Origin: Aliiroseovarius halocynthiae
GTDB taxonomy: Bacteria; Pseudomonadota; Alphaproteobacteria; Rhodobacterales; Rhodobacteraceae
DNA length: 64,000 bases
Direction: 5' to 3'
NCBI RefSeq assembly: GCF_007004645.1
Contig: NZ_ML660019.1
Span: 330,437-394,436, forward strand
A model generated the notes under the pieces. The model was not told the DNA's origin. It saw only the letters and a list, made by a program, of their open reading frames with translations, and ran no database searches. Positions 1 through 64,000 of this stretch are shown here, in pieces. The first letter of the stretch is position 1. Each line of letters starts with the position of its first letter. Made by a program: the position numbers and the translations under genes.

Positions 1-208
1 TGCCAAACATGGCGGCGCATTCCCGACACGTTTCGTCATGTCGACCATCGACGGCTATGCCAAAGGCACCCAACGCGGCCCCATGCCCGAGTTCGGCGCG
101 CTTCTGGAAAGCGAGATGGAGGTCTGGGTGGACGAAAAAGGCGTGCAAACACCGACCCCGGCTGCGTTGATCCGGTTGGCGGAGTATTTGGAATCTGTGC
201 AGGGGTAA
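1..208 (+). CDS. c-type cytochrome, C-terminal fragment (partial at window edge)
   Basis: An open frame enters at base 2 and runs 68 codons to TAA. The visible part reads like the C-terminal half of a small periplasmic class I cytochrome c. A segment with VMSTIDGY is followed by MPEFGALL, where the Met would be the axial haem ligand, and an amphipathic helix (ALIRLAEYLESVQ) closes the fold. The CXXCH haem site would lie upstream of the window and cannot be checked. The family assignment comes from the fold pattern alone. Confidence 0.6.
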   Translation, partial: AKHGGAFPTRFVMSTIDGYAKGTQRGPMPEFGALLESEMEVWVDEKGVQTPTPAALIRLAEYLESVQG

Positions 209-266
209 CCCGCGCATAGCCTAGCCCCAAACCGCAACCTCCCGCGGGCATGTTTTACGCAACAGA

Positions 267-393
267 GGGCCACGCCCGACCCTGGGTGGGCGTCGTGGGT
301 GTCTCAGTTTCTTTGGCCCTCACCACATCCGCAGCGTTTCGTTTAGCGATCCGTTGCAATACGCCCTCCCGGGGAGAGGGTCGGGCGTGGCCC
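267..393. repeat. 16-bp perfect inverted repeat with 95-base spacer
   Basis: Bases 267-282 (GGGCCACGCCCGACCC) recur as the exact reverse complement at 378-393. The gap between the cytochrome fragment and the DUF4145 gene contains no ORF of note. The right arm also overlaps a smaller hairpin (ACGCCC at 361-366 with GGGCGT at 383-388). The pair could form a long stem at the convergent 3' ends, but no T-tract follows, so a terminator role is only possible. Confidence 0.6.
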
Positions 394-421
394 GTGCTGT
401 GCACGCGCCAACAACATTGAT

Positions 422-1141
422 CTAAGAAGAAGTTTTTTGCTTTGAGGGGATGCTTGCCTCAAGGCGTTTTGCATCTGCGCCCAAGACAAAACGATCTCTA
501 ATCAGCGCTTCCAAGATTTCGATCATTGTAGAGAGCTCTTGGCGCTCAGGTTTCCATCCACGATGAGCGGCTGCGCTACCAGCATCGATTAATATCTGAA
601 GCATACCCTTCTGCTTGCCACTGATGTATCCATTTCTACGCAGTGCTTCCAATTTCTCGGAAAACCCGAGTGATGGATCCACACCTAGCAGTTCCGAAAC
701 TCGGTCAAGCGCGGTTCTACACCCTATTGCGGCGAATATTGGCATGTCGTTTCGCGTGCAGTTGTAAATACCGTCAAGTAAGTCCGCGAGTGTCTCGTCC
801 GCACGCCTCAACTCAAAACCCGCCCAACTTGGCGGTGTGGAGTCTTCAACTTGAGGCCAGAACTGGCTCCGGTAGTTCCAAATTAGCTCTTCGTCGCCCG
901 TGTCTGGATCGTAGGCGTGAAAATAGTCTTCTGAACAACTACTGGACTGTGCAAAAAAGACAGTCTCACAGCCTCTGCATTGAAAAACGTAGTATTCCTC
1001 ATGACCCGAGATAGCGGCATGGCCCTCTTCCCAATAGTCTAGTTGCTCATATCGCGTATCTACCTTTCGTGGCCCCCCACAGTTGGGACAGGGCGCACTT
1101 CGATTGTCTTTTTCGCCAAAAGCACCAGCGTACTTAGACAT
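422..1141 (-). CDS. DUF4145-like protein with N-terminal zinc-ribbon cysteines
   Basis: A 239-residue protein. Two CxxC pairs (C18/C21 and C55/C58) suggest a small zinc ribbon. The C-terminal half (about 110-215) resembles DUF4145: an alpha-helical stretch with ALDRVSELLG, a loop with GYISGKQKG, and a helix ending in AAHRG. The ATG overlaps the parE stop by 8 bases on the same strand, so it could be translated from read-through mRNA. Codon use is AT-richer than in parE, suggesting a later arrival. DUF4145 proteins have no single established function; some occur beside or fused to nuclease and defence genes, but nothing here shows such a partner. Confidence 0.65.
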   Translation of the reverse strand: MSKYAGAFGEKDNRSAPCPNCGGPRKVDTRYEQLDYWEEGHAAISGHEEYYVFQCRGCETVFFAQSSSCSEDYFHAYDPDTGDEELIWNYRSQFWPQVEDSTPPSWAGFELRRADETLADLLDGIYNCTRNDMPIFAAIGCRTALDRVSELLGVDPSLGFSEKLEALRRNGYISGKQKGMLQILIDAGSAAAHRGWKPERQELSTMIEILEALIRDRFVLGADAKRLEASIPSKQKTSS

Positions 1142-3092
1142 CCAACTCCTCCACGAACTTCGCGTTCTCCTGAATATACTGGAAACGAAGTTCGGGTTTT
1201 TTGCCCATCAGTTGCTCGACCAAGGCGGCGGTTTCGCCGGGTTCGTCCTCGTCAATTGTCACGCGGATCAGTTTGCGGGTCGCGGGATCCATGGTGGTTT
1301 CTTTCAGGTCTTTTGCGTCCATCTCGCCCAGACCTTTAAAGCGGCTGACGTCGATTTTGCCTTTGCCGCCCAGACCTTTTTCCAGCCACGCGTCACGCTC
1401 TGCCTCGTCCAGGCAATAGACACGGCGCGCGCCTTGTGTCAGGCGGAACAGGGGCGGGCAGGCCAGATACAGGTGGCCGCCGTCGATCAGCGGGCGCATC
1501 TGGGTGAAGAAGAATGTCATCAGAAGCGATGCGATATGCGCCCCGTCGACATCCGCATCGGTCATGATGATGATCTTGTCATAGCGCAGGTCATCCACAT
1601 TGAACTTGGTGCCCGTGCCGACGCCCAATGCCTCGCAAAGGTCGCGGATTTCGGCATTGGTGCCGATCTTGTTCGAGGCAGCCCCCAGCACGTTCAGGAT
1701 CTTACCCTTAAGCGGTAGCAGCGCCTGATTTTTACGGTTGCGCGCACCCTTGCCCGAGCCACCCGCAGAATCGCCCTCGACGATGAACAGTTCGGTGCCC
1801 GCGCGGTCCTTCGAGGTGCAGTCGGTCAGTTTGCCGGGCAGGCGCAGCTTTTTCGTGGCCGTTTTGCGGGCGGTTTCCTTTTCCAGACGGCGGCGCATGC
1901 GTTCTTCGGCACGCAGCACAAGGAAATCAAGGATCGCGCCGGCGGATTTCGTGTCGGCCGCCAGCCAGTTGTCAAAGTGATCGCGCACCGATTGTTCGAC
2001 CATCTTATTGGCGGATTCAGTCGACAGGCGGTCCTTGGTCTGCCCCACAAAGGCCGGGTCCGAGATGAAGCAAGACACCAGCGCACAGCCGCCGGTCAGC
2101 AGGTCATCGCGGGTGATGTTCGCGGCCTTCTTGTTGCCCACAAGTTCGCCATGCGCCTTGATGCCTTTCAGGATCGCAGCCCAGAATCCGGTGACGTGCG
2201 TGCCGCCCTCGGGCGTGGGGACGGTGTTACAATAGGACTGGATGTAGCCATCGCGCGAGGGTGTCCAGTTGATCGCCCATTCGACATATCCCGGTTCGCC
2301 AAAGCGCTCTTGAAAGGTCACTTTTCCGGCAAAGGGTTGCTCGGCATAGATCGACGCACTGCCCAAGGTTTCTTTCAGGTAATCGGACAGGCCGCCGGGG
2401 AAATGGAAGGTGGCTTCGGTTGGGGTTTCGCCGTCTTCGATTGCGGATTTCCAACGAATCTCAACGCCAGAGAACAGGTAGGCTTTCGAGCGCACCATGG
2501 TGAACAGGCGTTTGGGCTTAAAGCGGTGCTTGCCGAAAATCTCTTCATCGACGTGGAAGGTGACTTCGGTTCCGCGTCGATTAGGGGCCGCGCCAATCTT
2601 TTCAAGTTTTCCCAAAGGTCGCCCGCGCGAGAACTCAAGCGAGAACAGCTCTTTGTTTTTGGCGACCTTCACAAGCAGCCGGTCAGAAAGGGCGTTCACG
2701 ACCGTCGACCCAACCCCGTGCAAACCGCCGGATGTCTGATAGGCCTTGCCCGAGAATTTCCCGCCTGCGTGCAATTCGGTGAAGATCACCTCTAGTGCAG
2801 ATTTGTCGGGAAACTTGGGGTGCGGATCAATCGGAATACCGCGACCATTATCCACAACGGTGAGCGAGTAATCTGCGTTCAGCGTGACCTCGATCCGGTT
2901 GGCAAAGCCAGCAACCGCTTCGTCCATCGAGTTGTCGATGATCTCGGCCGCCATGTGATGCAATGCGCGTTCGTCAGTGCCGCCGATATACATGCCAGGG
3001 CGCTTACGCACGGCTTCCATCCCGTCGAGATGCTCGATCGAGGAGGCGTCATAGTCATCGGGGCCTTGGTCGGCCAGAAGGTCGTTGCTCAT
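1134..3092 (-). CDS. parE: DNA topoisomerase IV subunit B
   Basis: A 652-residue type IIA topoisomerase ATPase subunit; with ParC it decatenates daughter chromosomes. Visible motifs in order are the GHKL ATP site (EIIDNSMDEA, DNGRGIPID, GGLHGVGSTVVNALS), the transducer domain, and the TOPRIM domain with EGDSAGGS and TDADVDGAHI. The frame is open upstream to 3404, but the family normally begins close to the DYDASSIE segment, so I place the start at the ATG at 3090-3092 (MSNDLLAD). Length fits bacterial ParE. Divergent from the decarboxylase gene. Confidence 0.95.
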   Translation of the reverse strand: MSNDLLADQGPDDYDASSIEHLDGMEAVRKRPGMYIGGTDERALHHMAAEIIDNSMDEAVAGFANRIEVTLNADYSLTVVDNGRGIPIDPHPKFPDKSALEVIFTELHAGGKFSGKAYQTSGGLHGVGSTVVNALSDRLLVKVAKNKELFSLEFSRGRPLGKLEKIGAAPNRRGTEVTFHVDEEIFGKHRFKPKRLFTMVRSKAYLFSGVEIRWKSAIEDGETPTEATFHFPGGLSDYLKETLGSASIYAEQPFAGKVTFQERFGEPGYVEWAINWTPSRDGYIQSYCNTVPTPEGGTHVTGFWAAILKGIKAHGELVGNKKAANITRDDLLTGGCALVSCFISDPAFVGQTKDRLSTESANKMVEQSVRDHFDNWLAADTKSAGAILDFLVLRAEERMRRRLEKETARKTATKKLRLPGKLTDCTSKDRAGTELFIVEGDSAGGSGKGARNRKNQALLPLKGKILNVLGAASNKIGTNAEIRDLCEALGVGTGTKFNVDDLRYDKIIIMTDADVDGAHIASLLMTFFFTQMRPLIDGGHLYLACPPLFRLTQGARRVYCLDEAERDAWLEKGLGGKGKIDVSRFKGLGEMDAKDLKETTMDPATRKLIRVTIDEDEPGETAALVEQLMGKKPELRFQYIQENAKFVEELDV

Positions 3093-3229
3093 GTATTCGG
3101 TCGCCTTGAACGCTGCTCGGATTTTGTTTTGTCTGGGCATTATGTCAGAGCCACCGGGAAGGGGGAAGACCGCGCTTTCCATTCGGGTGGATTTGGATAG
3201 GCTGGGCGCGACGAATGGGGGGCCACGCC

Positions 3230-4645
3230 ATGGCAACACAGCCTTTAGAGCCCAAAGATTGGGAAGACCTGCGCCGGGATCTGCATGGGCTTTTGGATCG
3301 TTGCGTGGATCAAATGCGCGATGCCGAGGATCATCCGTGGCAAACGCCACCACCTGATCTGGCAGATCGTTACGCGATTGGATCCGGAGGAGACGTCGTC
3401 GCACGGGTGATGGATCAGGTGCTGCCGTACCACGGCGGAAATACGCATCCGAAATTTTGGGGGTGGGTGCAGGGCAGCGGGCTGGCGTCGGATCTGGTGG
3501 CCGGAATTGCAGCGGCTGTGATGAATACCAATGGCGGTGGCAGGCATCACGGCATTAATGAAATGGAACGCGCCGTCATTGATTGGACCCGCCGCAAGAT
3601 GGGGTTCGACGATGGGGCCAGCGGGGTTTTGGTGGCCGGAACATCGCAAGCCACAGTGATCGCGTTGCAAACCGCGCGTGTGCGGTGTTGCCCGGATGCG
3701 CGGACGGATGGAGGCAATACTGGTCTGACCGTCTATGCGGCCGAAGGGGTTCACAATGCCACCCGTAAGGCGGTCGAGCTGCTGGGGCTAGGGCATGAGC
3801 AGCTGAGATTGGTGCGGGCGAAAAACGGAACGATAGATCTGCACGCGCTTCAGCAGGCAATCGTGGCGGATCGTGCGTCGGGGTTGACGCCGATGGCGAT
3901 TGTCGGAACAGCCGGCTCGGTCGACTTGGGCGGTTATGATGATCTGAACGGGCTGGCCGATCTGACTGCGGCCGAGGGGATTTGGCTGCATGTGGACGGC
4001 GCATTCGGGGCGTGGACCCGGTTGGCGGACAGCCCGTGGCGTGGGCTGACCGATGGGATCGAGCGTGCTGACAGCATCGCCTTGGATTTCCATAAGTGGA
4101 TGTATGTGGGCTATGATTGCGGTCTTGCTCTGATTGCAGATCAGGCGGCCCACCGCGCCGCCTTTGCCGCGCGTCCCTCCTATCTGAAAGGGGCCGCGGA
4201 AGGTCTGGCGGGTGGTGAGCCGTGGTTTTGCGATTATGGTATCGACCTGTCGCGTGGCAATCGTGCGCTCAAAGTCTGGTGTGCGCTTGAAATGTTCGGG
4301 GAAGAGGCGTTCGCTGCCGCGATTACCCTTAACTGCAAACAGGCAGCTTTCATGGCTGATCAGGTTCAGGCGCGCGGGATGGCTTTGGCAGCACCCGTTG
4401 TATCAAACATCTGCGTCTTTACCGCTGCGCCGGATCTGCCCGCAGACCAGCAATCCGCCCTGAATGCGCAGATCGCGACGCATTTGCAACTTCACCACGC
4501 CACCGTCTTTTCGACCACGGATGTGAATGGCATCACCTGCCTGCGAGCCGCGATCACCAACCACCGCACCCGCGATCATCATGTTGAGCAAGCCATGCAG
4601 GCGGTCGTGGACACTGCGGGCATGCTGAGAGGGGTGATAGGCTGA
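3230..4645 (+). CDS. PLP-dependent group II (aromatic-type) amino acid decarboxylase family protein
   Basis: A 471-residue fold-type I PLP enzyme of the group II decarboxylase family (DOPA, glutamate and histidine decarboxylase relatives). The cofactor lysine is K289 in DFHKWM, and the upstream HVDGAFGAW segment supplies the Asp that contacts the pyridine nitrogen. HPKFWGWVQGSG near residue 75 resembles the family's substrate-loop region. An upstream in-frame ATG at 3215 is possible but 3230 gives the usual N-terminus. The substrate cannot be read from sequence. It stands alone between parE (divergent) and the M50 protease (convergent, 5 bases apart), so no pathway is indicated. Confidence 0.85.
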   Translation: MATQPLEPKDWEDLRRDLHGLLDRCVDQMRDAEDHPWQTPPPDLADRYAIGSGGDVVARVMDQVLPYHGGNTHPKFWGWVQGSGLASDLVAGIAAAVMNTNGGGRHHGINEMERAVIDWTRRKMGFDDGASGVLVAGTSQATVIALQTARVRCCPDARTDGGNTGLTVYAAEGVHNATRKAVELLGLGHEQLRLVRAKNGTIDLHALQQAIVADRASGLTPMAIVGTAGSVDLGGYDDLNGLADLTAAEGIWLHVDGAFGAWTRLADSPWRGLTDGIERADSIALDFHKWMYVGYDCGLALIADQAAHRAAFAARPSYLKGAAEGLAGGEPWFCDYGIDLSRGNRALKVWCALEMFGEEAFAAAITLNCKQAAFMADQVQARGMALAAPVVSNICVFTAAPDLPADQQSALNAQIATHLQLHHATVFSTTDVNGITCLRAAITNHRTRDHHVEQAMQAVVDTAGMLRGVIG

Positions 4646-4650
4646 CGTTC

Positions 4651-5304
4651 CTAGAACCCCGTGCGCAGCATACGCCAATGCACCCCAAATTGCGGGAAAA
4701 ACAGCAGGATGAATCCGCCGCTGGTGATGCCCAGAATAAGGAATGCGGCCCATAGTCCGCAGGCGATAAGGCCGACACCGCCTGCGATGCGGGTGGCCAG
4801 CGTGGGGTGCGTAAACCGCGCGAGGATCAGTTGGAATAACCGGCCCCCGTCCAGAGGCATCATCGGGAACAGATTAAAGATCGCAAGGAACAGATTGATC
4901 TGCGCCACGAGATACAAAACATAAGCGATATCCCCGGATTGAACCATATCCAGCGCCAAGGATGACATCGCCCAAAGCGCAAGGTTCACAATCGGCCCCA
5001 TCGCGGTTACCAGCTCGTCCTCGCGCCGCGACATGGAACGGCCGGGTAAGCAATAGCCGCCACCGCCATGAATAACGACCTCGCGGATGGGAATACCTTG
5101 CACCTTGCAGCCCCAGGCGTGGCCAATCTCGTGCAGATAGACTGAACCAATCAGGATCGCTGGCCATGCCAGAGATCCCACAAGGTTCGTGCTGTCAAAG
5201 CTTAGAAAAAGGATGAGGCCGAGCAGGAATAATACCGACTGCCGAAACTCGACAACAATCCCAAATGGGCCGCGATGTTCGAAGATGACGTTATCTGAGG
5301 ACAT
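4651..5304 (-). CDS. site-2 protease family (M50) zinc metallopeptidase
   Basis: A 217-residue polytopic membrane protein. The zinc motif HEIGH (58-62) lies in an early membrane segment, and the second conserved segment NLFPMMPLDGG (144-154) supplies the third zinc ligand. Four to six hydrophobic stretches are visible and there is no PDZ or CBS domain, so this is the minimal form. The frame continues upstream to 5478, but the ATG at 5304 starts just before the first hydrophobic block. It lies 76 bases downstream of truA on the same strand. The substrate is unknown; such proteases often cleave anti-sigma factors, but none is encoded nearby. Confidence 0.85.
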   Translation of the reverse strand: MSSDNVIFEHRGPFGIVVEFRQSVLFLLGLILFLSFDSTNLVGSLAWPAILIGSVYLHEIGHAWGCKVQGIPIREVVIHGGGGYCLPGRSMSRREDELVTAMGPIVNLALWAMSSLALDMVQSGDIAYVLYLVAQINLFLAIFNLFPMMPLDGGRLFQLILARFTHPTLATRIAGGVGLIACGLWAAFLILGITSGGFILLFFPQFGVHWRMLRTGF

Positions 5305-5380
5305 GTAAAAACTCGGCTTATTCAAATTTAGGTGGAAAGTTGCAGGTTGGATCCGAAACGTCCAGCGCCAATTCACCGAC

Positions 5381-6151
5381 CTATCCTGTGAACGGATCTT
5401 TCGGATATCCAACACCCGCCAGATACAGTCCTTCGGGTGGACAGACCGGACCACAGGCGGCGCGGTCGCGGGCCTCAAGCGCGCGGGTCATGTCGTCCGG
5501 TGTCATTGATCCAGCACCGACGCGTTCCAATGTGCCAACGAAGCTGCGAACCTGATTGTGCAGGAACGAGCGCGCCCGCACGTGGAAGCGGTATTCCACT
5601 TCATATTCACGGCGATGCTCTTCTACCCGCAGCTCGTCCAGCGTCCGGACTGGGCTGTCCGCCTGACAAATGGACGACCGGAAGGTGGTGAAATCATGCC
5701 GCCCGATCAAGCGATCCGCCCCCGCCTGCATCGCCGTGACGTCCAGTTGGCGTTTCACCTGCCACGCAAGCCCGCGATCATGAGTCAAGGGCGCGCGTCG
5801 TGCGATCAGCCTAAACAAATAGCGCCGTTCGCGGGCCGAGAAGCGGGCGTGGAAGTCATCATCCACCGCCGCGCAATCAACAATCGCCACACGTTGCGTT
5901 CTTAGGTGAAAATTCAATGCCTCGGACAGGCGAAACGGATCCCAGTCCTTCACCAGATCACAATGGGCCACCTGCGCCAGTCCGTGCACGCCTGCGTCTG
6001 TGCGCCCGGCGGCCGCAATCGTGTGCTCTCCGGGTTCCAGTTTTGCCAAGGCGGCTTCGATCGCGCCCTGAACGGACGGGTGTTCCTTCTGACGCTGCCA
6101 TCCGGCAAAGCCAGCTCCGTGATAGTCAACTTTCAACGCATATCTGGGCAT
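5381..6151 (-). CDS. truA: tRNA pseudouridine(38-40) synthase
   Basis: A 256-residue TruA, which isomerises uridines 38-40 in the anticodon arm of many tRNAs. The catalytic aspartate is D52 in GRTDAGVHG. The N-terminal [12 protein letters not shown] and the C-terminal [13 protein letters not shown] segments are also typical. The frame is open to 6322, but the ATG at 6151 ([10 protein letters not shown]) matches the usual family start. It is the first gene of a possible two-gene unit with the M50 protease and is divergent from ycjX. Confidence 0.95.
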
Positions 6152-6283
6152 GGCCCCGCATAGCGTGCCCGCGTGGATCGGGCAAGTCACCAGCGCGCCA
6201 CGGGGACTGTGTATTGAAAGCTCCCCTCTGGCGTATCGCGTCTGCCGCACATATCTTCCAGTTGAGCAGTGAAGGAGACAGCC

Positions 6284-7699
6284 GTGGGGCTTGGCGATAT
6301 TGCAGACAGTGTCACCCGCCAAATCGAGGCGATAGGTGACGCCACAAGCGAAGCACTTTTCGAACCCGTGATCCGGCTGGGCGTGACGGGATTGTCGCGG
6401 GCGGGCAAGACCGTGTTTATCACGTCACTGGTTGCCAACCTGATGGACCGCGCGCGTATGCCCGGTCTGGTCGCAGGGGCCGAGGGGCGCATTCAAAGCG
6501 CGTTCTTGCAGCCGCAACCCGATGATACCGTGCCGCGGTTTGATTATGAAACGCATCTGTCCGCCATGACCGGCCCCGCGCCACATTGGCCTGACAGCAC
6601 CCGCGCCATTTCCGAACTGCGCCTGTCTTTCCGGGTTCAGCCATCGGGGTTGCTGGGCGGGTTGCGATCTGCACGCACAGTGCATTTGGATATCGTGGAT
6701 TATCCGGGCGAGTGGCTGCTGGATCTGGCACTGCTTGACCTGTCCTATGCCGACTGGACCGCGCAAGTGTGGGAACGTATCGCGGATCGCGAACAGGCGC
6801 AGGCCTTCCTGACCAAGGCGCGCACCGTTGATGCGACTGAAAAACTAGACGAGGTTCAGGCCAAGGATTTGGCAGGCAGCTTTGCAGACTATCTGAAAAC
6901 TGCGCGCGAGGACGGGTTCAGCGATTGCACCCCCGGCCGTTTCTTGCTGCCCGGAGACCTCGAAGGCAGCCCCGCCCTGACCTTCGCCCCTCTTCCCAAG
7001 CCCGAAACGATCCCCCGCCGCAGCCTGTGGCGCGAGATGGAGCGCCGGTTCGAAGCTTATAAGTCCCGCATCGTAAAACCCTTCTTCCGCGACCATTTTG
7101 CGCGCATCGACCGGCAAGTGGTGCTGGTCGATGTGCTGGGTGCGATCCATTCGGGTCCCGAAGCATTGGAAGATCTGCGTCGCGCCATGGCCGAGATCCT
7201 GACCGCCTTCCGCCCCGGTACAAACGGGTTTCTCAGCTCGCTGTTGTTGGGTCGTCGGATCGAACGGATCCTGTTCGCGGCGACCAAGGCAGACCATCTG
7301 CACCACACGCAGCACGCCCGGTTGACCGCCATTACCGAGGCCCTGTTGCGCGACGCCCGGGATCGCGCAGATTTTGCCGGGGCCAAGACGGCAGCTATGT
7401 CTCTGGCGGCGCTCCGCACCACAACAGAAGAGCGTTTGGACCACGACGGACAAAGCCTTGATTGCGTGCGTGGGCAGCTTCTGGATACCGGGAAAACGGC
7501 GGCCTTCTATCCGGGGGCGCTGCCCGAAGACCCGGCGCAGCTGCTGAAACCCGCGCGCAAGGGCGCGGCAAGCTGGTTGGATGCGGATTACCAAATCATG
7601 CGTTTCGCACCTGCTGCGATATCGCTGAAACCGGGCGAAGGCCCGCCGCATATCCGGCTGGACAAGGCTGCCGAGTTTTTGCTGGGGGATCGGTTGTGA
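6284..7699 (+). CDS. ycjX: YcjX/DUF463 family P-loop protein
   Basis: About 471 residues. The Walker A motif GLSRAGKT (36-43) and the later VLVDVLGA segment are typical of YcjX, a stress-associated (Psp-linked in enterobacteria) nucleotide-binding protein of unknown action. A start at GTG 6284 is preferred over GTG 6269 because AAGGAG at 6272-6277 lies 6 bases before it. It overlaps the GNAT gene by 4 bases (GTGA) and belongs with the ycjF-like gene two genes downstream. Confidence 0.88.
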
Positions 7700-8130
7700 T
7701 CATCGCGGCTGCTGCCCCATCGGACGTGCCTGCCATTGCGAATATTTTGACGGGCTGGAACGCGGCGACGCCGTGGATGCCGCGCGTGCATTCGCGCGCC
7801 TCGGAAAAGGGCTTTGCGCAGATGCTGGTTGATAATGGCTGGACGCTGGTCGCGCGGGATGGGCCGCGTGTCTTGGGGTTTCTGTCGCGCGACAAACGCA
7901 AGGTACATGCGCTTTACATCGCGCATCACGCCCGGGGGCAGGGCGTGGGAAAGGTGCTTTTGGACCACGCGAAGCAGGCCAGTGACGCGCTGTCGCTCTA
8001 TACGTTTCAGAATAATTCAGATGCGCAGCGCTTCTATCTTCGTGAAGGATTTAACGAAATCTTTCGAACTGACGGCGCGGGCAATGACGAAGGTCTGCCC
8101 GACATCTGCTATGAATGGAGGCGCGCGTGA
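7696..8130 (+). CDS. GNAT family N-acetyltransferase
   Basis: A 144-residue single-domain acetyltransferase. The acetyl-CoA binding motif A is seen as ALYIAHHARGQGVGKVLL, followed by a beta-strand and the FYLREGF segment of motif B. The start GTG at 7696 overlaps the ycjX stop, and the 3' end overlaps the next gene by 4 bases, so translation is probably coupled. It sits between the ycjX and ycjF homologues, which are usually adjacent, suggesting that it modifies a product of this unit or was inserted into it. The substrate (protein N-terminus or small amine) is not predictable. Confidence 0.82.
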   Translation: MIIAAAAPSDVPAIANILTGWNAATPWMPRVHSRASEKGFAQMLVDNGWTLVARDGPRVLGFLSRDKRKVHALYIAHHARGQGVGKVLLDHAKQASDALSLYTFQNNSDAQRFYLREGFNEIFRTDGAGNDEGLPDICYEWRRA

Positions 8131-9128
8131 CAGGCGACCGCAAACAAGGCCCCGTGCTGATCGAACTTGACGATGCGCAGGCGTCATCACCAGCCGAAGC
8201 GCCCCCCGTGCCAGATGTCACCGCGCCGGATCCTACGGGTGCCGCGATGCAGGGTGTGATCGCCGTGGCTGCCCGCAAACCATCGCGTCTGATGCGTTGG
8301 TTCTGGTCGCTGCTTGTGGCGCTTCTTGGATTTGTTGCATCCGTGGCAGCGTATGATTTTGTTGTCGGGTTGATCACACGAAATCCGACGCTTGGCTACG
8401 TGGCGCTTGGCCTGCTGGCCGCGTTCCTTTTTGTGCTGACGATCATTGCCCTGAAGGAATGGGTCGCCTTCGTGCGCCTGCGCCGGGTGGATGCGCTGCA
8501 CCATGCGGCTGAAAGCGCCCGCAGCCATGGCGACTTAGAGGAGGCGCGAGCGGTGACGGCCCGTCTGAAACGCCTGTATCGCGGGCGCGATGATATGCGC
8601 TGGGCGTTGGAGCGGTTTTCTGAACGCGAAGCTGATGCCTTTGATGCGGATACCTTGTTCACTCTGGCTGAAACCGAGCTGATGGCCCCGCTTGACCAGG
8701 CAGCCTTGAAAGAGGTCGAGGCCGCCGCACGTCAGGTCGCCACCGTTACCGCCATTATCCCCATCGCCCTTGCGGATCTGATCGCGGCGCTGACTGCCAA
8801 TATCCGCATGATCCGCCGCGTTGCCGAGATCTATGGCGGGCGCTCTGGTGCGCTGGGCAGCTGGCGTCTGACCCGCGCAGTGATGACCCATCTTGTGGCC
8901 ACGGGCGCTGTTGCAGTTGGCGATGATCTGATCGGATCCGTGGCTGGGGGCAGTGTGCTGTCCAAGCTCTCGCGCCGCTTTGGTGAAGGCGTTGTAAACG
9001 GTGCCTTGACCGCCCGTGTCGGCGTCGCCGCCCTTGAGGTCTGCCGCCCGCTGCCCTTCGGCGAAGGCAAACGCCCCCGCGTGTCCGGCATTGTTAAACG
9101 CGCATTGGCAGGGCTGTTCGGGAAATGA
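8127..9128 (+). CDS. YcjF/TIGR01620 family membrane protein (DUF697)
   Basis: A 333-residue protein. The N-terminal 55 residues are polar and disordered-looking, two membrane helices follow (about 60-105), and then comes a cytoplasmic alpha-helical region with a DUF697-like domain. GTG 8127 is preferred to ATG 8115 because GGAGG lies at 8117-8121 with 5-base spacing; the ATG at 8115 would have no such site. It overlaps the GNAT gene and the next gene by 4 bases each. YcjF is the partner of YcjX in envelope-stress loci; its molecular role is not known. Confidence 0.83.
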   Translation: MTGDRKQGPVLIELDDAQASSPAEAPPVPDVTAPDPTGAAMQGVIAVAARKPSRLMRWFWSLLVALLGFVASVAAYDFVVGLITRNPTLGYVALGLLAAFLFVLTIIALKEWVAFVRLRRVDALHHAAESARSHGDLEEARAVTARLKRLYRGRDDMRWALERFSEREADAFDADTLFTLAETELMAPLDQAALKEVEAAARQVATVTAIIPIALADLIAALTANIRMIRRVAEIYGGRSGALGSWRLTRAVMTHLVATGAVAVGDDLIGSVAGGSVLSKLSRRFGEGVVNGALTARVGVAALEVCRPLPFGEGKRPRVSGIVKRALAGLFGK

Positions 9129-10420
9129 AGCGGATTTTAGTGTTGGGTGCCTATGGCCTGATCGGGGCCGAGGTCACGCGCCATCTGCTGGCGGAAGGCT
9201 ATGAGGTAACTTGTCTGGGGCGCTCACGCCGGGCCGCGCTGAGGGCTTTCCCAGATGTGCCTTGGGTCATTCGGGATCTGGCCGAGATGTGTGCCAAACA
9301 AGATTGGTATGACGTTCTTGCGGATACAGATGCCGTCGTGAATTGTGCTGGCGCGCTTCAGGACGGCCCACGCGACCATCTGCAGGCCATTCATGTCGAC
9401 GCAATTTCCGCATTGGCGAGGGCTGCCGCCGAGCGGAATATTCAGGTCGTCCAGATTTCGGCCGCAGGTGTGTCCGACGCGGCATCGACCGCCTTCTTCC
9501 GCACCAAGGCCGCGGGCGATCAGGTCCTGTTGAGAAGCGGGGCTCCTGTAGTTATTTTGCGCCCCGGCTTGGTTTTGGCCCCGCAATCCTATGGAGGAAC
9601 GGAACTTATCCGACAGTTGGCGGCCTTTCCGCTTGTGCAGCCTTTGGCCCTTAGGGACGCGCCTATTCAAACCGTCTCGGTTAAAGATGTGGCGCATGGT
9701 GTCCTGCACGCATTGGAAGGGCGGTTGCCCGATCGATCCGTTCTGGATCTGGTCGAACCTCAAACTCATAGTCTGGCCAATTTGGTTGCCGCCCATCGGC
9801 GTTGGCTGGGGGTAGCTCCAGCGCGCTTTACGATCTCCGCGCCCAGATGGGCGCTGGGTGGCATCGGAAAACTGGCGGATGCGCTTGGTCATCTTGGATG
9901 GCGCTCCCCGCTCAGAACGACGGGGATCAACGTTCTGAAGGATGGGGTGCGCGGTGACCCGGGGCCTTATCGTGCTTTGGTCGGCGATGTCACACCTCTG
10001 CAAGAAACGCTCTCCGGTTTTGAAAGCAGTGGCGCGCATCTGTTGAAGGCGCGGCTGTCGTGGTTTGTGCCTATGGGAATCGCGGTCCTATCGCTGTTCT
10101 GGCTGCTGTCTGGGCTGATCGGGATCGTTTCGGTTGGTGCCGCAGCCGAGGTTTTGACGCGCGTGGGTTGGCCGGGCTGGATGGCAACAACCGCAGTTCT
10201 GTTTTGGGCGATCGTAGATTTAGTGCTGGGCGTTTCGATCCTGTATCGGCCATGGGTGCAAAAAGCCCTGCTTGGGATGTTCTTGACCTGCGGTGTCTAT
10301 CTGATTTCGGCCAGCGTGGTAACACCCGGCTTATGGTTGGATCCTTTGGGGCCACTGGTCAAAATTCTGCCAATCATGTTGGTGATTGCATTGATGTCAC
10401 CACTTTTGGAGGACCGCTGA
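9125..10420 (+). CDS. NAD(P)-binding epimerase/SDR domain fused to DoxX-like membrane domain
   Basis: A 431-residue fusion. Residues 1-290 form an atypical (NmrA/epimerase-like) Rossmann domain with GAYGLIG at 8-14. Residues 300-431 contain four hydrophobic helices of the DoxX-like type (starting SWFVPMGIAVLSLFWLLSG). Such fusions occur in proteobacteria and may act on a lipid-soluble or membrane-bound substrate; none is established here. The ATG overlaps the ycjF-like stop (ATGA), and the stop overlaps the next ATG by one base, placing it mid-operon. Confidence 0.8.
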   Translation: MKRILVLGAYGLIGAEVTRHLLAEGYEVTCLGRSRRAALRAFPDVPWVIRDLAEMCAKQDWYDVLADTDAVVNCAGALQDGPRDHLQAIHVDAISALARAAAERNIQVVQISAAGVSDAASTAFFRTKAAGDQVLLRSGAPVVILRPGLVLAPQSYGGTELIRQLAAFPLVQPLALRDAPIQTVSVKDVAHGVLHALEGRLPDRSVLDLVEPQTHSLANLVAAHRRWLGVAPARFTISAPRWALGGIGKLADALGHLGWRSPLRTTGINVLKDGVRGDPGPYRALVGDVTPLQETLSGFESSGAHLLKARLSWFVPMGIAVLSLFWLLSGLIGIVSVGAAAEVLTRVGWPGWMATTAVLFWAIVDLVLGVSILYRPWVQKALLGMFLTCGVYLISASVVTPGLWLDPLGPLVKILPIMLVIALMSPLLEDR

Positions 10421-10893
10421 TGGACTGGGATCTTCTGCTTCGGCTTGCCCATATCATGGGCGCCGTGGTCCTTATGGGAACCGGCGCAGGGATCGCATTT
10501 TTCATGGTCATCGTACAACGCAGCCGTGATCCGAAATTGATCGCGCATGTGGCGGGGATTGTCGTGTTGGCAGATACGCTGTTCACGGCGACGGCGGCGA
10601 TCGCCCAGCCGATTACGGGAGCGCTTCTGGCATGGTCACTTGGTTGGAGCCTGTGGGAGAGTTGGATCGTCGTGGCAATCGGGCTGTATTTGTTCGTCGG
10701 AATCTTCTGGCTGCCGGTCGTCTGGATTCAGATCCGATTGCGGGATCTTGCGCAGCAAGCTGCTGATCAGGGCGAGCCGCTGCCCGAGGCTTACCATCGG
10801 CTCTATCGCATCTGGTTTGCCTTCGGCTGGCCTGCTTTTGCTGCGATGATCGCGATCTTTTGGGTGATGCTGGCTCGCCCCAATTTCTGGTAG
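10420..10893 (+). CDS. DUF2269 family integral membrane protein
   Basis: A 157-residue protein with four hydrophobic helices (about 5-30, 45-70, 78-105 and 130-155). The N-terminal LLLRLAHIMGAVVLMGTGAG, with a His within the first helix, is typical of DUF2269. Function is unknown. The start overlaps the stop of the SDR/DoxX fusion by one base (TGATG), so the two membrane proteins are probably made together; they may form a small redox or haem-associated membrane unit, which is only inference. It ends 2 bases from the convergent truncated haemoglobin gene. Confidence 0.75.
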   Translation: MDWDLLLRLAHIMGAVVLMGTGAGIAFFMVIVQRSRDPKLIAHVAGIVVLADTLFTATAAIAQPITGALLAWSLGWSLWESWIVVAIGLYLFVGIFWLPVVWIQIRLRDLAQQAADQGEPLPEAYHRLYRIWFAFGWPAFAAMIAIFWVMLARPNFW

Positions 10894-10895
10894 CC

Positions 10896-11324
10896 TTACC
10901 CCAAGCTTGGCACAGCACTCGCGGGTCGCGTCATATCCTCGACCCCCATGCGCAGGCCGCGTCCGATCCGGTGTACCAGAGCGATCCAAGCTTTGGACGT
11001 ATCGGGGGGCAGGGCGTCGGTCGCGACCTCTTCAAACAGGGCAATCCACGGATCAAAGTGTTCGGGGCGCACGTTGCCCGCTTGCATATGCGCACGCATT
11101 GGGTTTCCGTCATAGCCCGGCTCACGCAGGATCGCGCCGCGCCAAAAGCGGGCGATGGTGGCAACATGCACGTCCCATTCCGCGTCGGTTGTCCCAACGT
11201 GTCCGTTGAAAATCGGCCCAAGCTGCGGGTGGATTCGAATACGCGCATAAAACCGTGCCAGCACCGTGTCGATCTGGCCGGGTGTGATGTCGAAAAGTTG
11301 TAGCGGGTTGGGTGTGGGTGACAT
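10896..11324 (-). CDS. group III truncated haemoglobin
   Basis: A 142-residue globin. The B-helix pattern LARFYARIRIHPQLGPIFN and the later FWRGAILREPGYDGNPMRAH segment fit group III truncated haemoglobins; the H of MRAH is the likely proximal haem ligand. A GAAAGAGG sequence precedes the ATG at 11324, so I reject the upstream in-frame extension to 11390. These proteins bind oxygen or nitric oxide, and their physiological partner is usually unclear. It is divergent from the ileS leader region and convergent with the DUF2269 gene. Confidence 0.8.
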   Translation of the reverse strand: MSPTPNPLQLFDITPGQIDTVLARFYARIRIHPQLGPIFNGHVGTTDAEWDVHVATIARFWRGAILREPGYDGNPMRAHMQAGNVRPEHFDPWIALFEEVATDALPPDTSKAWIALVHRIGRGLRMGVEDMTRPASAVPSLG

Positions 11325-11419
11325 GGAAACCTCTTTCCCGAGTAAATTAGTCGGTGCGACCTGCGCAGCCAAGCCCACAAAGATGGACAAATCAACGCAG
11401 CCCGCCCAGCCTTCATGGC

Positions 11420-11448
11420 TTTACGGCACGCCTCCACGCGCCTATAAC
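11420..11448 (+). promoter_or_regulatory. sigma-70-type promoter upstream of ileS leader
   Basis: TTTACG at 11420-11425 and TATAAC at 11443-11448 are separated by exactly 17 bases, a good match to the housekeeping promoter. The predicted start site falls at about 11455, the A of the leader ATG, giving a leaderless transcript. Confidence 0.6.
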
Positions 11449-11454
11449 GCGCCC

Positions 11455-11505
11455 ATGATGCACGCCAAAGCGATCATTATTCGAATTATATGCCCGGCGC
11501 TCTGA
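11455..11505 (+). CDS. candidate isoleucine-rich leader peptide of ileS
   Basis: A 16-codon ORF, MMHAKAIIIRIICPAL, ending in TGA. Five of the 16 codons are Ile (ATC, ATT, ATT, ATT, ATA), including the rarer ATA. It lies 88 bases before the ileS ATG. A second ATG follows immediately at 11458. No Shine-Dalgarno precedes it, but the promoter places the mRNA 5' end at this ATG, and a leaderless leader peptide is known for the trpE attenuator of Sinorhizobium. Slow decoding at the Ile run when charged tRNA-Ile is scarce would position a ribosome over the hairpins at 11493-11548. The layout is seen; the regulation is inferred. Confidence 0.6.
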   Translation: MMHAKAIIIRIICPAL

Positions 11506-11548
11506 TCCAGACGAGCCGCCGGGACAAGGCGCATGAACCTACGCGCCG
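11493..11548 (+). promoter_or_regulatory. competing hairpins of the putative ileS attenuator
   Basis: A perfect 7-bp stem (CCCGGCG 11493-11499 with CGCCGGG 11517-11523) begins inside the last codons of the leader. A second stem (GGCGC 11528-11532 with GCGCC 11543-11547) follows. The left strand of the first can instead pair with the right strand of the second (CGGCGC 11495-11500 with GCGCCG 11543-11548). No T-run follows, so control might be by Rho or by translation rather than by an intrinsic terminator. Confidence 0.5.
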
Positions 11549-11593
11549 CCCCCTCTTCGACATTGACGACTTATCCTGAAAAGGACCGGACAC

Positions 11594-14500
11594 ATGTGTG
11601 CCGACACACCCGAATACAAAGATACGCTGACCCTTCCCGTAACCGATTTTCCGATGCGCGCGGGCCTTCCCAAGCGCGAACCTGAATGGCTGGCCCGGTG
11701 GGAGAAGATTGGCGTTTATGATCGCCTGCGCGAGAACGCTGGCGACCGCGTACCCTTCATCCTGCACGATGGCCCCCCGTACGCAAACGGCCACCTGCAT
11801 ATCGGCCACGCGCTGAACAAGACGATCAAGGATATGATCGTGCGTTCGCACCAGATGATGGGCCATGACGCGCGTTACGTTCCCGGGTGGGATTGCCACG
11901 GTCTGCCCATCGAATGGAAGATCGAGGAACAGTATCGCAAGAAGGGCAAGAACAAGGATGACGTGGATGTTGTCGACTTCCGTCAGGAATGCCGCAAATT
12001 CGCCGAGGGTTGGATCGACATCCAGCGAGACGAGTTCAAACGTCTGGGGATCACCGGCAAATGGGACAATCCCTATCTGACGATGGATTTCCACGCCGAA
12101 CGCGTGATCGCTGAAGAATTCATGAAGTTTCTGATGAACGGCACGCTGTATCAGGGCTCGAAACCTGTGATGTGGTCTCCGGTCGAAAAGACCGCGCTGG
12201 CCGAAGCCGAGATCGAGTATCACGACCACAAGTCGCATACGATCTGGGTGAAGTTCAAGGTTAAGAGTGATGGTAAATCGGAGACTGATATTGACGCAGA
12301 AATCGAGGAGCGGCGCTCTTCGCTTCTGAAGCAAGGAGAAGGTTACTCGGAGTTGGATGAAGCGCGAGATCGCGAGGATCTGAACCTTGAGTGGGCAGAT
12401 GTAATCATTTGGACAACCACTCCTTGGACAATTCCCTCGAACAAAGCGGTAGCGTTCAACCCGTCAATTTCCTACGGCCTTTACGAAATTACCGACACTC
12501 CGGACGAGTGTTGGGCTAGCAAAGGTGATCGCTACCTGCTGGCCGACAATCTAGCGGAATCGGTACTGTCAGCGGCGCGGCTGGAAAACTCGATGTACAA
12601 GCGGCGGCGAGGTGTGGACGCATCTGAGTTGTCCGGAATTGTGTGTGAACACCCATTTGCATTGGAAGACGGCGCAGATGGCTTCTGGGATTATGAGGTT
12701 CCGATGATCGACGGCGATCACGTGACTGACGACGCGGGTACGGGTTTCGTGCACACCGCGCCCAGCCACGGTGCTGACGACTATGAAGCGTTCGTCGCCC
12801 GCAATTGGATCGACCGCATGACCCACAATGTGGGCGAGGAATCGGAATTCCTGCCCCACGTGCCCTTCTTCGCGGGGCTTCAGGTCTTTGATCGCAAGGG
12901 CAAGGAAGGCAAAGCCAACAACGCCGTGATTGCCAAACTGGTCGAAGCCGGCGGCATCATCGCGCGTGGCCGTGTAACACACTCCTACCCGCACTCGTGG
13001 CGGTCAAAAGCGCCGATCGTGTTCCGCAACACGCCGCAGTGGTTTGCATCGGTCGACAAAGAAGTTGGCGACGGGCAGGACGAGATGGGCAAGACCATCC
13101 GTGAACGGGCGCTCAACTCGATCGACCAACTGGTGAAATGGTGGCCGCAGACCGGTCGCAACCGTCTGTATTCGATGATCGAGGCACGCCCGGATTGGGT
13201 TCTGTCGCGTCAACGGGCTTGGGGTGTACCGCTGACCTGTTTTGTGAAGAAAGGTCTGCTGCCAACCGACGAAGGCTTCCTTCTGCGCGACCCCGCCGTG
13301 AATGCTCGCATCGCCGAAGCGTTCGAGGCCGAAGGCGCGGATGCGTGGTATGCCGAGGGCGCGAAAGAGCGTTTCTTGGGCAACGATCACAACGCTGATG
13401 AGTGGGAGCAGGTCTTCGACGTGCTCGACGTGTGGTTCGACTCTGGCTCGACCCACTCGTTCGTGCTGCGCGACCGTGAAGATGGCACGCCGGACGGCAT
13501 TGCGGATGTCTATATGGAAGGCACCGACCAGCACCGCGGTTGGTTCCACTCGTCGCTGTTGCAGGCCTGTGGCACCAAGGGTCGTGCGCCTTATAAGAAC
13601 GTTGTGACACACGGTTTCACGCTGGATGAGAAGGGCATGAAGATGTCCAAGTCGCTGGGCAACACCATCGTGCCCGAGGCTGTTGTGAAGCAGTATGGCG
13701 CGGATATTCTGCGTCTGTGGGTGGCCCAGACGGATTACACGGTCGACCAACGGATCGGGCCGGAGATCCTGAAGGGTGTTGCCGACAGCTATCGCCGTCT
13801 GCGCAACACGATGCGCTTCATGCTGGGCAACCTGAATGGGTTCTCGGAAGACGAGCGTGTGGACGTCGCAGACATGCCGGAACTTGAGCGTTGGGTGCTG
13901 CACCGCCTTGCAGAACTCGACCACGTCGTGCGTGACGGCTATCGCAAGTTCGATTTCCAGGGTGTGTTCTCGGCCGTGTTCAACTTTGCGACCGTCGACC
14001 TGTCGAGCTTCTATTTCGACATTCGTAAGGACGCGCTGTACTGCGACGGGGAAGACAGCCTGAACCGCCGCGCCGCGCGCACGGTGCTGGACATCCTGTT
14101 CCACCGCCTGACCACATGGCTGGCACCGGTTCTGGTCTTCACCATGGAAGATGTGTGGCTAGAGCGGTTTCCGGGCGACGAAAGCTCGGTCCATTTGGTG
14201 GACTTCCCGGACACGCCTGCCGATTGGCTGGACGAGCCGCTGGCTGCGAAATGGGCGGGCATCCGTCAGGTTCGCCGTGTCGTCACCGCCGCGCTGGAAA
14301 TCCAACGTCGCGACAAGGTGATCGGGGCGTCTTTGGAAGCCGCGCCTGTTGTGCATGTGCGGGACGAAGACGTGCTTACGTCGCTCAAATCGGTGAACTT
14401 CGCGGATGTGTCGATCACAAGCCAAGTACAGCTAACCAGCGATCCGCTGCCGTCTGAGGCCTTCCGCGTGCCGGAAGTCGAAGGCGTGGGCGTGGTCTTC

Positions 14501-14608
14501 GAAAAAGCCTCGGGCGAGAAATGCCAACGCTGCTGGAAAATCCTGCCGGATGTGGGCAGCCACAATCACACAGGTGTTTGTGGCCGGTGTGATGAAGCAC
14601 TGTCCTAA
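11594..14608 (+). CDS. ileS: isoleucyl-tRNA synthetase
   Basis: A 1004-residue class I synthetase charging tRNA-Ile. Motifs in order are HIGH (69-72), the editing-domain start WTTTPWT (273-279), KMSKS (683-687), and a C-terminal zinc ribbon with two CxxC pairs (CQRC and CGRC). AAAAGGA precedes the ATG. Residues about 225-266, just ahead of the editing domain, form a charged, probably helical insertion. The codon use from about 12260 to 12700 is visibly AT-richer than on either side (many ACA, GGA, CCT and TCA codons), as if the editing domain had been exchanged by recombination. Probably controlled by the Ile-rich leader at 11455. Confidence 0.95.
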   Translation: MCADTPEYKDTLTLPVTDFPMRAGLPKREPEWLARWEKIGVYDRLRENAGDRVPFILHDGPPYANGHLHIGHALNKTIKDMIVRSHQMMGHDARYVPGWDCHGLPIEWKIEEQYRKKGKNKDDVDVVDFRQECRKFAEGWIDIQRDEFKRLGITGKWDNPYLTMDFHAERVIAEEFMKFLMNGTLYQGSKPVMWSPVEKTALAEAEIEYHDHKSHTIWVKFKVKSDGKSETDIDAEIEERRSSLLKQGEGYSELDEARDREDLNLEWADVIIWTTTPWTIPSNKAVAFNPSISYGLYEITDTPDECWASKGDRYLLADNLAESVLSAARLENSMYKRRRGVDASELSGIVCEHPFALEDGADGFWDYEVPMIDGDHVTDDAGTGFVHTAPSHGADDYEAFVARNWIDRMTHNVGEESEFLPHVPFFAGLQVFDRKGKEGKANNAVIAKLVEAGGIIARGRVTHSYPHSWRSKAPIVFRNTPQWFASVDKEVGDGQDEMGKTIRERALNSIDQLVKWWPQTGRNRLYSMIEARPDWVLSRQRAWGVPLTCFVKKGLLPTDEGFLLRDPAVNARIAEAFEAEGADAWYAEGAKERFLGNDHNADEWEQVFDVLDVWFDSGSTHSFVLRDREDGTPDGIADVYMEGTDQHRGWFHSSLLQACGTKGRAPYKNVVTHGFTLDEKGMKMSKSLGNTIVPEAVVKQYGADILRLWVAQTDYTVDQRIGPEILKGVADSYRRLRNTMRFMLGNLNGFSEDERVDVADMPELERWVLHRLAELDHVVRDGYRKFDFQGVFSAVFNFATVDLSSFYFDIRKDALYCDGEDSLNRRAARTVLDILFHRLTTWLAPVLVFTMEDVWLERFPGDESSVHLVDFPDTPADWLDEPLAAKWAGIRQVRRVVTAALEIQRRDKVIGASLEAAPVVHVRDEDVLTSLKSVNFADVSITSQVQLTSDPLPSEAFRVPEVEGVGVVFEKASGEKCQRCWKILPDVGSHNHTGVCGRCDEALS

Positions 14609-14633
14609 CCGGAACGAAACCGCATGAAACGGA

Positions 14634-14666
14634 GCGCCCCAGCCATTGTGCCGGGGCGTTTTCTTT
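14634..14666 (+). terminator. intrinsic terminator after ileS
   Basis: CGCCCC (14635-14640) pairs with GGGGCG (14653-14658) across a 12-base loop, followed by TTTTCTTTT. It lies 25 bases after the ileS stop and ends just before the ogt start. Confidence 0.8.
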
Positions 14667-14680
14667 TGCACCATGTGGTC

Positions 14681-15139
14681 ATGAATATTGCGGTGGTGGA
14701 TAGCTCGGTCGGGCGTTTGAGCGTTGCGGAAGAAGGCGGCAAGATCACGCGCCTTCTTTGGGACGTGGACCCTGTAGGGGAGCCGACCCCGGTACTGGTT
14801 GAAGCCCAAGCCCAACTGCGCGCATATTTCGAGGGCAAATTGACAAAGTTTGATCTGCCGACAATGGTCGGGGGAAGCGATTTTCAGCGTGCAGTTTGTG
14901 ACGCCATGTCCGACATTCCCTTCGGCGAAACCCTGACCTATGGCGAGATTGCTAAGTTGACAGGTAACTCTGCCCAAGCAGTGGGGAACGCTTGTGGGGC
15001 GAACCCGATCCCGATCATCATCCCCTGTCACCGGGTGATGGGGGCCGGTGGCAAGTTGGTTGGATTCTCAGGTGCTGGCGGGGTCGAGACGAAAGTTCAG
15101 CTTCTACGTCTTGAAGGTGCCGCCGGGTTGCTTATCTGA
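14681..15139 (+). CDS. ogt: methylated-DNA-[protein]-cysteine S-methyltransferase
   Basis: A 152-residue suicide repair protein that moves methyl groups from O6-alkylguanine to its own cysteine. The active site is PCHRV (115-119, acceptor C116). The helix-turn-helix segment (about 68-110, with GETLTYGEIAKLTGNSAQAVG) binds DNA. The frame is open from 14624, but that would place the start within the ileS terminator, so ATG 14681 (or GTG 14675) is preferred. There is no Ada-type N-terminal domain, so this is the Ogt form. Confidence 0.92.
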   Translation: MNIAVVDSSVGRLSVAEEGGKITRLLWDVDPVGEPTPVLVEAQAQLRAYFEGKLTKFDLPTMVGGSDFQRAVCDAMSDIPFGETLTYGEIAKLTGNSAQAVGNACGANPIPIIIPCHRVMGAGGKLVGFSGAGGVETKVQLLRLEGAAGLLI

Positions 15140-15205
15140 TGACTTTGATTCACGCGCAACGGTAAGCGCGATTCAACAAAAAACGTGACCTATCAGGGGG
15201 ACAGA

Positions 15206-16132
15206 ATGACGACAATTCTGAGCGTCAGTGGTGTGACCAAGACCTATGAGGGTGGACACCAAGCACTGAAAGGTGTGAACTTAGACATCGACGAAGGCGA
15301 GATCCTGGCCCTGTTGGGTCCGAATGGCGCCGGTAAAACAACTTTGATTTCAATCATCTGCGGGATTGCCACGGCGACGTCCGGCACAATCACCGTGGCC
15401 GGGTTTGATCACGCACGCGACTATCGCGCAGCGCGCAACTTGATCGGTCTGGTGCCGCAGGAAATCAATCTGGAACCGTTTGAGACCGTGATGAACTCGG
15501 TCCGATTTTCGCGCGGGCTGTTTGGCAAGCCGCGTGACGATGCGCGGATCGAAGAGATCCTGAAGCTTCTCAGCCTACACGACAAGAAGGATGACCGGAT
15601 CATGACGCTGTCGGGCGGTATGAAGCGGCGTGTGCTGATTGCCAAAGCGCTGTGCCACGACCCGAAGATCCTGTTTCTGGACGAACCCACTGCAGGTGTC
15701 GATGTCGAACTTCGCAAGGATATGTGGGAGATCGTCGCTCAGCTGAAGAAGACGGGCGTAACCGTCATTCTGACCACCCACTATATCGAAGAAGCCGAGG
15801 CTATGGCCGATCGGATCGGTGTGATCTCGAATGGTGAAATCCTGCTGGTTGAAGAAAAGGACGCGCTGATCAAGCGGCTTGGACAGAAAGAGCTGCTGAT
15901 CGAGTTGGACACGCCGGTTGATACCGTACCCGAGGCACTGTCGGGCTATCCGCTGACCGTCTCGGATGCGGGCGGGTTGATCTATTCCTATGACGCGCAG
16001 GCGGGCAGTACCGGGATTACCGGACTGTTGTCGGATCTTCGTGAGGCTGGGCTGCATTTGGCGGATCTGTCGACGCGCCAAAGCTCGCTTGAAGATATTT
16101 TTGTCGATCTCGTGAAGGAGGATGCGGCATGA
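15206..16132 (+). CDS. ABC transporter ATP-binding protein (ABC-2 exporter type)
   Basis: A 308-residue ATPase. Walker A is GPNGAGKTT (38-46), the signature is LSGGMKRRV, and Walker [11 protein letters not shown] is followed by an H-loop (TTHY). The C-terminal 80 residues are an accessory domain. AGGGGG lies 5 bases ahead of ATG 15206. The ATGA overlap with the permease gene makes the pair a complete ABC-2 type exporter. Cargo is unknown; this subfamily exports lipids, polysaccharides or drugs. An inverted repeat of GCGC arms (15153-15170) precedes the gene. Confidence 0.88.
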
Positions 16133-16890
16133 ATTGGAATGCTATCGCAGCCATTTATCGCTTTGAAATGGCGCGTACTTTCCGCACATTGGTGCAGTCG
16201 GTTATCTCGCCCGTTCTGTCCACGTCGCTTTACTTCATCGTCTTCGGTGCGGCCATCGGATCGCGCATCGATCAGGTCGAGGGCGTCAGCTATGGCGCGT
16301 TTATCGTGCCGGGCCTGATCATGCTGACGGTGCTGACGCAAAGCACATCGAATGCATCCTTCGGGATCTATTTCCCTAAATTCATCGGCACAGTGTACGA
16401 ACTGCTCTCGGCCCCGATCTCGTTCTTCGAGATTGTGATCGGCTATGTGGGGGCTGCAGCGACGAAAGCCTTCATGATCGGGATAATCATTCTGATCACG
16501 GCGCATTTCTTCGTGGATCTGACGATCGCGCATCCGGTCTGGATGATGCTTTTCCTGATCCTGACCTGTATCAGCTTCGCGCTTCTTGGCTTTATTATCG
16601 GGATCTGGGCGGGCAACTTTGAGCAATTGCAACTGGTTCCTATGCTGGTGATCACGCCGCTCGTGTTCCTTGGTGGATCGTTCTACTCGATCTCGATGTT
16701 GCCGCCCGTGTGGCAGACGATCACGCTGTTCAACCCGGTTGTCTATCTGATCTCGGGTTTCCGTTGGGCCTTCTTTGGGCAGGCGGATGTGGCGTTGGGC
16801 TGGTCTATCGCAGCGATCATTTTGTTCATGTCAGCCTGCCTGATTACCATCGGCTGGATCTTCCGCAGCGGATACAAGCTGCGTGCTTGA
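16129..16890 (+). CDS. ABC-2 type transporter permease
   Basis: A 253-residue integral membrane protein with six hydrophobic helices. The late [19 protein letters not shown] segment followed by [13 protein letters not shown] is the conserved ABC-2 permease signature. The ATG overlaps the ATPase stop by 4 bases, so the two are translationally coupled. The protein forms the membrane channel as a dimer with the preceding ATPase. Confidence 0.87.
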
Positions 16891-16961
16891 CGTGCGGGTA
16901 TGCCACATATGGGAAAAAGCGTGATCGGCTCACCCTTGTTAGACGCGGGTGGGCCATCTAA

Positions 16962-17768
16962 ATGTCTGCCATGATCGAACGTCTACCCTTTGTAAAAAAG
17001 CCGCCAACGGTTGCGGTTGTGCGCCTGTCGGGCGTGATTGCCACCGGGACGCGTGGGCAGTTGAATGACGCGGCCATGGCCCCGGCCATCGAGCGCGCCT
17101 TTCGCAAAGGTAAGCCGTCTGCCGTCGCGCTTGTGATCAACTCGCCGGGGGGCAGTCCGGTACAGTCCAGCCTGATTGCGGCCCGCATTCGTCGTTTGGC
17201 GGCGGAAAAAGAAGTCCCTGTTTATGGGTTCGTCGAGGACGTGGCGGCGTCTGGAGGCTATTGGTTGGCCACCGCAGCGGACGAGATCTATGCCGACGAA
17301 AGCTCGATCCTTGGATCCATTGGCGTGATTTCAGCCAGTTTTGGTCTGACCGAGTTGATGGAGAAGATCGGGGTTGAGCGTCGCGTTCATACGGCGGGCA
17401 AATCGAAATCCATGATGGATCCGTTCCAGCCCGAAAAGCCCGCTGACGTGAAGCGCCTGAAAGCGCTGCAGGAAGATATTCACACGGCTTTTAAAACACA
17501 GGTCGAAACCCGCCGCGCAGGCAAACTGCCCGAAGGCGAGGACCTGTTCACCGGAGACATCTGGTTGGGGCATGCGGCCATCGAAAAGGGTCTGGCGGAT
17601 GGGATTGGCCATCTGGTGCCAACGATGAAAGACAAGTTCGGCGACAAGGTGCGGTTCCGTGTCTACGGGCCTAAGCGCGGCGTGCTAAGCCGGTTCGGGA
17701 TGCGCATGATCTCGGACACAATTTCGACCATCGAGGAGCGCGCGGAATACGCCCGTTTTGGTCTGTAA
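16962..17768 (+). CDS. S49 family serine peptidase (SppA/SohB-like)
   Basis: A 268-residue peptidase of the ClpP-like fold that uses a Ser-Lys dyad. The nucleophile is probably S98 in VAASGGYW, and the general-base lysine lies in GKSKSMMDPF (147-149). SPGGSPVQS (61-69) forms the oxyanion-side loop. There is no signal peptide or membrane anchor, so a cytoplasmic or peripheral location is likely. A second ATG at 16971 is equally possible. The next gene begins one base after its stop. Members digest released signal peptides or membrane fragments. Confidence 0.85.
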   Translation: MSAMIERLPFVKKPPTVAVVRLSGVIATGTRGQLNDAAMAPAIERAFRKGKPSAVALVINSPGGSPVQSSLIAARIRRLAAEKEVPVYGFVEDVAASGGYWLATAADEIYADESSILGSIGVISASFGLTELMEKIGVERRVHTAGKSKSMMDPFQPEKPADVKRLKALQEDIHTAFKTQVETRRAGKLPEGEDLFTGDIWLGHAAIEKGLADGIGHLVPTMKDKFGDKVRFRVYGPKRGVLSRFGMRMISDTISTIEERAEYARFGL

Positions 17769-17933
17769 ATGGTCATAAAGATCGTCGTTTTGTTTCTGGT
17801 GTCGATGGGTGTGCTGGCCATGTTTGGCAAGTTGCGCTATCCCGGCCAGCAACGTATCGAAGCGATGAAATGCCCCCGTTGCGGGCGCTATAAGCTGGGG
17901 AAAACCCCATGCGACTGCAAGGGAAAGGGCTGA
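17769..17933 (+). CDS. 54-residue membrane-anchored protein with Cys motif
   Basis: ATG directly follows the S49 peptidase stop, and the frame runs 54 codons to TGA. Residues 3-20 form one membrane helix (IKIVVLFLVSMGVLAMFG). The tail carries a zinc-ribbon-like set of four cysteines, CPRC and CDC, in MKCPRCGRYKLGKTPCDCKG. Codon use matches the neighbours. It ends 3 bases before the exchanger start, so it is embedded in an operon of closely spaced genes. Small proteins of this design recur in this operon context in related genera as I recall; no function is assigned. Confidence 0.75.
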   Translation: MVIKIVVLFLVSMGVLAMFGKLRYPGQQRIEAMKCPRCGRYKLGKTPCDCKGKG

Positions 17934-17936
17934 GCC

Positions 17937-18905
17937 TTGGATCTGATTTTTGCCTCATTAGGTCTGATTATTCTTTTACTCGCAGGCGACAGTCTGGTGC
18001 GCGGTGCAGTGAACTTGTCGCTTCGTCTTGGTGTGCCGGCAATGATCGTATCCCTGACCATTGTGGCGTTTGGAACGTCAGCGCCTGAACTTCTGATTTC
18101 GATCGGGGCGATTCTTGAAGATGTTCCGGGGCTGGCTATGGGGAACGTGGTCGGATCAAACACGGCCAACATTCTTCTGGTGCTTGGGGTGCCTGCGCTG
18201 ATGGCAGGTCTGTCGACCAAGACATGTGATAGCCGGAAAAGTTATTTTCAGATGATCGCCGCCACGGCTCTTTTCATTGTTCTGGCTTTGGGTGGTGAGA
18301 TTGCATGGCCGCAGGGGCTGGTCCTTTTGGCTGCGCTCGCGCTGATCCTTGGTTCGGCGTTCAAAGAGGCGATGCGCCATCGCTGTGCGATTAAGGCGGG
18401 GCTGGAGGAAGAATGTGATGACGACGAGGATGTCGAAGGCGCGGACCCCGACATGCCCTGGTGGAAAGTCATCATGTTCCTGTTGCTGGGACTGATTGGT
18501 TTACCCTTGGGTGCAGAGCTTCTTGTCGACGCGTCCGAAAACATTGCCCGCCATTTCGGTGTGTCAGAAACCGTAATTGGCCTGACACTGGTTGCTCTTG
18601 GTACGTCTTTGCCCGAACTGGCCACGACAGTGATGGCCGCGCTGCGTAAGCAAGCAGATGTGGCCTTGGGGAACGTGATCGGATCGAATATGTTCAACCT
18701 TTTGGCCATCATCGGCATAGCATCGCTGGTTGGTCCTATTCCAGTCGAGCCAGGAATCTTGCAATTCGACTTGTGGGTCATGCTGGGTGCTTCGTTGCTG
18801 CTGGTCCCGTTTGTCTTCTTCAAGTGGCATATGGGCCGTGTTTGGGGCATTCTGCTGACCGGGCTTTATATGGCATATGTACTGATGGTTTTGGGGCACG
18901 CATGA
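17937..18905 (+). CDS. CaCA-family Na+/Ca2+ antiporter (YrbG-like)
   Basis: A 322-residue membrane exchanger with the two inverted alpha-repeats diagnostic of the family, GTSAPELL (46-53) and GTSLPELA (222-229), each containing an ion-coordinating acidic residue. About ten helices are visible, with an acidic cytoplasmic loop (ECDDDEDVEGADPD, near 160-173) in the middle. Translation appears to start at TTG 17937, preceded by GGGAAAGGG. The stop overlaps the reductase ATG by 4 bases. Confidence 0.88.
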   Translation: MDLIFASLGLIILLLAGDSLVRGAVNLSLRLGVPAMIVSLTIVAFGTSAPELLISIGAILEDVPGLAMGNVVGSNTANILLVLGVPALMAGLSTKTCDSRKSYFQMIAATALFIVLALGGEIAWPQGLVLLAALALILGSAFKEAMRHRCAIKAGLEEECDDDEDVEGADPDMPWWKVIMFLLLGLIGLPLGAELLVDASENIARHFGVSETVIGLTLVALGTSLPELATTVMAALRKQADVALGNVIGSNMFNLLAIIGIASLVGPIPVEPGILQFDLWVMLGASLLLVPFVFFKWHMGRVWGILLTGLYMAYVLMVLGHA

Positions 18906-19693
18906 CGCCGGTTAGACGCGCATTGGTGACGGGGGCAGGGGCGAGGCTTGGACGTGCGCTGGCCGTCGAACTTGCGCGTCATGGCTTTGATGTGGCGGCC
19001 CACTACAGCAGCTCGGCAGACGGTGCCGCGCAGACTGTGGCCGACGTCGAAGCACTGGGTCAGCGTGCCGTTGCCCTGCAAGCAGATTTCCTGAAGCTGG
19101 ACGAGGTTCAGGCGCTGGTGCCACGTGCAGCAGAGGCTTTGGATGGTCCGCTGTCGGTGTTGGTGAACAACGCCTCGATCTTCGAATATGACCGCATTGG
19201 CTCTGTGTCCGCTGGCAGTTGGGATCGCCATATGGCATCAAACTTGCGTGCGCCCCTGTTCCTGACACAGGAATTTGCCGCGCAGGCGCCGCAAGCCACG
19301 GTTGATGAGAATGGCGAACAGCTGTCTCAGGCGCTTGTAGTCAATATGCTGGACCAGCGGGTGCAGAAGCTGACGCCCGAGTTCATGACCTATAGCTTGG
19401 CAAAGCAGGGGCTGTGGACATTGACGCAAACTGCGGCGCAAGCGCTGGCTCCGCGGGTGCGGGTTAACGGGATCGCGCCGGGCTCGACATTGATCGGCGC
19501 ACGCCAGTCGCAAGACCACTTTGACGCGCAGCGTTCAGGATCGATCCTGAAGCGCGGGCCAAACCCGGAGGACATCACCGCGGCGATGTCCTATTTTCTG
19601 ATGGCACCGGCTGTGACGGGGCAGATGATTGCGGTGGACGGGGGGCAGCATCTTGGCTGGCAGACCCCAGATATCGTTGGAAATCCCAGCTAA
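18902..19693 (+). CDS. SDR family oxidoreductase, FolM/pteridine-reductase-like
   Basis: A 263-residue short-chain dehydrogenase. The cofactor loop TGAGARLG (10-17) is the arginine-containing NADPH variant seen in FolM and pteridine reductases, rather than the GxxxGxG form. NNAS is present, and the catalytic pair is Y164/K168 in YSLAK. C-terminal GQMIAVDGGQHL closes the fold. The ATG overlaps the exchanger stop. A role in dihydromonapterin or dihydrofolate reduction is plausible from the motif but not proven; no folate genes are nearby. Confidence 0.78.
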   Translation: MTPVRRALVTGAGARLGRALAVELARHGFDVAAHYSSSADGAAQTVADVEALGQRAVALQADFLKLDEVQALVPRAAEALDGPLSVLVNNASIFEYDRIGSVSAGSWDRHMASNLRAPLFLTQEFAAQAPQATVDENGEQLSQALVVNMLDQRVQKLTPEFMTYSLAKQGLWTLTQTAAQALAPRVRVNGIAPGSTLIGARQSQDHFDAQRSGSILKRGPNPEDITAAMSYFLMAPAVTGQMIAVDGGQHLGWQTPDIVGNPS

Positions 19694-20009
19694 CCCTACA
19701 CTTTTAACTGAGTATTCTAAGCTGCCGCCACGGAAGTTGTGCACCTGTGAAATAGTCCACGTCCAGAAACTGTGTTTTTTGCAATGATTTCACGTGTTTA
19801 CAGAAACGACATATTTCTTCCCTTAAAAATCAATGGCTTGCAATATCGCCTAATTTTTAGGCAGTTCGACGAAAGGGGCCGAAAACAACGGAAAATCCGT
19901 AATTCAGACAACATGTCCTCAGACTTATCCACAGTTTCTGTGGGAATGTTTTTTCTTGTCACCAGAGCGATAAGATTGCAGCGGGATACAGAATCAAGAA
20001 AGATGCCCC
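19694..20009. other. 316-base intergenic region with DnaA-box match in a hairpin
   Basis: AT-rich, no credible ORF. Three short inverted repeats are visible: CCTAA/TTAGG (19848-19860), ACGGA-AAA-TCCGT, and CCACAG-TTT-CTGTGG (19929-19943). The last overlaps a perfect TTATCCACA DnaA-box sequence at 19925-19933. It probably holds the uvrC promoter; no clear -35/-10 pair was chosen. Confidence 0.5.
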
Positions 20010-21893
20010 ATGACGCGCGAGAAGCAGGACACATCACAGGTTGAGGCGCCGGTTCAAACCGGCCACGAGGTGATCCAGTCCTATCTGAAAACCCTTGATA
20101 ATTCGCCCGGCGTGTACCGGATGCTCGATACAAAGGGGCGTGTTCTCTATGTTGGGAAAGCACGCAGTCTGAAGAAGCGCGTGTCGAATTATGCCAAGCC
20201 GACGGGGCATAGCGCGCGGATTGCGCGGATGATCAGCCAGACCGCATCCATGATGTTTCTGACTACCCGAACAGAAACCGAAGCGCTGCTGCTTGAACAG
20301 AACCTGATCAAACAATTGAAGCCGCATTTCAATGTGCTGCTGCGCGACGACAAGAGCTTTCCGAACATTCTGCTGACTGGACATGAGTTCCCGCAAATCA
20401 AAAAGCATCGCGGTGCGCGCAAGGAAAATGGCCAATATTTCGGGCCGTTTGCCAGTGCGGATGCCGTAAACCGGACCTTGAACCAGTTGCAGAAGGTGTT
20501 CTTGCTGCGCAATTGCACCGATGCCACTTTCGATGCCCGCACGCGCCCATGCTTGCAGTATCAAATCAAACGCTGTGCTGGTCCGTGCGTGGGGAAAATC
20601 GACGCCGAGGGCTATGGCGCGTTGGTTCGGGATGCTGGGGATTTTCTGTCTGGACGCACGACAAAGATGCAAGAGAGTTTGGCCGCGGATATGCAGGCCG
20701 CCTCGGAGGCGATGGAGTTCGAGAAAGCTGCCGTCCTGCGCGACCGGATCCGCGCCCTAACGCAGGTTCAGCAAAGCCAAGGCATCAACCCGCAAGGGGT
20801 GGCCGAGGCGGATGTAATTGCGCTTCATATGGAAGGCGGGCAGGCCTGTGTGCAGGTCTTCTTCATCCGTGCCAATCAAAACTGGGGCAACCGGGATTTC
20901 TATCCGCGCACCGGGGCAGGTGCAGGGCCGGGCGAGGCGCTGCAGGCCTTCGTCGGGCAGTTCTATGACCAGAAAGAGCCTCCGCGCTTGATCCTGCTGT
21001 CGGACCCATTGGATGAGCAGGACCTGATGGCAGAAGCGCTGACTGAAAAGCTGGGCCGCAAGGTGGAAATTTCCGTCCCGCAGCGCGGTGAAAAATCCGA
21101 ACTGATTGCCAATGCCCAACGCAACGCCCGCGAAAGTCTGGCCCGCAAGATGGCCGAGACCGCGACGCAAGCGAAACTTCTGGATGGCATGTCCAAGGCG
21201 TTTGGTCTGGATGGTCCGCCCCACCGGGTCGAGGTCTATGACAACTCGCATATCCAAGGTGCACATGCGGTTGGTGCGATGATCGTCGCCGGTCCCGAAG
21301 GCTATATGAAAAGCCAGTACCGCAAGTTTAACATCAAGGGTGATGACCTGACGCCGGGTGATGACTTTGGCATGATGAAAGAGGTCCTGACCCGCCGCTT
21401 CAAACGTCTGCTGAAGGAAGACCCAGATCGTGAGGGCGATGGGTGGCCGGGATTGCTTTTGATCGACGGCGGGGCAGGGCAGGTCAGCGCGGTGTATGAA
21501 ATCATGGAGGAGTTGGGCGTCACTGACATCCCCATGATTGGTGTAGCCAAGGGTGTGGACCGCGATCACGGCAAAGAAGAATTCCACCGTCGTGGCCAGC
21601 GCCCCTTTGCTTTGCAGCGCAATGACCCTGTGCTCTATTTCGTCCAACGTTTGCGCGACGAGGCACATCGTTTTGCCATCGGCACCCATCGCGCCAAGCG
21701 GGCCAAGGCGCAGGGCGCGACCCCGCTGGACGAGGTGCCGGGCGTCGGCGCCACCCGCAAACGGGCCCTGTTGCAGCATTTCGGATCAGCCAAAGCGGTC
21801 AGTCGCGCCGGGCTTGAGGATTTGAAGGCCGTGGACGGCATTTCAGAAACTCTTGCAGAAACCATCTATGGCTTCTTCCATGACCGGGCCTGA
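20010..21893 (+). CDS. uvrC: excinuclease ABC subunit C
   Basis: A 627-residue nucleotide excision repair nuclease that incises on both sides of the lesion with UvrB. It has an N-terminal GIY-YIG domain (SPGVYRMLD through VLYVGKA, about 32-55), a central UVR helix ([18 protein letters not shown]), the RNase H-like C-terminal endonuclease ([19 protein letters not shown]), and a tandem helix-hairpin-helix ([15 protein letters not shown]) at the end. Length is typical. pgsA follows after 18 bases. Confidence 0.96.
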
Positions 21894-21911
21894 CACGGTA
21901 TTGAAAAGCTT

Positions 21912-22586
21912 ATGAAATGGAACTTGCCCAATATCCTGACCCTGTCGCGGTTGATTGCAGCCCCGGCTGTGGCGATCATGTTTCTGTATTTTGCACGTCC
22001 GTTGGCGGATTGGCTGGCGCTGATCTTGTTTCTAACGGCAGCGGCGACGGATTGGCTGGATGGCTATCTGGCGCGAAAGTGGAAGCAAGAAAGCAAACTG
22101 GGCGCGATGCTGGACCCCATTGCCGATAAGGCGATGGTGGCCATCGCGCTGATGGTGATCGTCGGCTATTCGGACGTCTATTGGACGCCGTGGCTGGTGC
22201 TGCCTGCCACCGTGATCCTGTTTCGTGAGGTCTTTGTTTCAGGTCTGCGCGAGTTTTTGGGCGACACCGCGGGCACTTTGAAAGTGACGAAGCTGGCCAA
22301 GTGGAAGACGACTGCGCAGATGGTGGCCATCGCGGTTTTGTTCTCGCGCGGGATATTCGAGCACCATTTCGGCATGGGATCCTTCGGCATGGATGACGCG
22401 ATGGTCGGGCAGATCTTGGCGGGCGAGGTTGAGGACGTGAACGGATTGCGCGGCTATTTCCATGCGACGATCTGGTCTGGCCGCGTTGGGCTGTGGCTGT
22501 TGTGGATTGCAGGGTTGCTGACATTGATCACGGGCTGGGATTACTTCCGCAAGGCGCTGCCGCATCTGAAAGAGGATGACGCATGA
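21912..22586 (+). CDS. pgsA: CDP-diacylglycerol-glycerol-3-phosphate 3-phosphatidyltransferase
   Basis: A 224-residue membrane enzyme making phosphatidylglycerophosphate, the first step to phosphatidylglycerol. The CDP-alcohol transferase motif is intact: DWLDGYLARKWKQESKLGAM followed by LDPIADK. Multiple hydrophobic helices are visible. An in-frame stretch (about 153-195) is longer than in short PgsA proteins. The last four bases overlap moaD, matching the uvrC-pgsA-moaD-moaE order I recall from related genomes. Confidence 0.93.
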   Translation: MKWNLPNILTLSRLIAAPAVAIMFLYFARPLADWLALILFLTAAATDWLDGYLARKWKQESKLGAMLDPIADKAMVAIALMVIVGYSDVYWTPWLVLPATVILFREVFVSGLREFLGDTAGTLKVTKLAKWKTTAQMVAIAVLFSRGIFEHHFGMGSFGMDDAMVGQILAGEVEDVNGLRGYFHATIWSGRVGLWLLWIAGLLTLITGWDYFRKALPHLKEDDA

Positions 22587-22831
22587 TCGACGTGATGTAT
22601 TTCGCTTGGGTCCGTGAACGGATCGGTGAACCGCGCGAACAGGTCGACACCTCGGCGTCTACGGTCGCTGAACTGGTTGATGAGCTGCGCGCCCGCGAAC
22701 CGCGTTATGCTGCGGCGTTCGAAGACCTGTCGGCATTGCGTGTCGCGTTGGATCAAGAACTGTCGGATTTCGATGCATCGCTTGAGGGCGTGCGCGAGGT
22801 GGCGTTCTTTCCGCCGATGACGGGCGGGTAA
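22583..22831 (+). CDS. moaD: molybdopterin synthase sulfur carrier subunit
   Basis: An 82-residue ubiquitin-fold protein ending in TGG; the terminal Gly-Gly is thiocarboxylated and gives sulfur to precursor Z in the synthase. YFAWVRERIG at the N-terminus is typical of MoaD. It overlaps pgsA by 4 bases and is followed one base later by moaE, the catalytic partner. Confidence 0.94.
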   Translation: MIDVMYFAWVRERIGEPREQVDTSASTVAELVDELRAREPRYAAAFEDLSALRVALDQELSDFDASLEGVREVAFFPPMTGG

Positions 22832-22832
22832 G

Positions 22833-23282
22833 ATGGCCGTTCGTGTTCAGACCGAAGCGTTTGATCAAGGGGCAGAGCTTTCCGGTTTTGCCCAAGGGCG
22901 CAGCGATCTGGGCGCAGTCGTCAGCTTTACTGGCGTGGTACGCGATGAGGCTGGCACGCTCGACCGGATGGAGATCGAGCACTATCCCGGCATGACGGAA
23001 AAGGCGATTGCAGCGATCGTGGACGAGGCCACGCGCCGTTGGTCACTTGCCGATTGTCTGGTGATTCATCGCCACGGACCGCTACGGCCCGGCGATCAGA
23101 TCATGATGGTTGCCACCGCCTCGGCGCATCGGGTTGCGGCGTTTGAGGCGGCGGAGTTCTTGATGGACTATTTGAAGTCCCGCGCACCATTCTGGAAGAA
23201 AGAATTCACCAAATACGGCGATACTGATTGGGTCGATGCCAAGGTGAATGATGAGGACGCGTTGAAGCGTTGGGAAGAGTGA
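22833..23282 (+). CDS. moaE: molybdopterin synthase catalytic subunit
   Basis: A 149-residue MoaE, which with MoaD converts cyclic pyranopterin monophosphate to molybdopterin. Conserved features are GAVVSFTGVVRDE, the LEHYPGM-type segment (IEHYPGMTEKA), VIHRHGPL, and the active-site lysine region APFWKKE near 125. The gene ends the operon; pcs lies convergent 97 bases further. Confidence 0.95.
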   Translation: MAVRVQTEAFDQGAELSGFAQGRSDLGAVVSFTGVVRDEAGTLDRMEIEHYPGMTEKAIAAIVDEATRRWSLADCLVIHRHGPLRPGDQIMMVATASAHRVAAFEAAEFLMDYLKSRAPFWKKEFTKYGDTDWVDAKVNDEDALKRWEE

Positions 23283-23379
23283 AGCTTGTTTCAGTCCCGG
23301 CAGGGTTTTGCGTCTGCAATGCCCGAGACGATTAAAGAGTGAAAACCGTTCCGCGTCTGACAGGACGTTTCCCGGCCGT

Positions 23380-24072
23380 CTAGGCTTTTTCTGGAACAAT
23401 CTGCTGCGCGATCCCTGCACCCAACAGATAGATCGAGGTTACAACAAGCCCCCAATGCGCCCAGCTTTCCGGGTGGAAATCAACCCATGCCGCCCACCCT
23501 GCAAACCCTGTCCATGCCAAGGCAATCGGCAGGCTGATCACGCGCCAGCGTTCGGTGCGTACGGGGTGGATGAACTTCAATGGCAAGAACATCGCAACGG
23601 CGATGGCCGCAACCAGTGCAGTCATGATCCAGAAATTCGGTTCGGTCGCGAAAAGCACCAGAATGACCATGTTCCAGCATCCGGGGAAGCCAGAAAAGCT
23701 GTTGTCCTTGGTCTTCATCCGCGTGTCGGCGAAGTAGACGACGCTGGTAAAGGTGATCACGATGATCGCAAACCAACCGGTCCAGCCGGGCATCAGACCC
23801 GATTTGAACAGCGCATAGGCCGGGATGAACACATAGGTCAGATAGTCGATGATCAGATCCATCAACACGCCGTCATATTGCGGTGCGTTGACCTTGACCT
23901 GATACCGGCGTGCCAGCGGCCCGTCGATCCCGTCGACGATGAAGGCCACCACCAACCAAAGGAACATTAACCCCCATTTTTCGTCCACCGCAGCCAGCAT
24001 GGCAAGCATGGCAAATACGGCACCAGTTGCGGTCAATAAATGGACGAGCAGGGCTTTTGTCGAAATATTCAT
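23380..24072 (-). CDS. pcs: phosphatidylcholine synthase
   Basis: A 230-residue integral membrane CDP-alcohol transferase that condenses choline with CDP-diacylglycerol. This Pcs route is known in alphaproteobacteria. The modified motif VDGIDGPLARRYQV, then APQYDGVLMDLIIDY, is characteristic of Pcs rather than PgsA or PssA. About eight helices are visible. ATG 24072 is preferred; the frame runs open upstream through the xerC end with no support. It lies 65 bases after xerC on the same strand. Confidence 0.92.
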   Translation of the reverse strand: MNISTKALLVHLLTATGAVFAMLAMLAAVDEKWGLMFLWLVVAFIVDGIDGPLARRYQVKVNAPQYDGVLMDLIIDYLTYVFIPAYALFKSGLMPGWTGWFAIIVITFTSVVYFADTRMKTKDNSFSGFPGCWNMVILVLFATEPNFWIMTALVAAIAVAMFLPLKFIHPVRTERWRVISLPIALAWTGFAGWAAWVDFHPESWAHWGLVVTSIYLLGAGIAQQIVPEKA

Positions 24073-24137
24073 CCGCGCTTTGTGCAGGAAAATCGCTTTG
24101 GTGGAAAGCGAAAAGCTTTGGTGTGGCTGTTGGGGTG

Positions 24138-25085
24138 TCAGGCGCGGGGGTGTGCTGCGTTGTACACATCGACCAGCTTCGACGTATCCAGCGCCGTATA
24201 GCCCTGCGTCGTCGACAGGCTGGCATGGCCCAGAAGCTCTTGGATGGCACGCAGGTCCCCGCCTGATGCCAGAAGATGGGTGGCGAAGCTGTGGCGAAGG
24301 GCATGGGGCGTGGCGGTGGCGGGCAGGCCCAACTGCGATCGAACCTGCTGCATCATCTTTTGCACCTGACGCGGGTTCAGTGCCCCGCCGCGCACTCCGC
24401 GAAACAACGGTGCGTCCGGTGTTTCTGGGTGCGGGCAAATCGCACGATAGGCCTCGATCGCGTCGCGGGCAGCGGGCAGAACCGGGACCAACCGTTCCTT
24501 GTTGCCCTTGCCGCGAATGCGCAAAACCTCTTTCAGGGGGGCATCAGCGGCGGTAAGGGCAAGTGCTTCAGAAATACGAAGCCCGCAGCCATACAAAAGC
24601 GTCACCACGGCCATGTCGCGTGCGCCAACCCAATCGTGCTGCGACTGCAAGGGCGCCGTGTCGCGCACGGCTTGGGCCGCGTCGGGTGATAAAGGGCGCG
24701 GAAGTTTCTTGGCAAATTTAGGGCTGCGTGTTGACAGAACGGCGGTCGCGTCAAACTCATCCTGTTCGCTTAGCCAGCCGTAGAAACTTTTCACCGCCGA
24801 CAAGGCTCGTGCCAAGCTGCGCGAGCTGATCCCGCGCCCACGTTCCGAGGCCATCCACGCCCGCATGTCGCTGATCGTGACGCCGGCCAATGCCCCACGC
24901 CCCGCTTCGCCGCCCAGATGGAAAGCCATGAAGGCCAGAAAGCCGCCAATGTCAGCCTGATAGGCCTTGATCGTGTTTTCCGACGCGGCATCCAAGGCGC
25001 GTTTATGATCCAGAAAAAGGTCCAACGCATCACGCGTGCCGGGCGGGATCTGAAGGCTGCCTTTGGTATGTTGCGCGGCGCTCAT
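24138..25085 (-). CDS. xerC: tyrosine recombinase XerC
   Basis: A 315-residue site-specific recombinase that, with XerD, resolves chromosome dimers at dif. The catalytic set is complete: R170 (GLRISE), a lysine in GKGNKE (193-196), H261 and R264 (HALRHSFATH), H287 (LLGHASL) and nucleophile Y296 (TQGYTALD). The N-terminal SAM-like DNA-binding domain covers 20-110. XerC rather than XerD is favoured because the upstream overlapping gene encodes DUF484, the same pair found with dapF in Escherichia coli. Confidence 0.92.
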   Translation of the reverse strand: MSAAQHTKGSLQIPPGTRDALDLFLDHKRALDAASENTIKAYQADIGGFLAFMAFHLGGEAGRGALAGVTISDMRAWMASERGRGISSRSLARALSAVKSFYGWLSEQDEFDATAVLSTRSPKFAKKLPRPLSPDAAQAVRDTAPLQSQHDWVGARDMAVVTLLYGCGLRISEALALTAADAPLKEVLRIRGKGNKERLVPVLPAARDAIEAYRAICPHPETPDAPLFRGVRGGALNPRQVQKMMQQVRSQLGLPATATPHALRHSFATHLLASGGDLRAIQELLGHASLSTTQGYTALDTSKLVDVYNAAHPRA

Positions 25086-25789
25086 GACAGCCAGCGGCGC
25101 ATCGCGCGTTCGAAAACGCCCCCGAAGAATTCCAGAAGGTCAGTGCCCTGTCCGGGGCGGAACTGAGCTAGATCTTCGGTCCCCATGACCAGCATCCCAG
25201 GCAGGCGACCTTCGCCTAGATCCAGAACAATGCAGGCCTCGGACCGAATCCAGAAACCGCAATCTCCGTAGATGTCCGGGTCACGTTCTTGCACCTGCCG
25301 CAAGAACACCGTGCGCCGGTCCGGTCCGGCGGGTTGCCCAAGATAGTCGTCAATGAAACCCGCAGGCGTTGTGGACAGCACAGCACCCAGTCGGTTCAGC
25401 GCAGCATCTGTTTCATCCTGCATGGTTTCAAGCACCAAACGCAGGCAGTCGATCTTCAGGATGTCGGCAACTTCGCCGTCCAAATCTTGCATGAACGCCG
25501 CGAAATCGGCGGGGTCCAGCATTCGCAGAACTGCGCGGTGAATCATCGCTGCCCCCGAGACATTCTCGTACGCGGCAGCCAGAACCGAGCGGTGTGTGTC
25601 TTCCAGCTGATCCAGTCGCTCGCTTAGACGGTCCATCGCTGCGCCACGCAGATCGACCACATTCGTGCCCATCTGGCGTTCATGCGCAGTGACCAAGGCA
25701 TTCATAATGTCCTGATCATTCAGAATTATTTTTGGATGCGCGATGAGATGTGCGCGCAGGTCGTCGTCCAGTGCCGGGGAGCTGCTCAT
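25082..25789 (-). CDS. DUF484 family protein (GAF-like)
   Basis: A 235-residue protein. HPKIILNDQDIMNAL near the start and the later LDLGEGRLPGMLVMGTED segment are typical of DUF484, a GAF-like domain of unknown function. It starts at ATG 25789; the frame is open further upstream but the hallmark N-terminus begins here. The stop overlaps the xerC ATG by 4 bases. The link to xerC is conserved across proteobacteria, which suggests a role tied to chromosome dimer resolution or its regulation. Confidence 0.88.
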   Translation of the reverse strand: MSSSPALDDDLRAHLIAHPKIILNDQDIMNALVTAHERQMGTNVVDLRGAAMDRLSERLDQLEDTHRSVLAAAYENVSGAAMIHRAVLRMLDPADFAAFMQDLDGEVADILKIDCLRLVLETMQDETDAALNRLGAVLSTTPAGFIDDYLGQPAGPDRRTVFLRQVQERDPDIYGDCGFWIRSEACIVLDLGEGRLPGMLVMGTEDLAQFRPGQGTDLLEFFGGVFERAMRRWLS

Positions 25790-25871
25790 ATCTGCCTCGG
25801 ATTTTTGCCGTTTTTTTGATGTTATACCAGCACACGCGCAGATAGGCAAAATTCAGGGTTGGAGTGGACAT

Positions 25872-25896
25872 AGAAAAGGGGGCCGTGGCCCCCTCG
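25872..25896 (-). terminator. intrinsic terminator downstream of the transaldolase-like gene
   Basis: GGGGGCC (25878-25884) and GGCCCCC (25887-25893) form a perfect stem. Read on the minus strand it is followed by TTTTCTAT. It lies 26 bases after the stop of the gene at 25922 and separates it from DUF484-xerC-pcs. Confidence 0.8.
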
Positions 25897-25921
25897 TCAC
25901 ATGCCTGTGTGCAAGAACCGT

Positions 25922-26575
25922 TTACAGGATCTTGATATCCGCGGCTTTGATGTCGGCCAAGAAGGCGTCCAGACCATTGTCGGTCAGAACGTGCTTCGCC
26001 ATTGCCTGAATGACCGAGGGCGGTGCCGTGGCAACGTCCGCACCAACCAGAGCGGCGTCTTTCATGTGGTTCACATTGCGGATCGAGGCGGCCAGGATCT
26101 GCGTGTCGAACATATAGTTGTCATAGATGGTGCGGATGTCTTCGATCAGCTCCATCCCATCCAGATTGATGTCGTCCAGACGGCCGATGAAAGGCGAAAT
26201 GAAAGTCGCGCCCGCTTTGGCTGCCAGCAGCGCTTGGTTGGCCGAGAAGCACAAGGTGACGTTGACCATGGTGCCTTCATCCGACAGAGTTTTACAGGCT
26301 TTCAACCCGTCCCATGTCAGCGGGACTTTCACGGCGATGTTGTCGGCAATCTTGGCCAGCTTGCGGCCTTCAGCGATCATGGTGTCTGCGTCGATGGCGG
26401 TGACTTCTGCCGAAACTGGGCCGTCCACGATGTCACAGATCTCTTTCGTGACGTCGATGATGTCGCGGCCCGATTTCTTGATGATCGAGGGGTTGGTGGT
26501 CACACCGTCCACCATGCCAAGGTCGTTCAGTTCCTTGATGGCGTCGATGTCGGCGGTATCTGCAAAGAATTTCAT
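25922..26575 (-). CDS. transaldolase / fructose-6-phosphate aldolase family
   Basis: A 217-residue small aldolase of the TalC/Fsa type. It forms a Schiff base through K83 in [10 protein letters not shown], corresponding to K85 of Fsa[11 protein letters not shown] (25-34) binds substrate phosphate. Annotated homologues of this length act as transaldolases in bacteria lacking long transaldolases, or as fructose-6-phosphate aldolases; the sequence does not separate these. ATG 26575 is the only sensible start. It is a single-gene unit with its own terminator, divergent from priA. Confidence 0.93.
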
Positions 26576-26676
26576 GTGCGCGTATCCTGCGGAAGTTTGC
26601 GTTTGGCCTCTCATACCCCATGGGCGCGCGGGCAGAAAGCCCCTATGATATCTCCGATAACGGGGAATCTGGCTAT

Positions 26677-28872
26677 ATGAGCGACATTGAGCAGTTTCCG
26701 GAAGGCGCAAGGGTCGGCGTGCTGACCGCCCAGCCTCTGGACCGAATCCTGACATATCGTGCGCCCGAAGGCGGCTGCGTGCAGGGCGACTATGTCGAAG
26801 TGCCGCTTGGGCCACGCAAAGTGTTGGGCATGGTCTGGGGGCCGGGCGAGGGTGGCTTTGATGCCTCGAAACTGCGCGCTGTGAACCGGGTGCTGGACGT
26901 GGCCCCGATGCGATCTGAAATGGCAGAATTTCTGACTCGCGTGGGCGATTATACCCTGACCCCGATGTCTCAGATGCTGCGCCTTGCCACCCGCGCACCG
27001 GGTCTGAGCGATCCACCGTCCATGCGCAAGATCTTGAAGGCGTCCGGCCATCGCCCGAACCGCCTGACGGATGCGCGTGCCAAGGTGATGGATGCGCTGA
27101 TGGATCAGCCCGGCGTGGGGTTCACGCAGAAAGAGCTTGCCGATCTGGCAGGCGTCAGCGGGTCCGTGGTGAAGGGTTTGGTGAAGCTTGGCGCGATCCG
27201 GGAAGAGGATACGCCGCGCGACATGCCGTACCCGCGGCTTGATCCATCGCTGCCCAGTAAAACCCTGACCGAAGATCAGGCCCTCGCGGCCAAGCAGTTG
27301 TCTGACGGTGTGCGTGGCGGCCGCTATGGCACCACGCTTTTGCGCGGCGTCACGGGCGCCGGTAAGACCGAAGTCTATCTGGAAGCCGTCGCCGCCTGTC
27401 TGCGCAAAGGGCGTCAAGCATTGGTGCTTCTGCCCGAGATCGCCCTGACCGCCGAGTTTCTAAAACGGGTCGAGGAACGCTTTGGTGCACGCCCCGCCGA
27501 ATGGCATTCCGGCGTCACCATGACCGAGCGCCGCCGGTGCTGGCGCATGGTTGGGCAGGGCGAGGCGCAGTTGGTCGTTGGAGCCCGATCTGCGCTCTAT
27601 CTTCCCTTCCGCGATTTAGGCCTGATCATCGTGGATGAGGAGCACGACAGTTCCTACAAACAGGAAGACGGGGTGTTGTACTCGGCCCGTGATATGGCGG
27701 TGATGCGGGCGTCGATTTGTGATGCGCAGGTGGTGCTGGCCTCGGCCACGCCGTCGCTGGAGACGTGGGCCAATTGTGAGGCTGGGAAATACAAACGGAT
27801 CGAGCTGACCAGCCGTTATGGCCCCGCCGTCATGCCCGACATGTGTGCAATTGATATGCGTCAAGAAGACCTGCCCGCGCAAAGTTGGATCTCGCCCACC
27901 TTGAAAGCCGCCGTGACCCAACGCATTGCGAAGGGAGAACAATCGCTTTTGTTTATCAACCGCCGTGGCTATGCGCCGGTCACGATTTGCCGGGCTTGCG
28001 GGCACCAGATCGGTTGCGACCATTGCGACGCACGCATGGTCGAGCACCGGTTCCAAAAACGCCTTGTCTGCCATCAATGCGGCGAGACGAAGCCGATGCC
28101 GGACGCCTGCCCGGAATGCGAGGTCGAGGGCAAGCTGGCCCCCGTTGGCCCCGGCGTCGAACGACTGGCCGAGGAAGTGACCGCCGCCTTTCCAGACGCC
28201 CGCATCGCTGTGTTGTCCTCGGACCTCTTCGGGTCCGCGCGGGCGTTGAAAGAACAGATCGAGCTGATTGCCGACGGCGGCGCGGACATCATTATCGGCA
28301 CACAGCTGGTCGCTAAGGGGCACAACTTCCCAAAGCTCACCTTGGTGGGTGTGATCGACGCGGATCTTGGCTTGCAAGGCTCTGACCTGCGTGCAGCAGA
28401 GCGTACGTTCCAATTGATCCGACAGGTTGCAGGCCGGGCAGGGCGGGCGGAAACGCCGGGGGTGGCTTTGCTACAGACCTTCCAGCCAGAACATCCTGTG
28501 ATCCGCGCGATCCTTGCGGGCGAGGAAGAACGGTTCTGGAAAGCCGAAGCGGGCGAGCGACAGGCCGCTGGCGTGCCGCCTTACGGGCGTCTGGCCGGGA
28601 TCGTCCTGTCGTCGCCCGACATTCAAGCGGTGTTTGACCTTGGGGCCGAGATGGCCCGCCGGTCCGAGCCTCTGACCCAAATCGGCGCGCAGCTTTTCGG
28701 CCCCGCCCCCGCCCCCATCGCCCGCGTGCGTGGACGACATCGCGTGCGCTTGCTTGTGAAGGCCGAGAAAACCGCCCCCATCCAAGCCGCGCTAAAACGC
28801 TGGCTGGCGCAGTTCCAGATCAAAGGGGATATGCGCGTGTCCGTGGATATCGACCCGCAGAGTTTTTATTGA
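26677..28872 (+). CDS. priA: primosomal replication restart helicase
   Basis: A 731-residue SF2 helicase that reloads the replisome at stalled forks. Walker A is GVTGAGKTE, and the DEEH box is [11 protein letters not shown]. The zinc-binding domain carries eight cysteines ([14 protein letters not shown] ... CHQCGE ... CPECE). A helicase motif VI-like [10 protein letters not shown] follows. The N-terminal 3'-DNA-binding domain includes [14 protein letters not shown] 26677 is preferred over the open extension to 26620. The next 184 bases before the minus-strand cluster hold no gene that I recognise. Confidence 0.95.
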
Positions 28873-29056
28873 GAAGTGTCTGCTCTGCTGTAAAAACCAG
28901 CCTTGCGCGCCACACTTCATTTGTGACGGGTTGGTCGCGGTATTCCTTTGCTCAAGCCATCTTTCGTGATTGCATCCAAGACAGGAGAGGTCGCCGTCGG
29001 TCTTGGTAGGCTCCAGGGTCGTCAGATGGGCGCAGCATTCGCTCAAGCCGCCCAAG

Positions 29057-30418
29057 CTACGTCGACACATTTTTCACCTTTGAGAGCACGAATGGAATTG
29101 CGATCAGGACAAACACAACCTGCGCCACAAAGATCATGGTGTAGGAAGTATAGAGTGGTATTTTTGCTAGCTCGGCCAGCTGAACGAAGACTTCAAATAA
29201 CTCCAATCCAACTTCCGTACCAATGATGATTACAAATGCAATAAAAAGGGAGAGCCCCGCACCCTGTGAGCTCGATTTGGACACTGCAAAAATGGCGGCC
29301 GTTGTTAGCAATCCGGTTCCAAATCCGGTGATGGCCTTGGAGCCAACATAAACTTCATAAATGGGGTAGCTAAAGTAGAGCATATATGACGCCAGGCCGA
29401 TTGCCGCAATTGCGGCACCCAAAACCATTAGTGCCCGCTGTAGTTGATACCGGGCCAGCAGTGCAGTTGCCCCCATCGCCGCGCAAACCTGTGCGAGGGC
29501 CGCGAGGGTGGCGCGATCAGCGATCAAGGTGTTGGAACACATATGCAACACTAGATAGGCGGTGTCATAAAACCCAGTAGTCGCAATATTAACCAAGAAT
29601 AAAAACACGAAGATTCCCATTGTCGCGCTGCCGGCAGTTCGTGCAGAGCCTTTGGCCTTTTGGCTATGGATCAGGTTGATGAGGGCTATCACGAACAGGA
29701 CCGCCATGCCCTGCGTCAGCGGCGATGAGATACCCAACATAGTGACGAGAAGGGTCATCACTTCAAAGGCGATCAAAGTCAAAATTGCAGGCACAAGCGC
29801 CATAATGGACGGTGCCGTCTGATCCGTGAAAGCAGCTTTCACCGGCTCGCGCACAATCCAGATTGCTGCGATCAATAAAAGCGGTGCGACCGCAAAGCCC
29901 GCAAAAAACACATCAAGCCCATAGCGTGGCGCAATCACGCGGACCAACTGTGGTGTCACTAGGAATGCCGCTGGCATTGCCACAGCCCATACGCCTGTCA
30001 AAAGCTTTGCATGTCTTTCGCCACCCCAACCTGTCAGTAGCTGCGCTACCGGGGCCATTGATGCCAGTGAGAACCCAATAAGCGGAAATAATAGCATCAC
30101 CAGCGCTTCCCGCGCCGCCACCGGCGGGCTCGTCCAGAACATGGCGGCAAGACCGAAGCCAGCACCACTCGCGATGAGGCACATCACTGTGGTCAGCATT
30201 TTAATGGAAAACCGCGCGAGCATCCATGGTGAGATCAGGAGCGACAGCAAGACAGCACCAAGCAGCAATTCGATGATTGCCGACGTCTGCGAAACGGAGA
30301 TTTTGAGAAAACTCGCAAACGTGCCCTCTGAGACGAACACTGTCGAACTGATTACCGAGCGCAGCCCGTTACCCAGCAAGACCAATGCCATCAAGAGTGG
30401 CAGAGTGACCTTATTCAT
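29057..30418 (-). CDS. MFS-like multispan membrane protein, last gene of the oxidase cluster
   Basis: A 453-residue protein with 12 to 14 hydrophobic helices separated by short loops, in the pattern of a major facilitator transporter. A first half with STVFVSEGTFASFLKISVSQ and a second half from about 240 can be seen. No substrate-specific motif was recognised. It overlaps the GMC large-subunit gene by 8 bases and is the most distal gene of a six-gene minus-strand run, so it probably imports the dehydrogenase substrate or exports a product or peptide; either is inference. Codon use is AT-richer than the priA region. Confidence 0.7.
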   Translation of the reverse strand: MNKVTLPLLMALVLLGNGLRSVISSTVFVSEGTFASFLKISVSQTSAIIELLLGAVLLSLLISPWMLARFSIKMLTTVMCLIASGAGFGLAAMFWTSPPVAAREALVMLLFPLIGFSLASMAPVAQLLTGWGGERHAKLLTGVWAVAMPAAFLVTPQLVRVIAPRYGLDVFFAGFAVAPLLLIAAIWIVREPVKAAFTDQTAPSIMALVPAILTLIAFEVMTLLVTMLGISSPLTQGMAVLFVIALINLIHSQKAKGSARTAGSATMGIFVFLFLVNIATTGFYDTAYLVLHMCSNTLIADRATLAALAQVCAAMGATALLARYQLQRALMVLGAAIAAIGLASYMLYFSYPIYEVYVGSKAITGFGTGLLTTAAIFAVSKSSSQGAGLSLFIAFVIIIGTEVGLELFEVFVQLAELAKIPLYTSYTMIFVAQVVFVLIAIPFVLSKVKNVST

Positions 30419-32027
30419 GTGCTGTGCTGACCAGATGTTCCGCTAGCCGGATCCCCATGGCGGCGATGGTTAGTGACGGTGCATTGACCGGCGCGCTGAC
30501 GTGGGTCGAGGCGCCGAGGATATAGAGGTTGCGATGCTGATGTGTTTGCAGATCAGCATTCACGACAGAGGTAGCGGGGTCTGTTCCCATACGCGTCGTT
30601 CCCGCGATAATGGCGTTGGACAGATAAGGTGTATCAGACTTGATGTCTTCTGCCCCCATCAATGTCAGAACCTTCTCATTTGTCTGCGTCGCGATTTCCA
30701 CACCGGCGCGTGTGTATTCATCGACGGTGAAAGCCACTCGCGGCTTTGGTACGCCCGCACTGTCCATCTGATCAGACAGAGTGATACGGTTATCTGCATC
30801 GCCGAGCGTTTCCGCGGATGAATTCAGGCGGACATGTCGTCCGATTTGGTCATTGAGCGCCTGAACCAAAGCCGCTCCGCGCATACCTTGGCTGATCAAC
30901 TCCTTGGATAGTTTGGTCGCATCGGCGTTTCCGCTCCAACCGTTGTTCATGAAGGACGTACCAAACGGAGCATAGTCTTTGCGAAAGTTTCCATCCCGAA
31001 ATTCAATAATACCCGATGTCTGTTGCGGCCCGCGATACGGATAAACCGGATCCGTGACTTCACCTGTGACATCGACGTTGTACTGCGACAGCAAGTAACG
31101 CCCAACTTGGTCGTTCTCATTGGCAACACCGTTGGGTGCGGTTTCTTGTCGAGAATTCAACAGTAGCCGCGGGTTTTCGACAGCGTGGCACCCCAACACA
31201 AATGTATTGCCGGTTACCTTCTGCGTGCTGCCATCGGGGCGCCTGATCGTCAGCGATACCACGTCTTGATCTGCACCGATTTCAACGAAGGTGACAAGGG
31301 CGTCCAACTCAATTCGTGCGCCCGCCGCCACCGCCTTGTCCATGTCGATGGATGCATCATATTTTGCGGCGATCGGACAGATCGGTACACAGGTGTTGTT
31401 GCCACAGCATGGCGGACGTCCGTCAAAGATCACCGAGTTTCGCGCGTGCGAGAAGCGTTTGGATGTCAGGTCCATCTGGTCCAACGCCTTTTGGATCTGA
31501 AGATCCATGTAGGAGGCTGGGATCGGTGGCATTGTATAGCCTTCGCCAGGTTTGCGTGGCGATCCCCAAGTGTAATCAGGGTCTCCAGACACACCCCAGC
31601 GCGCCTCGGCTTTCTCATAGAATGGGATCAGTTCGTCATAGCCTATCGGCCAATCAGTTCCGCGCCCGTAGAGCGTCGCGCCTTGAAAATCGGCAGGGCG
31701 CAGGCGATCAGCGAACCCGGTCCAGTGCCAAGTCGTGCCGCCGTAAATCCGCAAATAGGCACCAACAAACCTTTCCGGCCCGGCCTGGTCGTAAAAGCTG
31801 TCATAGTCGGTATCCGTTGGATGTGGGGCACTGTTTTGGCTGGGATAAGGGGCTTGCGGCCCTTTAACTGGATTCTGATAAAAGTCACTGAGGTATTCGG
31901 CACGTAATTTGCGGCCGCCCGCCTCAAGCACCAACACGTCGCGCCCGGCATCGGCCAAGCTGCGCGACAGATGCGCCCCGGCCATGCCGGACCCAACGAT
32001 AACGATATCTGCGTTAAGATCGGTCAT
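30411..32027 (-). CDS. GMC-family membrane-type dehydrogenase, FAD large subunit
   Basis: A 538-residue FAD enzyme. The Rossmann motif is VIVGSGMAGAHL (9-20). The cysteine-rich loop CCGNNTCVPICP (C207, C208, C213, C217) resembles the loop that binds a 3Fe-4S cluster in FAD glucose dehydrogenase large subunits. The C-terminal GASTHVSAPVNAPSLTIAAM supplies the catalytic His/Asn pair. These features fit the three-subunit sugar or alcohol dehydrogenase class (glucose, fructose, gluconate or sorbitol) facing the periplasm. The substrate is not predictable. It overlaps the small-subunit gene by 4 bases. The large subunit has no signal peptide and would travel with the Tat-exported small subunit. 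Confidence 0.86.
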   Translation of the reverse strand: MTDLNADIVIVGSGMAGAHLSRSLADAGRDVLVLEAGGRKLRAEYLSDFYQNPVKGPQAPYPSQNSAPHPTDTDYDSFYDQAGPERFVGAYLRIYGGTTWHWTGFADRLRPADFQGATLYGRGTDWPIGYDELIPFYEKAEARWGVSGDPDYTWGSPRKPGEGYTMPPIPASYMDLQIQKALDQMDLTSKRFSHARNSVIFDGRPPCCGNNTCVPICPIAAKYDASIDMDKAVAAGARIELDALVTFVEIGADQDVVSLTIRRPDGSTQKVTGNTFVLGCHAVENPRLLLNSRQETAPNGVANENDQVGRYLLSQYNVDVTGEVTDPVYPYRGPQQTSGIIEFRDGNFRKDYAPFGTSFMNNGWSGNADATKLSKELISQGMRGAALVQALNDQIGRHVRLNSSAETLGDADNRITLSDQMDSAGVPKPRVAFTVDEYTRAGVEIATQTNEKVLTLMGAEDIKSDTPYLSNAIIAGTTRMGTDPATSVVNADLQTHQHRNLYILGASTHVSAPVNAPSLTIAAMGIRLAEHLVSTAHE

Positions 32028-32497
32028 GCGGCCTCCCATGGGTGCAACCAGTACCCAAACTCTGGTCCTGCACATAGCCCAGGTGCTTTGGCAAATCGCA
32101 GAGATTTCCATGCTAACGCATAGGGATAGTTGATCATCCGCGCGTTACCTTCAGATGGATCAGCAGAGCCCGTAAACAGATAACTTGCAATCCATTGCAC
32201 CTGACTTTCAAACGGGTCTGGTTGCGGGTCAAGCACAGAGATAACGCCATTTCGGCCAAATCGGCTGACCAGGTCGCTAAGCGCAGAGAGGCCAAACTTG
32301 GCTTCGAAATCACGCGTTAGAGCAGTCAATAGTGGCGGTGATAGCTCTACCGGACCAGCTATAGCGTGCACCAGCGCATCCCAGATCGTATCATCATACA
32401 ACCCGGCAAGGCCTCCACCATGCGCTATACCTGACAGAGCCAACACACTACATGTGCCGCCGAGCACCGCTCTGCGAGAAAGATGTTTAGTGGTCAC
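32024..32497 (-). CDS. dehydrogenase small subunit with Tat signal
   Basis: A 157-residue protein. The N-terminus has a Tat-like motif SRRAVLGG (7-14) before a hydrophobic core. The rest (Q-rich ELSPPLLTALTRDFEAKFG, ending WLHPWEAA) resembles the small subunit of FAD sorbitol/fructose/glucose dehydrogenases, which acts as a chaperone and hitch-hiker export partner for the large subunit. It overlaps both neighbours by 4 bases. Confidence 0.75.
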   Translation of the reverse strand: MTTKHLSRRAVLGGTCSVLALSGIAHGGGLAGLYDDTIWDALVHAIAGPVELSPPLLTALTRDFEAKFGLSALSDLVSRFGRNGVISVLDPQPDPFESQVQWIASYLFTGSADPSEGNARMINYPYALAWKSLRFAKAPGLCAGPEFGYWLHPWEAA

Positions 32498-33189
32498 TGC
32501 AAACTCACTTCGACAAAACCACGCGATCTGTTTGATCCGGTGTCAATCAGCATCATCGCGTCGTGAAGTTTCTGTACTGTGATCCAAACCGGTGGGTATT
32601 TGTACTTCGCAACATCAAGGATCAGCACGCTATCGGTGTCCGCATCAAAAGCGCCTATGGGCGAGATGTGACCATCTCCCTTCTGTGGCAAAGCTTGGCG
32701 CGAATAGTTGACTATCAATCTTGCGTTGCGGTCAGATAGTGTCGCCTCAATCGCGCTGCGCAATTCATCCACAGAGGTTTCATCCGCAAAGTGGTGCTCT
32801 GCTGCCAGTCCGACGTTTTCAATGAACTGATCAAGCTCCTCCAAAGTCAGCCCTTCATGTTCAACCATGCCATAGGGCTTTAGCTCCTGGTTTGCAGCAT
32901 TGAACAAAAGGTCTTGGGTGAAAAGCGTCCAAGGATACAGCCGATCCGGAGACGGGCGATCGATGTTCAGCGAATTTGCGACCGCAGCAACCGAGGCGGG
33001 CCCGCAAAATGTGAGAACCTGTTCAGTTTCCAGATAGGTCGCGAGGCTGAAATAGTCGCGGTTCAGCCCTGTCTTCACTAGGCGATCTTCGCCTGCCTCA
33101 GTCGTCAGATAAAGCAGATCGTCTTGTGCGATTGCCATCGTGGCGGTGAGTGCAACGAAAGCTGTAGCAACTAGTTTGCGGCAAACCAT
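32494..33189 (-). CDS. phytochelatin-synthase-like enzyme with signal peptide
   Basis: A 231-residue papain-like transpeptidase or hydrolase. The catalytic set is intact: C62 (FCGPASVAAVAN), H174 (GHISPIGAF) and D192 (ILDVAKYKYPPVW). The spacings 112 and 18 match the established cyanobacterial triad (C70-H183-D201: 113 and 18). Residues 1-21 form a signal peptide ending AIAQ, so the enzyme should act outside the cytoplasm. Bacterial relatives mainly cleave glycine from glutathione to give gamma-glutamylcysteine; phytochelatin synthesis is weaker. It overlaps the cytochrome gene by 19 bases and the small-subunit gene by 4. Confidence 0.82.
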   Translation of the reverse strand: MVCRKLVATAFVALTATMAIAQDDLLYLTTEAGEDRLVKTGLNRDYFSLATYLETEQVLTFCGPASVAAVANSLNIDRPSPDRLYPWTLFTQDLLFNAANQELKPYGMVEHEGLTLEELDQFIENVGLAAEHHFADETSVDELRSAIEATLSDRNARLIVNYSRQALPQKGDGHISPIGAFDADTDSVLILDVAKYKYPPVWITVQKLHDAMMLIDTGSNRSRGFVEVSLQ

Positions 33190-33470
33190 TCGGCGATCTC
33201 CTTTATGTCTTCATCGGTCAGTTCTTTGGCATAGGTGCTCATCACATCGGCCGGCCCGCCCGTGCGCCGGCCGTCGCGGTATGATCGCAATGCAGCTTCG
33301 AGATAGGTCGCACGCTGACCCGACAAGATCGGGACCCCCGCAACCAGCGGGTTCCCATCCGCAGAATGACACGACACACAGTTTGTCGCCACCGTTGGGA
33401 TGCTGCTGTCTTGCGCCTGCGCTGCAATCGGCAACACCAGCAACGCTGCGCTAAGCTTCAATATTGACAT
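33171..33470 (-). CDS. small monohaem c-type cytochrome
   Basis: A 99-residue cytochrome of the c553 class. It has a signal peptide (about 1-20, ending AAQAQ), haem site CVSCH (31-35), probable axial M77 (DVMSTYAK) and C-terminal helix LTDEDIKEIAEWFA. It starts inside the multicopper oxidase gene (20-base overlap) and overlaps the phytochelatin-synthase-like gene at its end. It replaces the three-haem subunit that normally serves GMC dehydrogenases and may connect the dehydrogenase to the oxidase; that linkage is inferred from order only. Confidence 0.85.
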   Translation of the reverse strand: MSILKLSAALLVLPIAAQAQDSSIPTVATNCVSCHSADGNPLVAGVPILSGQRATYLEAALRSYRDGRRTGGPADVMSTYAKELTDEDIKEIAEWFAAN

Positions 33471-34992
33471 TCAGCATCATCCCCAGATCTTCGTGTGGCA
33501 AAATATGGCAGTGCATCACAAACCGCCCATCAAATTCGGTGAATCGCATCCGTACCGTTGCCGTACCAGCAGCTGGTACCGCGATTGTGTCCTGCCAATG
33601 CTTGTACGCCAACGCCTCACCGTTGATATGGGTCACCTGCATTGGATTCACATGCACATGGATTGGATGTGGAAAGGGTGTGGTGTTCACAAATTCCCAC
33701 TCCTCGGCCTCGCCTAGTTTTGCGACGATATCGTCACGTGACGGGTCAAAAGGTTCACCATTCAGCGTAAAGACCACGTCTTTATACATGCCGGGTGTTT
33801 CTTTCACACCAAGAACAATCTGGCGGTGGTTGGTAATCTCGGCATCAGTGATGTCGGTGAGGACCGCGTTTTTTGGCAACGGCCCTTCTGGAATGCGCGT
33901 TCCCTTTTTGACGTCAGACGCGATCCGATCCGTATCTGCGGGCAGAACGATCACCTGTGCCATATGTACCTCAGGCAGGTCAGTCTTGCCTTGCGTGAAT
34001 GCTGGGCGTAGCAGGTCATAAACGCCAACCTTAGGCGCCCTCACCATTAGGTTGGATCGATTGCCCGGTGCAATCTCAACTTTGTTGGTCAGCCGGGCAT
34101 GGTCGTAGGGGTTCCCGTCAAAGCCGATCTCATGAAGCTCCAGGCCATCCAGTGTCATAGGCAAGAATTGCTCATCGCCGGCGTTCAGCCAGCGCCAATG
34201 CTGTACCTCGCCTTCACGCATGTATATCTTGGGCTGGTATTCGCCATTCACGAGCCAAAACCGCTCGGAATCCAAGTTCCATATGGTGTCATAGCTGTCG
34301 ACCTCGCCACTTGAGGGATCAACTACGGGGCATTGAAAGACCATCACACGCTCAATCGCTTCGGCGACTGCGGGAACGTCATCGAGCGTACCGCGCACGA
34401 TCATCATGCCACCGCAACCAGACGCCACCTGAACGGCGACTGAACCGTGACGGTGCGGATGATACCAATAATTCCCGGCAGGGTGATCCTCTGGCAGCTG
34501 CACCAGATAGTTGAAGCTTTCACCAGGGTTTATCTGCAAATACACGTTGTCACTATTGCCCTTGGGGCTGACGTGGAACCCATGAAAATGTAGGTTTGTC
34601 GAGTTGAACTGGTTGGGTGTGTTCAGAACCGGGTCGCTATCAGGGTTTGATGGAAACCGGTTGTGCAGCGTAATCTCTATTTCGTCCCCGGGGGAAACAC
34701 GGAATGTCGGCGCTGGAATTTCGCCTTCGTAGAGGCGCAAAGACGCACTAGCATAGGGTAGATCATGACGCGCAATGACCATGTTCAACTCGGTGCGAAA
34801 CCGGCCACCAACAGACGTAATCTCACGCGGATTTTTAAGGTCACCCTCCATTCCAAGTGGCGACTGCGCTGGGATTTGGGCATCTAGCACGCCCGCTGCT
34901 TCAGCGCCTCGCGCAGAAAAGTAGTTGCCCAAGACGACTGTACCAGCCATCGCAGTGGTGCCCAAAATAGCTCTGCGGCGGCTGATTTGCAT
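33451..34992 (-). CDS. periplasmic multicopper oxidase
   Basis: A 513-residue oxidase. The N-terminal SRRRAIL before a hydrophobic stretch is a Tat signal, consistent with export of a folded copper enzyme. The copper motifs are complete: HFHGFHV, YWYHPHRHG, HPIHVHVNP and HCHILPHEDLGMM (494-506), the last giving type 1 ligands H500, C495 and M505 and type 3 H494/H496. It belongs to the laccase/CopA-like group; the substrate (metal, phenol or cytochrome) is unknown. ATG 34992 is preceded by AGAGG; an upstream in-frame extension to 35070 is rejected because it would bury the Tat motif. First gene of the cluster. Confidence 0.88.
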   Translation of the reverse strand: MQISRRRAILGTTAMAGTVVLGNYFSARGAEAAGVLDAQIPAQSPLGMEGDLKNPREITSVGGRFRTELNMVIARHDLPYASASLRLYEGEIPAPTFRVSPGDEIEITLHNRFPSNPDSDPVLNTPNQFNSTNLHFHGFHVSPKGNSDNVYLQINPGESFNYLVQLPEDHPAGNYWYHPHRHGSVAVQVASGCGGMMIVRGTLDDVPAVAEAIERVMVFQCPVVDPSSGEVDSYDTIWNLDSERFWLVNGEYQPKIYMREGEVQHWRWLNAGDEQFLPMTLDGLELHEIGFDGNPYDHARLTNKVEIAPGNRSNLMVRAPKVGVYDLLRPAFTQGKTDLPEVHMAQVIVLPADTDRIASDVKKGTRIPEGPLPKNAVLTDITDAEITNHRQIVLGVKETPGMYKDVVFTLNGEPFDPSRDDIVAKLGEAEEWEFVNTTPFPHPIHVHVNPMQVTHINGEALAYKHWQDTIAVPAAGTATVRMRFTEFDGRFVMHCHILPHEDLGMMLNVNIEA

Positions 34993-35573
34993 GTCGGAAC
35001 CTCTGCTGTGATTTGACGAACGATGACGTGAAAGCGGGTGTCTGTTCTGGTGGCAAATTGTCGCACTCATACGTAACTATCGTGCTTTGCTCTGTCTACA
35101 CTTTTTGGTTGCTCTTCGGTCGACCGAGTTGAAAGCTGGCAACGCGTCTAAACCCTCCAAAAGTCGGCTAAGGACAGATCCAAACGATGGATGCGAATAG
35201 AGCTGCAATCTGTCATTCAGCAAGAATGTTGCGGCTTAGCATACTTGAGTACAAAAATAGGAAAGACTTCTGCTGCGTGTCGCTCTGTCGATCCAAGAAC
35301 TGGAAAGAGCGGCTCACGAAACGAACAGAGACAGAGTCGGGCTTGTGACCGACATAGCCAGTCGCCAAGAGTTTCAACACCAATACGGCCATTCGTGCAT
35401 CACTCAGCCTTTGTCAAACTGGGCTCGAAGCTGATTTCAAAAAAGAGATTGCTCGGTCTCCAACTGAAGGATCTCGGGCTGTTCTACAAGAGTATCCGTA
35501 ATCATCACGCAGATTAAATACATCAATGCATAAGCCAAGCAGTGCCCAAGAAGCGAAGTGATATCGAGCACTC
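34993..35573. other. 581-base AT-richer spacer before the oxidase cluster
   Basis: Lies between the multicopper oxidase start and the SRPBCC gene end. Codon-like runs exist (a 57-codon open frame 35261-35434 without ATG, and a 108-codon frame at 35191-35517), but neither has a clear ribosome site or a family I recognise. It should hold the cluster promoter; no operator was identified. The base composition suggests old, eroded DNA. Confidence 0.5.
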
Positions 35574-36023
35574 TTAGCCAGAGATAACCCTCTTCTCCAA
35601 CCCTTTCAAATTCCCGCCCACGACCGTGTTAAAAGGGCGTCTCATCAAAAGCTGCCCCATAAGCCACCCGAATGGGCCGAATTTGACCTGAAATTGAGTG
35701 TTCCAAACGGTTTTTGAACGTCCGTTTGGCAGCGGTTCAACACGAATTATCGTTTCGAGCGCCTTCAAAGGCAGAGGTTCAAGGTCAGAGCAATGGATCG
35801 TCATTTCGCGGTTTGGTTGCCAGTCTACGACCTCTTCCACAAGAGACGTGCCATTGTCGAAATGGGCGCGTCGCCTTGCGCCAAGCCCCTCGCGGAAATC
35901 TGTCAGTGCATCCACTTTGACGACGAGCGGAGCGATGTCATCAAGATGCATGAAGCGGCTCAGTTCGGCCCAGACGGCTTCGGGCGTTGCGCCGATCTTT
36001 CGGGTTCGTTCAATCTGAATCAC
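35574..36023 (-). CDS. SRPBCC (polyketide cyclase/START-like) family protein
   Basis: A 149-residue ligand-binding beta-grip protein with ATPEAVWAELSRFMHLDDIAPLV in the first helix and a final long helix from GWLMGQLLMRRPFNTVVGGNL. GTG 36023 is preceded by AAAGGA at 7-base spacing, so the longer start at 36053 is less likely. No substrate motif. Divergent from the MFS gene at 36235. Confidence 0.78.
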   Translation of the reverse strand: MIQIERTRKIGATPEAVWAELSRFMHLDDIAPLVVKVDALTDFREGLGARRRAHFDNGTSLVEEVVDWQPNREMTIHCSDLEPLPLKALETIIRVEPLPNGRSKTVWNTQFQVKFGPFGWLMGQLLMRRPFNTVVGGNLKGLEKRVISG

Positions 36024-36065
36024 AGTGCAGTCCTTTAACAATGTTAAGTGCACCCTAGCAGCCCA

Positions 36066-36089
36066 CTCCTGACCGCATACTGTCAGGAG
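36066..36089. promoter_or_regulatory. 8-base-arm inverted repeat, candidate operator
   Basis: CTCCTGAC (36066-36073) and GTCAGGAG (36082-36089) are exact reverse complements separated by 8 bases, in the divergent promoter region between the SRPBCC gene and the MFS gene. It has the size of a dimeric regulator site. Confidence 0.5.
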
Positions 36090-36176
36090 AGATGGCAGGA
36101 GCTGCCAAAAAAGTTTCTGCAGCGCGGGTGGTGGTGTCTACGTTTCGGTGTTGATTCATATTCCTATATCTGAAAT

Positions 36177-36190
36177 TGGTAGCGCTATCA
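36177..36190. promoter_or_regulatory. LacI-family-like operator upstream of the MFS gene
   Basis: TGGTAGCGCTATCA is a 14-base near-palindrome (one mismatch: TGGTAGC/TGATAGC) centred on GCGC, the classic LacI-family operator core. It lies 45 bases before the preferred MFS ATG at 36235 and inside the rejected upstream extension, supporting the later start. Confidence 0.5.
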
Positions 36191-36234
36191 CTCAAGAGGC
36201 GGACACCCGATGGGGCAGAGCGAAAGGGCTATTC

Positions 36235-37380
36235 ATGAAGTTTGACACGTCACGTTGGGCTGTTTTCCTCTGTATGGCTGTTTTCTTTGTGAAGCCGGTG
36301 CAGATTGGCATTTGGTTTTCACGCGTGGCCGAGGTCCAATATGTGCTTGGGCTTAGTAAGTCTCAGTTGGCTTTGTCGCTATTGGGGATGCCTATGGGGC
36401 TGCTGCCAACACTCTATTTCGCAGGGAAACTGGTGGATAAGATGGGTCCACGTCACGCGTTGTTGTGGTGCTTCCCGCCAATGCTTCTGGTCGGTGTGAC
36501 GCCTGGTCTGGCGGTTGGGCCGGTTAGCCTGTTTGCATCACTTTTTGTCCTCGGATCGGTGGTTGCTTTTGCCGAGATTGGAATCAATGTCTTCGCCGCA
36601 CGCGTCGAAAAAGCTTGCGGAAGATCGATCATGAATCGCGCACATGGGTTTTGGAGCCTTGGCGTCATGGTCGGCAGCTTGATCGGTGTGCAATTGGCCG
36701 CATTCGCATTTCCCGCATTCACGGCTCTGGCTATTGGCGGCGCGATTATGCTGCCTTTGCTAATGGTCGTAGCCTATGTGCTGCCTCATATTGAAGCGCC
36801 TGAACATCACGAAGCTGAAGAGCCTGCTGGTCGCCCGATTCCCGTTGCGCTTTATCTGATTGTTGTAACTGTGTTCGGAGCGACGCTTGTGGAAGGAGGG
36901 ATGATTGACTGGGCCGCAGTCTATATGCGCGAGGTTGCTCAGTTCACGTCCGGCCGCGAGGGACTGGCGGTGACAGTGTTCTCAGGCTTTGTGACTGTTG
37001 GGCGATTCGTTGGCGATGCCATCAATACGCGATTCGGGGCAGCGGTTCTGGCGCGAGGTTGTTTGAGTTCTGCGCTTTTGGGTGTCATTGTGTTGGCATC
37101 GAATTTCGGTCCCTATCCATCCTTTGTTGGCTTTGCGTTGGTTGGTTTAGGAGTTTCGACAATCTTCCCACTTGGTGTGACCGCCAGTGCGGCGCTCAGC
37201 AAACGGGCCGAGGCGCGCAATGTGTCGTTCATGACCTTCGGTGCACTAAGCGGCTTTCTGATTGGACCTCCGGCCATTGGGTTCATGGCACAGGCGACGT
37301 CATTGGATGTGGCGTTTCTGCTTCTTGTGCCGGGGCTGATCCTAAGCGTGACGCTTGCGCATCGCTTGGCTGTTAAGTAG
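36235..37380 (+). CDS. MFS transporter (YbjJ-like)
   Basis: A 381-residue major facilitator protein of about 12 helices, with FSRVAEVQYVLGLSKSQLALS in the early loop and the GKLVDKMGPRHAL motif A. ATG 36235 with AAAGGG upstream is preferred over 36148. It is convergent with the YeeE gene and overlaps its end by 8 bases. A LacI-like operator upstream hints at sugar-related control; the substrate is unknown. Confidence 0.82.
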   Translation: MKFDTSRWAVFLCMAVFFVKPVQIGIWFSRVAEVQYVLGLSKSQLALSLLGMPMGLLPTLYFAGKLVDKMGPRHALLWCFPPMLLVGVTPGLAVGPVSLFASLFVLGSVVAFAEIGINVFAARVEKACGRSIMNRAHGFWSLGVMVGSLIGVQLAAFAFPAFTALAIGGAIMLPLLMVVAYVLPHIEAPEHHEAEEPAGRPIPVALYLIVVTVFGATLVEGGMIDWAAVYMREVAQFTSGREGLAVTVFSGFVTVGRFVGDAINTRFGAAVLARGCLSSALLGVIVLASNFGPYPSFVGFALVGLGVSTIFPLGVTASAALSKRAEARNVSFMTFGALSGFLIGPPAIGFMAQATSLDVAFLLLVPGLILSVTLAHRLAVK

Positions 37381-38440
37381 CGGCGCCCACCAGGCCTGCG
37401 CGTTGATCCACCAAGGCATCCGTCACCATCGCGCCGATCCACATGCAGAGAAGCGCCAACCATGCGGTGCCGACAAAGATCGACCCGCCCGTGACGCCGG
37501 CACCAATCGCGCAACCTCCGGCCAGCATCGCGCCGAAGCCCATCAGGATGGCTCCGGTCATTGAGCGGCGCATATTGGCCTCGCCCTCGAACCCCTGGAA
37601 CTTGAATTCTCCGCTCAGCCAGCTGGCGACAAAGGCCCCAATGACAACGCCCGGAACTAGACCGACGTCGAATTCAAGCACCGGGTCCGAGACAAGGAAG
37701 AACATGAGCGTGTTCGCCGACGGGCCCGAGAAGGTAGCCGAGGTGACAGAGATCGGTTCGAACGCCGCGAGCGACAATTGATAGGTCAACACCCAGCCCA
37801 ACGCCACGGCGAACCCGACACCGGATCCAAAGATCAGACGGCGGGGGGCAAGTCCTGATTTGCGGGCAATCACGATGGCGAGCACGGCCGTCACCATCCC
37901 CAACGCAAGTCCTGCCCATTCCGGGGCACCAACAACTGTGAGCAGGTCTACGTTCGCGCCGCCCTCGGTCATCCACAGTCGAGCCAGCTTGTCGCGTGTC
38001 GGGGTCAGCCAGCCATGCAGGCTCATCTGTGCGACGACGGCGAAGATCAGGCCAGACACGACGGACCGCAAGTTGCCGGTCGCCGCGAGCACCAGAAGCC
38101 GCCCAGAGCAACCGCGCGCAAGCACCATCCCGACACCAAAAAGAAGCCCGCCAATGATAGCACCTGACCAGCTTCCGGTGACTGCCATCATACGTGCGTC
38201 TTCGGGGCGCATCAGGCCAAGCAGGGTGGCCCCTTGCACCCAGACGACGGCTGTCGAAAAGGTCAAAAGCCACACCGCGACCGAGCTGTCCATCTTGCGG
38301 CGGGCGAACTCGACCGTGGCGGCACGCAGGCAAAACCGGGACCGCTGGGCAGACACGCCGAACACGATGCCGGTGATTAGGCCGAACAGGGCGGCGGTCG
38401 GGTTTTCTCCGATCCGATCGATCAGGGGGACGATGTCCAT
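37373..38440 (-). CDS. YeeE/YedE family transporter (thiosulfate uptake-like)
   Basis: A 355-residue membrane protein with two internally repeated halves. Cysteine motifs are SRFCLRAA (C37), ARGCSGR and AGGCAIGAGVTGGS; in TsuA-type proteins such cysteines relay thiosulfate through the membrane. Eight or more helices are visible. A signature GGLLFGVGMVLARGC opens each half. Convergent with the upstream MFS gene and divergent from the next one. No rhodanese or sulfur-oxidation gene is in the window, so the substrate is a family-based suggestion. Confidence 0.85.
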   Translation of the reverse strand: MDIVPLIDRIGENPTAALFGLITGIVFGVSAQRSRFCLRAATVEFARRKMDSSVAVWLLTFSTAVVWVQGATLLGLMRPEDARMMAVTGSWSGAIIGGLLFGVGMVLARGCSGRLLVLAATGNLRSVVSGLIFAVVAQMSLHGWLTPTRDKLARLWMTEGGANVDLLTVVGAPEWAGLALGMVTAVLAIVIARKSGLAPRRLIFGSGVGFAVALGWVLTYQLSLAAFEPISVTSATFSGPSANTLMFFLVSDPVLEFDVGLVPGVVIGAFVASWLSGEFKFQGFEGEANMRRSMTGAILMGFGAMLAGGCAIGAGVTGGSIFVGTAWLALLCMWIGAMVTDALVDQRAGLVGAAT

Positions 38441-38573
38441 TGGGGCCTCCTTAAAGTTGGCGCAGTTTTAGCGACATGCCTGCAGAGTACCTTGACCTAT
38501 GTCAGAAACGGATATGCATGCGTGAATACGTTTTGCGCTCGCCAAGCTTGGAAAAGGGGCGTAATGCAACCGC

Positions 38574-39806
38574 ATGAGACATCAGATCCTGACCCTTGAT
38601 GAAGCCCGCTCGCTGCCGTTTTGGCGCCGCCCCATCTTCCTGTTGATGCTGATGGCCGCCGGGATGCCGATTGCGTTTCTGACTTGGCTGGCACTGTTGA
38701 ACAACTTCGTGGTTGAGGTCGCCGGTTTTACGGGGGTAGAGATTGGTTGGCTGCACACGATCCGTGAAATCCCCGGCTTTCTGGCCATTGGCGTCATCGC
38801 TCTGATGATGCTGTTTCGTGAACAGGTTTTGGGGGTCGTTGCACTGGGGATGCTGGGCGTGGCGACGGCGATTACCGCATGGTTTCCCAGTTTCGGCGGC
38901 ATATTGACGGTCACGATGCTTAGTTCGATCGGGTTTCACTATTTCGAGACGGTGAACCAGTCTCTTCAGCTTCAGTGGATCGACAAGAAGAAAGCCCCTC
39001 AGATGCTGGGGTGGATCATGGCCATCGGGTCGGCAGCGGCACTGGTCAGCTATGGCCTGTTGGTGCTGACTTGGAAGACCTTCGATCTAAGCTTTAACCT
39101 TGTGTATTTGATCGCGGGCGGCACGACCTTCGCCATCGCGATTTTTGCGTATTTCGCCTATCCTCAATTTGAAAGCCCCGAGCCGCAGCTGAAGCAATTT
39201 GTGCTGCGTCGCCGGTACTGGCTGTACTATGCGCTTCAGTTCATGGCAGGCGCGCGGCGTCAGATTTTCGTGGTATTTGCTGCCTTTATGATGGTCGAAC
39301 GTTTTGGCTTCGAGGTGCACGAAGTCACCGCGCTGTTCCTGATCAACTATGTCGCCAACATCTTCTTTGCCCCCTTGATGGGCAAAGCTGTGTCGATCTG
39401 GGGCGAACGTCGTGCGCTGGCATTCGAATATGTCGGCCTGATTTTCGTGTTCCTCGCCTATGGCGGGATCTATTATTTTGGTTGGGGCGTGGTATTGGCG
39501 GCAGCCCTCTACGTGCTGGACCACATGTTCTTTGCGCTGGCTTTTGCCTTGAAGACCTATTTCCAGAAGATTGCGGATCCGCAAGACATTGCCCCCACGG
39601 CGGCGGTAGCCTTTACCATCAACCACATCGCAGCGGTCTTTCTGCCTGCACTTTTGGGGTATCTTTGGGTGGTGTCGCCCGGTGCTGTTTTCGCGCTGGC
39701 AGCGGCGATGGCAGGGGTGTCTTTGATGTTGGCGCTGATGATCCCGCGCCATCCTGAGAAGGGCAACGAGACGATCCTGACGCCACGAGTTGCCCGCACG
39801 GCATAG
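38574..39806 (+). CDS. MFS transporter, 410 residues
   Basis: A membrane protein with about 12 helices. The first half includes FREQVLGVVALGMLGVATAI and the second the cytoplasmic loop LKQFVLRRRYWLYYALQFMAGARRQ. The N-terminal residues MRHQILTLDEARSLPFWRRP are cytoplasmic. No substrate motif recognised. Divergent from YeeE; promoter elements in the 133-base gap were not clear. Confidence 0.78.
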   Translation: MRHQILTLDEARSLPFWRRPIFLLMLMAAGMPIAFLTWLALLNNFVVEVAGFTGVEIGWLHTIREIPGFLAIGVIALMMLFREQVLGVVALGMLGVATAITAWFPSFGGILTVTMLSSIGFHYFETVNQSLQLQWIDKKKAPQMLGWIMAIGSAAALVSYGLLVLTWKTFDLSFNLVYLIAGGTTFAIAIFAYFAYPQFESPEPQLKQFVLRRRYWLYYALQFMAGARRQIFVVFAAFMMVERFGFEVHEVTALFLINYVANIFFAPLMGKAVSIWGERRALAFEYVGLIFVFLAYGGIYYFGWGVVLAAALYVLDHMFFALAFALKTYFQKIADPQDIAPTAAVAFTINHIAAVFLPALLGYLWVVSPGAVFALAAAMAGVSLMLALMIPRHPEKGNETILTPRVARTA

Positions 39807-39922
39807 GCGGGATGTTGCGCAGCTTTGGGTGAGGTCTGATTTTCCTTACTCGCCCGATCCTTGGAATTCTGGCACACTGATTTCATCTGCTGCGTTACGA
39901 ACGCGCGTTCTGTCTGCCATTC

Positions 39923-40480
39923 ATGAGATCTGATTTGAGCACCACTCTCGAGTATTATTCACGGTTCGACGCAATCGATGTCGACTATGCGTTGCGTGCT
40001 ATGGCGGCCGAACGGCGTCGGCGAGCAAAGGGGTGGGGCGGAAAAGCCAGAACCCTGATCCTGAGCATTGCGTTCATCTGCGTTGCCGCGATCGTTGCCA
40101 TCGCCAGCGCATCAGGGGTTTGGGTGTTTCTGTCCTTCATGCCGTTGTTGGGGGCGGGGTTCTACGTTCTGCAACACAGTCGGAACTCGTATCAGACAAC
40201 GCTCAGCAAATCCCCTTTACGCGGCGGCGTGGTGCGGATTGTTCTCTCGGCGTTGGGTATGCGCATCACACATCCTGGATACGAGGTGGTAATATCTTGG
40301 AGCCATATGGAAGGCGTGATCGTGACCGAACGCGGCCTGCTTCTTATGATTGACGTATATGATTACTGCCCACTTGCTAAGTCGGCCTTTAGCAGTGACG
40401 CGGACATGCAAGAAGTTGTCGCACAGATCGAAGCGTGGCGTGCGGCGGGTGTCGCTCAGCCCTCCAAGTCTGACGCTTGA
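39923..40480 (+). CDS. YcxB-like domain protein with two membrane helices
   Basis: A 185-residue protein. Two adjacent hydrophobic helices (about 48-82) are followed by a soluble domain with ALGMRITHPGYEVVISWSHMEGVIVTE, the strand-turn-strand pattern of YcxB-like C-terminal domains. Function unknown. It ends 52 bases before prmA; the two may be co-transcribed. Confidence 0.68.
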   Translation: MRSDLSTTLEYYSRFDAIDVDYALRAMAAERRRRAKGWGGKARTLILSIAFICVAAIVAIASASGVWVFLSFMPLLGAGFYVLQHSRNSYQTTLSKSPLRGGVVRIVLSALGMRITHPGYEVVISWSHMEGVIVTERGLLLMIDVYDYCPLAKSAFSSDADMQEVVAQIEAWRAAGVAQPSKSDA

Positions 40481-40532
40481 CCCGCCCTTAAGGGGACGCT
40501 AGGGCACAGGGGCTTGTTTGAAAGGATGCGAC

Positions 40533-41402
40533 ATGCCCACCTGGACCGCTTTGACCACCGTTGATGGACAAGAGACCGCCGAAGCCCTTGGGCTTGCGAT
40601 GGAAAACCTTGTGCCAGAACCGACCGGCATTGGAGTGTTCGAGATCGAGGATGACAGCGGCATCTGGGAAGTCGGCGGGTATTTTGTCGAAGAACCCGAT
40701 GCAGCAGGATTGGCGTTGTTGGCGTCGATGCATGGGTCTAAAGATTTCAGCGTCTCGGAACTGCCCGAGGTCGATTGGGTCGCTCATGTAAAGCGTGAAT
40801 TGGCCCCGGTCGAGGCCGGACGCTTTTATGTATATGGTAGTCATGATGCAGCCTCGCTGCCTGAGGATAAGATCGGGCTGCTGATCGACGCGGCTATGGC
40901 CTTCGGTACGGGCCATCATGGAACCACTCTGGGGTGTCTGCGCGCGGTGGATCGATTGGCCAGTGATGGATTTGAAGGGCGAAATGTTGCAGATATCGGT
41001 TGTGGAACCGCCGTTCTTGCGATGGCCGCAGCGAAGATATGGCCTAATCCGGTGATTGCCAGCGACATAGATGAAGTCGCCGTAGATGTTGCCCGTGCCA
41101 ATGTTGCCGCCAACGCGCTTGAGGACCGTGTCCAATGTGTTGAAGCGGCCGGTTTCGGGGCCGATGCGCTACAATCCAAAGCGCCGTTCGATCTGGTGTT
41201 TGCCAATATTCTGAAAGGCCCGTTGATTGGTCTGTCCCCTGATATGGGGCGCAATATCAGAAAAGATGGCTATGCGATCCTGTCAGGCATACTAAATCCG
41301 CAAGCGAACGAAGTCGTCCAAGCCTATACAGAAAACGGGTTTGACGTACTCAGCCAAGACGAAATTGGCGATTGGACCACCTTAGTTTTGCGCAAAAGGT
41401 GA
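40533..41402 (+). CDS. prmA: ribosomal protein L11 methyltransferase
   Basis: A 289-residue SAM methyltransferase that trimethylates L11. The substrate-binding half has AMAFGTGHHGTT; the SAM motif I is DIGCG (154-158, VADIGCGTAVLAMAA), and motif IV is VFANILKGPL. AAAGGA (40520-40526) precedes ATG 40533, so the TTG at 40518 is rejected. Length fits PrmA. Confidence 0.93.
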   Translation: MPTWTALTTVDGQETAEALGLAMENLVPEPTGIGVFEIEDDSGIWEVGGYFVEEPDAAGLALLASMHGSKDFSVSELPEVDWVAHVKRELAPVEAGRFYVYGSHDAASLPEDKIGLLIDAAMAFGTGHHGTTLGCLRAVDRLASDGFEGRNVADIGCGTAVLAMAAAKIWPNPVIASDIDEVAVDVARANVAANALEDRVQCVEAAGFGADALQSKAPFDLVFANILKGPLIGLSPDMGRNIRKDGYAILSGILNPQANEVVQAYTENGFDVLSQDEIGDWTTLVLRKR

Positions 41403-41409
41403 TAAAATG

Positions 41410-41425
41410 TGACGGAATTCCGTCA
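41410..41425. repeat. 16-bp perfect palindrome after prmA
   Basis: TGACGGAATTCCGTCA is a fully self-complementary 16-mer 8 bases after the prmA stop and 87 bases before the next ATG. It lacks a T-tract, so an operator is more likely than a terminator. Confidence 0.6.
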
Positions 41426-41511
41426 GCTTTCTAGCAATTGCCACAAAATTGCTGTAATCTAGCATCGTCCACTTAATTGCAAGTTGAGTCGTCAACTAGA
41501 GGAAGTTGAAA

Positions 41512-41859
41512 ATGGCCGAAGCTCAAGTGAAAGATTTTGAAAAACGCATACGGCAGATTGATCGCCGCCATAACAAAATTGCCCGTGGTTATGTCCAGTT
41601 GGTCGAGCGTGACGGGCTGCTCGTTCCCAAGACGAAGATGCTCAAGAAACGCAGCTTCCCGCTGCGTGCAATACTCATCGCTGTGGTCGGTTTCGCTGTC
41701 TTTAAAGGGGTTCTGGTCAGTCAGGTTGGATTGACCAGCTATGAGGCACGGCTTGAATCCTTAACCGAGGGCGGCATGGTTGAGCGAGCGGGCGCTTGGC
41801 TGATGCAAGTGGATCCGTTTTCGCGCGGCGTTGCTGAATTCATTCTCAGCCTATCTTGA
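41512..41859 (+). CDS. hypothetical membrane-anchored protein
   Basis: A 115-residue protein not assigned to a family. The N-terminal 50 residues are basic and helical (DFEKRIRQIDRRHNKIARGY), then comes one hydrophobic helix (about 52-75), then a soluble C-terminal part. ATG 41512 follows AGAGGAAG. Three inverted repeats lie within the 100 bases upstream and a terminator follows, so it is a self-contained regulated unit. Homologues in the group exist from memory as uncharacterised proteins; function unknown. Confidence 0.65.
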   Translation: MAEAQVKDFEKRIRQIDRRHNKIARGYVQLVERDGLLVPKTKMLKKRSFPLRAILIAVVGFAVFKGVLVSQVGLTSYEARLESLTEGGMVERAGAWLMQVDPFSRGVAEFILSLS

Positions 41860-41889
41860 TCCGACTACGGATATATTCCATCCAGTTTG

Positions 41890-41922
41890 AACCCAATCAG
41901 AGGCATCTGGTTGGGTTTTCTT
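41890..41922 (+). terminator. intrinsic terminator of the 115-residue protein gene
   Basis: ACCCAATCAG (41891-41900) pairs with CTGGTTGGGT (41907-41916) across AGGCAT (one T-G wobble), followed by TTTCTTATT. Confidence 0.8.
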
Positions 41923-42049
41923 ATTCCGAACAGGGGTGATTGTAAGAATCGCACTAAGTGTTTCGCGCCTTTTAGGCTCGAAATACGGTGACTTCGTTGT
42001 TATTTGATCTGTCGAATGAACAGCTAGTATCCTGTGCGCCGGTCGAAAA

Positions 42050-42066
42050 GGCGTACACAATACGCC
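42050..42066. promoter_or_regulatory. inverted repeat in ferredoxin leader
   Basis: GGCGTA (42050-42055) and TACGCC (42061-42066) flank 5 bases and lie 18 bases before the ferredoxin ATG. It could be an operator or a 5' UTR hairpin; only the structure is seen. Confidence 0.4.
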
Positions 42067-42071
42067 AGTAA

Positions 42072-42406
<335 letters not shown>

Positions 42407-42407
<1 letters not shown>

Positions 42408-43123
42408 TGTACGGCGTCAAAGCCGCACTTCTATCACTCTGTCTGGCCGCACCCGCTGCGGCCGACATTGCCTCGGCGCGTTATGCCGAACCAACGGACC
42501 GCTATGGCCACGGCGCGGTGCCCGGTGGTGAATATGGCGCGTTGGAGGTCACGCTGACGGACGGTACGCGCCTTCTGACCCGCGTTTCCGGCGGTGTCTT
42601 CGAAGACACTGCGCCGCGCCTGCATGATTTCGATGGCGACGGCACGCCCGAGATTGTTGCGGTCTTCAGTGGTGACACAACTGGCGCGATGATCCGTGTC
42701 TATGGGCTGCAAGACGGTATGCTGACCGCACTGGGGAACAACGCCCCCATCGGTACGCGCTTTCGCTGGTTGGCAGTTGCTGGCATGGCGGATTTCAACG
42801 GTGACGGGCTGGACGAGATCGCCTATGTCGACCGCCCCCATCTTGCACGTCGTCTGCGTTTGGTCACCGTTGATGTAACGCATTCGCCCTATGCTTTCAG
42901 GGAAATCGCCTCGGTTGGCGGGCTGACCAATCACAAATATGGCAGCCCCGATATCGAAGGCGGCATTCGCGTCTGCCCGAGCCAACCTCCTGTGATCATC
43001 ACTGCCAGTGCCAACTGGTCACGCGTCATGGAAGCACGTTTGGTGGATGGTGAATTCCAGATCGCTCCGGTTGGAAAATACGAAGATCCAGGCAGCCTCG
43101 AGGCAGCCCTGCGCTGCGACTGA
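42407..43123 (+). CDS. FG-GAP/VCBS-type exported protein
   Basis: A 238-residue protein with a signal peptide (about 1-19, ending APAAA). Two calcium-binding-type beta-propeller repeats, DFDGDGTPEI (74-83) and DFNGDGLDEI (129-138), place it in the FG-GAP/VCBS group. Two cysteines remain near the C-terminus. It is co-translated with the ferredoxin, although no functional link is evident. Confidence 0.75.
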
Positions 43124-43177
43124 CCTCTTTTTCTTGTCGGAAATATCCTGGGGGAACGTGTCCCTGTTAAGGGCACG

Positions 43178-43194
43178 AGGGGGCAAAGCCCCCT
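43178..43194. terminator. strong hairpin between convergent genes
   Basis: AGGGGGC (43178-43184) AAA GCCCCCT (43188-43194). It lies between the FG-GAP gene and purD (convergent). No T-run on either side, so it may act as a structural 3' end rather than a standard terminator. Confidence 0.45.
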
Positions 43195-43227
43195 ATAGGC
43201 TCACGCAGTGAGCTGCCGCTGATGATA

Positions 43228-44490
43228 TTAAAGCGCGCGCCAACCGATGTCCGAGCGGTTGAACCCCTCTGGCCAGTTAATCCCCTCGATCATTGCATAG
43301 GCGCGGTCGCGGGCTTCTTGCAGGCTGTCGCCGCGGGCAGTGACGTTCAGAACCCGCCCGCCTGAGGCCGTGATCTTTCCGTCAACCTCAGTCGTGCCTG
43401 CATGGAACACCATGTTCTTCGAATCTTCCGGCAGAGCGTCCAACCCGTTGATCACAGAACCTTTCTCATACGATCCCGGATAGCCATTGGCGGCCATCAC
43501 GACCGTCATCGCGTGGTCATCTGCCCAGTTCACCTGCGCCTCGTGCAAGCGTTCTTCGGCACAGGCTAGCATCAGATCCAGCGCCTGCGCGCCAAGGCGC
43601 ATCATCAGAACCTGACATTCCGGGTCTCCGAAGCGCACGTTGTATTCCACCAGCCGCGCTTGTCCGTCCTTGATCATGAACCCTGCATAGAGCACGCCTT
43701 GATAAGGCGTCCCGCGCTTGGCCATTTCGTCTACGGTGGGCTGCACAATCTCGCGCATGGCGCGGGCGGCGATGTCGTCAGTAAGAACCGGAGCCGGGGA
43801 ATAGGCCCCCATACCACCCGTGTTCAAACCGGTGTCACCATCGCCCTCACGTTTGTGGTCCTGCGCCGTCCCGATGGGCAGCGCGGTTTTGCCATCGCAC
43901 AGAATGAAATAGGACGCTTCTTCGCCGTCCATGAACTCTTCGATAACAACCTCGGCCCCCGCTCCGCCAAAGGCGCCACCAAACATGTCGTCGATGGCGT
44001 CCAGCGCGGTTTCAACGTCCATCGCCACGATCACGCCTTTGCCAGCTGCCAATCCGTCCGCCTTAACAACAATCGGTGCGCCTTGTTCGCGGATATAGGC
44101 TTTGGCCGCCTCGGCATCGGTGAAATGTCCGTAAGCTGCGGTCGGTGCGTGGGCCGCGTCGCAAATCTCTTTCGTAAAGCTTTTCGAGGCTTCCAGCTTT
44201 GCGGCTTCGGCTGAAGGGCCAAACACCTTGATGCCCGCTTCGCGCAGACGATCCGCCACACCAGCCGCAAGTGGGGCTTCGGGGCCGACGATCACAAAGT
44301 CGATGGTGTTTTCCTGTGCAAACGCTGCCACAGCGCCGCCATCTTCGATATCCAGCATGGCGCATTCCGCGATCTGCGCCATGCCCGCGTTCCCCGGAGC
44401 CACGATCAGCCGGTCGCATTTGGGGTTCTGCATCACTGCCCATGCCAAAGCGTGCTCGCGTCCGCCGCTGCCCAGAATTAGGATGTTCAT
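43228..44490 (-). CDS. purD: phosphoribosylamine-glycine ligase
   Basis: A 420-residue ATP-grasp enzyme of purine synthesis, joining phosphoribosylamine and glycine. The N-terminal MNILILGSGGREHALAW and the GPEAPLAAGVADRLR segment are classic, and the ATP-grasp core has VVKADGLAAGKGV and VEYNVRFGDPECQ. ATG 44490 is chosen over 44577 because family members start with this motif. Divergent from the GRDP-like gene. Confidence 0.95.
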   Translation of the reverse strand: MNILILGSGGREHALAWAVMQNPKCDRLIVAPGNAGMAQIAECAMLDIEDGGAVAAFAQENTIDFVIVGPEAPLAAGVADRLREAGIKVFGPSAEAAKLEASKSFTKEICDAAHAPTAAYGHFTDAEAAKAYIREQGAPIVVKADGLAAGKGVIVAMDVETALDAIDDMFGGAFGGAGAEVVIEEFMDGEEASYFILCDGKTALPIGTAQDHKREGDGDTGLNTGGMGAYSPAPVLTDDIAARAMREIVQPTVDEMAKRGTPYQGVLYAGFMIKDGQARLVEYNVRFGDPECQVLMMRLGAQALDLMLACAEERLHEAQVNWADDHAMTVVMAANGYPGSYEKGSVINGLDALPEDSKNMVFHAGTTEVDGKITASGGRVLNVTARGDSLQEARDRAYAMIEGINWPEGFNRSDIGWRAL

Positions 44491-44549
44491 GGATGCTCTC
44501 CCTGTATAAGTTGTGGGTGAAATACAGAAGCAGCAGGGCGCCGACAAGC

Positions 44550-45176
44550 ATGCAGAACGAAAAGCTTTGGAATGCACTCCAATCGCTTACCTTTGATAAT
44601 GTGTTCGTTGATGCATTGATGCGGGAAAATCGTTGGGATCGTGACTTCACCCAGAATGCAATCAAGGAATATCGCCGTTTTCTGTACCTGACGCAGGTTT
44701 CGGACAGCCCGGTCACCCCGTCGGTGGTGATTGACAAAATCTGGCACAAACACATGACGTATACGCGCGACTATTGGGACGGTCTGTGTAAAGAGGTCTT
44801 TGGGCGTCCCTTGCATCACGAGCCGGGGCGTACCCCGGCCGATGCCGCGCGACATGCAGAGCAGTATCGCCACACTCGCGCGCTTTATGCCGCCTGTTTT
44901 GACCAGACCCCGCCGGATGCATTCTGGGCTGCGGTGGAACCCTCACGTAAATCCAAGCGTCTGATGCTTTTGATTGCGTCCGCGATTACGGTATTGGCGG
45001 GCATGGCGACTGGTCGTGTGGATGTAGTATTGGGCAGCTTGCTGGTTGTTGTGGTGATTTGGGAAATTGGTGGCATGCCGCTTTTCGCCATGACCCCGCG
45101 CTCGAATTCGAATAATTCTGGCGGCTGCGCAACCTGTGGCTCAAGCTGCGGTGGCGGCGGATGCGGAGGAGACTGA
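44550..45176 (+). CDS. glycine-rich-domain (GRDP)-like protein with Cys-rich tail
   Basis: A 208-residue protein. Its segment with VIDKIWHKHMTYTRDYWDGL and HHEPG resembles the DxxWHxH region of GRDP-like proteins, known mostly from plants and fungi but also seen in bacteria. Two hydrophobic helices (about 140-180) follow. The C-terminal tail GGCATCGSSCGGGGCGGD contains four cysteines among glycines. ATG 44550 is preferred; the frame is open upstream inside purD. xseA starts one base after its stop, so it is co-transcribed with it. Function unknown. Confidence 0.72.
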   Translation: MQNEKLWNALQSLTFDNVFVDALMRENRWDRDFTQNAIKEYRRFLYLTQVSDSPVTPSVVIDKIWHKHMTYTRDYWDGLCKEVFGRPLHHEPGRTPADAARHAEQYRHTRALYAACFDQTPPDAFWAAVEPSRKSKRLMLLIASAITVLAGMATGRVDVVLGSLLVVVVIWEIGGMPLFAMTPRSNSNNSGGCATCGSSCGGGGCGGD

Positions 45177-45177
45177 T

Positions 45178-46758
45178 ATGGACCTGATCGACGATCCCCA
45201 GCCGGGTGAAAACGCCCCAGAGTTTACCGTTTCCGAGATCTCGGGCGCGGTGAAGAAGACCATCGAAGGTGCGTTTGGCCGTGTGCGTGTGCGCGGCGAA
45301 GTCGGGCGCGTGATGCTGGCCCGTTCGGGTCACTTGTATTTCGACGTGAAAGACGACCGGTCCGTGATCGCGGCGGTCAGCTGGAAAGGGCAGGTCAGCC
45401 GCCTGTCGATCATGCCGGAAGAAGGGATGGAGGTCATCGTCTCGGGCAAGATCACAACTTTTGGCAGCCAGTCCAAATACCAGATCAACGTGGATGACGT
45501 TGTGGTCGCGGGCGAAGGCGCGTTGATGGCGATGTTGGAAAAACGCAAGAAAGCGCTGGCCGCCGAGGGTCTTTTTGCCCCCGAACGCAAGAAAAAGATC
45601 CCTTTCCTGCCCGAGGTGATCGGGGTTGTGACCTCGCCTTCAGGTGCGGTCATCCGCGATATTCTGCACCGGCTGCGCGACCGCTTTCCGCGTAAGGTTC
45701 TGATTTGGCCCGTTGCTGTTCAAGGGGACGCCTGTGCCCCACAAGTTGCCGCCGCAATCGAAGGTTTCAACCGCATGACACCGGGCGGAGCACTGCCGAG
45801 ACCTGATTTGCTCATCGTAGCGCGCGGTGGTGGCTCGATCGAGGATTTGTGGGGCTTTAACGAAGAGATCGTGGCGCGGGCTGCTGCCAGTTCGGACATC
45901 CCTCTGATTTCGGCGGTGGGTCACGAGACCGATACGACGCTGATCGACTTTGTGTCTGACCTGCGCGCGCCAACGCCCACTGCCGCTGCCGAGCACGCCG
46001 TTCCGGTTCGGCTGGAGCTTCTGGCGTGGACCGAAGAACAAGGCACCCGCCTAACCCGTGCGTTAGAGCAGGGCGTTAACCAACGTAGTCAGCGTTTGCG
46101 CGACCTGTCCCGCGCCTTACCCCGCGCGGATAGCTTGTTGGACGGACCGCGCCAGCGACTGGACACGGCGGGTCTGAAGCTCCCCATTACCTTGACCCAG
46201 ATGACACAGGCGCGGCGGGTGAAACTCAGCGAAGCTTCGGCTGGGTTGCGCCCTCGCGCCCTGACAGCTCGCCTTGCGCCGTTGCGTGAAAAGCTGGCAA
46301 CGGCAACCAGCCGGCTCGGTCCGGGTCTGTCACGTGGCACCGCTCAGCATCGACGCGAGCTTGACCGTTTGGCCGCGCGATTGGATTCGGGGCGCATTGC
46401 ACAGGCCAATCAGCAGCGAAATCAAGCGCTTCTGGACGCATCTGCTCGGCTGGACAACGCCTATCTATCTGCCGTCACGCGTCAGAAAGACCGTTTGGCC
46501 GCGCTCGAGAGGATGCGTCAGACGCTTGGCTATACCGAGACACTGAAACGCGGCTATGCGGTTGTGCGTGGCGACGGCGATGTGGTGACGACGCAGGATG
46601 CCGCCAGCAAGGCCAAGGCGTTGGAGATCGAGTTCGCAGATGGCCGATTGGCGCTGGATGGATCCGGGTCTACCCCTGCCACAACGGCTCCGACACCCAA
46701 ACCTGCCCGCAAAGCAAAGCCTAAGAAAGACGCCCCGGATCAAGGGTCACTTTTCTAA
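45178..46758 (+). CDS. xseA: exodeoxyribonuclease VII large subunit
   Basis: A 526-residue nuclease subunit that degrades single-stranded DNA. It has an N-terminal OB fold (FTVSEISGAVKKTIEGAFG), a nuclease domain with GVVTSPSGAVIRDILHRL and IVARGGGSIEDLWGFNEE, then a long coiled-coil C-terminal half of basic helices. Length is slightly over the usual 450 because of a longer coiled-coil and a low-complexity C-terminal tail (PATTAPTPKPARKAKPKK). ATG 45178 follows the GRDP stop by one base; an upstream frame from 45136 is rejected. Confidence 0.93.
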   Translation: MDLIDDPQPGENAPEFTVSEISGAVKKTIEGAFGRVRVRGEVGRVMLARSGHLYFDVKDDRSVIAAVSWKGQVSRLSIMPEEGMEVIVSGKITTFGSQSKYQINVDDVVVAGEGALMAMLEKRKKALAAEGLFAPERKKKIPFLPEVIGVVTSPSGAVIRDILHRLRDRFPRKVLIWPVAVQGDACAPQVAAAIEGFNRMTPGGALPRPDLLIVARGGGSIEDLWGFNEEIVARAAASSDIPLISAVGHETDTTLIDFVSDLRAPTPTAAAEHAVPVRLELLAWTEEQGTRLTRALEQGVNQRSQRLRDLSRALPRADSLLDGPRQRLDTAGLKLPITLTQMTQARRVKLSEASAGLRPRALTARLAPLREKLATATSRLGPGLSRGTAQHRRELDRLAARLDSGRIAQANQQRNQALLDASARLDNAYLSAVTRQKDRLAALERMRQTLGYTETLKRGYAVVRGDGDVVTTQDAASKAKALEIEFADGRLALDGSGSTPATTAPTPKPARKAKPKKDAPDQGSLF

Positions 46759-46761
46759 GCT

Positions 46762-47724
46762 CTAAGTCTTATTTTTTCGTGATCCAGGCCTGCCTTGCGG
46801 TTTGCCGCCCGGGTTCCGATCGCGTGACCCGCCGCCACCAAAGCTCTTGCCTGTCGGGCGTTGCCCCGGTTTTCCTCCAGAACGCCCAGTGCCCTTGAAT
46901 GCGGGCTTGGCGCCCGGTTTGCTCCCATGTTTGCCACGTGGGATCTCAGCTCGTTTACGAACGGGTGCTTTTGCTGGGGCTTCCATGCCCAATTGTTCCC
47001 GCACAACGCGTTGGCGGATCTCTTCGACTTCGCCGGATTTCAGCTCTCCCAGTTGGAACGGGCCATAACTGACGCGCAGCAGGCGGTTCACTGACAGGCC
47101 GATCGCCTCCATCGCGCGGCGAATCTCGCGGTTTTTGCCTTCACGAATGCTGATGGTCAGCCACGCATTCGCGCCCTGCTGCCGATCAAGCGAGATCGAC
47201 ATGGGCTGGAAGCGTTCGCCATCCACCGTGATTCCCTTGCGGACCGGTGCCAGCATGTCGTCCGTTGGCTTGCCCTTCACACGCACGCGGTATTTGCGGG
47301 TCCACCCGGTCGACGGCAGCTCTAGCTTGCGCTTTACGCCACCGTCATTGGTCAGAAGAAGCAACCCTTCCGAGTTCAAATCCAAGCGCCCCACGCTCAT
47401 CACGCGCGGCATATCCTCGGGCAGTTTGTCAAAGACGGTTTCGCGGCCTTTTTCGTCTTTGGCGGTGGTCACCAGCCCAGTGGGCTTGTGATACAGCCAA
47501 ATGCGCGGCGGCTCGGGCTCGGCCACGGGTTTGTCATCCACAAGGATCTTGTCCTTGGGGGTCACGTTCAGAGCTGGGCTGTCGATCACCTTGCCGTTGA
47601 CGCTGACGCGTCCGGCTTCGATCATGCGTTCAGCGTCGCGGCGGCTGGCAATGCCGGCGCGCGACAGCACTTTGGCGATCCGGTCGCCGGCTGGTGTCTG
47701 GGTGGGGGTGGGTTTATCCGTCAT
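46762..47724 (-). CDS. RluB/RsuA-family pseudouridine synthase
   Basis: A 320-residue synthase. An N-terminal S4 domain (IAKVLSRAGIASRRDAERMI) leads to the catalytic domain with D115 in GRLDLNSEGLLLL. RluB (large-subunit rRNA) is favoured by the S4 form but RsuA-type action is possible. Residues about 265-320 form a low-complexity tail rich in Gly, Lys, Arg and Pro, as in several alphaproteobacterial members. Convergent with xseA, 3 bases between the stops. Confidence 0.9.
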   Translation of the reverse strand: MTDKPTPTQTPAGDRIAKVLSRAGIASRRDAERMIEAGRVSVNGKVIDSPALNVTPKDKILVDDKPVAEPEPPRIWLYHKPTGLVTTAKDEKGRETVFDKLPEDMPRVMSVGRLDLNSEGLLLLTNDGGVKRKLELPSTGWTRKYRVRVKGKPTDDMLAPVRKGITVDGERFQPMSISLDRQQGANAWLTISIREGKNREIRRAMEAIGLSVNRLLRVSYGPFQLGELKSGEVEEIRQRVVREQLGMEAPAKAPVRKRAEIPRGKHGSKPGAKPAFKGTGRSGGKPGQRPTGKSFGGGGSRDRNPGGKPQGRPGSRKNKT

Positions 47725-47796
47725 ACCCCCGGCATACCTTGCGCCACCGGAAAGGGGAAGCCTTGGCAATCGCGGGCAGGGCAGGCATGAAGGGGC

Positions 47797-48249
47797 ATGA
47801 CCCGTTTCAAAAGCCATATGGACACCGCCTTGGCCGAGGCCAGCGCTGCTGCAACACGCGGCGAGGTTCCCGTGGGTGCCGTGCTGGTTGCGCCGGACGG
47901 TCATGTGGTCGCGCAGGCGGGCAACCGAACCCGCGAATTGAACGACCCAACGGCCCATGCCGAAATCCTTGTGATCCGCGAAGGCTGCACGCGCGCAGGA
48001 TCAGAACGCTTGCCGGGTTATGACCTTTACGTCACGCTTGAACCATGCCCCATGTGCGCCACGGCCATTTCGGCGGCGCGGATCCGGCGCGTATATTATG
48101 CTGCTGCCGATCCAAAATCGGGTGGCGTGGCGCAAGGTCCGCGCATTTTCAGCCACCCGCAATGCCACCATGTGCCCGAGGTTTATGACGGCATCGGTGC
48201 GGGTGAAGCTGAACAGATCCTAAGGGATTTTTTCGCTGCGCGACGGTGA
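47797..48249 (+). CDS. tadA: tRNA-specific adenosine deaminase
   Basis: A 150-residue zinc deaminase that makes inosine at tRNA-Arg position 34. Zinc ligands are H54, C84 and C87 (HAEILV and LEPCPMC), and the proton shuttle is E56. ATG 47797 is used; an internal ATG at 47818 is a possible later start. Divergent from the pseudouridine synthase gene, 72 bases between the starts. Confidence 0.94.
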   Translation: MTRFKSHMDTALAEASAAATRGEVPVGAVLVAPDGHVVAQAGNRTRELNDPTAHAEILVIREGCTRAGSERLPGYDLYVTLEPCPMCATAISAARIRRVYYAAADPKSGGVAQGPRIFSHPQCHHVPEVYDGIGAGEAEQILRDFFAARR

Positions 48250-48252
48250 CGC

Positions 48253-48951
48253 CTAAATCGTGATCGGCTTCAGAAGCTCAGGCTCTATAACATTCACATT
48301 CGGTAGGGCTGCGATCAGTTCATCCGCGGATTGTGCAAGAATGGGGAATGTCTTGTAGTGGCAGGGAATCACGGTTTTGAAATCGAAATACCGATTTGCC
48401 GCATAAGCTGCCCGCGCCATGTCCATTGTATAGTGTCCACCGGCGCACAGAATGCCGATATCGGGTTTGTGCAGATCCCCCATCCATTCCATATCCGCCA
48501 TGATGTCGGTGTCGCCTGACAAATAGATCACGTGACCTTCGCCAGCGATCATGAACCCGGTCTCGGACCCCGCACAAAGGGGACGATCACCGCCGAGATA
48601 GTCGAAACTTGAAGAATGCGAGGCATTGACCATCGTGACCTTCGCACCATTCAGATCGACGGTGCCGCCTTTCCCAAAGCCCAACGTCTCGATCCCATCT
48701 TCTTTGCCCCAGAACGTGGCCAGCTCGTGAATGGCGACAATCGGAATACCCTTTTCTTTCGCAATCGAAAGTGTGGATGCCGCATGATCCCCGTGTCCGT
48801 GTGTGATCAGGATGTGAGTCGCGCCATCGATTGCCTCGTCCCGCCTGTCTTCGGGAAAGATCGGGCTTCTGTCCAACCAGGGGTCAATCAAAAGCACGGC
48901 CCCTTCGATTTCGATCCGAAAACCTGCGTGGCCTAGAAATGTGATTTGCAT
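48253..48951 (-). CDS. UPF0173 metal-dependent hydrolase (MBL fold)
   Basis: A 232-residue metallo-beta-lactamase fold protein. The motif HGHGDHA (51-57) binds two metals, and GDTDIMADMEWM and ICAGGHYTM complete the site. UPF0173 proteins are related to lactonases of unknown physiological substrate. Convergent with tadA (3 bases). ATG at 48951. Confidence 0.88.
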   Translation of the reverse strand: MQITFLGHAGFRIEIEGAVLLIDPWLDRSPIFPEDRRDEAIDGATHILITHGHGDHAASTLSIAKEKGIPIVAIHELATFWGKEDGIETLGFGKGGTVDLNGAKVTMVNASHSSSFDYLGGDRPLCAGSETGFMIAGEGHVIYLSGDTDIMADMEWMGDLHKPDIGILCAGGHYTMDMARAAYAANRYFDFKTVIPCHYKTFPILAQSADELIAALPNVNVIEPELLKPITI

Positions 48952-49102
48952 AAGAAGCCTCTCTTTTCATCATTCGGGCTGACAGTAACAGCAAAATCAA
49001 GCCTGTCACCCATGAGGCGATGGTGCAGCAGGTGCACATGGCTTGCGGGCACGTCTCGCGCGCGTTAAACGACTGGTCGAAACATGAGCCCGGGAGCCCC
49101 CC

Positions 49103-49390
49103 ATGTCCATCGACACAGAAACCGCGCGCAAGGTTGCGCATCTGGCCCGCATCAAGGTCGAAGACGACCGCCTGCCTGAACTGGCTGAGAACTTCAATGC
49201 GATCCTCGGATTTATCGAGCAGTTGAATGAAGTCGATGTCGACGGCGTCGAGCCGATGACCTCGGTGACGCCGATGCGTCTGAAACGCCGTGAAGATGTG
49301 GTGACCGATGGCAATATGCCGGAAAAAATCTTGTCCAACGCGCCCGATGCGCGCGAAGGCTTCTTTGCTGTGCCGAAGGTGGTTGAGTGA
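49103..49390 (+). CDS. gatC: Asp-tRNA(Asn)/Glu-tRNA(Gln) amidotransferase subunit C
   Basis: A 95-residue small subunit that wraps and stabilises the GatA-GatB amidotransferase. The helix [19 protein letters not shown] and the [12 protein letters not shown] segment are typical. Followed immediately by gatA (start at the last base of the gatC stop). gatB is not in the window. Confidence 0.94.
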
Positions 49391-50871
49391 TGACTGAGCT
49401 GAACAAACTGACGATTGCCGATGCCCGTGACGCGCTGCGCAAGGGCGATGTGACCTCGGCCGAGATCACCGAGGCTTGCCTGACCGAAATCGAAGGCGCA
49501 GATGCGCTGGGCGCGTTCGTTCACAACACGCCGGACTTGGCGCGTGAGCAGGCGAAAGCTGCGGATGCACGTCTTCAGGCGGGTGATGCGCCTGCCATGT
49601 GCGGCATTCCGCTGGGCATCAAGGACCTGTTCTGCACCAAGGGTGTGCCCTCGCAGGCGGCCTCGAAAATCCTGGAGGGCTTTACGCCGGAATACGAATC
49701 GACCGTCAGCCAGAATTTGCTGGATGCAGGCACGGTGATGCTGGGCAAGCTGAACATGGACGAATTCGCCATGGGCTCGTCGAACGAGACGTCGGTTTAC
49801 GGCAATGCGGTGAACCCGTGGAAAGTGGACGATCGTCAGTTGACGCCGGGTGGTAGCTCGGGTGGATCGGCATCCGCCGTGGCAGCTGATCTGTGTCTGG
49901 CTGCGACTGGCACCGATACAGGCGGATCCATCCGTCAGCCTGCCGCCTTCACCGGCATCACCGGCATCAAGCCCACCTATGGCCGCTGCTCGCGCTGGGG
50001 TGTTGTGGCTTTTGCCTCGTCGCTGGATCAGGCTGGTCCGATGACCAAGTCGGTGCGTGACGCGGCCATCATGTTGGAAGCCATGTGTGGCCATGACATG
50101 AAAGATTCGACCAGCGCGGACATTCCGGTGCCGAATTTTGAAGCCATGCTGACGGGCGACATCAAAGGCAAGAAAATCGGGATCCCGAAAGAATACCGCA
50201 TGGAGGGCATGCCCGCCGAGATCGAAAAGCTTTGGGCCGATGGGGCCGACATGCTGCGCGATGCAGGGGCCGAGATCGTCGATATCTCGCTGCCGCATAC
50301 CAAATACGCGCTGCCTGCCTATTATGTGATTGCTCCGGCTGAAGCTTCGTCGAACCTCGCCCGCTATGACGGCGTGAAATACGGCCACCGCGCCAAGCTG
50401 GAAGCGGGGGATGGCATCGACGAGATGTACGCCAAAACCCGCGCTGAAGGCTTCGGTGACGAGGTGCAGCGCCGCGTGATGATCGGCACTTATGTGCTGT
50501 CGGCTGGCTTCTATGATGCCTATTACAACCGTGCCCGTCGCGTGCGCGCGTTGATCAAGAAAGACTTCGACGATGTCTTTGCGGCTGGCGTTGACGCCAT
50601 CCTGACCCCGGCTACGCCATCGGCGGCCTTTGGTCTGGGCGAGATGGAGAATGCTGACCCGGTCAAAATGTACCTGAACGACGTGTTCACCGTGACCGTA
50701 AACCTTGCTGGCCTGCCCGGCATCTCGATCCCTGCAGGATTGGATGCGCAGGGTCTGCCCCTCGGTCTGCAGCTGATCGGCCGCCCGTGGGAAGAAGGCG
50801 ATCTGCTGAATATCGCGCACGAGGTTGAGGCCCGTGCAGGCTTTGTGGCGAAGCCGTCGAAATGGTGGTAA
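49390..50871 (+). CDS. gatA: Asp-tRNA(Asn)/Glu-tRNA(Gln) amidotransferase subunit A
   Basis: A 493-residue amidase-signature enzyme that generates ammonia from glutamine to convert Glu-tRNA(Gln) or Asp-tRNA(Asn). The Ser-cisSer-Lys set is present: GIKDLFC (lysine), [10 protein letters not shown] (serines) and [12 protein letters not shown]. The ATG at 49390 follows the gatC stop. Length is typical. Confidence 0.96.
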
Positions 50872-50913
50872 AACGCGCTTTGATGGCGTGAGAGAACCCA
50901 AAGGAGCCCCGCG

Positions 50914-51624
50914 ATGCGTATCACTATTGGACTTGCCGTTCTTGGCCTGATGGCTGGATGTGTCGCGCCCCTTCCGGACAGTAGATCCCCTGCAAATGTG
51001 GGGGCTCAGCCGGCTGCTGGGACAGGTGGTCAGCCTCTTTCGGCCTTTGGGCAAGGCAGTTCTGTAGACGCGGTGCCCACCGCCGTGTCCGAGGCCGCAA
51101 CCATCTCGGACGAACAGGATTTCAGTGCCGTATCGTCGCGTGAAAGCATTGAGAGCGATGCGGCACGTCTGCAGGGCTATCGTGCGAATTACCAACAGGT
51201 GCAGCCCGAAGCAGTTCCGGATCGCCCGGCGAGCAGTTCGACCTCGATCGTTCAGTTCGCGTTGTCCACGACCAATTCGGTTGGGCAGTCAGTATACCAA
51301 CGCTCTTCCCTATCTGGTGCAGCCCGTGCTCAGCGTAATTGCTCTCGCTACACCTCGGCTGATTTCGCTCAGATTGCGTTCTTGGAAGCTGGTGGCCCGA
51401 AGCGGGACCGCTATGGGATTGACCCAGACGGCGACGGATTTGCCTGCGGTTGGAACCCGGCACCTTTCCGAGCCGCTCGTGGGGGGGCAATTACGGCTGT
51501 GCCAACTAGTGCGGAAGCCGTCAGCTCTTCGGAGTTGGAGGCCATCGGCATTCCCGCCGGGCCTGCACCTCAGGCTACTCCGGTGCCGCTGCCTGGTAAT
51601 CCACTGAACATTTCCACCGAGTGA
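50914..51624 (+). CDS. lipoprotein with Excalibur-like C-terminal domain
   Basis: A 236-residue protein. The lipobox LMAGC places lipid-modified C16 after a 15-residue signal. A long Ser/Ala/Pro-rich linker follows, then (about 140-180) CSRYTSADFAQIAFLEAGGP and the DPDGDGFACGW loop, which resembles the calcium-binding Excalibur domain found near nucleases. It sits 42 bases after gatA and overlaps the amidase gene by one base, so a cell-wall-linked role is plausible. The family is not named. Confidence 0.65.
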   Translation: MRITIGLAVLGLMAGCVAPLPDSRSPANVGAQPAAGTGGQPLSAFGQGSSVDAVPTAVSEAATISDEQDFSAVSSRESIESDAARLQGYRANYQQVQPEAVPDRPASSSTSIVQFALSTTNSVGQSVYQRSSLSGAARAQRNCSRYTSADFAQIAFLEAGGPKRDRYGIDPDGDGFACGWNPAPFRAARGGAITAVPTSAEAVSSSELEAIGIPAGPAPQATPVPLPGNPLNISTE

Positions 51625-52310
51625 TGCAGCCCATCGCGCATCCATCCCCGAATTTCGGCCCGCGCCGGGAGGGGTTGGAGTCGTCTCTGATTGTCCTGCA
51701 CTATACTGCGATGCAAGATCCCAAGGCCGCATTGGAGCGCCTGTGTGATCCCGCACACGAGGTATCTGCCCACTACCTGATCCATCGTGACGGGCGGCTG
51801 TTTCAGCTGGTCCCGGAAGAGATGCGCGCTTGGCATGCAGGGGCGGGGTTTTGGGGCGGTCTGGACGACATCAATTCCCGCTCGATTGGCATCGAGTTGG
51901 ACAATGATGGGGCATCCCCGTTTTCCGAGCCACAGATGGCCACGCTAGAGTCGGTGTTGCCCCAGATTATGCAGCGGTGGCGTATCGCGCCTGTGGGTGT
52001 GATTGGTCATAGCGACATGGCGCCTGCGCGGAAGTCCGACCCCGGACGACGTTTCGACTGGGCGCGCTTGGCACGACAGGGATTGTCGATTTGGCCCGAG
52101 GGAAGCGATGTGACTGTCGATACCGAGCGCTTTCTAAGCCTGCTCGCGCGCGTTGGCTATCCCATTTCAGATGGGCTGAATCCAGTGCTGCGGGCATTTC
52201 GTCAGCGGTTCCGCCCGTGGCAACACGGGGTGTTGGATGCTCGTGATATGGGGATTGCTGAAGACCTTGCCACGCGCTTCGGCGTTGACCGCCCTGTTCC
52301 CATCGCCTAA
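51624..52310 (+). CDS. N-acetylmuramoyl-L-alanine amidase (AmiD-like)
   Basis: About 228 residues. The amidase_2 fold is shown by the zinc-binding VLHYTAM (H26), AWHAG, and the C-terminal GHSDMAPARKSDPG with the third ligand and a catalytic lysine. It cuts the lactyl-amide bond of peptidoglycan. A C-terminal helical region (about 180-228) resembles a peptidoglycan-binding domain. No signal peptide is obvious, so location is uncertain. ATG 51624 overlaps the lipoprotein stop. Confidence 0.88.
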   Translation: MQPIAHPSPNFGPRREGLESSLIVLHYTAMQDPKAALERLCDPAHEVSAHYLIHRDGRLFQLVPEEMRAWHAGAGFWGGLDDINSRSIGIELDNDGASPFSEPQMATLESVLPQIMQRWRIAPVGVIGHSDMAPARKSDPGRRFDWARLARQGLSIWPEGSDVTVDTERFLSLLARVGYPISDGLNPVLRAFRQRFRPWQHGVLDARDMGIAEDLATRFGVDRPVPIA

Positions 52311-52319
52311 GTCCAGCCC

Positions 52320-52712
52320 TGCGCGGATGGCTGGATGACCGCGGGTGACTGTCGGGGCTTGCTTCGGCGTGACGCGAGGAAAGTCCGGACTCCACAAGGC
52401 AACGGTGCCGGGTAACGCCCGGCCGGGGAAACCCGAGGGACAGCGCCACAGAGAACAGACAGCCTGCGCATGCGCGGGTTATGGTGAAACGGTGGGGTAA
52501 GAGCCCACCGCGCTTCTGGCAACAGCGGCGGCACGGCAAGCCCCACCGGGAGCAATGCCTAATAGGGATCGCGCGGGGGTAACCCCAGGGGTGTCTTGCC
52601 CCGAGCAGATCCGGGTTGGCAGCTTGAACCTGTTGGTAACAGCAGGTCTAGAGGAATGGTCATCCATGGTGGCGACACCAAGACAGAATCCGGCTTACAG
52701 GCCGTCCGCGCA
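52320..52712 (+). ncRNA. rnpB: RNase P RNA (class A)
   Basis: The conserved core GAGGAAAGTCCGGACTCCAC near 52376-52395 and the 3' segment AGAATCCGGCTTACAGG near 52685-52701 are unmistakable for bacterial RNase P RNA. P1 is confirmed by GCGCGGATGGCTGG (52321-52334) pairing with CAGGCCGTCCGCGC (52698-52711), which fixes the ends to within a few bases. It processes the 5' ends of tRNA precursors. The amidase gene ends just upstream. Confidence 0.95.
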
Positions 52713-52805
52713 CATGATTCTTGTCGGTTTCAAAGATTTAGGCCTCCGGCGGGGATATTTGTGACAAGAAAAAGCAGCGGCGCCGAGGATTCCTCTGCTT
52801 TGCGG

Positions 52806-52834
52806 TTGACTCGGGTTGAATTGGCGCTAAAAGG
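52806..52834 (+). promoter_or_regulatory. possible rpmG promoter
   Basis: TTGACT at 52806-52811 is a good -35; the best -10 17 bases downstream is weak (AAAAGG). A GC-rich repeat (GGGCG/CGCCC, about 52857-52872) lies between it and rpmG. Confidence 0.3.
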
Positions 52835-52890
52835 CGGGTTCCAGAGATTTACGCCGGGCGGCATGCGCCCGCCCGATAGGAGCTTTTGTT

Positions 52891-53058
52891 ATGGCGAAGC
52901 CGACCACAATCAAAATCCGCCTGAACTCGACCGCGGATACCGGCCACTTCTATGTGACCAAGAAAAACGCACGCACCATGACCGAGAAAATGGTTGTCAA
53001 AAAGTATGACCCGGTTGTGCGCAAGCACGTTGAATACAAAGAAGGCAAGATCAAGTAA
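52891..53058 (+). CDS. rpmG: 50S ribosomal protein L33
   Basis: A 55-residue ribosomal protein read directly from the sequence: [20 protein letters not shown] followed by TKKNAR and a basic C-terminus ending EGKIK. AGGAG (52878-52882) precedes the ATG. It is the zinc-free (C-minus) form because it has no cysteine pairs. Confidence 0.94.
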
Positions 53059-53076
53059 GATCGAGTTTCTTTGGGT

Positions 53077-53109
53077 AAAAAGGCCGTCCCGGTTGGGGCG
53101 GCTTTTTTC
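53077..53109 (+). terminator. intrinsic terminator of rpmG
   Basis: GCCGTCCC (53083-53090) pairs with GGGGCGGC (53095-53102; one wobble) across GGTT, followed by TTTTTT. Confidence 0.85.
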
Positions 53110-53309
53110 GTTTCTGGTGTCGGTGGCCACATAGTTTGTCCCTAATGGACATATAGATTGGTATTTCCTAGCAGCACCGCTGACCCTTTCGGAAGAAACG
53201 AACCTTCGGTTAGAGCGCGGGGAAGGGGGAAACGAACCCAAGTCTCCAAATTCAGCGAAGTTGTGGAATGTCCGAGCTGAACAACTCTCACTGAACTTTG
53301 GGTTTGTAT

Positions 53310-53909
53310 TCACGCGGCGTCTAAGAAGATGCCGATCGAGCCTTTGATGTCGACGACGTCTAATTCTCGCCCGAGAACAGCCCGATACATCGGGTCTGTA
53401 AGAACGATCGCCGTTCCTGCGGTTAGCGAGATAAGATGCAGATACAGCAACCTCGGATCCTCGTCAGGTCGCCATCCGCTCAATTGAGCAGCCGTAATAT
53501 CCTCCCATTGCATGGAAGCGAATTTGTCCACAGAGGACTTCAGATCATCCGAAGCGTGTCGCATGACATCTGGATTTCGCAAGATGTGATGATATGCGGC
53601 GTTCTCGGTAGCCCAAAGAACATAGCCGTTCATTGTTTGCCGTAAACGGTCCAAACCCGGCTTTAGGTCTCCTGCCGACTTGCTCGCTTCAATCAGGCGT
53701 TCAACGCCGGCTTGGGCGATTTCCCGTAGTAGATCTGCTTTGTTTGCGAAATGCCGCAGCGGGGCAGCGTGACTGACGTTTAAGTCACGGGCGAGACCTC
53801 GAAGGCTCAGTTTTTCCAAACCCTCTTTGTCCATAACTTCAATTGCCCTCTCTATGAGGGCGTTTCTCAAGTTGCCGTGGTGATATGGGCCAGACACTGT
53901 CCACTCCAA
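53310..53909 (-). CDS. TetR family transcriptional regulator
   Basis: A 199-residue repressor. The N-terminal DNA-binding helices run from about 12-58 (ALIERAIEVMDKEGLEKLSLRGLARDLNVSHAAPLRHFANKADLL). The C-terminal half, ending with TAGTAIVLTDPMYRAVLG, is the ligand-binding dimer domain. It is divergent from the FAD monooxygenase and flanks a strong inverted repeat, the arrangement expected for autoregulation and control of that gene. Confidence 0.88.
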   Translation of the reverse strand: MEWTVSGPYHHGNLRNALIERAIEVMDKEGLEKLSLRGLARDLNVSHAAPLRHFANKADLLREIAQAGVERLIEASKSAGDLKPGLDRLRQTMNGYVLWATENAAYHHILRNPDVMRHASDDLKSSVDKFASMQWEDITAAQLSGWRPDEDPRLLYLHLISLTAGTAIVLTDPMYRAVLGRELDVVDIKGSIGIFLDAA

Positions 53910-54028
53910 AGGTTGATATTAGCGGTTTCGAACGACTGATGTAGTCAATGACTGCATCGAATCTCTTGTGTGTTCTGTCAATCGTTTGCGGGACCGAAGC
54001 TGCCTCTTCCAAAAAGTTTGCCAAAAAA

Positions 54029-54072
54029 TGTTTACATCGACAACATGAATCTTTATGTAGTCGGTGTAAACA
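54029..54072. promoter_or_regulatory. operator of the TetR/FAD monooxygenase pair
   Basis: Arms at 54029-54046 (TGTTTACATCGACAACAT) and 54055-54072 (ATGTAGTCGGTGTAAACA) are inverted repeats with two mismatches over 18 positions, separated by 8 bases, in the divergent promoter region. Confidence 0.75.
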
Positions 54073-54145
54073 TTATCTATTCGGTTAAAAGAGGTCGTTT
54101 TCGATTTGCGAGAGTCGATAACGAGCGAAAGGCAGGAGAAGCCCA

Positions 54146-55258
54146 ATGACCCAAGCCCCCAATATTTCTGATGCAACCCAAGACACGCCCGTTTTGATTG
54201 TCGGGGCAGGACCGACAGGCCTTACTGCCGCGCTGGAACTTGCGCGCCGTGAAATTCCGGTGCGCATCATTGAGCGTCGTGAAGGTCCGTCCGCTTTGTC
54301 GCGGGCAGTTGGTATCATGCCATGGGCCATGGACATTCTTGATAAGTCAGGCGCCGGTCCGTTGGTACGTAATGCAGCTCAGCCGGTGCACCGCGTTGAG
54401 GTATGGACAGACAAACAGCAAACCATGACACTTTCTATGGACGTTGATCCCGATCCTAATGTTCGTCTGTTCTGCCTCCCTCAAAATGAAACTGAAGCCA
54501 TACTTGCCGAGAAGCTGGCCGGGCATGGTGTCCAGGTCGAGTATGAGAAAAGCCTTGAAGGGATTTCAGAAGAGGCCGACTTTCCCAAAGCGACGATCAA
54601 CAGTGAAACAAAATCATATGCTTTCATTCTCGGGGCCGACGGCGTGAGGTCTATGGTTCGGGATTACCTTGGCGAAGAGATGCAGGGGTATGATCTGCCG
54701 ACTAAATGGTCGATTGCTGATGTGGATGCATCAGGATGGACTGAACCAGGTGTTTTCCGCGTCTATTTGAAGAACGACGGCAATGCCGTCTTCGTGATTC
54801 CTATGTCACCCAAACGCTATCGACTTGTTGCATCTGAACCAGATGCGCTTACTGCACTTCCTGTTGAAATGAAAGTTGAGCACCTTCACCGTGCTGGCGA
54901 CTTCACAATTGGTATCCGTCAAGCTGGCAGCTATGGGCGTGGGCGTATCTGGATTGCCGGCGACGCCGCACACACACATTCGCCTGTTGGTGGCCGCGGC
55001 ATGAATCTGGGCATCCAAGATGCCGACGAATGGGTGGAGCGTCTAATAACACACCGCCTCGAACCAGAGGGCATGCAAGGTTACAGCGACGCACGCCACG
55101 CGCGCGGCAAAGAGATCATCGAATTCACTGAAACGGCACGTAAAAACGTCATGGCCGAGTCCAGCCTAACAAAGACGTTGGCTCTAAAAACGGTTGGTGC
55201 CCTTGGAGGCTTGATGCCGATCAACCGCAAACTTGTACGCAGGATGCTCTTGACATAG
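54146..55258 (+). CDS. FAD-dependent monooxygenase (aromatic hydroxylase type)
   Basis: A 370-residue group A flavoprotein. FAD-binding GAGPTG (20-25) with VLIVGAGPTGLTAALELARR, the DG-type motif LGADGVRSMVR, and the GD motif GDAAHTHSPVGGRGMNLGIQDA are all present. The C-terminus is short for the polyketide-tailoring class. RBS GGAGAAG precedes the ATG. It is controlled by the divergent TetR gene. Possible substrates are aromatic or polycyclic compounds, unspecified. Confidence 0.86.
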   Translation: MTQAPNISDATQDTPVLIVGAGPTGLTAALELARREIPVRIIERREGPSALSRAVGIMPWAMDILDKSGAGPLVRNAAQPVHRVEVWTDKQQTMTLSMDVDPDPNVRLFCLPQNETEAILAEKLAGHGVQVEYEKSLEGISEEADFPKATINSETKSYAFILGADGVRSMVRDYLGEEMQGYDLPTKWSIADVDASGWTEPGVFRVYLKNDGNAVFVIPMSPKRYRLVASEPDALTALPVEMKVEHLHRAGDFTIGIRQAGSYGRGRIWIAGDAAHTHSPVGGRGMNLGIQDADEWVERLITHRLEPEGMQGYSDARHARGKEIIEFTETARKNVMAESSLTKTLALKTVGALGGLMPINRKLVRRMLLT

Positions 55259-55310
55259 CTTGCCACCCTTGAGTTGGCATTTGTCTCGTGCATCTGGGAT
55301 CTTGAAAGCA

Positions 55311-55343
55311 GCCATTTGAATAGTGTTTTCAAATGGCCTCTTT
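55311..55343 (+). terminator. intrinsic terminator of the FAD monooxygenase
   Basis: A perfect 10-bp stem GCCATTTGAA (55311-55320) with TTCAAATGGC (55328-55337), then CTCTTTG. Confidence 0.8.
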
Positions 55344-55451
55344 GTCCGCCCTACGGCTAACGATAGAGACGCTTTGAACGGCTGGTTTCGAGCAAAACTG
55401 CGCTCAGGGGCAATCTATTTGTCATGCCGTATCTGGGGAATTGGTGCCGGG

Positions 55452-56165
55452 CTAGCGGTGCAGGATGCGCTGCGCTACGGTTTGGCCCATCAGGTAATAG
55501 GTATTGGGGCCGGGGTGGAAGCCGTCCTCGGCCATCATCTCGGGCGTCAGGGGCAGATCGAAGGGGATGTAGTCCACACCCATCTGTTGTGCCTGTTGGG
55601 AAAGGGCCGTGTCAAAGCGACGTGCTTGCAGGCCGAGAAACCAGCGCAGTGGTTGTGGCAGCAGGGGGAACTTCCTAAGCGGGGGGATGCCGGCCACGAT
55701 TACACGCTTGGCCTGCCAGTCATTGAATAGATGTGCATACAGGTGCTCGCGCTGACGCAGAAGACGTTTCAGAGGGATCTGGCTGGTAATGTCATTCACA
55801 CCAAGGACGACGAAGGCGACATCGACTGGATGCGCCTCTTGTGCGCGCAGAAGGGGCAGGGTGGTGCGTGTGGTGTTCCCAGTCCGTGCCACCAATTGCC
55901 AGTCGACATGGTAAGAGGTGCTGAGTGCTTGAACAAGCTGTCCTGAAAGCGCTTCGGTCTGATGTGTGGCCCCCACGCCGGCAGCAGACGAATCCCCTGT
56001 GATCAGAAGTGTCAAAGGCTGACCCTGCCCGCTTGCCCCCGAGCGGTGGCCAGGAGGCTCGGGAAGCCGTCTGGCGGTCTTACGCACGCGCAGCGCCTGA
56101 TAGGTCAGGAACGGGCTGAGCAGCAGCTTGGCGAGGGTTTCAAGAATCACGAACACGGGCGTCAT
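55452..56165 (-). CDS. SGNH/GDSL hydrolase
   Basis: A 237-residue esterase-type protein. The nucleophile block is GDSSAAG (57-63), block III is VLGVNDITSQ, and the final block DGFHPG contributes Asp/His. A hydrophobic N-terminal segment (residues 1-27) could be a membrane anchor. Single gene, 56 bases after the BAX-inhibitor-like gene in the same direction but beyond its terminator. Confidence 0.85.
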   Translation of the reverse strand: MTPVFVILETLAKLLLSPFLTYQALRVRKTARRLPEPPGHRSGASGQGQPLTLLITGDSSAAGVGATHQTEALSGQLVQALSTSYHVDWQLVARTGNTTRTTLPLLRAQEAHPVDVAFVVLGVNDITSQIPLKRLLRQREHLYAHLFNDWQAKRVIVAGIPPLRKFPLLPQPLRWFLGLQARRFDTALSQQAQQMGVDYIPFDLPLTPEMMAEDGFHPGPNTYYLMGQTVAQRILHR

Positions 56166-56170
56166 CTCAT

Positions 56171-56206
56171 AAAAAAGGGCCGGTCGCGATGACCGGCCCT
56201 GTTGTT
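56171..56206 (-). terminator. terminator after the BAX-inhibitor-like gene
   Basis: A perfect 9-bp stem GGGCCGGTC (56177-56185) with GACCGGCCC (56191-56199); on the minus strand it is followed by TTTTTT. It may serve both strands because T-rich bases also flank the other side. Confidence 0.8.
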
Positions 56207-56221
56207 TTCAGGCAGTGCAGA

Positions 56222-56938
56222 TCACTCGCGGTTGCCCAGGAACTGCAGCAGGAACATGAACAAGTTGATGAAGTCCAGATACAGGTTCAGAGCACCCATA
56301 ATTGCGGATTTCGCCAGCCATTCGCTGTCCATTGCATGGGCATGTGCGATGTAGTCATTCTTGATTTTCTGCGTGTCATAGGCGGTCAGGCCCGCAAAGA
56401 TCAGAACGCCAATCACCGAGATCGCGAAGTGAATCATCGACGAGCCGATGAAGATGTTCACGATCGATGCAATGATAATACCGATCAGACCCATAATCAG
56501 GAATGCACCCATCGGCCCAAGGTCGCGCTTGGTCGTGTAGCCGTAAAGGCTGAGACCTGCGAAGGCGATGGCAGTGATCAGGAAAGTATTCGCAATCGAC
56601 ATGCCGGTGAACACGACGAAAATATAGCTGATCGACACACCCATCACAGCCGAGAAGGCGTAGAAGAACAGCTGTGCGCCAGCGGCGGACAGGCGGTTGA
56701 TCATTGCGCCAAAGGCAAAAACCATGATCAGCGGGGCAAACATCACGATGTAACGGGTAAAGCCGGTGAACAGCGTTTCCATCATCGCGGCGTTGTTGCC
56801 CACGGCCCAAGCAGCCGCAAAGGTCAGAAGCAGACCCATCGACATGGTGCCGTATACTTTGTTCATATGGGCGCGCAGCCCTTCGTCGATCGCGGCGCGT
56901 GTACCAGCACCTGCGCGGATCGTGTCAAACTCAGCCAT
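56222..56938 (-). CDS. BAX inhibitor-1/YccA family membrane protein
   Basis: A 238-residue protein with seven hydrophobic helices and the typical late segment GLTAYDTQKIKN. Members leak calcium or interact with FtsH in bacteria; role here not evident. ATG 56938 is preceded by GGAGG; an upstream ATG at 56950 is rejected. Confidence 0.9.
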   Translation of the reverse strand: MAEFDTIRAGAGTRAAIDEGLRAHMNKVYGTMSMGLLLTFAAAWAVGNNAAMMETLFTGFTRYIVMFAPLIMVFAFGAMINRLSAAGAQLFFYAFSAVMGVSISYIFVVFTGMSIANTFLITAIAFAGLSLYGYTTKRDLGPMGAFLIMGLIGIIIASIVNIFIGSSMIHFAISVIGVLIFAGLTAYDTQKIKNDYIAHAHAMDSEWLAKSAIMGALNLYLDFINLFMFLLQFLGNRE

Positions 56939-56983
56939 TGAGACCTCCAAGCAAACTTTCTTTGGCGGCCCCCAAAACAGAAA

Positions 56984-57014
56984 CCGCCCTTGGCCGTTAT
57001 ATTGGCAAGGGCGG
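56984..57014 (-). terminator. terminator of the DUF1127 gene
   Basis: A perfect 9-bp stem CCGCCCTTG (56984-56992) with CAAGGGCGG (57006-57014), loop 13; on the minus strand TTTCTGTTTTGG follows. Confidence 0.75.
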
Positions 57015-57053
57015 CGTAATTTTCAAGTGTTTAACGGCGTGAAACGCTTAGTA

Positions 57054-57260
57054 TTACCAGTGTGCCGGTACGTCCCAGATCGGACGGCCAGCTTCACGGT
57101 CGGCTTCGGCGCGGGTCAGGCCCAGATCTTTCAGGCGGTGATCGTCAAGCTGCGACAGGGCTACGCGCTCGCGACGGGTCTGGATTGCGGTTGCAAGCCA
57201 CGTCAGCGGCGAGAAGCTGTGCTTTACGGCGGGGGCGTTGGTGCAGGTTACGGCGGTCAT
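57054..57260 (-). CDS. DUF1127 domain small protein
   Basis: A 68-residue protein. The C-terminal half RRERVALSQLDDHRLKDLGL is the DUF1127 signature. DUF1127 proteins are small, basic and often stress-regulated; related ones are RNA-binding or phosphate-linked in alphaproteobacteria. Divergent from the LysR gene with a matching operator between them. Confidence 0.9.
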   Translation of the reverse strand: MTAVTCTNAPAVKHSFSPLTWLATAIQTRRERVALSQLDDHRLKDLGLTRAEADREAGRPIWDVPAHW

Positions 57261-57301
57261 CTCGTCTCTCCTTGGTGTTTGCGATGGATGATGTGTGTTG
57301 C

Positions 57302-57316
57302 ATCAAATTTCTTGAT
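57302..57316. promoter_or_regulatory. LysR-type box between DUF1127 and LysR genes
   Basis: ATCAAATTTCTTGAT is a perfect 5-5-5 inverted repeat and also fits the LysR T-N11-A (ATC-N9-GAT) pattern. It lies 68 bases before the LysR start. Confidence 0.6.
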
Positions 57317-57383
57317 TGTTATGCTTGGTTGGGTGAAATAAGTAAAATGAATGATTGTGTGTTAATATATCACGGAGGTTGAT

Positions 57384-58235
57384 GTGCCGCGTAATCTTGA
57401 TCTGACTGCCTTACGCAGCTTTGCGACTGTCGCCGATGCCGGAGGTGTAACCCGAGCAGCCGGACTTCTGCATCTGACGCAATCCGCTGTGTCCATGCAA
57501 TTGAAGCGTCTCGAGGAAAGCTTGGGCCGCCCGTTGCTTGATCGTTCGGGTCGCGGCGTTTCTTTGACTGCCGATGGCGAACAGCTTCTGGGCTATGCGC
57601 GTCGCATTCTGCGTCTGAATGACGAGGTTTATTCGCGGCTGACCGATCAGGCCTTTGAGGGTGAAGTTGTTTTGGGTGTGCCAGCCGATGTGGTCTATCC
57701 GGCAATCCCCAAAGTGTTGCGGCAGTTTCATGCGGCCTATCCGCGGATGCGGGTTCAGTTGATCTCGTCCTATACCAGTCGATTGAAGGCGATGTTTGCG
57801 CGCGGGGAGTGCGACGCCATTCTGACCACGGAAGAGGAAATGGACGCCGGCGGCGAGACATTGACTGCGTTGCCGCTGGTCTGGGTCGGCGCACCGGGCG
57901 GGCAGGCGTGGCGGCAACGCCCCTTGCGCTTGGCGTTCGAGCATAACTGCATCTTCCGAAAAGGTGTACAGCAGGCGTTGGACGAAGCGGGTATCTCCTG
58001 GGAAATGGGCGTCGAAAGCGATTCGACCCGCACCATCGAAGCGTCTCTGTCCGCTGACCTCGCCGTTCATGCGGTGATCGAAGGCACCGTGCGCAGTGAT
58101 CTGGATGTGGTTGATCACGGCGGCGCGCTGCCGGACCTCGCGGTCACGCAGGTGAACATGTACGCCGCCAAAAGCAGCCATCAGGCGATGGATGATCTTC
58201 TGGATATGATCCGGCGCGCCTTTGACGAACTATAA
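57384..58235 (+). CDS. LysR family transcriptional regulator
   Basis: A 283-residue LysR protein. The winged HTH (5-63) contains LTQSAVSMQLKRLEESLGRPLLDR; the substrate domain starts near 88. GTG 57384 follows a weak GGAGGTTG. A role in regulating the divergent DUF1127 gene is suggested by the shared operator region; the effector is unknown. Confidence 0.9.
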   Translation: MPRNLDLTALRSFATVADAGGVTRAAGLLHLTQSAVSMQLKRLEESLGRPLLDRSGRGVSLTADGEQLLGYARRILRLNDEVYSRLTDQAFEGEVVLGVPADVVYPAIPKVLRQFHAAYPRMRVQLISSYTSRLKAMFARGECDAILTTEEEMDAGGETLTALPLVWVGAPGGQAWRQRPLRLAFEHNCIFRKGVQQALDEAGISWEMGVESDSTRTIEASLSADLAVHAVIEGTVRSDLDVVDHGGALPDLAVTQVNMYAAKSSHQAMDDLLDMIRRAFDEL

Positions 58236-58249
58236 AGCCTGCGATGGGT

Positions 58250-59221
58250 CTAGCTATTCGGCCCCATCGTCACCACCACCTTGCCGGTGGATTTGCGGCT
58301 GCGCAGAAGTTCGAGCGCATCTTCGGCCTGTTCAAGCGGCAGTGTATGACTGACATGTGGGTGGATCTTGCCCTCGGCGTACCACGTAAGAAGCTGACGA
58401 AGGCTGTCAGTCAGGACGTCGGCATTGAATTTTAAGTATCCGCCCCAATAGAACCCGATTGTGGTGATGTTCTTCACCAGCATGTGGTTGGGTTTCAGAT
58501 TTGGCATGTCGCCGGATGCGAACCCGATATACAGGAACCTTCCGTCTGGATTCGTGGCACGGAACGCGGCTTCGCCTTGCTCTCCGCCGACCGCGTCATA
58601 AACAACATCAGCCCCGCCGAGGGCCTTCACGACCTCGCGGATATCTTCGCTGGTGCTGTCGATCATATGATCGGCCCCCGCCTTCTTGCAGATTTCCAGC
58701 TTATCGGCGCCGCGTGCGCAAGCGATGACACGCGCGCCCATCACTTTCCCGATTTCGACGGCGGTCAGGCCGACACCACCCGCAGCGCCAAGCACCAGCA
58801 AAGTTTCGCCGGGTTGTAGGCGGGCTTTATAGTCCAGTGCCATGTGGCTGGTGCCATAGGTGATTTGGAACGCAGCGGCGTCCTCGAAGCTCATGTTGTC
58901 GGGCAGGGGCAGGCAGCGATCCGCAGGGAAGACGCCCTCATCTGCTAGGCCGTCCTTGCCGGAAAAAACGACAACCCGTGTTCCCACGGCAAGCCCGCCA
59001 GTTTCAGGGCCGAGTTCGGTCACGATGCCAGCGGGCTCCATCCCAAGAGAAAAAGGCGTTTCAGGCGTGTCTTGGTAGCGCCCCTTGGTCATCAAAAGAT
59101 CTGCGAAATTTAGGCCGCAGGCACGAATGTCAACGCGGGCGTGGCCGGGCTGAAGAGGCAGGGCCGACAGCGCGGTTAAAGTGGGCTGTTTTCCAAGTTC
59201 TGATACGCGAAATGTCTTCAT
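58250..59221 (-). CDS. NADPH:quinone reductase-like MDR enzyme
   Basis: A 323-residue medium-chain reductase without zinc-binding cysteines. NADPH-binding GAAGGVG (145-151), the N-terminal GLNFADLLMTKGRYQ and the C-terminal FGEVxGKxV-type end (STGKVVVTM) fit the QOR/crotonyl-type zinc-independent group. ATG 59221 is preceded by GGAGG. Convergent with the LysR gene. Confidence 0.85.
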   Translation of the reverse strand: MKTFRVSELGKQPTLTALSALPLQPGHARVDIRACGLNFADLLMTKGRYQDTPETPFSLGMEPAGIVTELGPETGGLAVGTRVVVFSGKDGLADEGVFPADRCLPLPDNMSFEDAAAFQITYGTSHMALDYKARLQPGETLLVLGAAGGVGLTAVEIGKVMGARVIACARGADKLEICKKAGADHMIDSTSEDIREVVKALGGADVVYDAVGGEQGEAAFRATNPDGRFLYIGFASGDMPNLKPNHMLVKNITTIGFYWGGYLKFNADVLTDSLRQLLTWYAEGKIHPHVSHTLPLEQAEDALELLRSRKSTGKVVVTMGPNS

Positions 59222-59521
59222 GGGGCCTCCTACTTGTGATGTAGCGCGCTTGCTTCTGAAAATCGAGAACAACAAGTAGCGTCCATGGTTGCCCAGTCCT
59301 TAACGGGTTAAATTGCCAAGCTTTTATGATTATGCTAAACAGAAGTTGCGTGTTGGCTATGCGGGAATTCACCCGCAGGGGTGGTGGATGGTCTTTCACA
59401 CTCGCCAGAGCCATCTGGTCGCGCGTGGGGAAATGGGGAACTACGCCTGTTGTGAGGCGCGGGGACTGTTATCAAGAAGTGAGTTTGGCTGTTTTGCAGC
59501 CGATTAACGAGGAGTTATTGG
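59222..59521. other. 300-base divergent intergenic region
   Basis: Between the quinone reductase-like gene and the XRE gene. TTAAC-GG-GTTAA near 59298-59309 and GCGGG/CCCGC near 59360-59375 are short inverted repeats. No ORF of substance with a ribosome site and no RNA gene were recognised. Confidence 0.4.
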
Positions 59522-59890
59522 ATGAAGCATCCTGTGGATATCCATGTTGGAAAACGTGTCCGGCATCGGCGCTGGATGGTGGGGATGACCCAGCAGCAAT
59601 TGGCCGAACAAGTCGGGATTAAGTTCCAACAAATCCAGAAATACGAAACCGGTATGAACCGGGTGTCGGCGTCCCGTCTTTGGGATATGGCCTCGGCGCT
59701 TTCAGTTCCGGTCAGTTTCTTTTTCGAGGGCTTGGAAGACCATACGGATGAGATAACCAGCGACACTATTCCTGGTGATATTCTTGCGGATAAGGAAGCG
59801 CTTGAGCTGGTTCGAAGCTACTATGCCATCCCTGAAAACCAGCGCCGCCGTCTGTTTGAATTGGCGCGCGTGCTGTCCGATGTCGCCTGA
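59522..59890 (+). CDS. XRE family helix-turn-helix regulator
   Basis: A 122-residue protein. HTH_3 (8-62) with QQQLAEQVGIKFQQIQKYETG; residues 63-122 are a short C-terminal helical part. AACGAGGAG precedes the ATG. It stands alone upstream of hisN, 58 bases away. No operator partner is identified. Confidence 0.86.
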   Translation: MKHPVDIHVGKRVRHRRWMVGMTQQQLAEQVGIKFQQIQKYETGMNRVSASRLWDMASALSVPVSFFFEGLEDHTDEITSDTIPGDILADKEALELVRSYYAIPENQRRRLFELARVLSDVA

Positions 59891-59948
59891 CGCTTGACGT
59901 AACTGACCCAACGCTGATACCGCGCTTTAGACAGCAGGGAGATCAGCG

Positions 59949-60752
59949 ATGCAGGCGTTAAGCACAGAGACTAAGACCGAACTAATTCGCGTTGCGAACG
60001 TTTTGGCGGACGCGGCGCGAACTGCTGTGCTTCCACATTTTCGATCAGATGGTCTGACGGCGGATAACAAGCTGGATGAAGGGTTTGATCCCGTCACGGA
60101 AGGTGACCGCGCAGCCGAGAAAGCAATGCGCGCTCTGCTGGCAGAGATGCGCCCTGAGGATGCAATCGTCGGCGAAGAGTTTGGTGCGAAAGAGGGTGCA
60201 AGCGGTCTGACTTGGGTACTAGATCCGATCGACGGCACGCGCGGTTTTCTGTCCGGCACCCCCACATGGGGAGTGCTGATTGCCGTCGGACCTGAAACGG
60301 GCCCGCAGTTGGGCGTCATCGACCAACCCTACATCAAAGAGCGTTTTTTGGGCGGATTTGGTGAAGCTTGGGTGGACGGGCCAATGGGGCGACGCGAACT
60401 GAGAACGAGGGTGACCTCAGAACTGTCTGACGCGATCCTCTTTACGACGTTCCCGGAAGTCGGCACCTCTGCGGAAGGCGAGGCGTTTCATGCTGTGTCG
60501 CGCCAGACCAAGCTGACGCGCTATGGGATGGATTGTTATGCCTATGGGCTAGTCGCCGCAGGGCAGGTCGATTTGGTAATTGAAGCGGGTCTGCAATCCT
60601 ATGACGTTCAGGCCCCGATTGCGGTGATCGAGGCAGCGGGTGGGATTGTCACCGACTGGCAGGGCGATCCAGTTCATCAGGGTGGCCGTGTCTTAGCTGC
60701 CGCGAATGCGAAACTGCATGCGCAGGCGCTTGAGATTTTGTCGCAGGTCTGA
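59949..60752 (+). CDS. hisN: histidinol-phosphatase (inositol monophosphatase family)
   Basis: A 267-residue magnesium-dependent phosphatase. GEE (75-77), DPIDGTRGF (92-100) and the C-terminal YDVQAPIAVIEAAGG supply the metal ligands. The TRGF and DVQAP variants are those of HisN-type enzymes rather than inositol phosphatases. No his operon is nearby. Confidence in the exact substrate is moderate. Confidence 0.75.
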   Translation: MQALSTETKTELIRVANVLADAARTAVLPHFRSDGLTADNKLDEGFDPVTEGDRAAEKAMRALLAEMRPEDAIVGEEFGAKEGASGLTWVLDPIDGTRGFLSGTPTWGVLIAVGPETGPQLGVIDQPYIKERFLGGFGEAWVDGPMGRRELRTRVTSELSDAILFTTFPEVGTSAEGEAFHAVSRQTKLTRYGMDCYAYGLVAAGQVDLVIEAGLQSYDVQAPIAVIEAAGGIVTDWQGDPVHQGGRVLAAANAKLHAQALEILSQV

Positions 60753-60755
60753 CGG

Positions 60756-62039
60756 TTATTTGATCTTCTGACCGCCGGCCCAAACCGCCGAGATTGCGCG
60801 ATCATCCCCCATCATGATGGTGGGAAAAAGGGCTTCCCAGATCGTCGCGGCCCGGTCCGTACGCTGTGCAATCGCTGGCGTCGATTTAAGGTCAACCGCA
60901 ATGATGTCGGCCTCGTACCCTTTGGCCAGACGCCCGATCCGATCACCCATGTGGATGGTTTGTGCTGATCCGGCGGTTGCAAGCCACCACAGCTGCGCGG
61001 GGTGCAAAGCTTTGCCCGACAACTGTCCAACCTCATAGGCCGCTGCCATCGTGCGCAACATCGAGAAACTGGATCCGCCGCCGGTGTCCGTGGCCAGACC
61101 GATCCTGTGCCCCTGCGCCACCAACCCCTGCATGTCAAAAAGACCCGAGCCAATAAACATGTTCGACGTAGGGCAGTGGATCAAGCTTGCGTCCAGTTCG
61201 CGGATCCGGTCACGTTCGCGTTCCGTCAGGTGGATTGCGTGGCCCAGAAGCGCGCCTTTACCTACCAGACCGAACTGCTCGTAGACATACAGATAGTCCT
61301 CGGCGTCAGGAAAAAGGTCCGCGACCCATGCAATTTCCTCGTGTTGCTCGCTGATATGGGTTTGCATCAGAACGTCGGGATGTTCGGCCCAAAGCGCACC
61401 CAAGGCCTCCAGCTGTTCCGGGGTTGATGTCGGCGCAAAACGCGGCGTGATCACGTAAGATAGGCGGTCTTGCCCGTGCCAGCGATCCAGCAGCATCTTG
61501 CTGTCGTCATATGCAGATTGCGCTGTGTCGCGCAGGTTGTCCGGCGCGTTGCGATCCATGCAGGTCTTGCCGCCCAGAACACGAAGCCCACGTTTCTGCG
61601 CGGCCGTGAAATAGGCATCCACGCTTTCGGGATGGATGGTGCAATAGCTGACGGTCGTTGTCGTGCCCGCCGCTGTCACCAGATCGAAATAGGTTTCGGC
61701 AATTTGGGTCGCGTGATCTGCATCACCAAACCGGCTTTCTTCCGGGAACGTATAGCTGTTCAACCAGTCGATCAGTCGCTTGCCCCAAGATGCAATGATG
61801 GCTGTTTGCGGGTAATGCACATGCGTGTCGACGAAACCGGGGGACAGAAGGGCATCCCTCATATCGGTCACCTGCGCCGTGGGATACTGGGCGCGTAGGG
61901 TATCCGCGTCACCCACATCGGCAATTGTCCCATCGTGCACCAGAACCGCACCGTGGCGGATATGCGTGGCCGCATCCTCGGGCCGTCCGTCGAAAGGTGT
62001 GTTCGTAAACTGAAGCACTTGTCCCAAAATCAGTTCCAT
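60756..62039 (-). CDS. guaD: guanine deaminase
   Basis: A 427-residue amidohydrolase converting guanine to xanthine. HVH (73-75) in DTHVHYPQ is the first metal pair; later QTHISEQHEE and the LIHCPTSNMFIGSGLFD segment fit GuaD. GAGAGG precedes ATG 62039; the open extension to 62114 is rejected. Convergent with hisN, 3 bases apart. Confidence 0.92.
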   Translation of the reverse strand: MELILGQVLQFTNTPFDGRPEDAATHIRHGAVLVHDGTIADVGDADTLRAQYPTAQVTDMRDALLSPGFVDTHVHYPQTAIIASWGKRLIDWLNSYTFPEESRFGDADHATQIAETYFDLVTAAGTTTTVSYCTIHPESVDAYFTAAQKRGLRVLGGKTCMDRNAPDNLRDTAQSAYDDSKMLLDRWHGQDRLSYVITPRFAPTSTPEQLEALGALWAEHPDVLMQTHISEQHEEIAWVADLFPDAEDYLYVYEQFGLVGKGALLGHAIHLTERERDRIRELDASLIHCPTSNMFIGSGLFDMQGLVAQGHRIGLATDTGGGSSFSMLRTMAAAYEVGQLSGKALHPAQLWWLATAGSAQTIHMGDRIGRLAKGYEADIIAVDLKSTPAIAQRTDRAATIWEALFPTIMMGDDRAISAVWAGGQKIK

Positions 62040-62167
62040 TGGCCTCTCCGTTTTTCGCCGTCGTTTAAGGTAGGCTGCGAAATTCACAGGTTCAATGTCT
62101 TTCTGCCGGTTCACTTGCCTGTCTGTCTGTCCTATTGTCGGGCCAAGAAACGGACGGAGGGCGCGCG

Positions 62168-63553
62168 ATGCTGGATGACCAACAAATCGACGATACGCCC
62201 GAAGAAGGTGACTACGAGCTGGATCGCCAAACCTTTGGCCCGGTTCGTGATGCGCTGGTCGCCGAAGATGCCCTTGCGCTTCAGACCCTTTTGGATCCTC
62301 TGCACGCCGCAGACATTGCCGACCTTGTTGAACAGCTGCCCGAGGACGAGCGCGATACGTTCGTGCGTTTGTACGGCACCGAGTTTGACGGCGAGGTGTT
62401 GTCCGAACTGGACGAGGGTCTGCGCGAAGACGTGGTTGGCGCGATGGAGCCCGCCGTTCTGGCCGAGGCCGTGCGCGATCTGGAAACAGATGACGTTGTT
62501 GACCTGATCGAGGATTTGGACGACCCGCAGACCAAAGCTGTTCTGGATGCTCTGGATGATGATGACCGGGTGGTTGTCGAACAATCCCTGACTTATCCCG
62601 AGGAATCGGCAGGCCGTCTTATGCAGCGCGAACTTGTGGTCGCGCCGGATCACTGGAATGTCGGGCAGACCATCGATTTCTTAAGATCGCAAGACGATTT
62701 ACCCGAGCAGTTCTATCACGTGATTTTGGTTGATCCACGCATGCGCCCGACCGGATACGTCACATTGGGCCGCTTGATGGGAAGCGCACGCGACATCGCG
62801 TTGACCGCGATTACCGAAGACAGCTTCCGCATCATTCCGGTTCTGCAGGACGAGGGCGAAGTGGCCTATGCCTTCAACCAGTACCACCTGATCTCGGCCC
62901 CCGTTGTGGACGCGGATGAACGTCTGGTTGGCGTCATTACCATCGACGATGCGATGGCCATTCTGGATGAAGAGCACGAAGAAGACATTCTGCGTCTGGC
63001 AGGTGTGGGTGAAGAAAGCTCTCTGTCGGATAAGGTTGTGGAAACCACCAAGCGCCGCTTTCCGTGGTTGGCCGTGAACCTTGTGACCTCGATCTTGGCG
63101 TCGCTGGTCATCGCCCAGTTTGACGCAGTGATTGCCCAGTTCGTGGCTTTGGCTGTCTTGATGCCGATCGTTGCTTCGATGGGCGGGAATGCAGGCACAC
63201 AGTCCCTGACCGTGGCGGTGCGTGCGATTGCCACGAAAGACCTGACCTCGGCCAACTTGTGGCGCGTGATCTGGCGGGAAGCGGCCGTTGGGTTGGTGAA
63301 CGGGATCATCTTTGCGGTGGTCATGGGGATTGTTGGTGTCATCTGGTTTGGCACGCCCCTTTTGGGTGTCGTGATCGGCGTGGCGATGGTCGTGAACCTT
63401 GTGATCGCAGGGCTTGCAGGCGTTATCATTCCAGTGGTGCTGGATCGGTTGGATATCGACCCGGCACTGGCCTCGGGCGCGTTCGTGACTACGGTCACGG
63501 ATGTTGTGGGGTTCTTTGCCTTCCTTGGCCTTGCCGCCGTATTGCTGACTTGA
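62168..63553 (+). CDS. mgtE: MgtE magnesium transporter
   Basis: A 461-residue channel. The N-domain (acidic, 1-130) and two CBS domains (about 140-255, including ISAPVVDADERLVGVITIDDA) gate the C-terminal five-helix pore, which carries GGNAGTQSL and the conserved ALASGAFVTTVTD. Long acidic stretches suit magnesium sensing. ATG 62168 is preceded by GGAGGG; the frame open from 62135 is rejected. Divergent from guaD. Confidence 0.94.
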   Translation: MLDDQQIDDTPEEGDYELDRQTFGPVRDALVAEDALALQTLLDPLHAADIADLVEQLPEDERDTFVRLYGTEFDGEVLSELDEGLREDVVGAMEPAVLAEAVRDLETDDVVDLIEDLDDPQTKAVLDALDDDDRVVVEQSLTYPEESAGRLMQRELVVAPDHWNVGQTIDFLRSQDDLPEQFYHVILVDPRMRPTGYVTLGRLMGSARDIALTAITEDSFRIIPVLQDEGEVAYAFNQYHLISAPVVDADERLVGVITIDDAMAILDEEHEEDILRLAGVGEESSLSDKVVETTKRRFPWLAVNLVTSILASLVIAQFDAVIAQFVALAVLMPIVASMGGNAGTQSLTVAVRAIATKDLTSANLWRVIWREAAVGLVNGIIFAVVMGIVGVIWFGTPLLGVVIGVAMVVNLVIAGLAGVIIPVVLDRLDIDPALASGAFVTTVTDVVGFFAFLGLAAVLLT

Positions 63554-63574
63554 CCACCCTGACTGGATTTCGAC

Positions 63575-64000
63575 ATGACTGATCTGACTGCCGTGAAAGC
63601 GGCTGCCCGCAAAGCTGCCTTTGCCCGCCGAAAAGAGGCGCATTCTGAAGCGCGGTCTGCGCTGGGCGTGGCGCACTTGATTTCGGTTCTGAACGACCAC
63701 AAAGGCAAAGCGATTGCTGGCTATATGCCGATCCGGACCGAGATCAATCCCTTGCCCGCGATGGCGGCGATGGCCGCGTGGTCCACAATCGGCGTGCCGT
63801 ATATCGTGGGGGAAGGGCAGGCGCTGAACTTCGCCAATTGGCGCCCCGACAGTGACATGGTGGATGGCCCTTTTGGCGCACAAGTGCCCGCCGAGCTTGA
63901 GTTCATCACACCCGAGGTCGTTGTGGTCCCCTTGGTGGGCTTTGACCGAAACGGCGGGCGTCTGGGCTATGGCGGCGGTTTCTATGATCGTACGCTGGAA
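63575..64000 (+). CDS. 5-formyltetrahydrofolate cyclo-ligase, N-terminal part (partial)
   Basis: 142 codons are visible from ATG 63575 to the window edge. The signature VVVPLVGFDRNGGRLGYGGG and GYGGGFYDRTL, with GPFGAQVP earlier, identify 5-formyltetrahydrofolate cyclo-ligase (ATP-dependent, methenyl-THF forming). The gene begins 21 bases after mgtE and continues beyond the window. Confidence 0.88.
   Translation, partial: MTDLTAVKAAARKAAFARRKEAHSEARSALGVAHLISVLNDHKGKAIAGYMPIRTEINPLPAMAAMAAWSTIGVPYIVGEGQALNFANWRPDSDMVDGPFGAQVPAELEFITPEVVVVPLVGFDRNGGRLGYGGGFYDRTLE

What the first reader, a model, noticed from the sequence alone, without database searches (positions are those of the whole stretch)
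29057..34992. Six-gene overlapping cluster: multicopper oxidase, cytochrome c, exported phytochelatin synthase-like enzyme, GMC dehydrogenase subunits, MFS
All six genes overlap by 4-20 bases and four carry export signals (two Tat, two signal peptides). The order suggests electrons pass from a GMC dehydrogenase (Fe-S loop) through a monohaem cytochrome c to a multicopper oxidase, while a phytochelatin-synthase-like protease works in the periplasm. I know of no described system combining these families. Possible roles: metal detoxification or recovery, periplasmic glutathione recycling, or maturation of a thiol-containing product imported or exported by the MFS protein.
Basis: partly seen in the sequence, partly recalled or inferred. 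Interest (0 to 1): 0.88.

Follow-up and report, generated by a model that had tools for sequence, protein, structure and literature searches.

The report
Conserved periplasmic dehydrogenase–phytochelatin-synthase gene module
Six tightly packed genes, found in the same order in about thirty other bacterial genomes, appear to build an oxygen-linked oxidation chain outside the inner membrane that is tied to an enzyme of the phytochelatin-synthase (glutathione-cutting) family; I found no description of this combination and its substrate is unknown.

Summary
In detail: six overlapping genes (MCO, mono-haem cytochrome c, exported PCS-family enzyme, Tat small subunit, GMC flavoprotein, MFS). They form a conserved unit. 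Of 44 PCS loci with partner genes, 32 (window included) carry all six in one order and strand; 2 have five, with cytochrome and PCS fused; 6 have only cytochrome–PCS–small subunit–GMC; 1 has these four plus a weak MFS match; 3 are cut by contig ends. Distances of the six proteins correlate at 0.91–0.97. Only 1 of 21 genomes of the genus has the PCS: a patchy, probably transferred module. GMC and small subunit resemble fructose/glucose dehydrogenase complexes, but the tri-haem cytochrome is absent and the catalytic His is Ile in 41 of 42 GMCs, the other being cut. Two Skermanella plasmids carry small subunit–GMC–MCO alone, supporting MCO as electron sink. Best reading: periplasmic oxidation of a glutathione-type thiol peptide or conjugate, electrons going FAD, 3Fe-4S, haem c, copper, O2. 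Context supports the relay; the substrate is inference. Listings of eight literature searches showed no description of the combination.

The parts
33451..34992 (-). Tat-exported three-domain multicopper oxidase (laccase-like)
   Evidence: the ten His, the Cys and the axial Met of the copper-ligand motifs are present in 36 of 36 loci (saw at most 33 of these 36 rows because my script cut three at an upstream stop)
33171..33470 (-). Sec-exported mono-haem c-type cytochrome (c4/c554-like), one CxxCH
   Evidence: C31, C34, H35 and M77 in 44 of 44 loci; fused to PCS in L089 and L091
32494..33189 (-). Sec-exported phytochelatin-synthase-family enzyme with Cys62, His174, Asp192
   Evidence: Nostoc Alr0975, E 1e-38; the three residues in 44 of 44 loci
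32024..32497 (-). Tat 'hitch-hiker' small subunit of a sugar-dehydrogenase-type complex; conserved Cys142
   Evidence: best fold matches 8k6j_B and 8jej_B, fructose dehydrogenase; Cys142 in 42 of 42
30411..32027 (-). GMC flavoprotein with 3Fe-4S loop CCGNNTCVPIC; catalytic His of glucose dehydrogenase replaced by Ile475 (numbering of P0002, which begins two residues before the Met)
29057..30418 (-). Major-facilitator membrane protein, about 14 long helices in the model, nearest folds multidrug exporters

Best explanation
The six genes encode a self-contained periplasmic oxidation module. The GMC flavoprotein and its small Tat subunit form the catalytic core of a fructose/glucose-dehydrogenase-like enzyme. 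Its usual tri-haem membrane cytochrome is missing; electrons leave FAD through the 3Fe-4S cluster to the soluble mono-haem cytochrome c and from there to the laccase-like copper oxidase, which reduces O2 (or, where MCO is absent, to another acceptor). The PCS-family enzyme sits next to or on the cytochrome and cuts the amide of a glutathione-type thiol peptide or S-conjugate; the GMC subunit then oxidises the product or the thiol itself, and the MFS protein moves precursor or product across the membrane. Shown: parts, order, conservation, cytochrome-PCS fusion, intact PCS and MCO active-site residues, loss of the classical GMC base. Inferred: the electron route, complex formation, the thiol substrate and the direction of the transporter.
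For: 32 of 44 loci have all six genes in one order on one strand; distances of the six proteins correlate at 0.907-0.974, 0 of 500 permutations as high for each of 15 pairs, 32 loci. Cytochrome and PCS are one 329-332 aa protein in Marinovum and Primorskyibacter, which group together in the tree (100/99). Cytochrome-PCS-small subunit-GMC is the part present where MCO and MFS are not. Small subunit-GMC-MCO operons without cytochrome in Skermanella, and a GMC of the same active-site type beside MFS-like and MCO genes in L149, link MCO to this GMC type. Ile (41 of 42 cluster GMCs, the other cut) or Val (Skermanella) replaces the catalytic His476 of glucose dehydrogenase (PMC6719666, passages), so a classical sugar oxidation is doubtful. 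A PCS gene lies between dsbB and gamma-glutamyltransferase on a Pantoea plasmid, and an ATC-hydrolase-type gene lies downstream of the module in five Kiloniella-type loci (Pfam checked for one); both hint at sulfur peptides. The host has glutathione synthetase and no match for gamma-glutamyltransferase.
Against: No substrate is shown for any member. Glutathione as substrate rests on the PCS family; these enzymes may cut other amides. The closest characterised GMC relatives oxidise sugars, and a second His (511) and Asn (517) conserved in the module could replace the lost base. MCO is not found in 7 Roseomonas-type loci. 39 PCS rows of the tree come from loci without the chain, 6 of them within the module's clade, and one locus with cytochrome-PCS-small subunit-GMC (L094) falls outside that clade, so the history is not a single clean gain. 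A ZnuA gene beside L077 hints at metals in one case. No deletion or biochemical data exist.
Confidence: 0.42

Rival explanations
1. Metal-defence island: PCS makes or trims metal-binding gamma-glutamyl-cysteine peptides in the periplasm, MCO oxidises Cu(I), MFS exports the chelate; the dehydrogenase feeds electrons or is accessory.
For: PCS and MCO families have textbook metal roles (recalled); the module's MCO is the only Cu-oxidase_2 protein of the genome; a ZnuA gene (1.5e-72) follows the module in L077.
Against: Among the neighbour families that recur in at least 3 of 41 loci and that I could name by Pfam (9 proteins, more) or by eye, none is a metal regulator, copper ATPase or chaperone; flanks differ from locus to locus. 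MCO scores 106.4 against a cut-off of 525 for CueO and 73.4 against 478.95 for CopA and is nearer to Thermus laccase. GMC, small subunit and cytochrome, present in 41 of 41 module loci not cut by a contig end, have no clear part in this story; MCO is dispensable.
Confidence: 0.15
2. Biosynthesis: the module matures a secreted sulfur-containing small molecule; MFS exports a cytoplasmic precursor, PCS trims a leader or amide, and GMC and MCO oxidise the product.
For: MFS model is closest in fold to 14-helix exporters EfpA, EmrB, QacA; an ATC-hydrolase-type gene lies downstream in five Kiloniella-type loci.
Against: No peptide, polyketide or RiPP assembly enzyme was noticed among the recurrent neighbours (most named by eye); MFS fold matches are generic (371 PDB chains at E<=0.001, also uptake carriers); the MFS gene is missing from the two fused loci and from the Roseomonas-type loci with enough downstream sequence.
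Confidence: 0.2
3. The PCS domain is mainly structural: it takes the place of the missing haem domains as part of the electron-transfer subunit, and the complex is an alcohol, sugar or hydroxy-acid dehydrogenase that has nothing to do with glutathione.
For: Fusion of cytochrome and PCS; the related Skermanella small subunit-GMC-MCO operon sits beside glyoxylate-pathway genes and a tricarboxylate-type transporter; a 44-45% GMC relative (L150) sits beside three genes whose Pfam make-up fits glycolate oxidase GlcD, GlcE, GlcF, though that relative keeps the catalytic His.
Against: The PCS residues Cys62, His174, Asp192 are present in 44 of 44 loci, which a scaffold would not need.
Confidence: 0.18

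Closest known systems
Burkholderia cepacia FAD glucose dehydrogenase (PDB 6a2u) and Gluconobacter fructose dehydrogenase (8jej, 8k6j)
   Same: GMC catalytic subunit with 3Fe-4S cysteine motif, Tat hitch-hiker small subunit with a conserved Cys near its C-terminus, periplasmic
   Different: no tri-haem membrane cytochrome; mono-haem soluble cytochrome, PCS and MCO instead; catalytic His476 replaced by Ile
Nostoc Alr0975 and other bacterial half-length phytochelatin synthases
   Same: PF05023 with the Cys-His-Asp triad (E 1e-38)
   Different: separate side of the tree (100/98), embedded in or fused to a redox module; the cyanobacterial and most of the Mesorhizobium PCS loci fetched stand without these partners
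Skermanella small subunit-GMC-MCO operon (L135, L136)
   Same: same three families adjacent, catalytic His also lost (Val)
   Different: no cytochrome, PCS or MFS; sits in a glyoxylate-metabolism locus; MCO 35%, GMC 39-40% identical
Thermus thermophilus laccase and CueO-type copper oxidases
   Same: MCO with the copper-ligand motifs
   Different: below the curated CueO and CopA cut-offs; genetic context of a dehydrogenase

Membership tests
DET-type FAD dehydrogenase complexes (glucose/fructose dehydrogenase) | GMC catalytic subunit with 3Fe-4S cysteine loop | tested here: met
   four loop cysteines in 41 of 42 cluster GMCs, the other cut by a contig end; 6a2u E 7e-106
DET-type FAD dehydrogenase complexes (glucose/fructose dehydrogenase) | Tat hitch-hiker small subunit | tested here: met
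   SRR signal by eye; fold match 8k6j_B probability 1.00 but E only 7e-3, TM 0.52-0.59, model mean pLDDT 75; Cys142 in 42 of 42. Sequence searches alone found no PDB small subunit
DET-type FAD dehydrogenase complexes (glucose/fructose dehydrogenase) | tri-haem membrane cytochrome subunit | tested here: not met
   the cytochrome has 99 aa and one CxxCH; no other cytochrome family recurs around the module
DET-type FAD dehydrogenase complexes (glucose/fructose dehydrogenase) | His/Asn catalytic pair (His476/Asn519) | tested here: not met
   the His476 position is Ile in 41 of 42, the other cut; retained in the 7 other relatives from Pantoea, Methylobacterium, Roseibium, Gluconobacter, L150, L151, L152. 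A conserved Asn lies one column from Asn519 and may be its equivalent
Phytochelatin synthase family PF05023 | family profile and Cys-His-Asp triad | tested here: met
   188 bits against cut-off 24.9; C62, H174, D192 in 44 of 44 loci. Which residues form the Alr0975 triad is recalled
Phytochelatin synthase family PF05023 | glutathione hydrolysis or phytochelatin synthesis | not testable with these tools
   needs enzyme assay
Copper-resistance multicopper oxidases (CueO, CopA) | passes curated family cut-off | tested here: not met
   106.4 of 525 bits (CueO), 73.4 of 478.95 bits (CopA)
Copper-resistance multicopper oxidases (CueO, CopA) | copper-homeostasis gene neighbours | tested here: inconclusive
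   none noticed among the recurrent neighbour families or direct flanks, but most neighbours were named by eye or not at all

The most novel reading that the evidence does not exclude
A new kind of periplasmic enzyme system in which a phytochelatin-synthase-type peptidase is a subunit of a flavocytochrome: the peptidase releases or binds a glutathione-derived thiol peptide, a GMC flavoprotein that has discarded its classical catalytic base oxidises it, and a dedicated cytochrome c and laccase pass the electrons to O2. It would be the first oxidoreductase-coupled phytochelatin synthase that I know of and a second terminal acceptor for this dehydrogenase class.
Probability: 0.33. Interest if true: 0.87.

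Novelty: new variant of a known kind. Interest (0 to 1): 0.68.

Why it matters
Why bacteria carry exported phytochelatin-synthase homologues is unclear; this module ties one clade of them to a concrete redox machine that can be expressed and assayed. It also suggests that the electron-acceptor part of the fructose/glucose dehydrogenase class, which is used in biosensors, can be exchanged for a soluble cytochrome and a laccase, giving a natural dehydrogenase-to-oxygen relay. A conserved GMC lineage without the catalytic His raises a testable question about its chemistry.

Tried and rejected
Metal-resistance reading: looked for recurrent neighbours in 41 loci (40 module loci and L087; 22 families in at least 3 loci beyond the six genes and their fragments were printed) and at the immediate flanks of the 44 loci; no metal family recurs, one ZnuA gene stands beside L077, a protein that I took by eye for a ZIP carrier beside the lone PCS of L065 had no Pfam match. 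Recurrent generic neighbours: LysR regulators (8 loci), branched-chain ABC transporters (8), SDR (7), TRAP permease (5). Regulatory motif: upstream DNA of five relatives aligned; no clear operator seen outside the start region. Cytochrome beside PCS as a general rule: 2 of 45 PCS loci without the module have a short CxxCH protein with a hydrophobic start within 1.5 kb (L109, L122). Viral contigs: 63 pattern matches, no relative confirmed. Small-subunit phmmer and profile searches of PDB gave only poor matches; the MFS profile gave none. MFS fold search is generic. Literature: eight searches on the combination and one on ATC hydrolase were seen as listings, several of them capped (20 of 3,549; 57: 15 of 93; 61: 15 of 22; 96: 12 of 25,508; 97: 12 of 64); none of the listed titles and abstract starts describes the combination. 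Passages of three papers were read; the Pandoraea paper does not treat such a module in those passages. No whole paper was read.

Weak points of method: the gene caller in my scripts is crude and calls false ORFs in GC-rich loci (L092-L095, L099), so neighbour statements there are weak. In one search three MCO rows (L055, L084, L086) were cut short by my script; one search repeated the check on all 36. In L096 and L097 the contig ends 0.8-0.9 kb after GMC, so absence of MFS is not testable there.

Rows dropped: L088/L046 (PCS frame with a stop) was left out of the tree and; L045 and L048 duplicate L086 and L091 and were not counted; of the 80 scan loci, the 40 that showed no partner chain were not given. 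L096 and L097 carry identical PCS proteins and both were counted. L053 was dropped from the structure alignments. In the tree L072 and L075 (cut loci) were labelled with the six-gene group, hence 34 rows.
Full report
What is there. The window holds six genes on the minus strand with overlaps of 4-20 bases: MCO 33451-34992, cytochrome c 33171-33470, PCS 32494-33189, small Tat subunit 32024-32497, GMC 30411-32027 and MFS 29057-30418. Families were assigned with Pfam, NCBIfam and PDB sequence searches. Over the module loci the MCO keeps its copper ligands (36 of 36), the PCS its Cys-His-Asp residues (44 of 44), the cytochrome its CxxCH and Met77 (44 of 44) and the GMC its four loop cysteines (41 of 42, one cut). 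The small subunit has no useful sequence match in PDB, but its model (mean pLDDT 75) finds the small subunit of Gluconobacter fructose dehydrogenase as its two best matches (8k6j_B, 8jej_B; probability 1.00, E 7e-3 and 2.5e-2), and the Salipiger homologue is annotated 'sugar dehydrogenase complex small subunit'.

Is it a unit? A scan of one genome for each of 84,980 species with a PCS alignment and two short peptide patterns confirmed 214 relatives, of which the best 80 were returned; both numbers are lower bounds. Of the 44: 32 have MCO-CYT-PCS-GAM-GMC-MFS in order on one strand; 2 have MCO-[CYT fused to PCS]-GAM-GMC; 6 have CYT-PCS-GAM-GMC; 1 has these four plus a weak MFS match (L094, 23% identity, E 5e-4); 3 are cut by contig ends (L072 MCO-CYT-PCS-GAM-GMC, L075 MCO-CYT-PCS, L100 CYT-PCS). 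The other 40 scan loci show PCS without the chain; two of them (L065, L066) are close relatives from Mesorhizobium, and L066 has what looks by eye like a cytochrome remnant in front of PCS. Carriers of the full set include Yoonia, Nitratireductor, Alloyangia, Salipiger, Paracoccus, Rhizobium, Agrobacterium, Chelativorans, Thalassospira, Hoeflea, Kiloniella, Mameliella and Aquibaculum; a Comamonadaceae bin (L072) may be mis-binned.

Evolution. Pairwise distances of the six proteins over 32 complete loci correlate at 0.907-0.974, with 0 of 500 permutations as high for each pair; this shows joint inheritance and does not exclude vertical descent. But only 1 of 21 genomes of the genus, the window's own, holds the PCS. 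In the family 21 of 295 genomes have a PCS-like match; in the short loci around these (about 1.5 kb each side) partner genes were seen only for the window and G099, which has five genes. One copy is on a Salipiger plasmid. In the PCS tree (83 rows, midpoint root, with a warning about long branches) 49 rows that include all 32 complete modules separate from 34 others at 100/98, and unrelated genera intermix (Nitratireductor among Rhodobacterales, Chelativorans with a Rhodobacteraceae bin). Against a simple history, six lone PCS rows lie within the 49 and L094, with cytochrome, small subunit and GMC, lies outside. Recurrent neighbours beyond the six are generic or restricted to the Kiloniella group. 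Horizontal movement as a block is the simplest reading.

Active site of the GMC. The structure paper of Burkholderia glucose dehydrogenase names His476/Asn519 as the likely catalytic pair (PMC6719666, passages seen) and a second paper gives the alpha Cys213-gamma Cys152 disulfide (PMC9727119, passages). In a gapless part of the alignment the His476 column is Ile in the module. Of 42 GMCs 41 have Ile there and also a new His at position 511 and Asn517 (window P0002 numbering); the other, L072, is cut. Seven other relatives examined keep the His (Pantoea, Methylobacterium, Roseibium, Gluconobacter; L150, L151, L152). The exceptions are two Skermanella proteins (Val) and L149 (Ile, His and Asn as in the module), and these are the ones that lie next to an MCO gene: Skermanella small subunit-GMC-MCO in a locus with gcl, hyi/otnI and glxR, and L149 with MFS-like and MCO genes and no PCS match. 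The number of examples is small, so the link between MCO and loss of the His is suggestive; the Roseomonas-type loci have Ile without an adjacent MCO.

How it may work. Electron flow FAD to 3Fe-4S is the route described for this class; passing on to a mono-haem cytochrome and a laccase is inferred from gene order, from Skermanella's cytochrome-free version and from MCO-free versions that keep the cytochrome. The cytochrome-PCS fusion puts PCS physically at the electron-transfer end. Because the triad is conserved, PCS is probably catalytic. A glutathione-type substrate is the natural guess: a PCS gene sits beside gamma-glutamyltransferase and DsbB on a Pantoea plasmid, the host makes glutathione and has no gamma-glutamyltransferase match, and an ATC-hydrolase-type gene lies downstream of the module in five Kiloniella-type loci (PF14196 shown for L044; directly after MFS in L044, L079 and L084). 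A thiolate would need less help from a base than an alcohol, which would fit the lost His; this step is chemistry from general knowledge, untested. The MFS protein folds like 14-helix exporters, which hints at export of a precursor but is weak.

Against this reading. Nothing here measures a substrate. The nearest characterised relatives oxidise sugars; a relative with the His kept lies beside three genes whose domains fit glycolate oxidase. Metal defence is not excluded: this MCO is the only Cu-oxidase_2 protein in the genome, and a ZnuA gene follows the module in L077. Seven Roseomonas-type loci show no MCO.

Novelty. Eight searches of the held library, seen as partly capped listings, showed no paper on the combination; three papers were read in passages. 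Most subscription papers are not in that library. I class the finding as a new variant of a known kind, because its core is recognisably a fructose/glucose-dehydrogenase-like complex, with the note that two defining features of that class were tested and not met.

Noticed in passing
L054 4282-7512 (Pantoea plasmid pJZ29-01): A PCS-family gene lies between dsbB and ggt (gamma-glutamyltransferase), in a neighbourhood with ATP-grasp, amidinotransferase and MFS genes: possible periplasmic glutathione breakdown or a biosynthetic cluster.
   Followed up: no
L135 8355-12229 and L136 8328-12205 (Skermanella plasmids): Small subunit-GMC-MCO operon without cytochrome, beside gcl, hyi/otnI, glxR, pyruvate kinase and a tripartite tricarboxylate transporter; GMC has Val for the catalytic His.
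   Followed up: partly
L149 6901-12185: GMC with the same Ile/His/Asn signature as the module (51% identical) beside an MFS-like gene and an MCO, no PCS match in the 18 kb held; the same genome has a PCS frame with a stop on another contig (L046).
   Followed up: partly
L044 14017-14520 and equivalents in L079, L080, L083, L084: ATC-hydrolase-type gene (PF14196 shown for L044) downstream of the MFS gene, overlapping it in L044.
   Followed up: partly
L089 4701-7997, L091 4747-8028, L090 4143-7493: Large SAM-domain adenylate/guanylate cyclases with AAA and TPR regions (Pfam for L089 and L090; L091 by similarity) lie near PCS in the fused-cytochrome group, possibly a regulatory link.
   Followed up: partly
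L077 14312-15409: A ZnuA-type zinc-binding protein gene follows the complete module in this Thalassospira; a lone hint at metals.
   Followed up: partly
L109 229-1474: A short c-type cytochrome is divergent from a PCS gene outside the module's clade (Tepidamorphus bin).
   Followed up: no
L139 1-7459 (Roseibium plasmid): Aspartate kinase, nucleoside-diphosphate kinase, aminotransferase, a small-subunit-like gene, GMC, GNAT and MFS in a row: looks like an amino-acid-derived product cluster.
   Followed up: no
L138 3601-6908 (Methylobacterium plasmid): Small subunit and GMC followed by a ferritin-like-domain protein instead of a cytochrome.
   Followed up: no
window 37373-38440: Sulfur-transport family membrane protein (PF04143, TsuA-like) near the module; whether it recurs elsewhere was not tested separately.
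   Followed up: no
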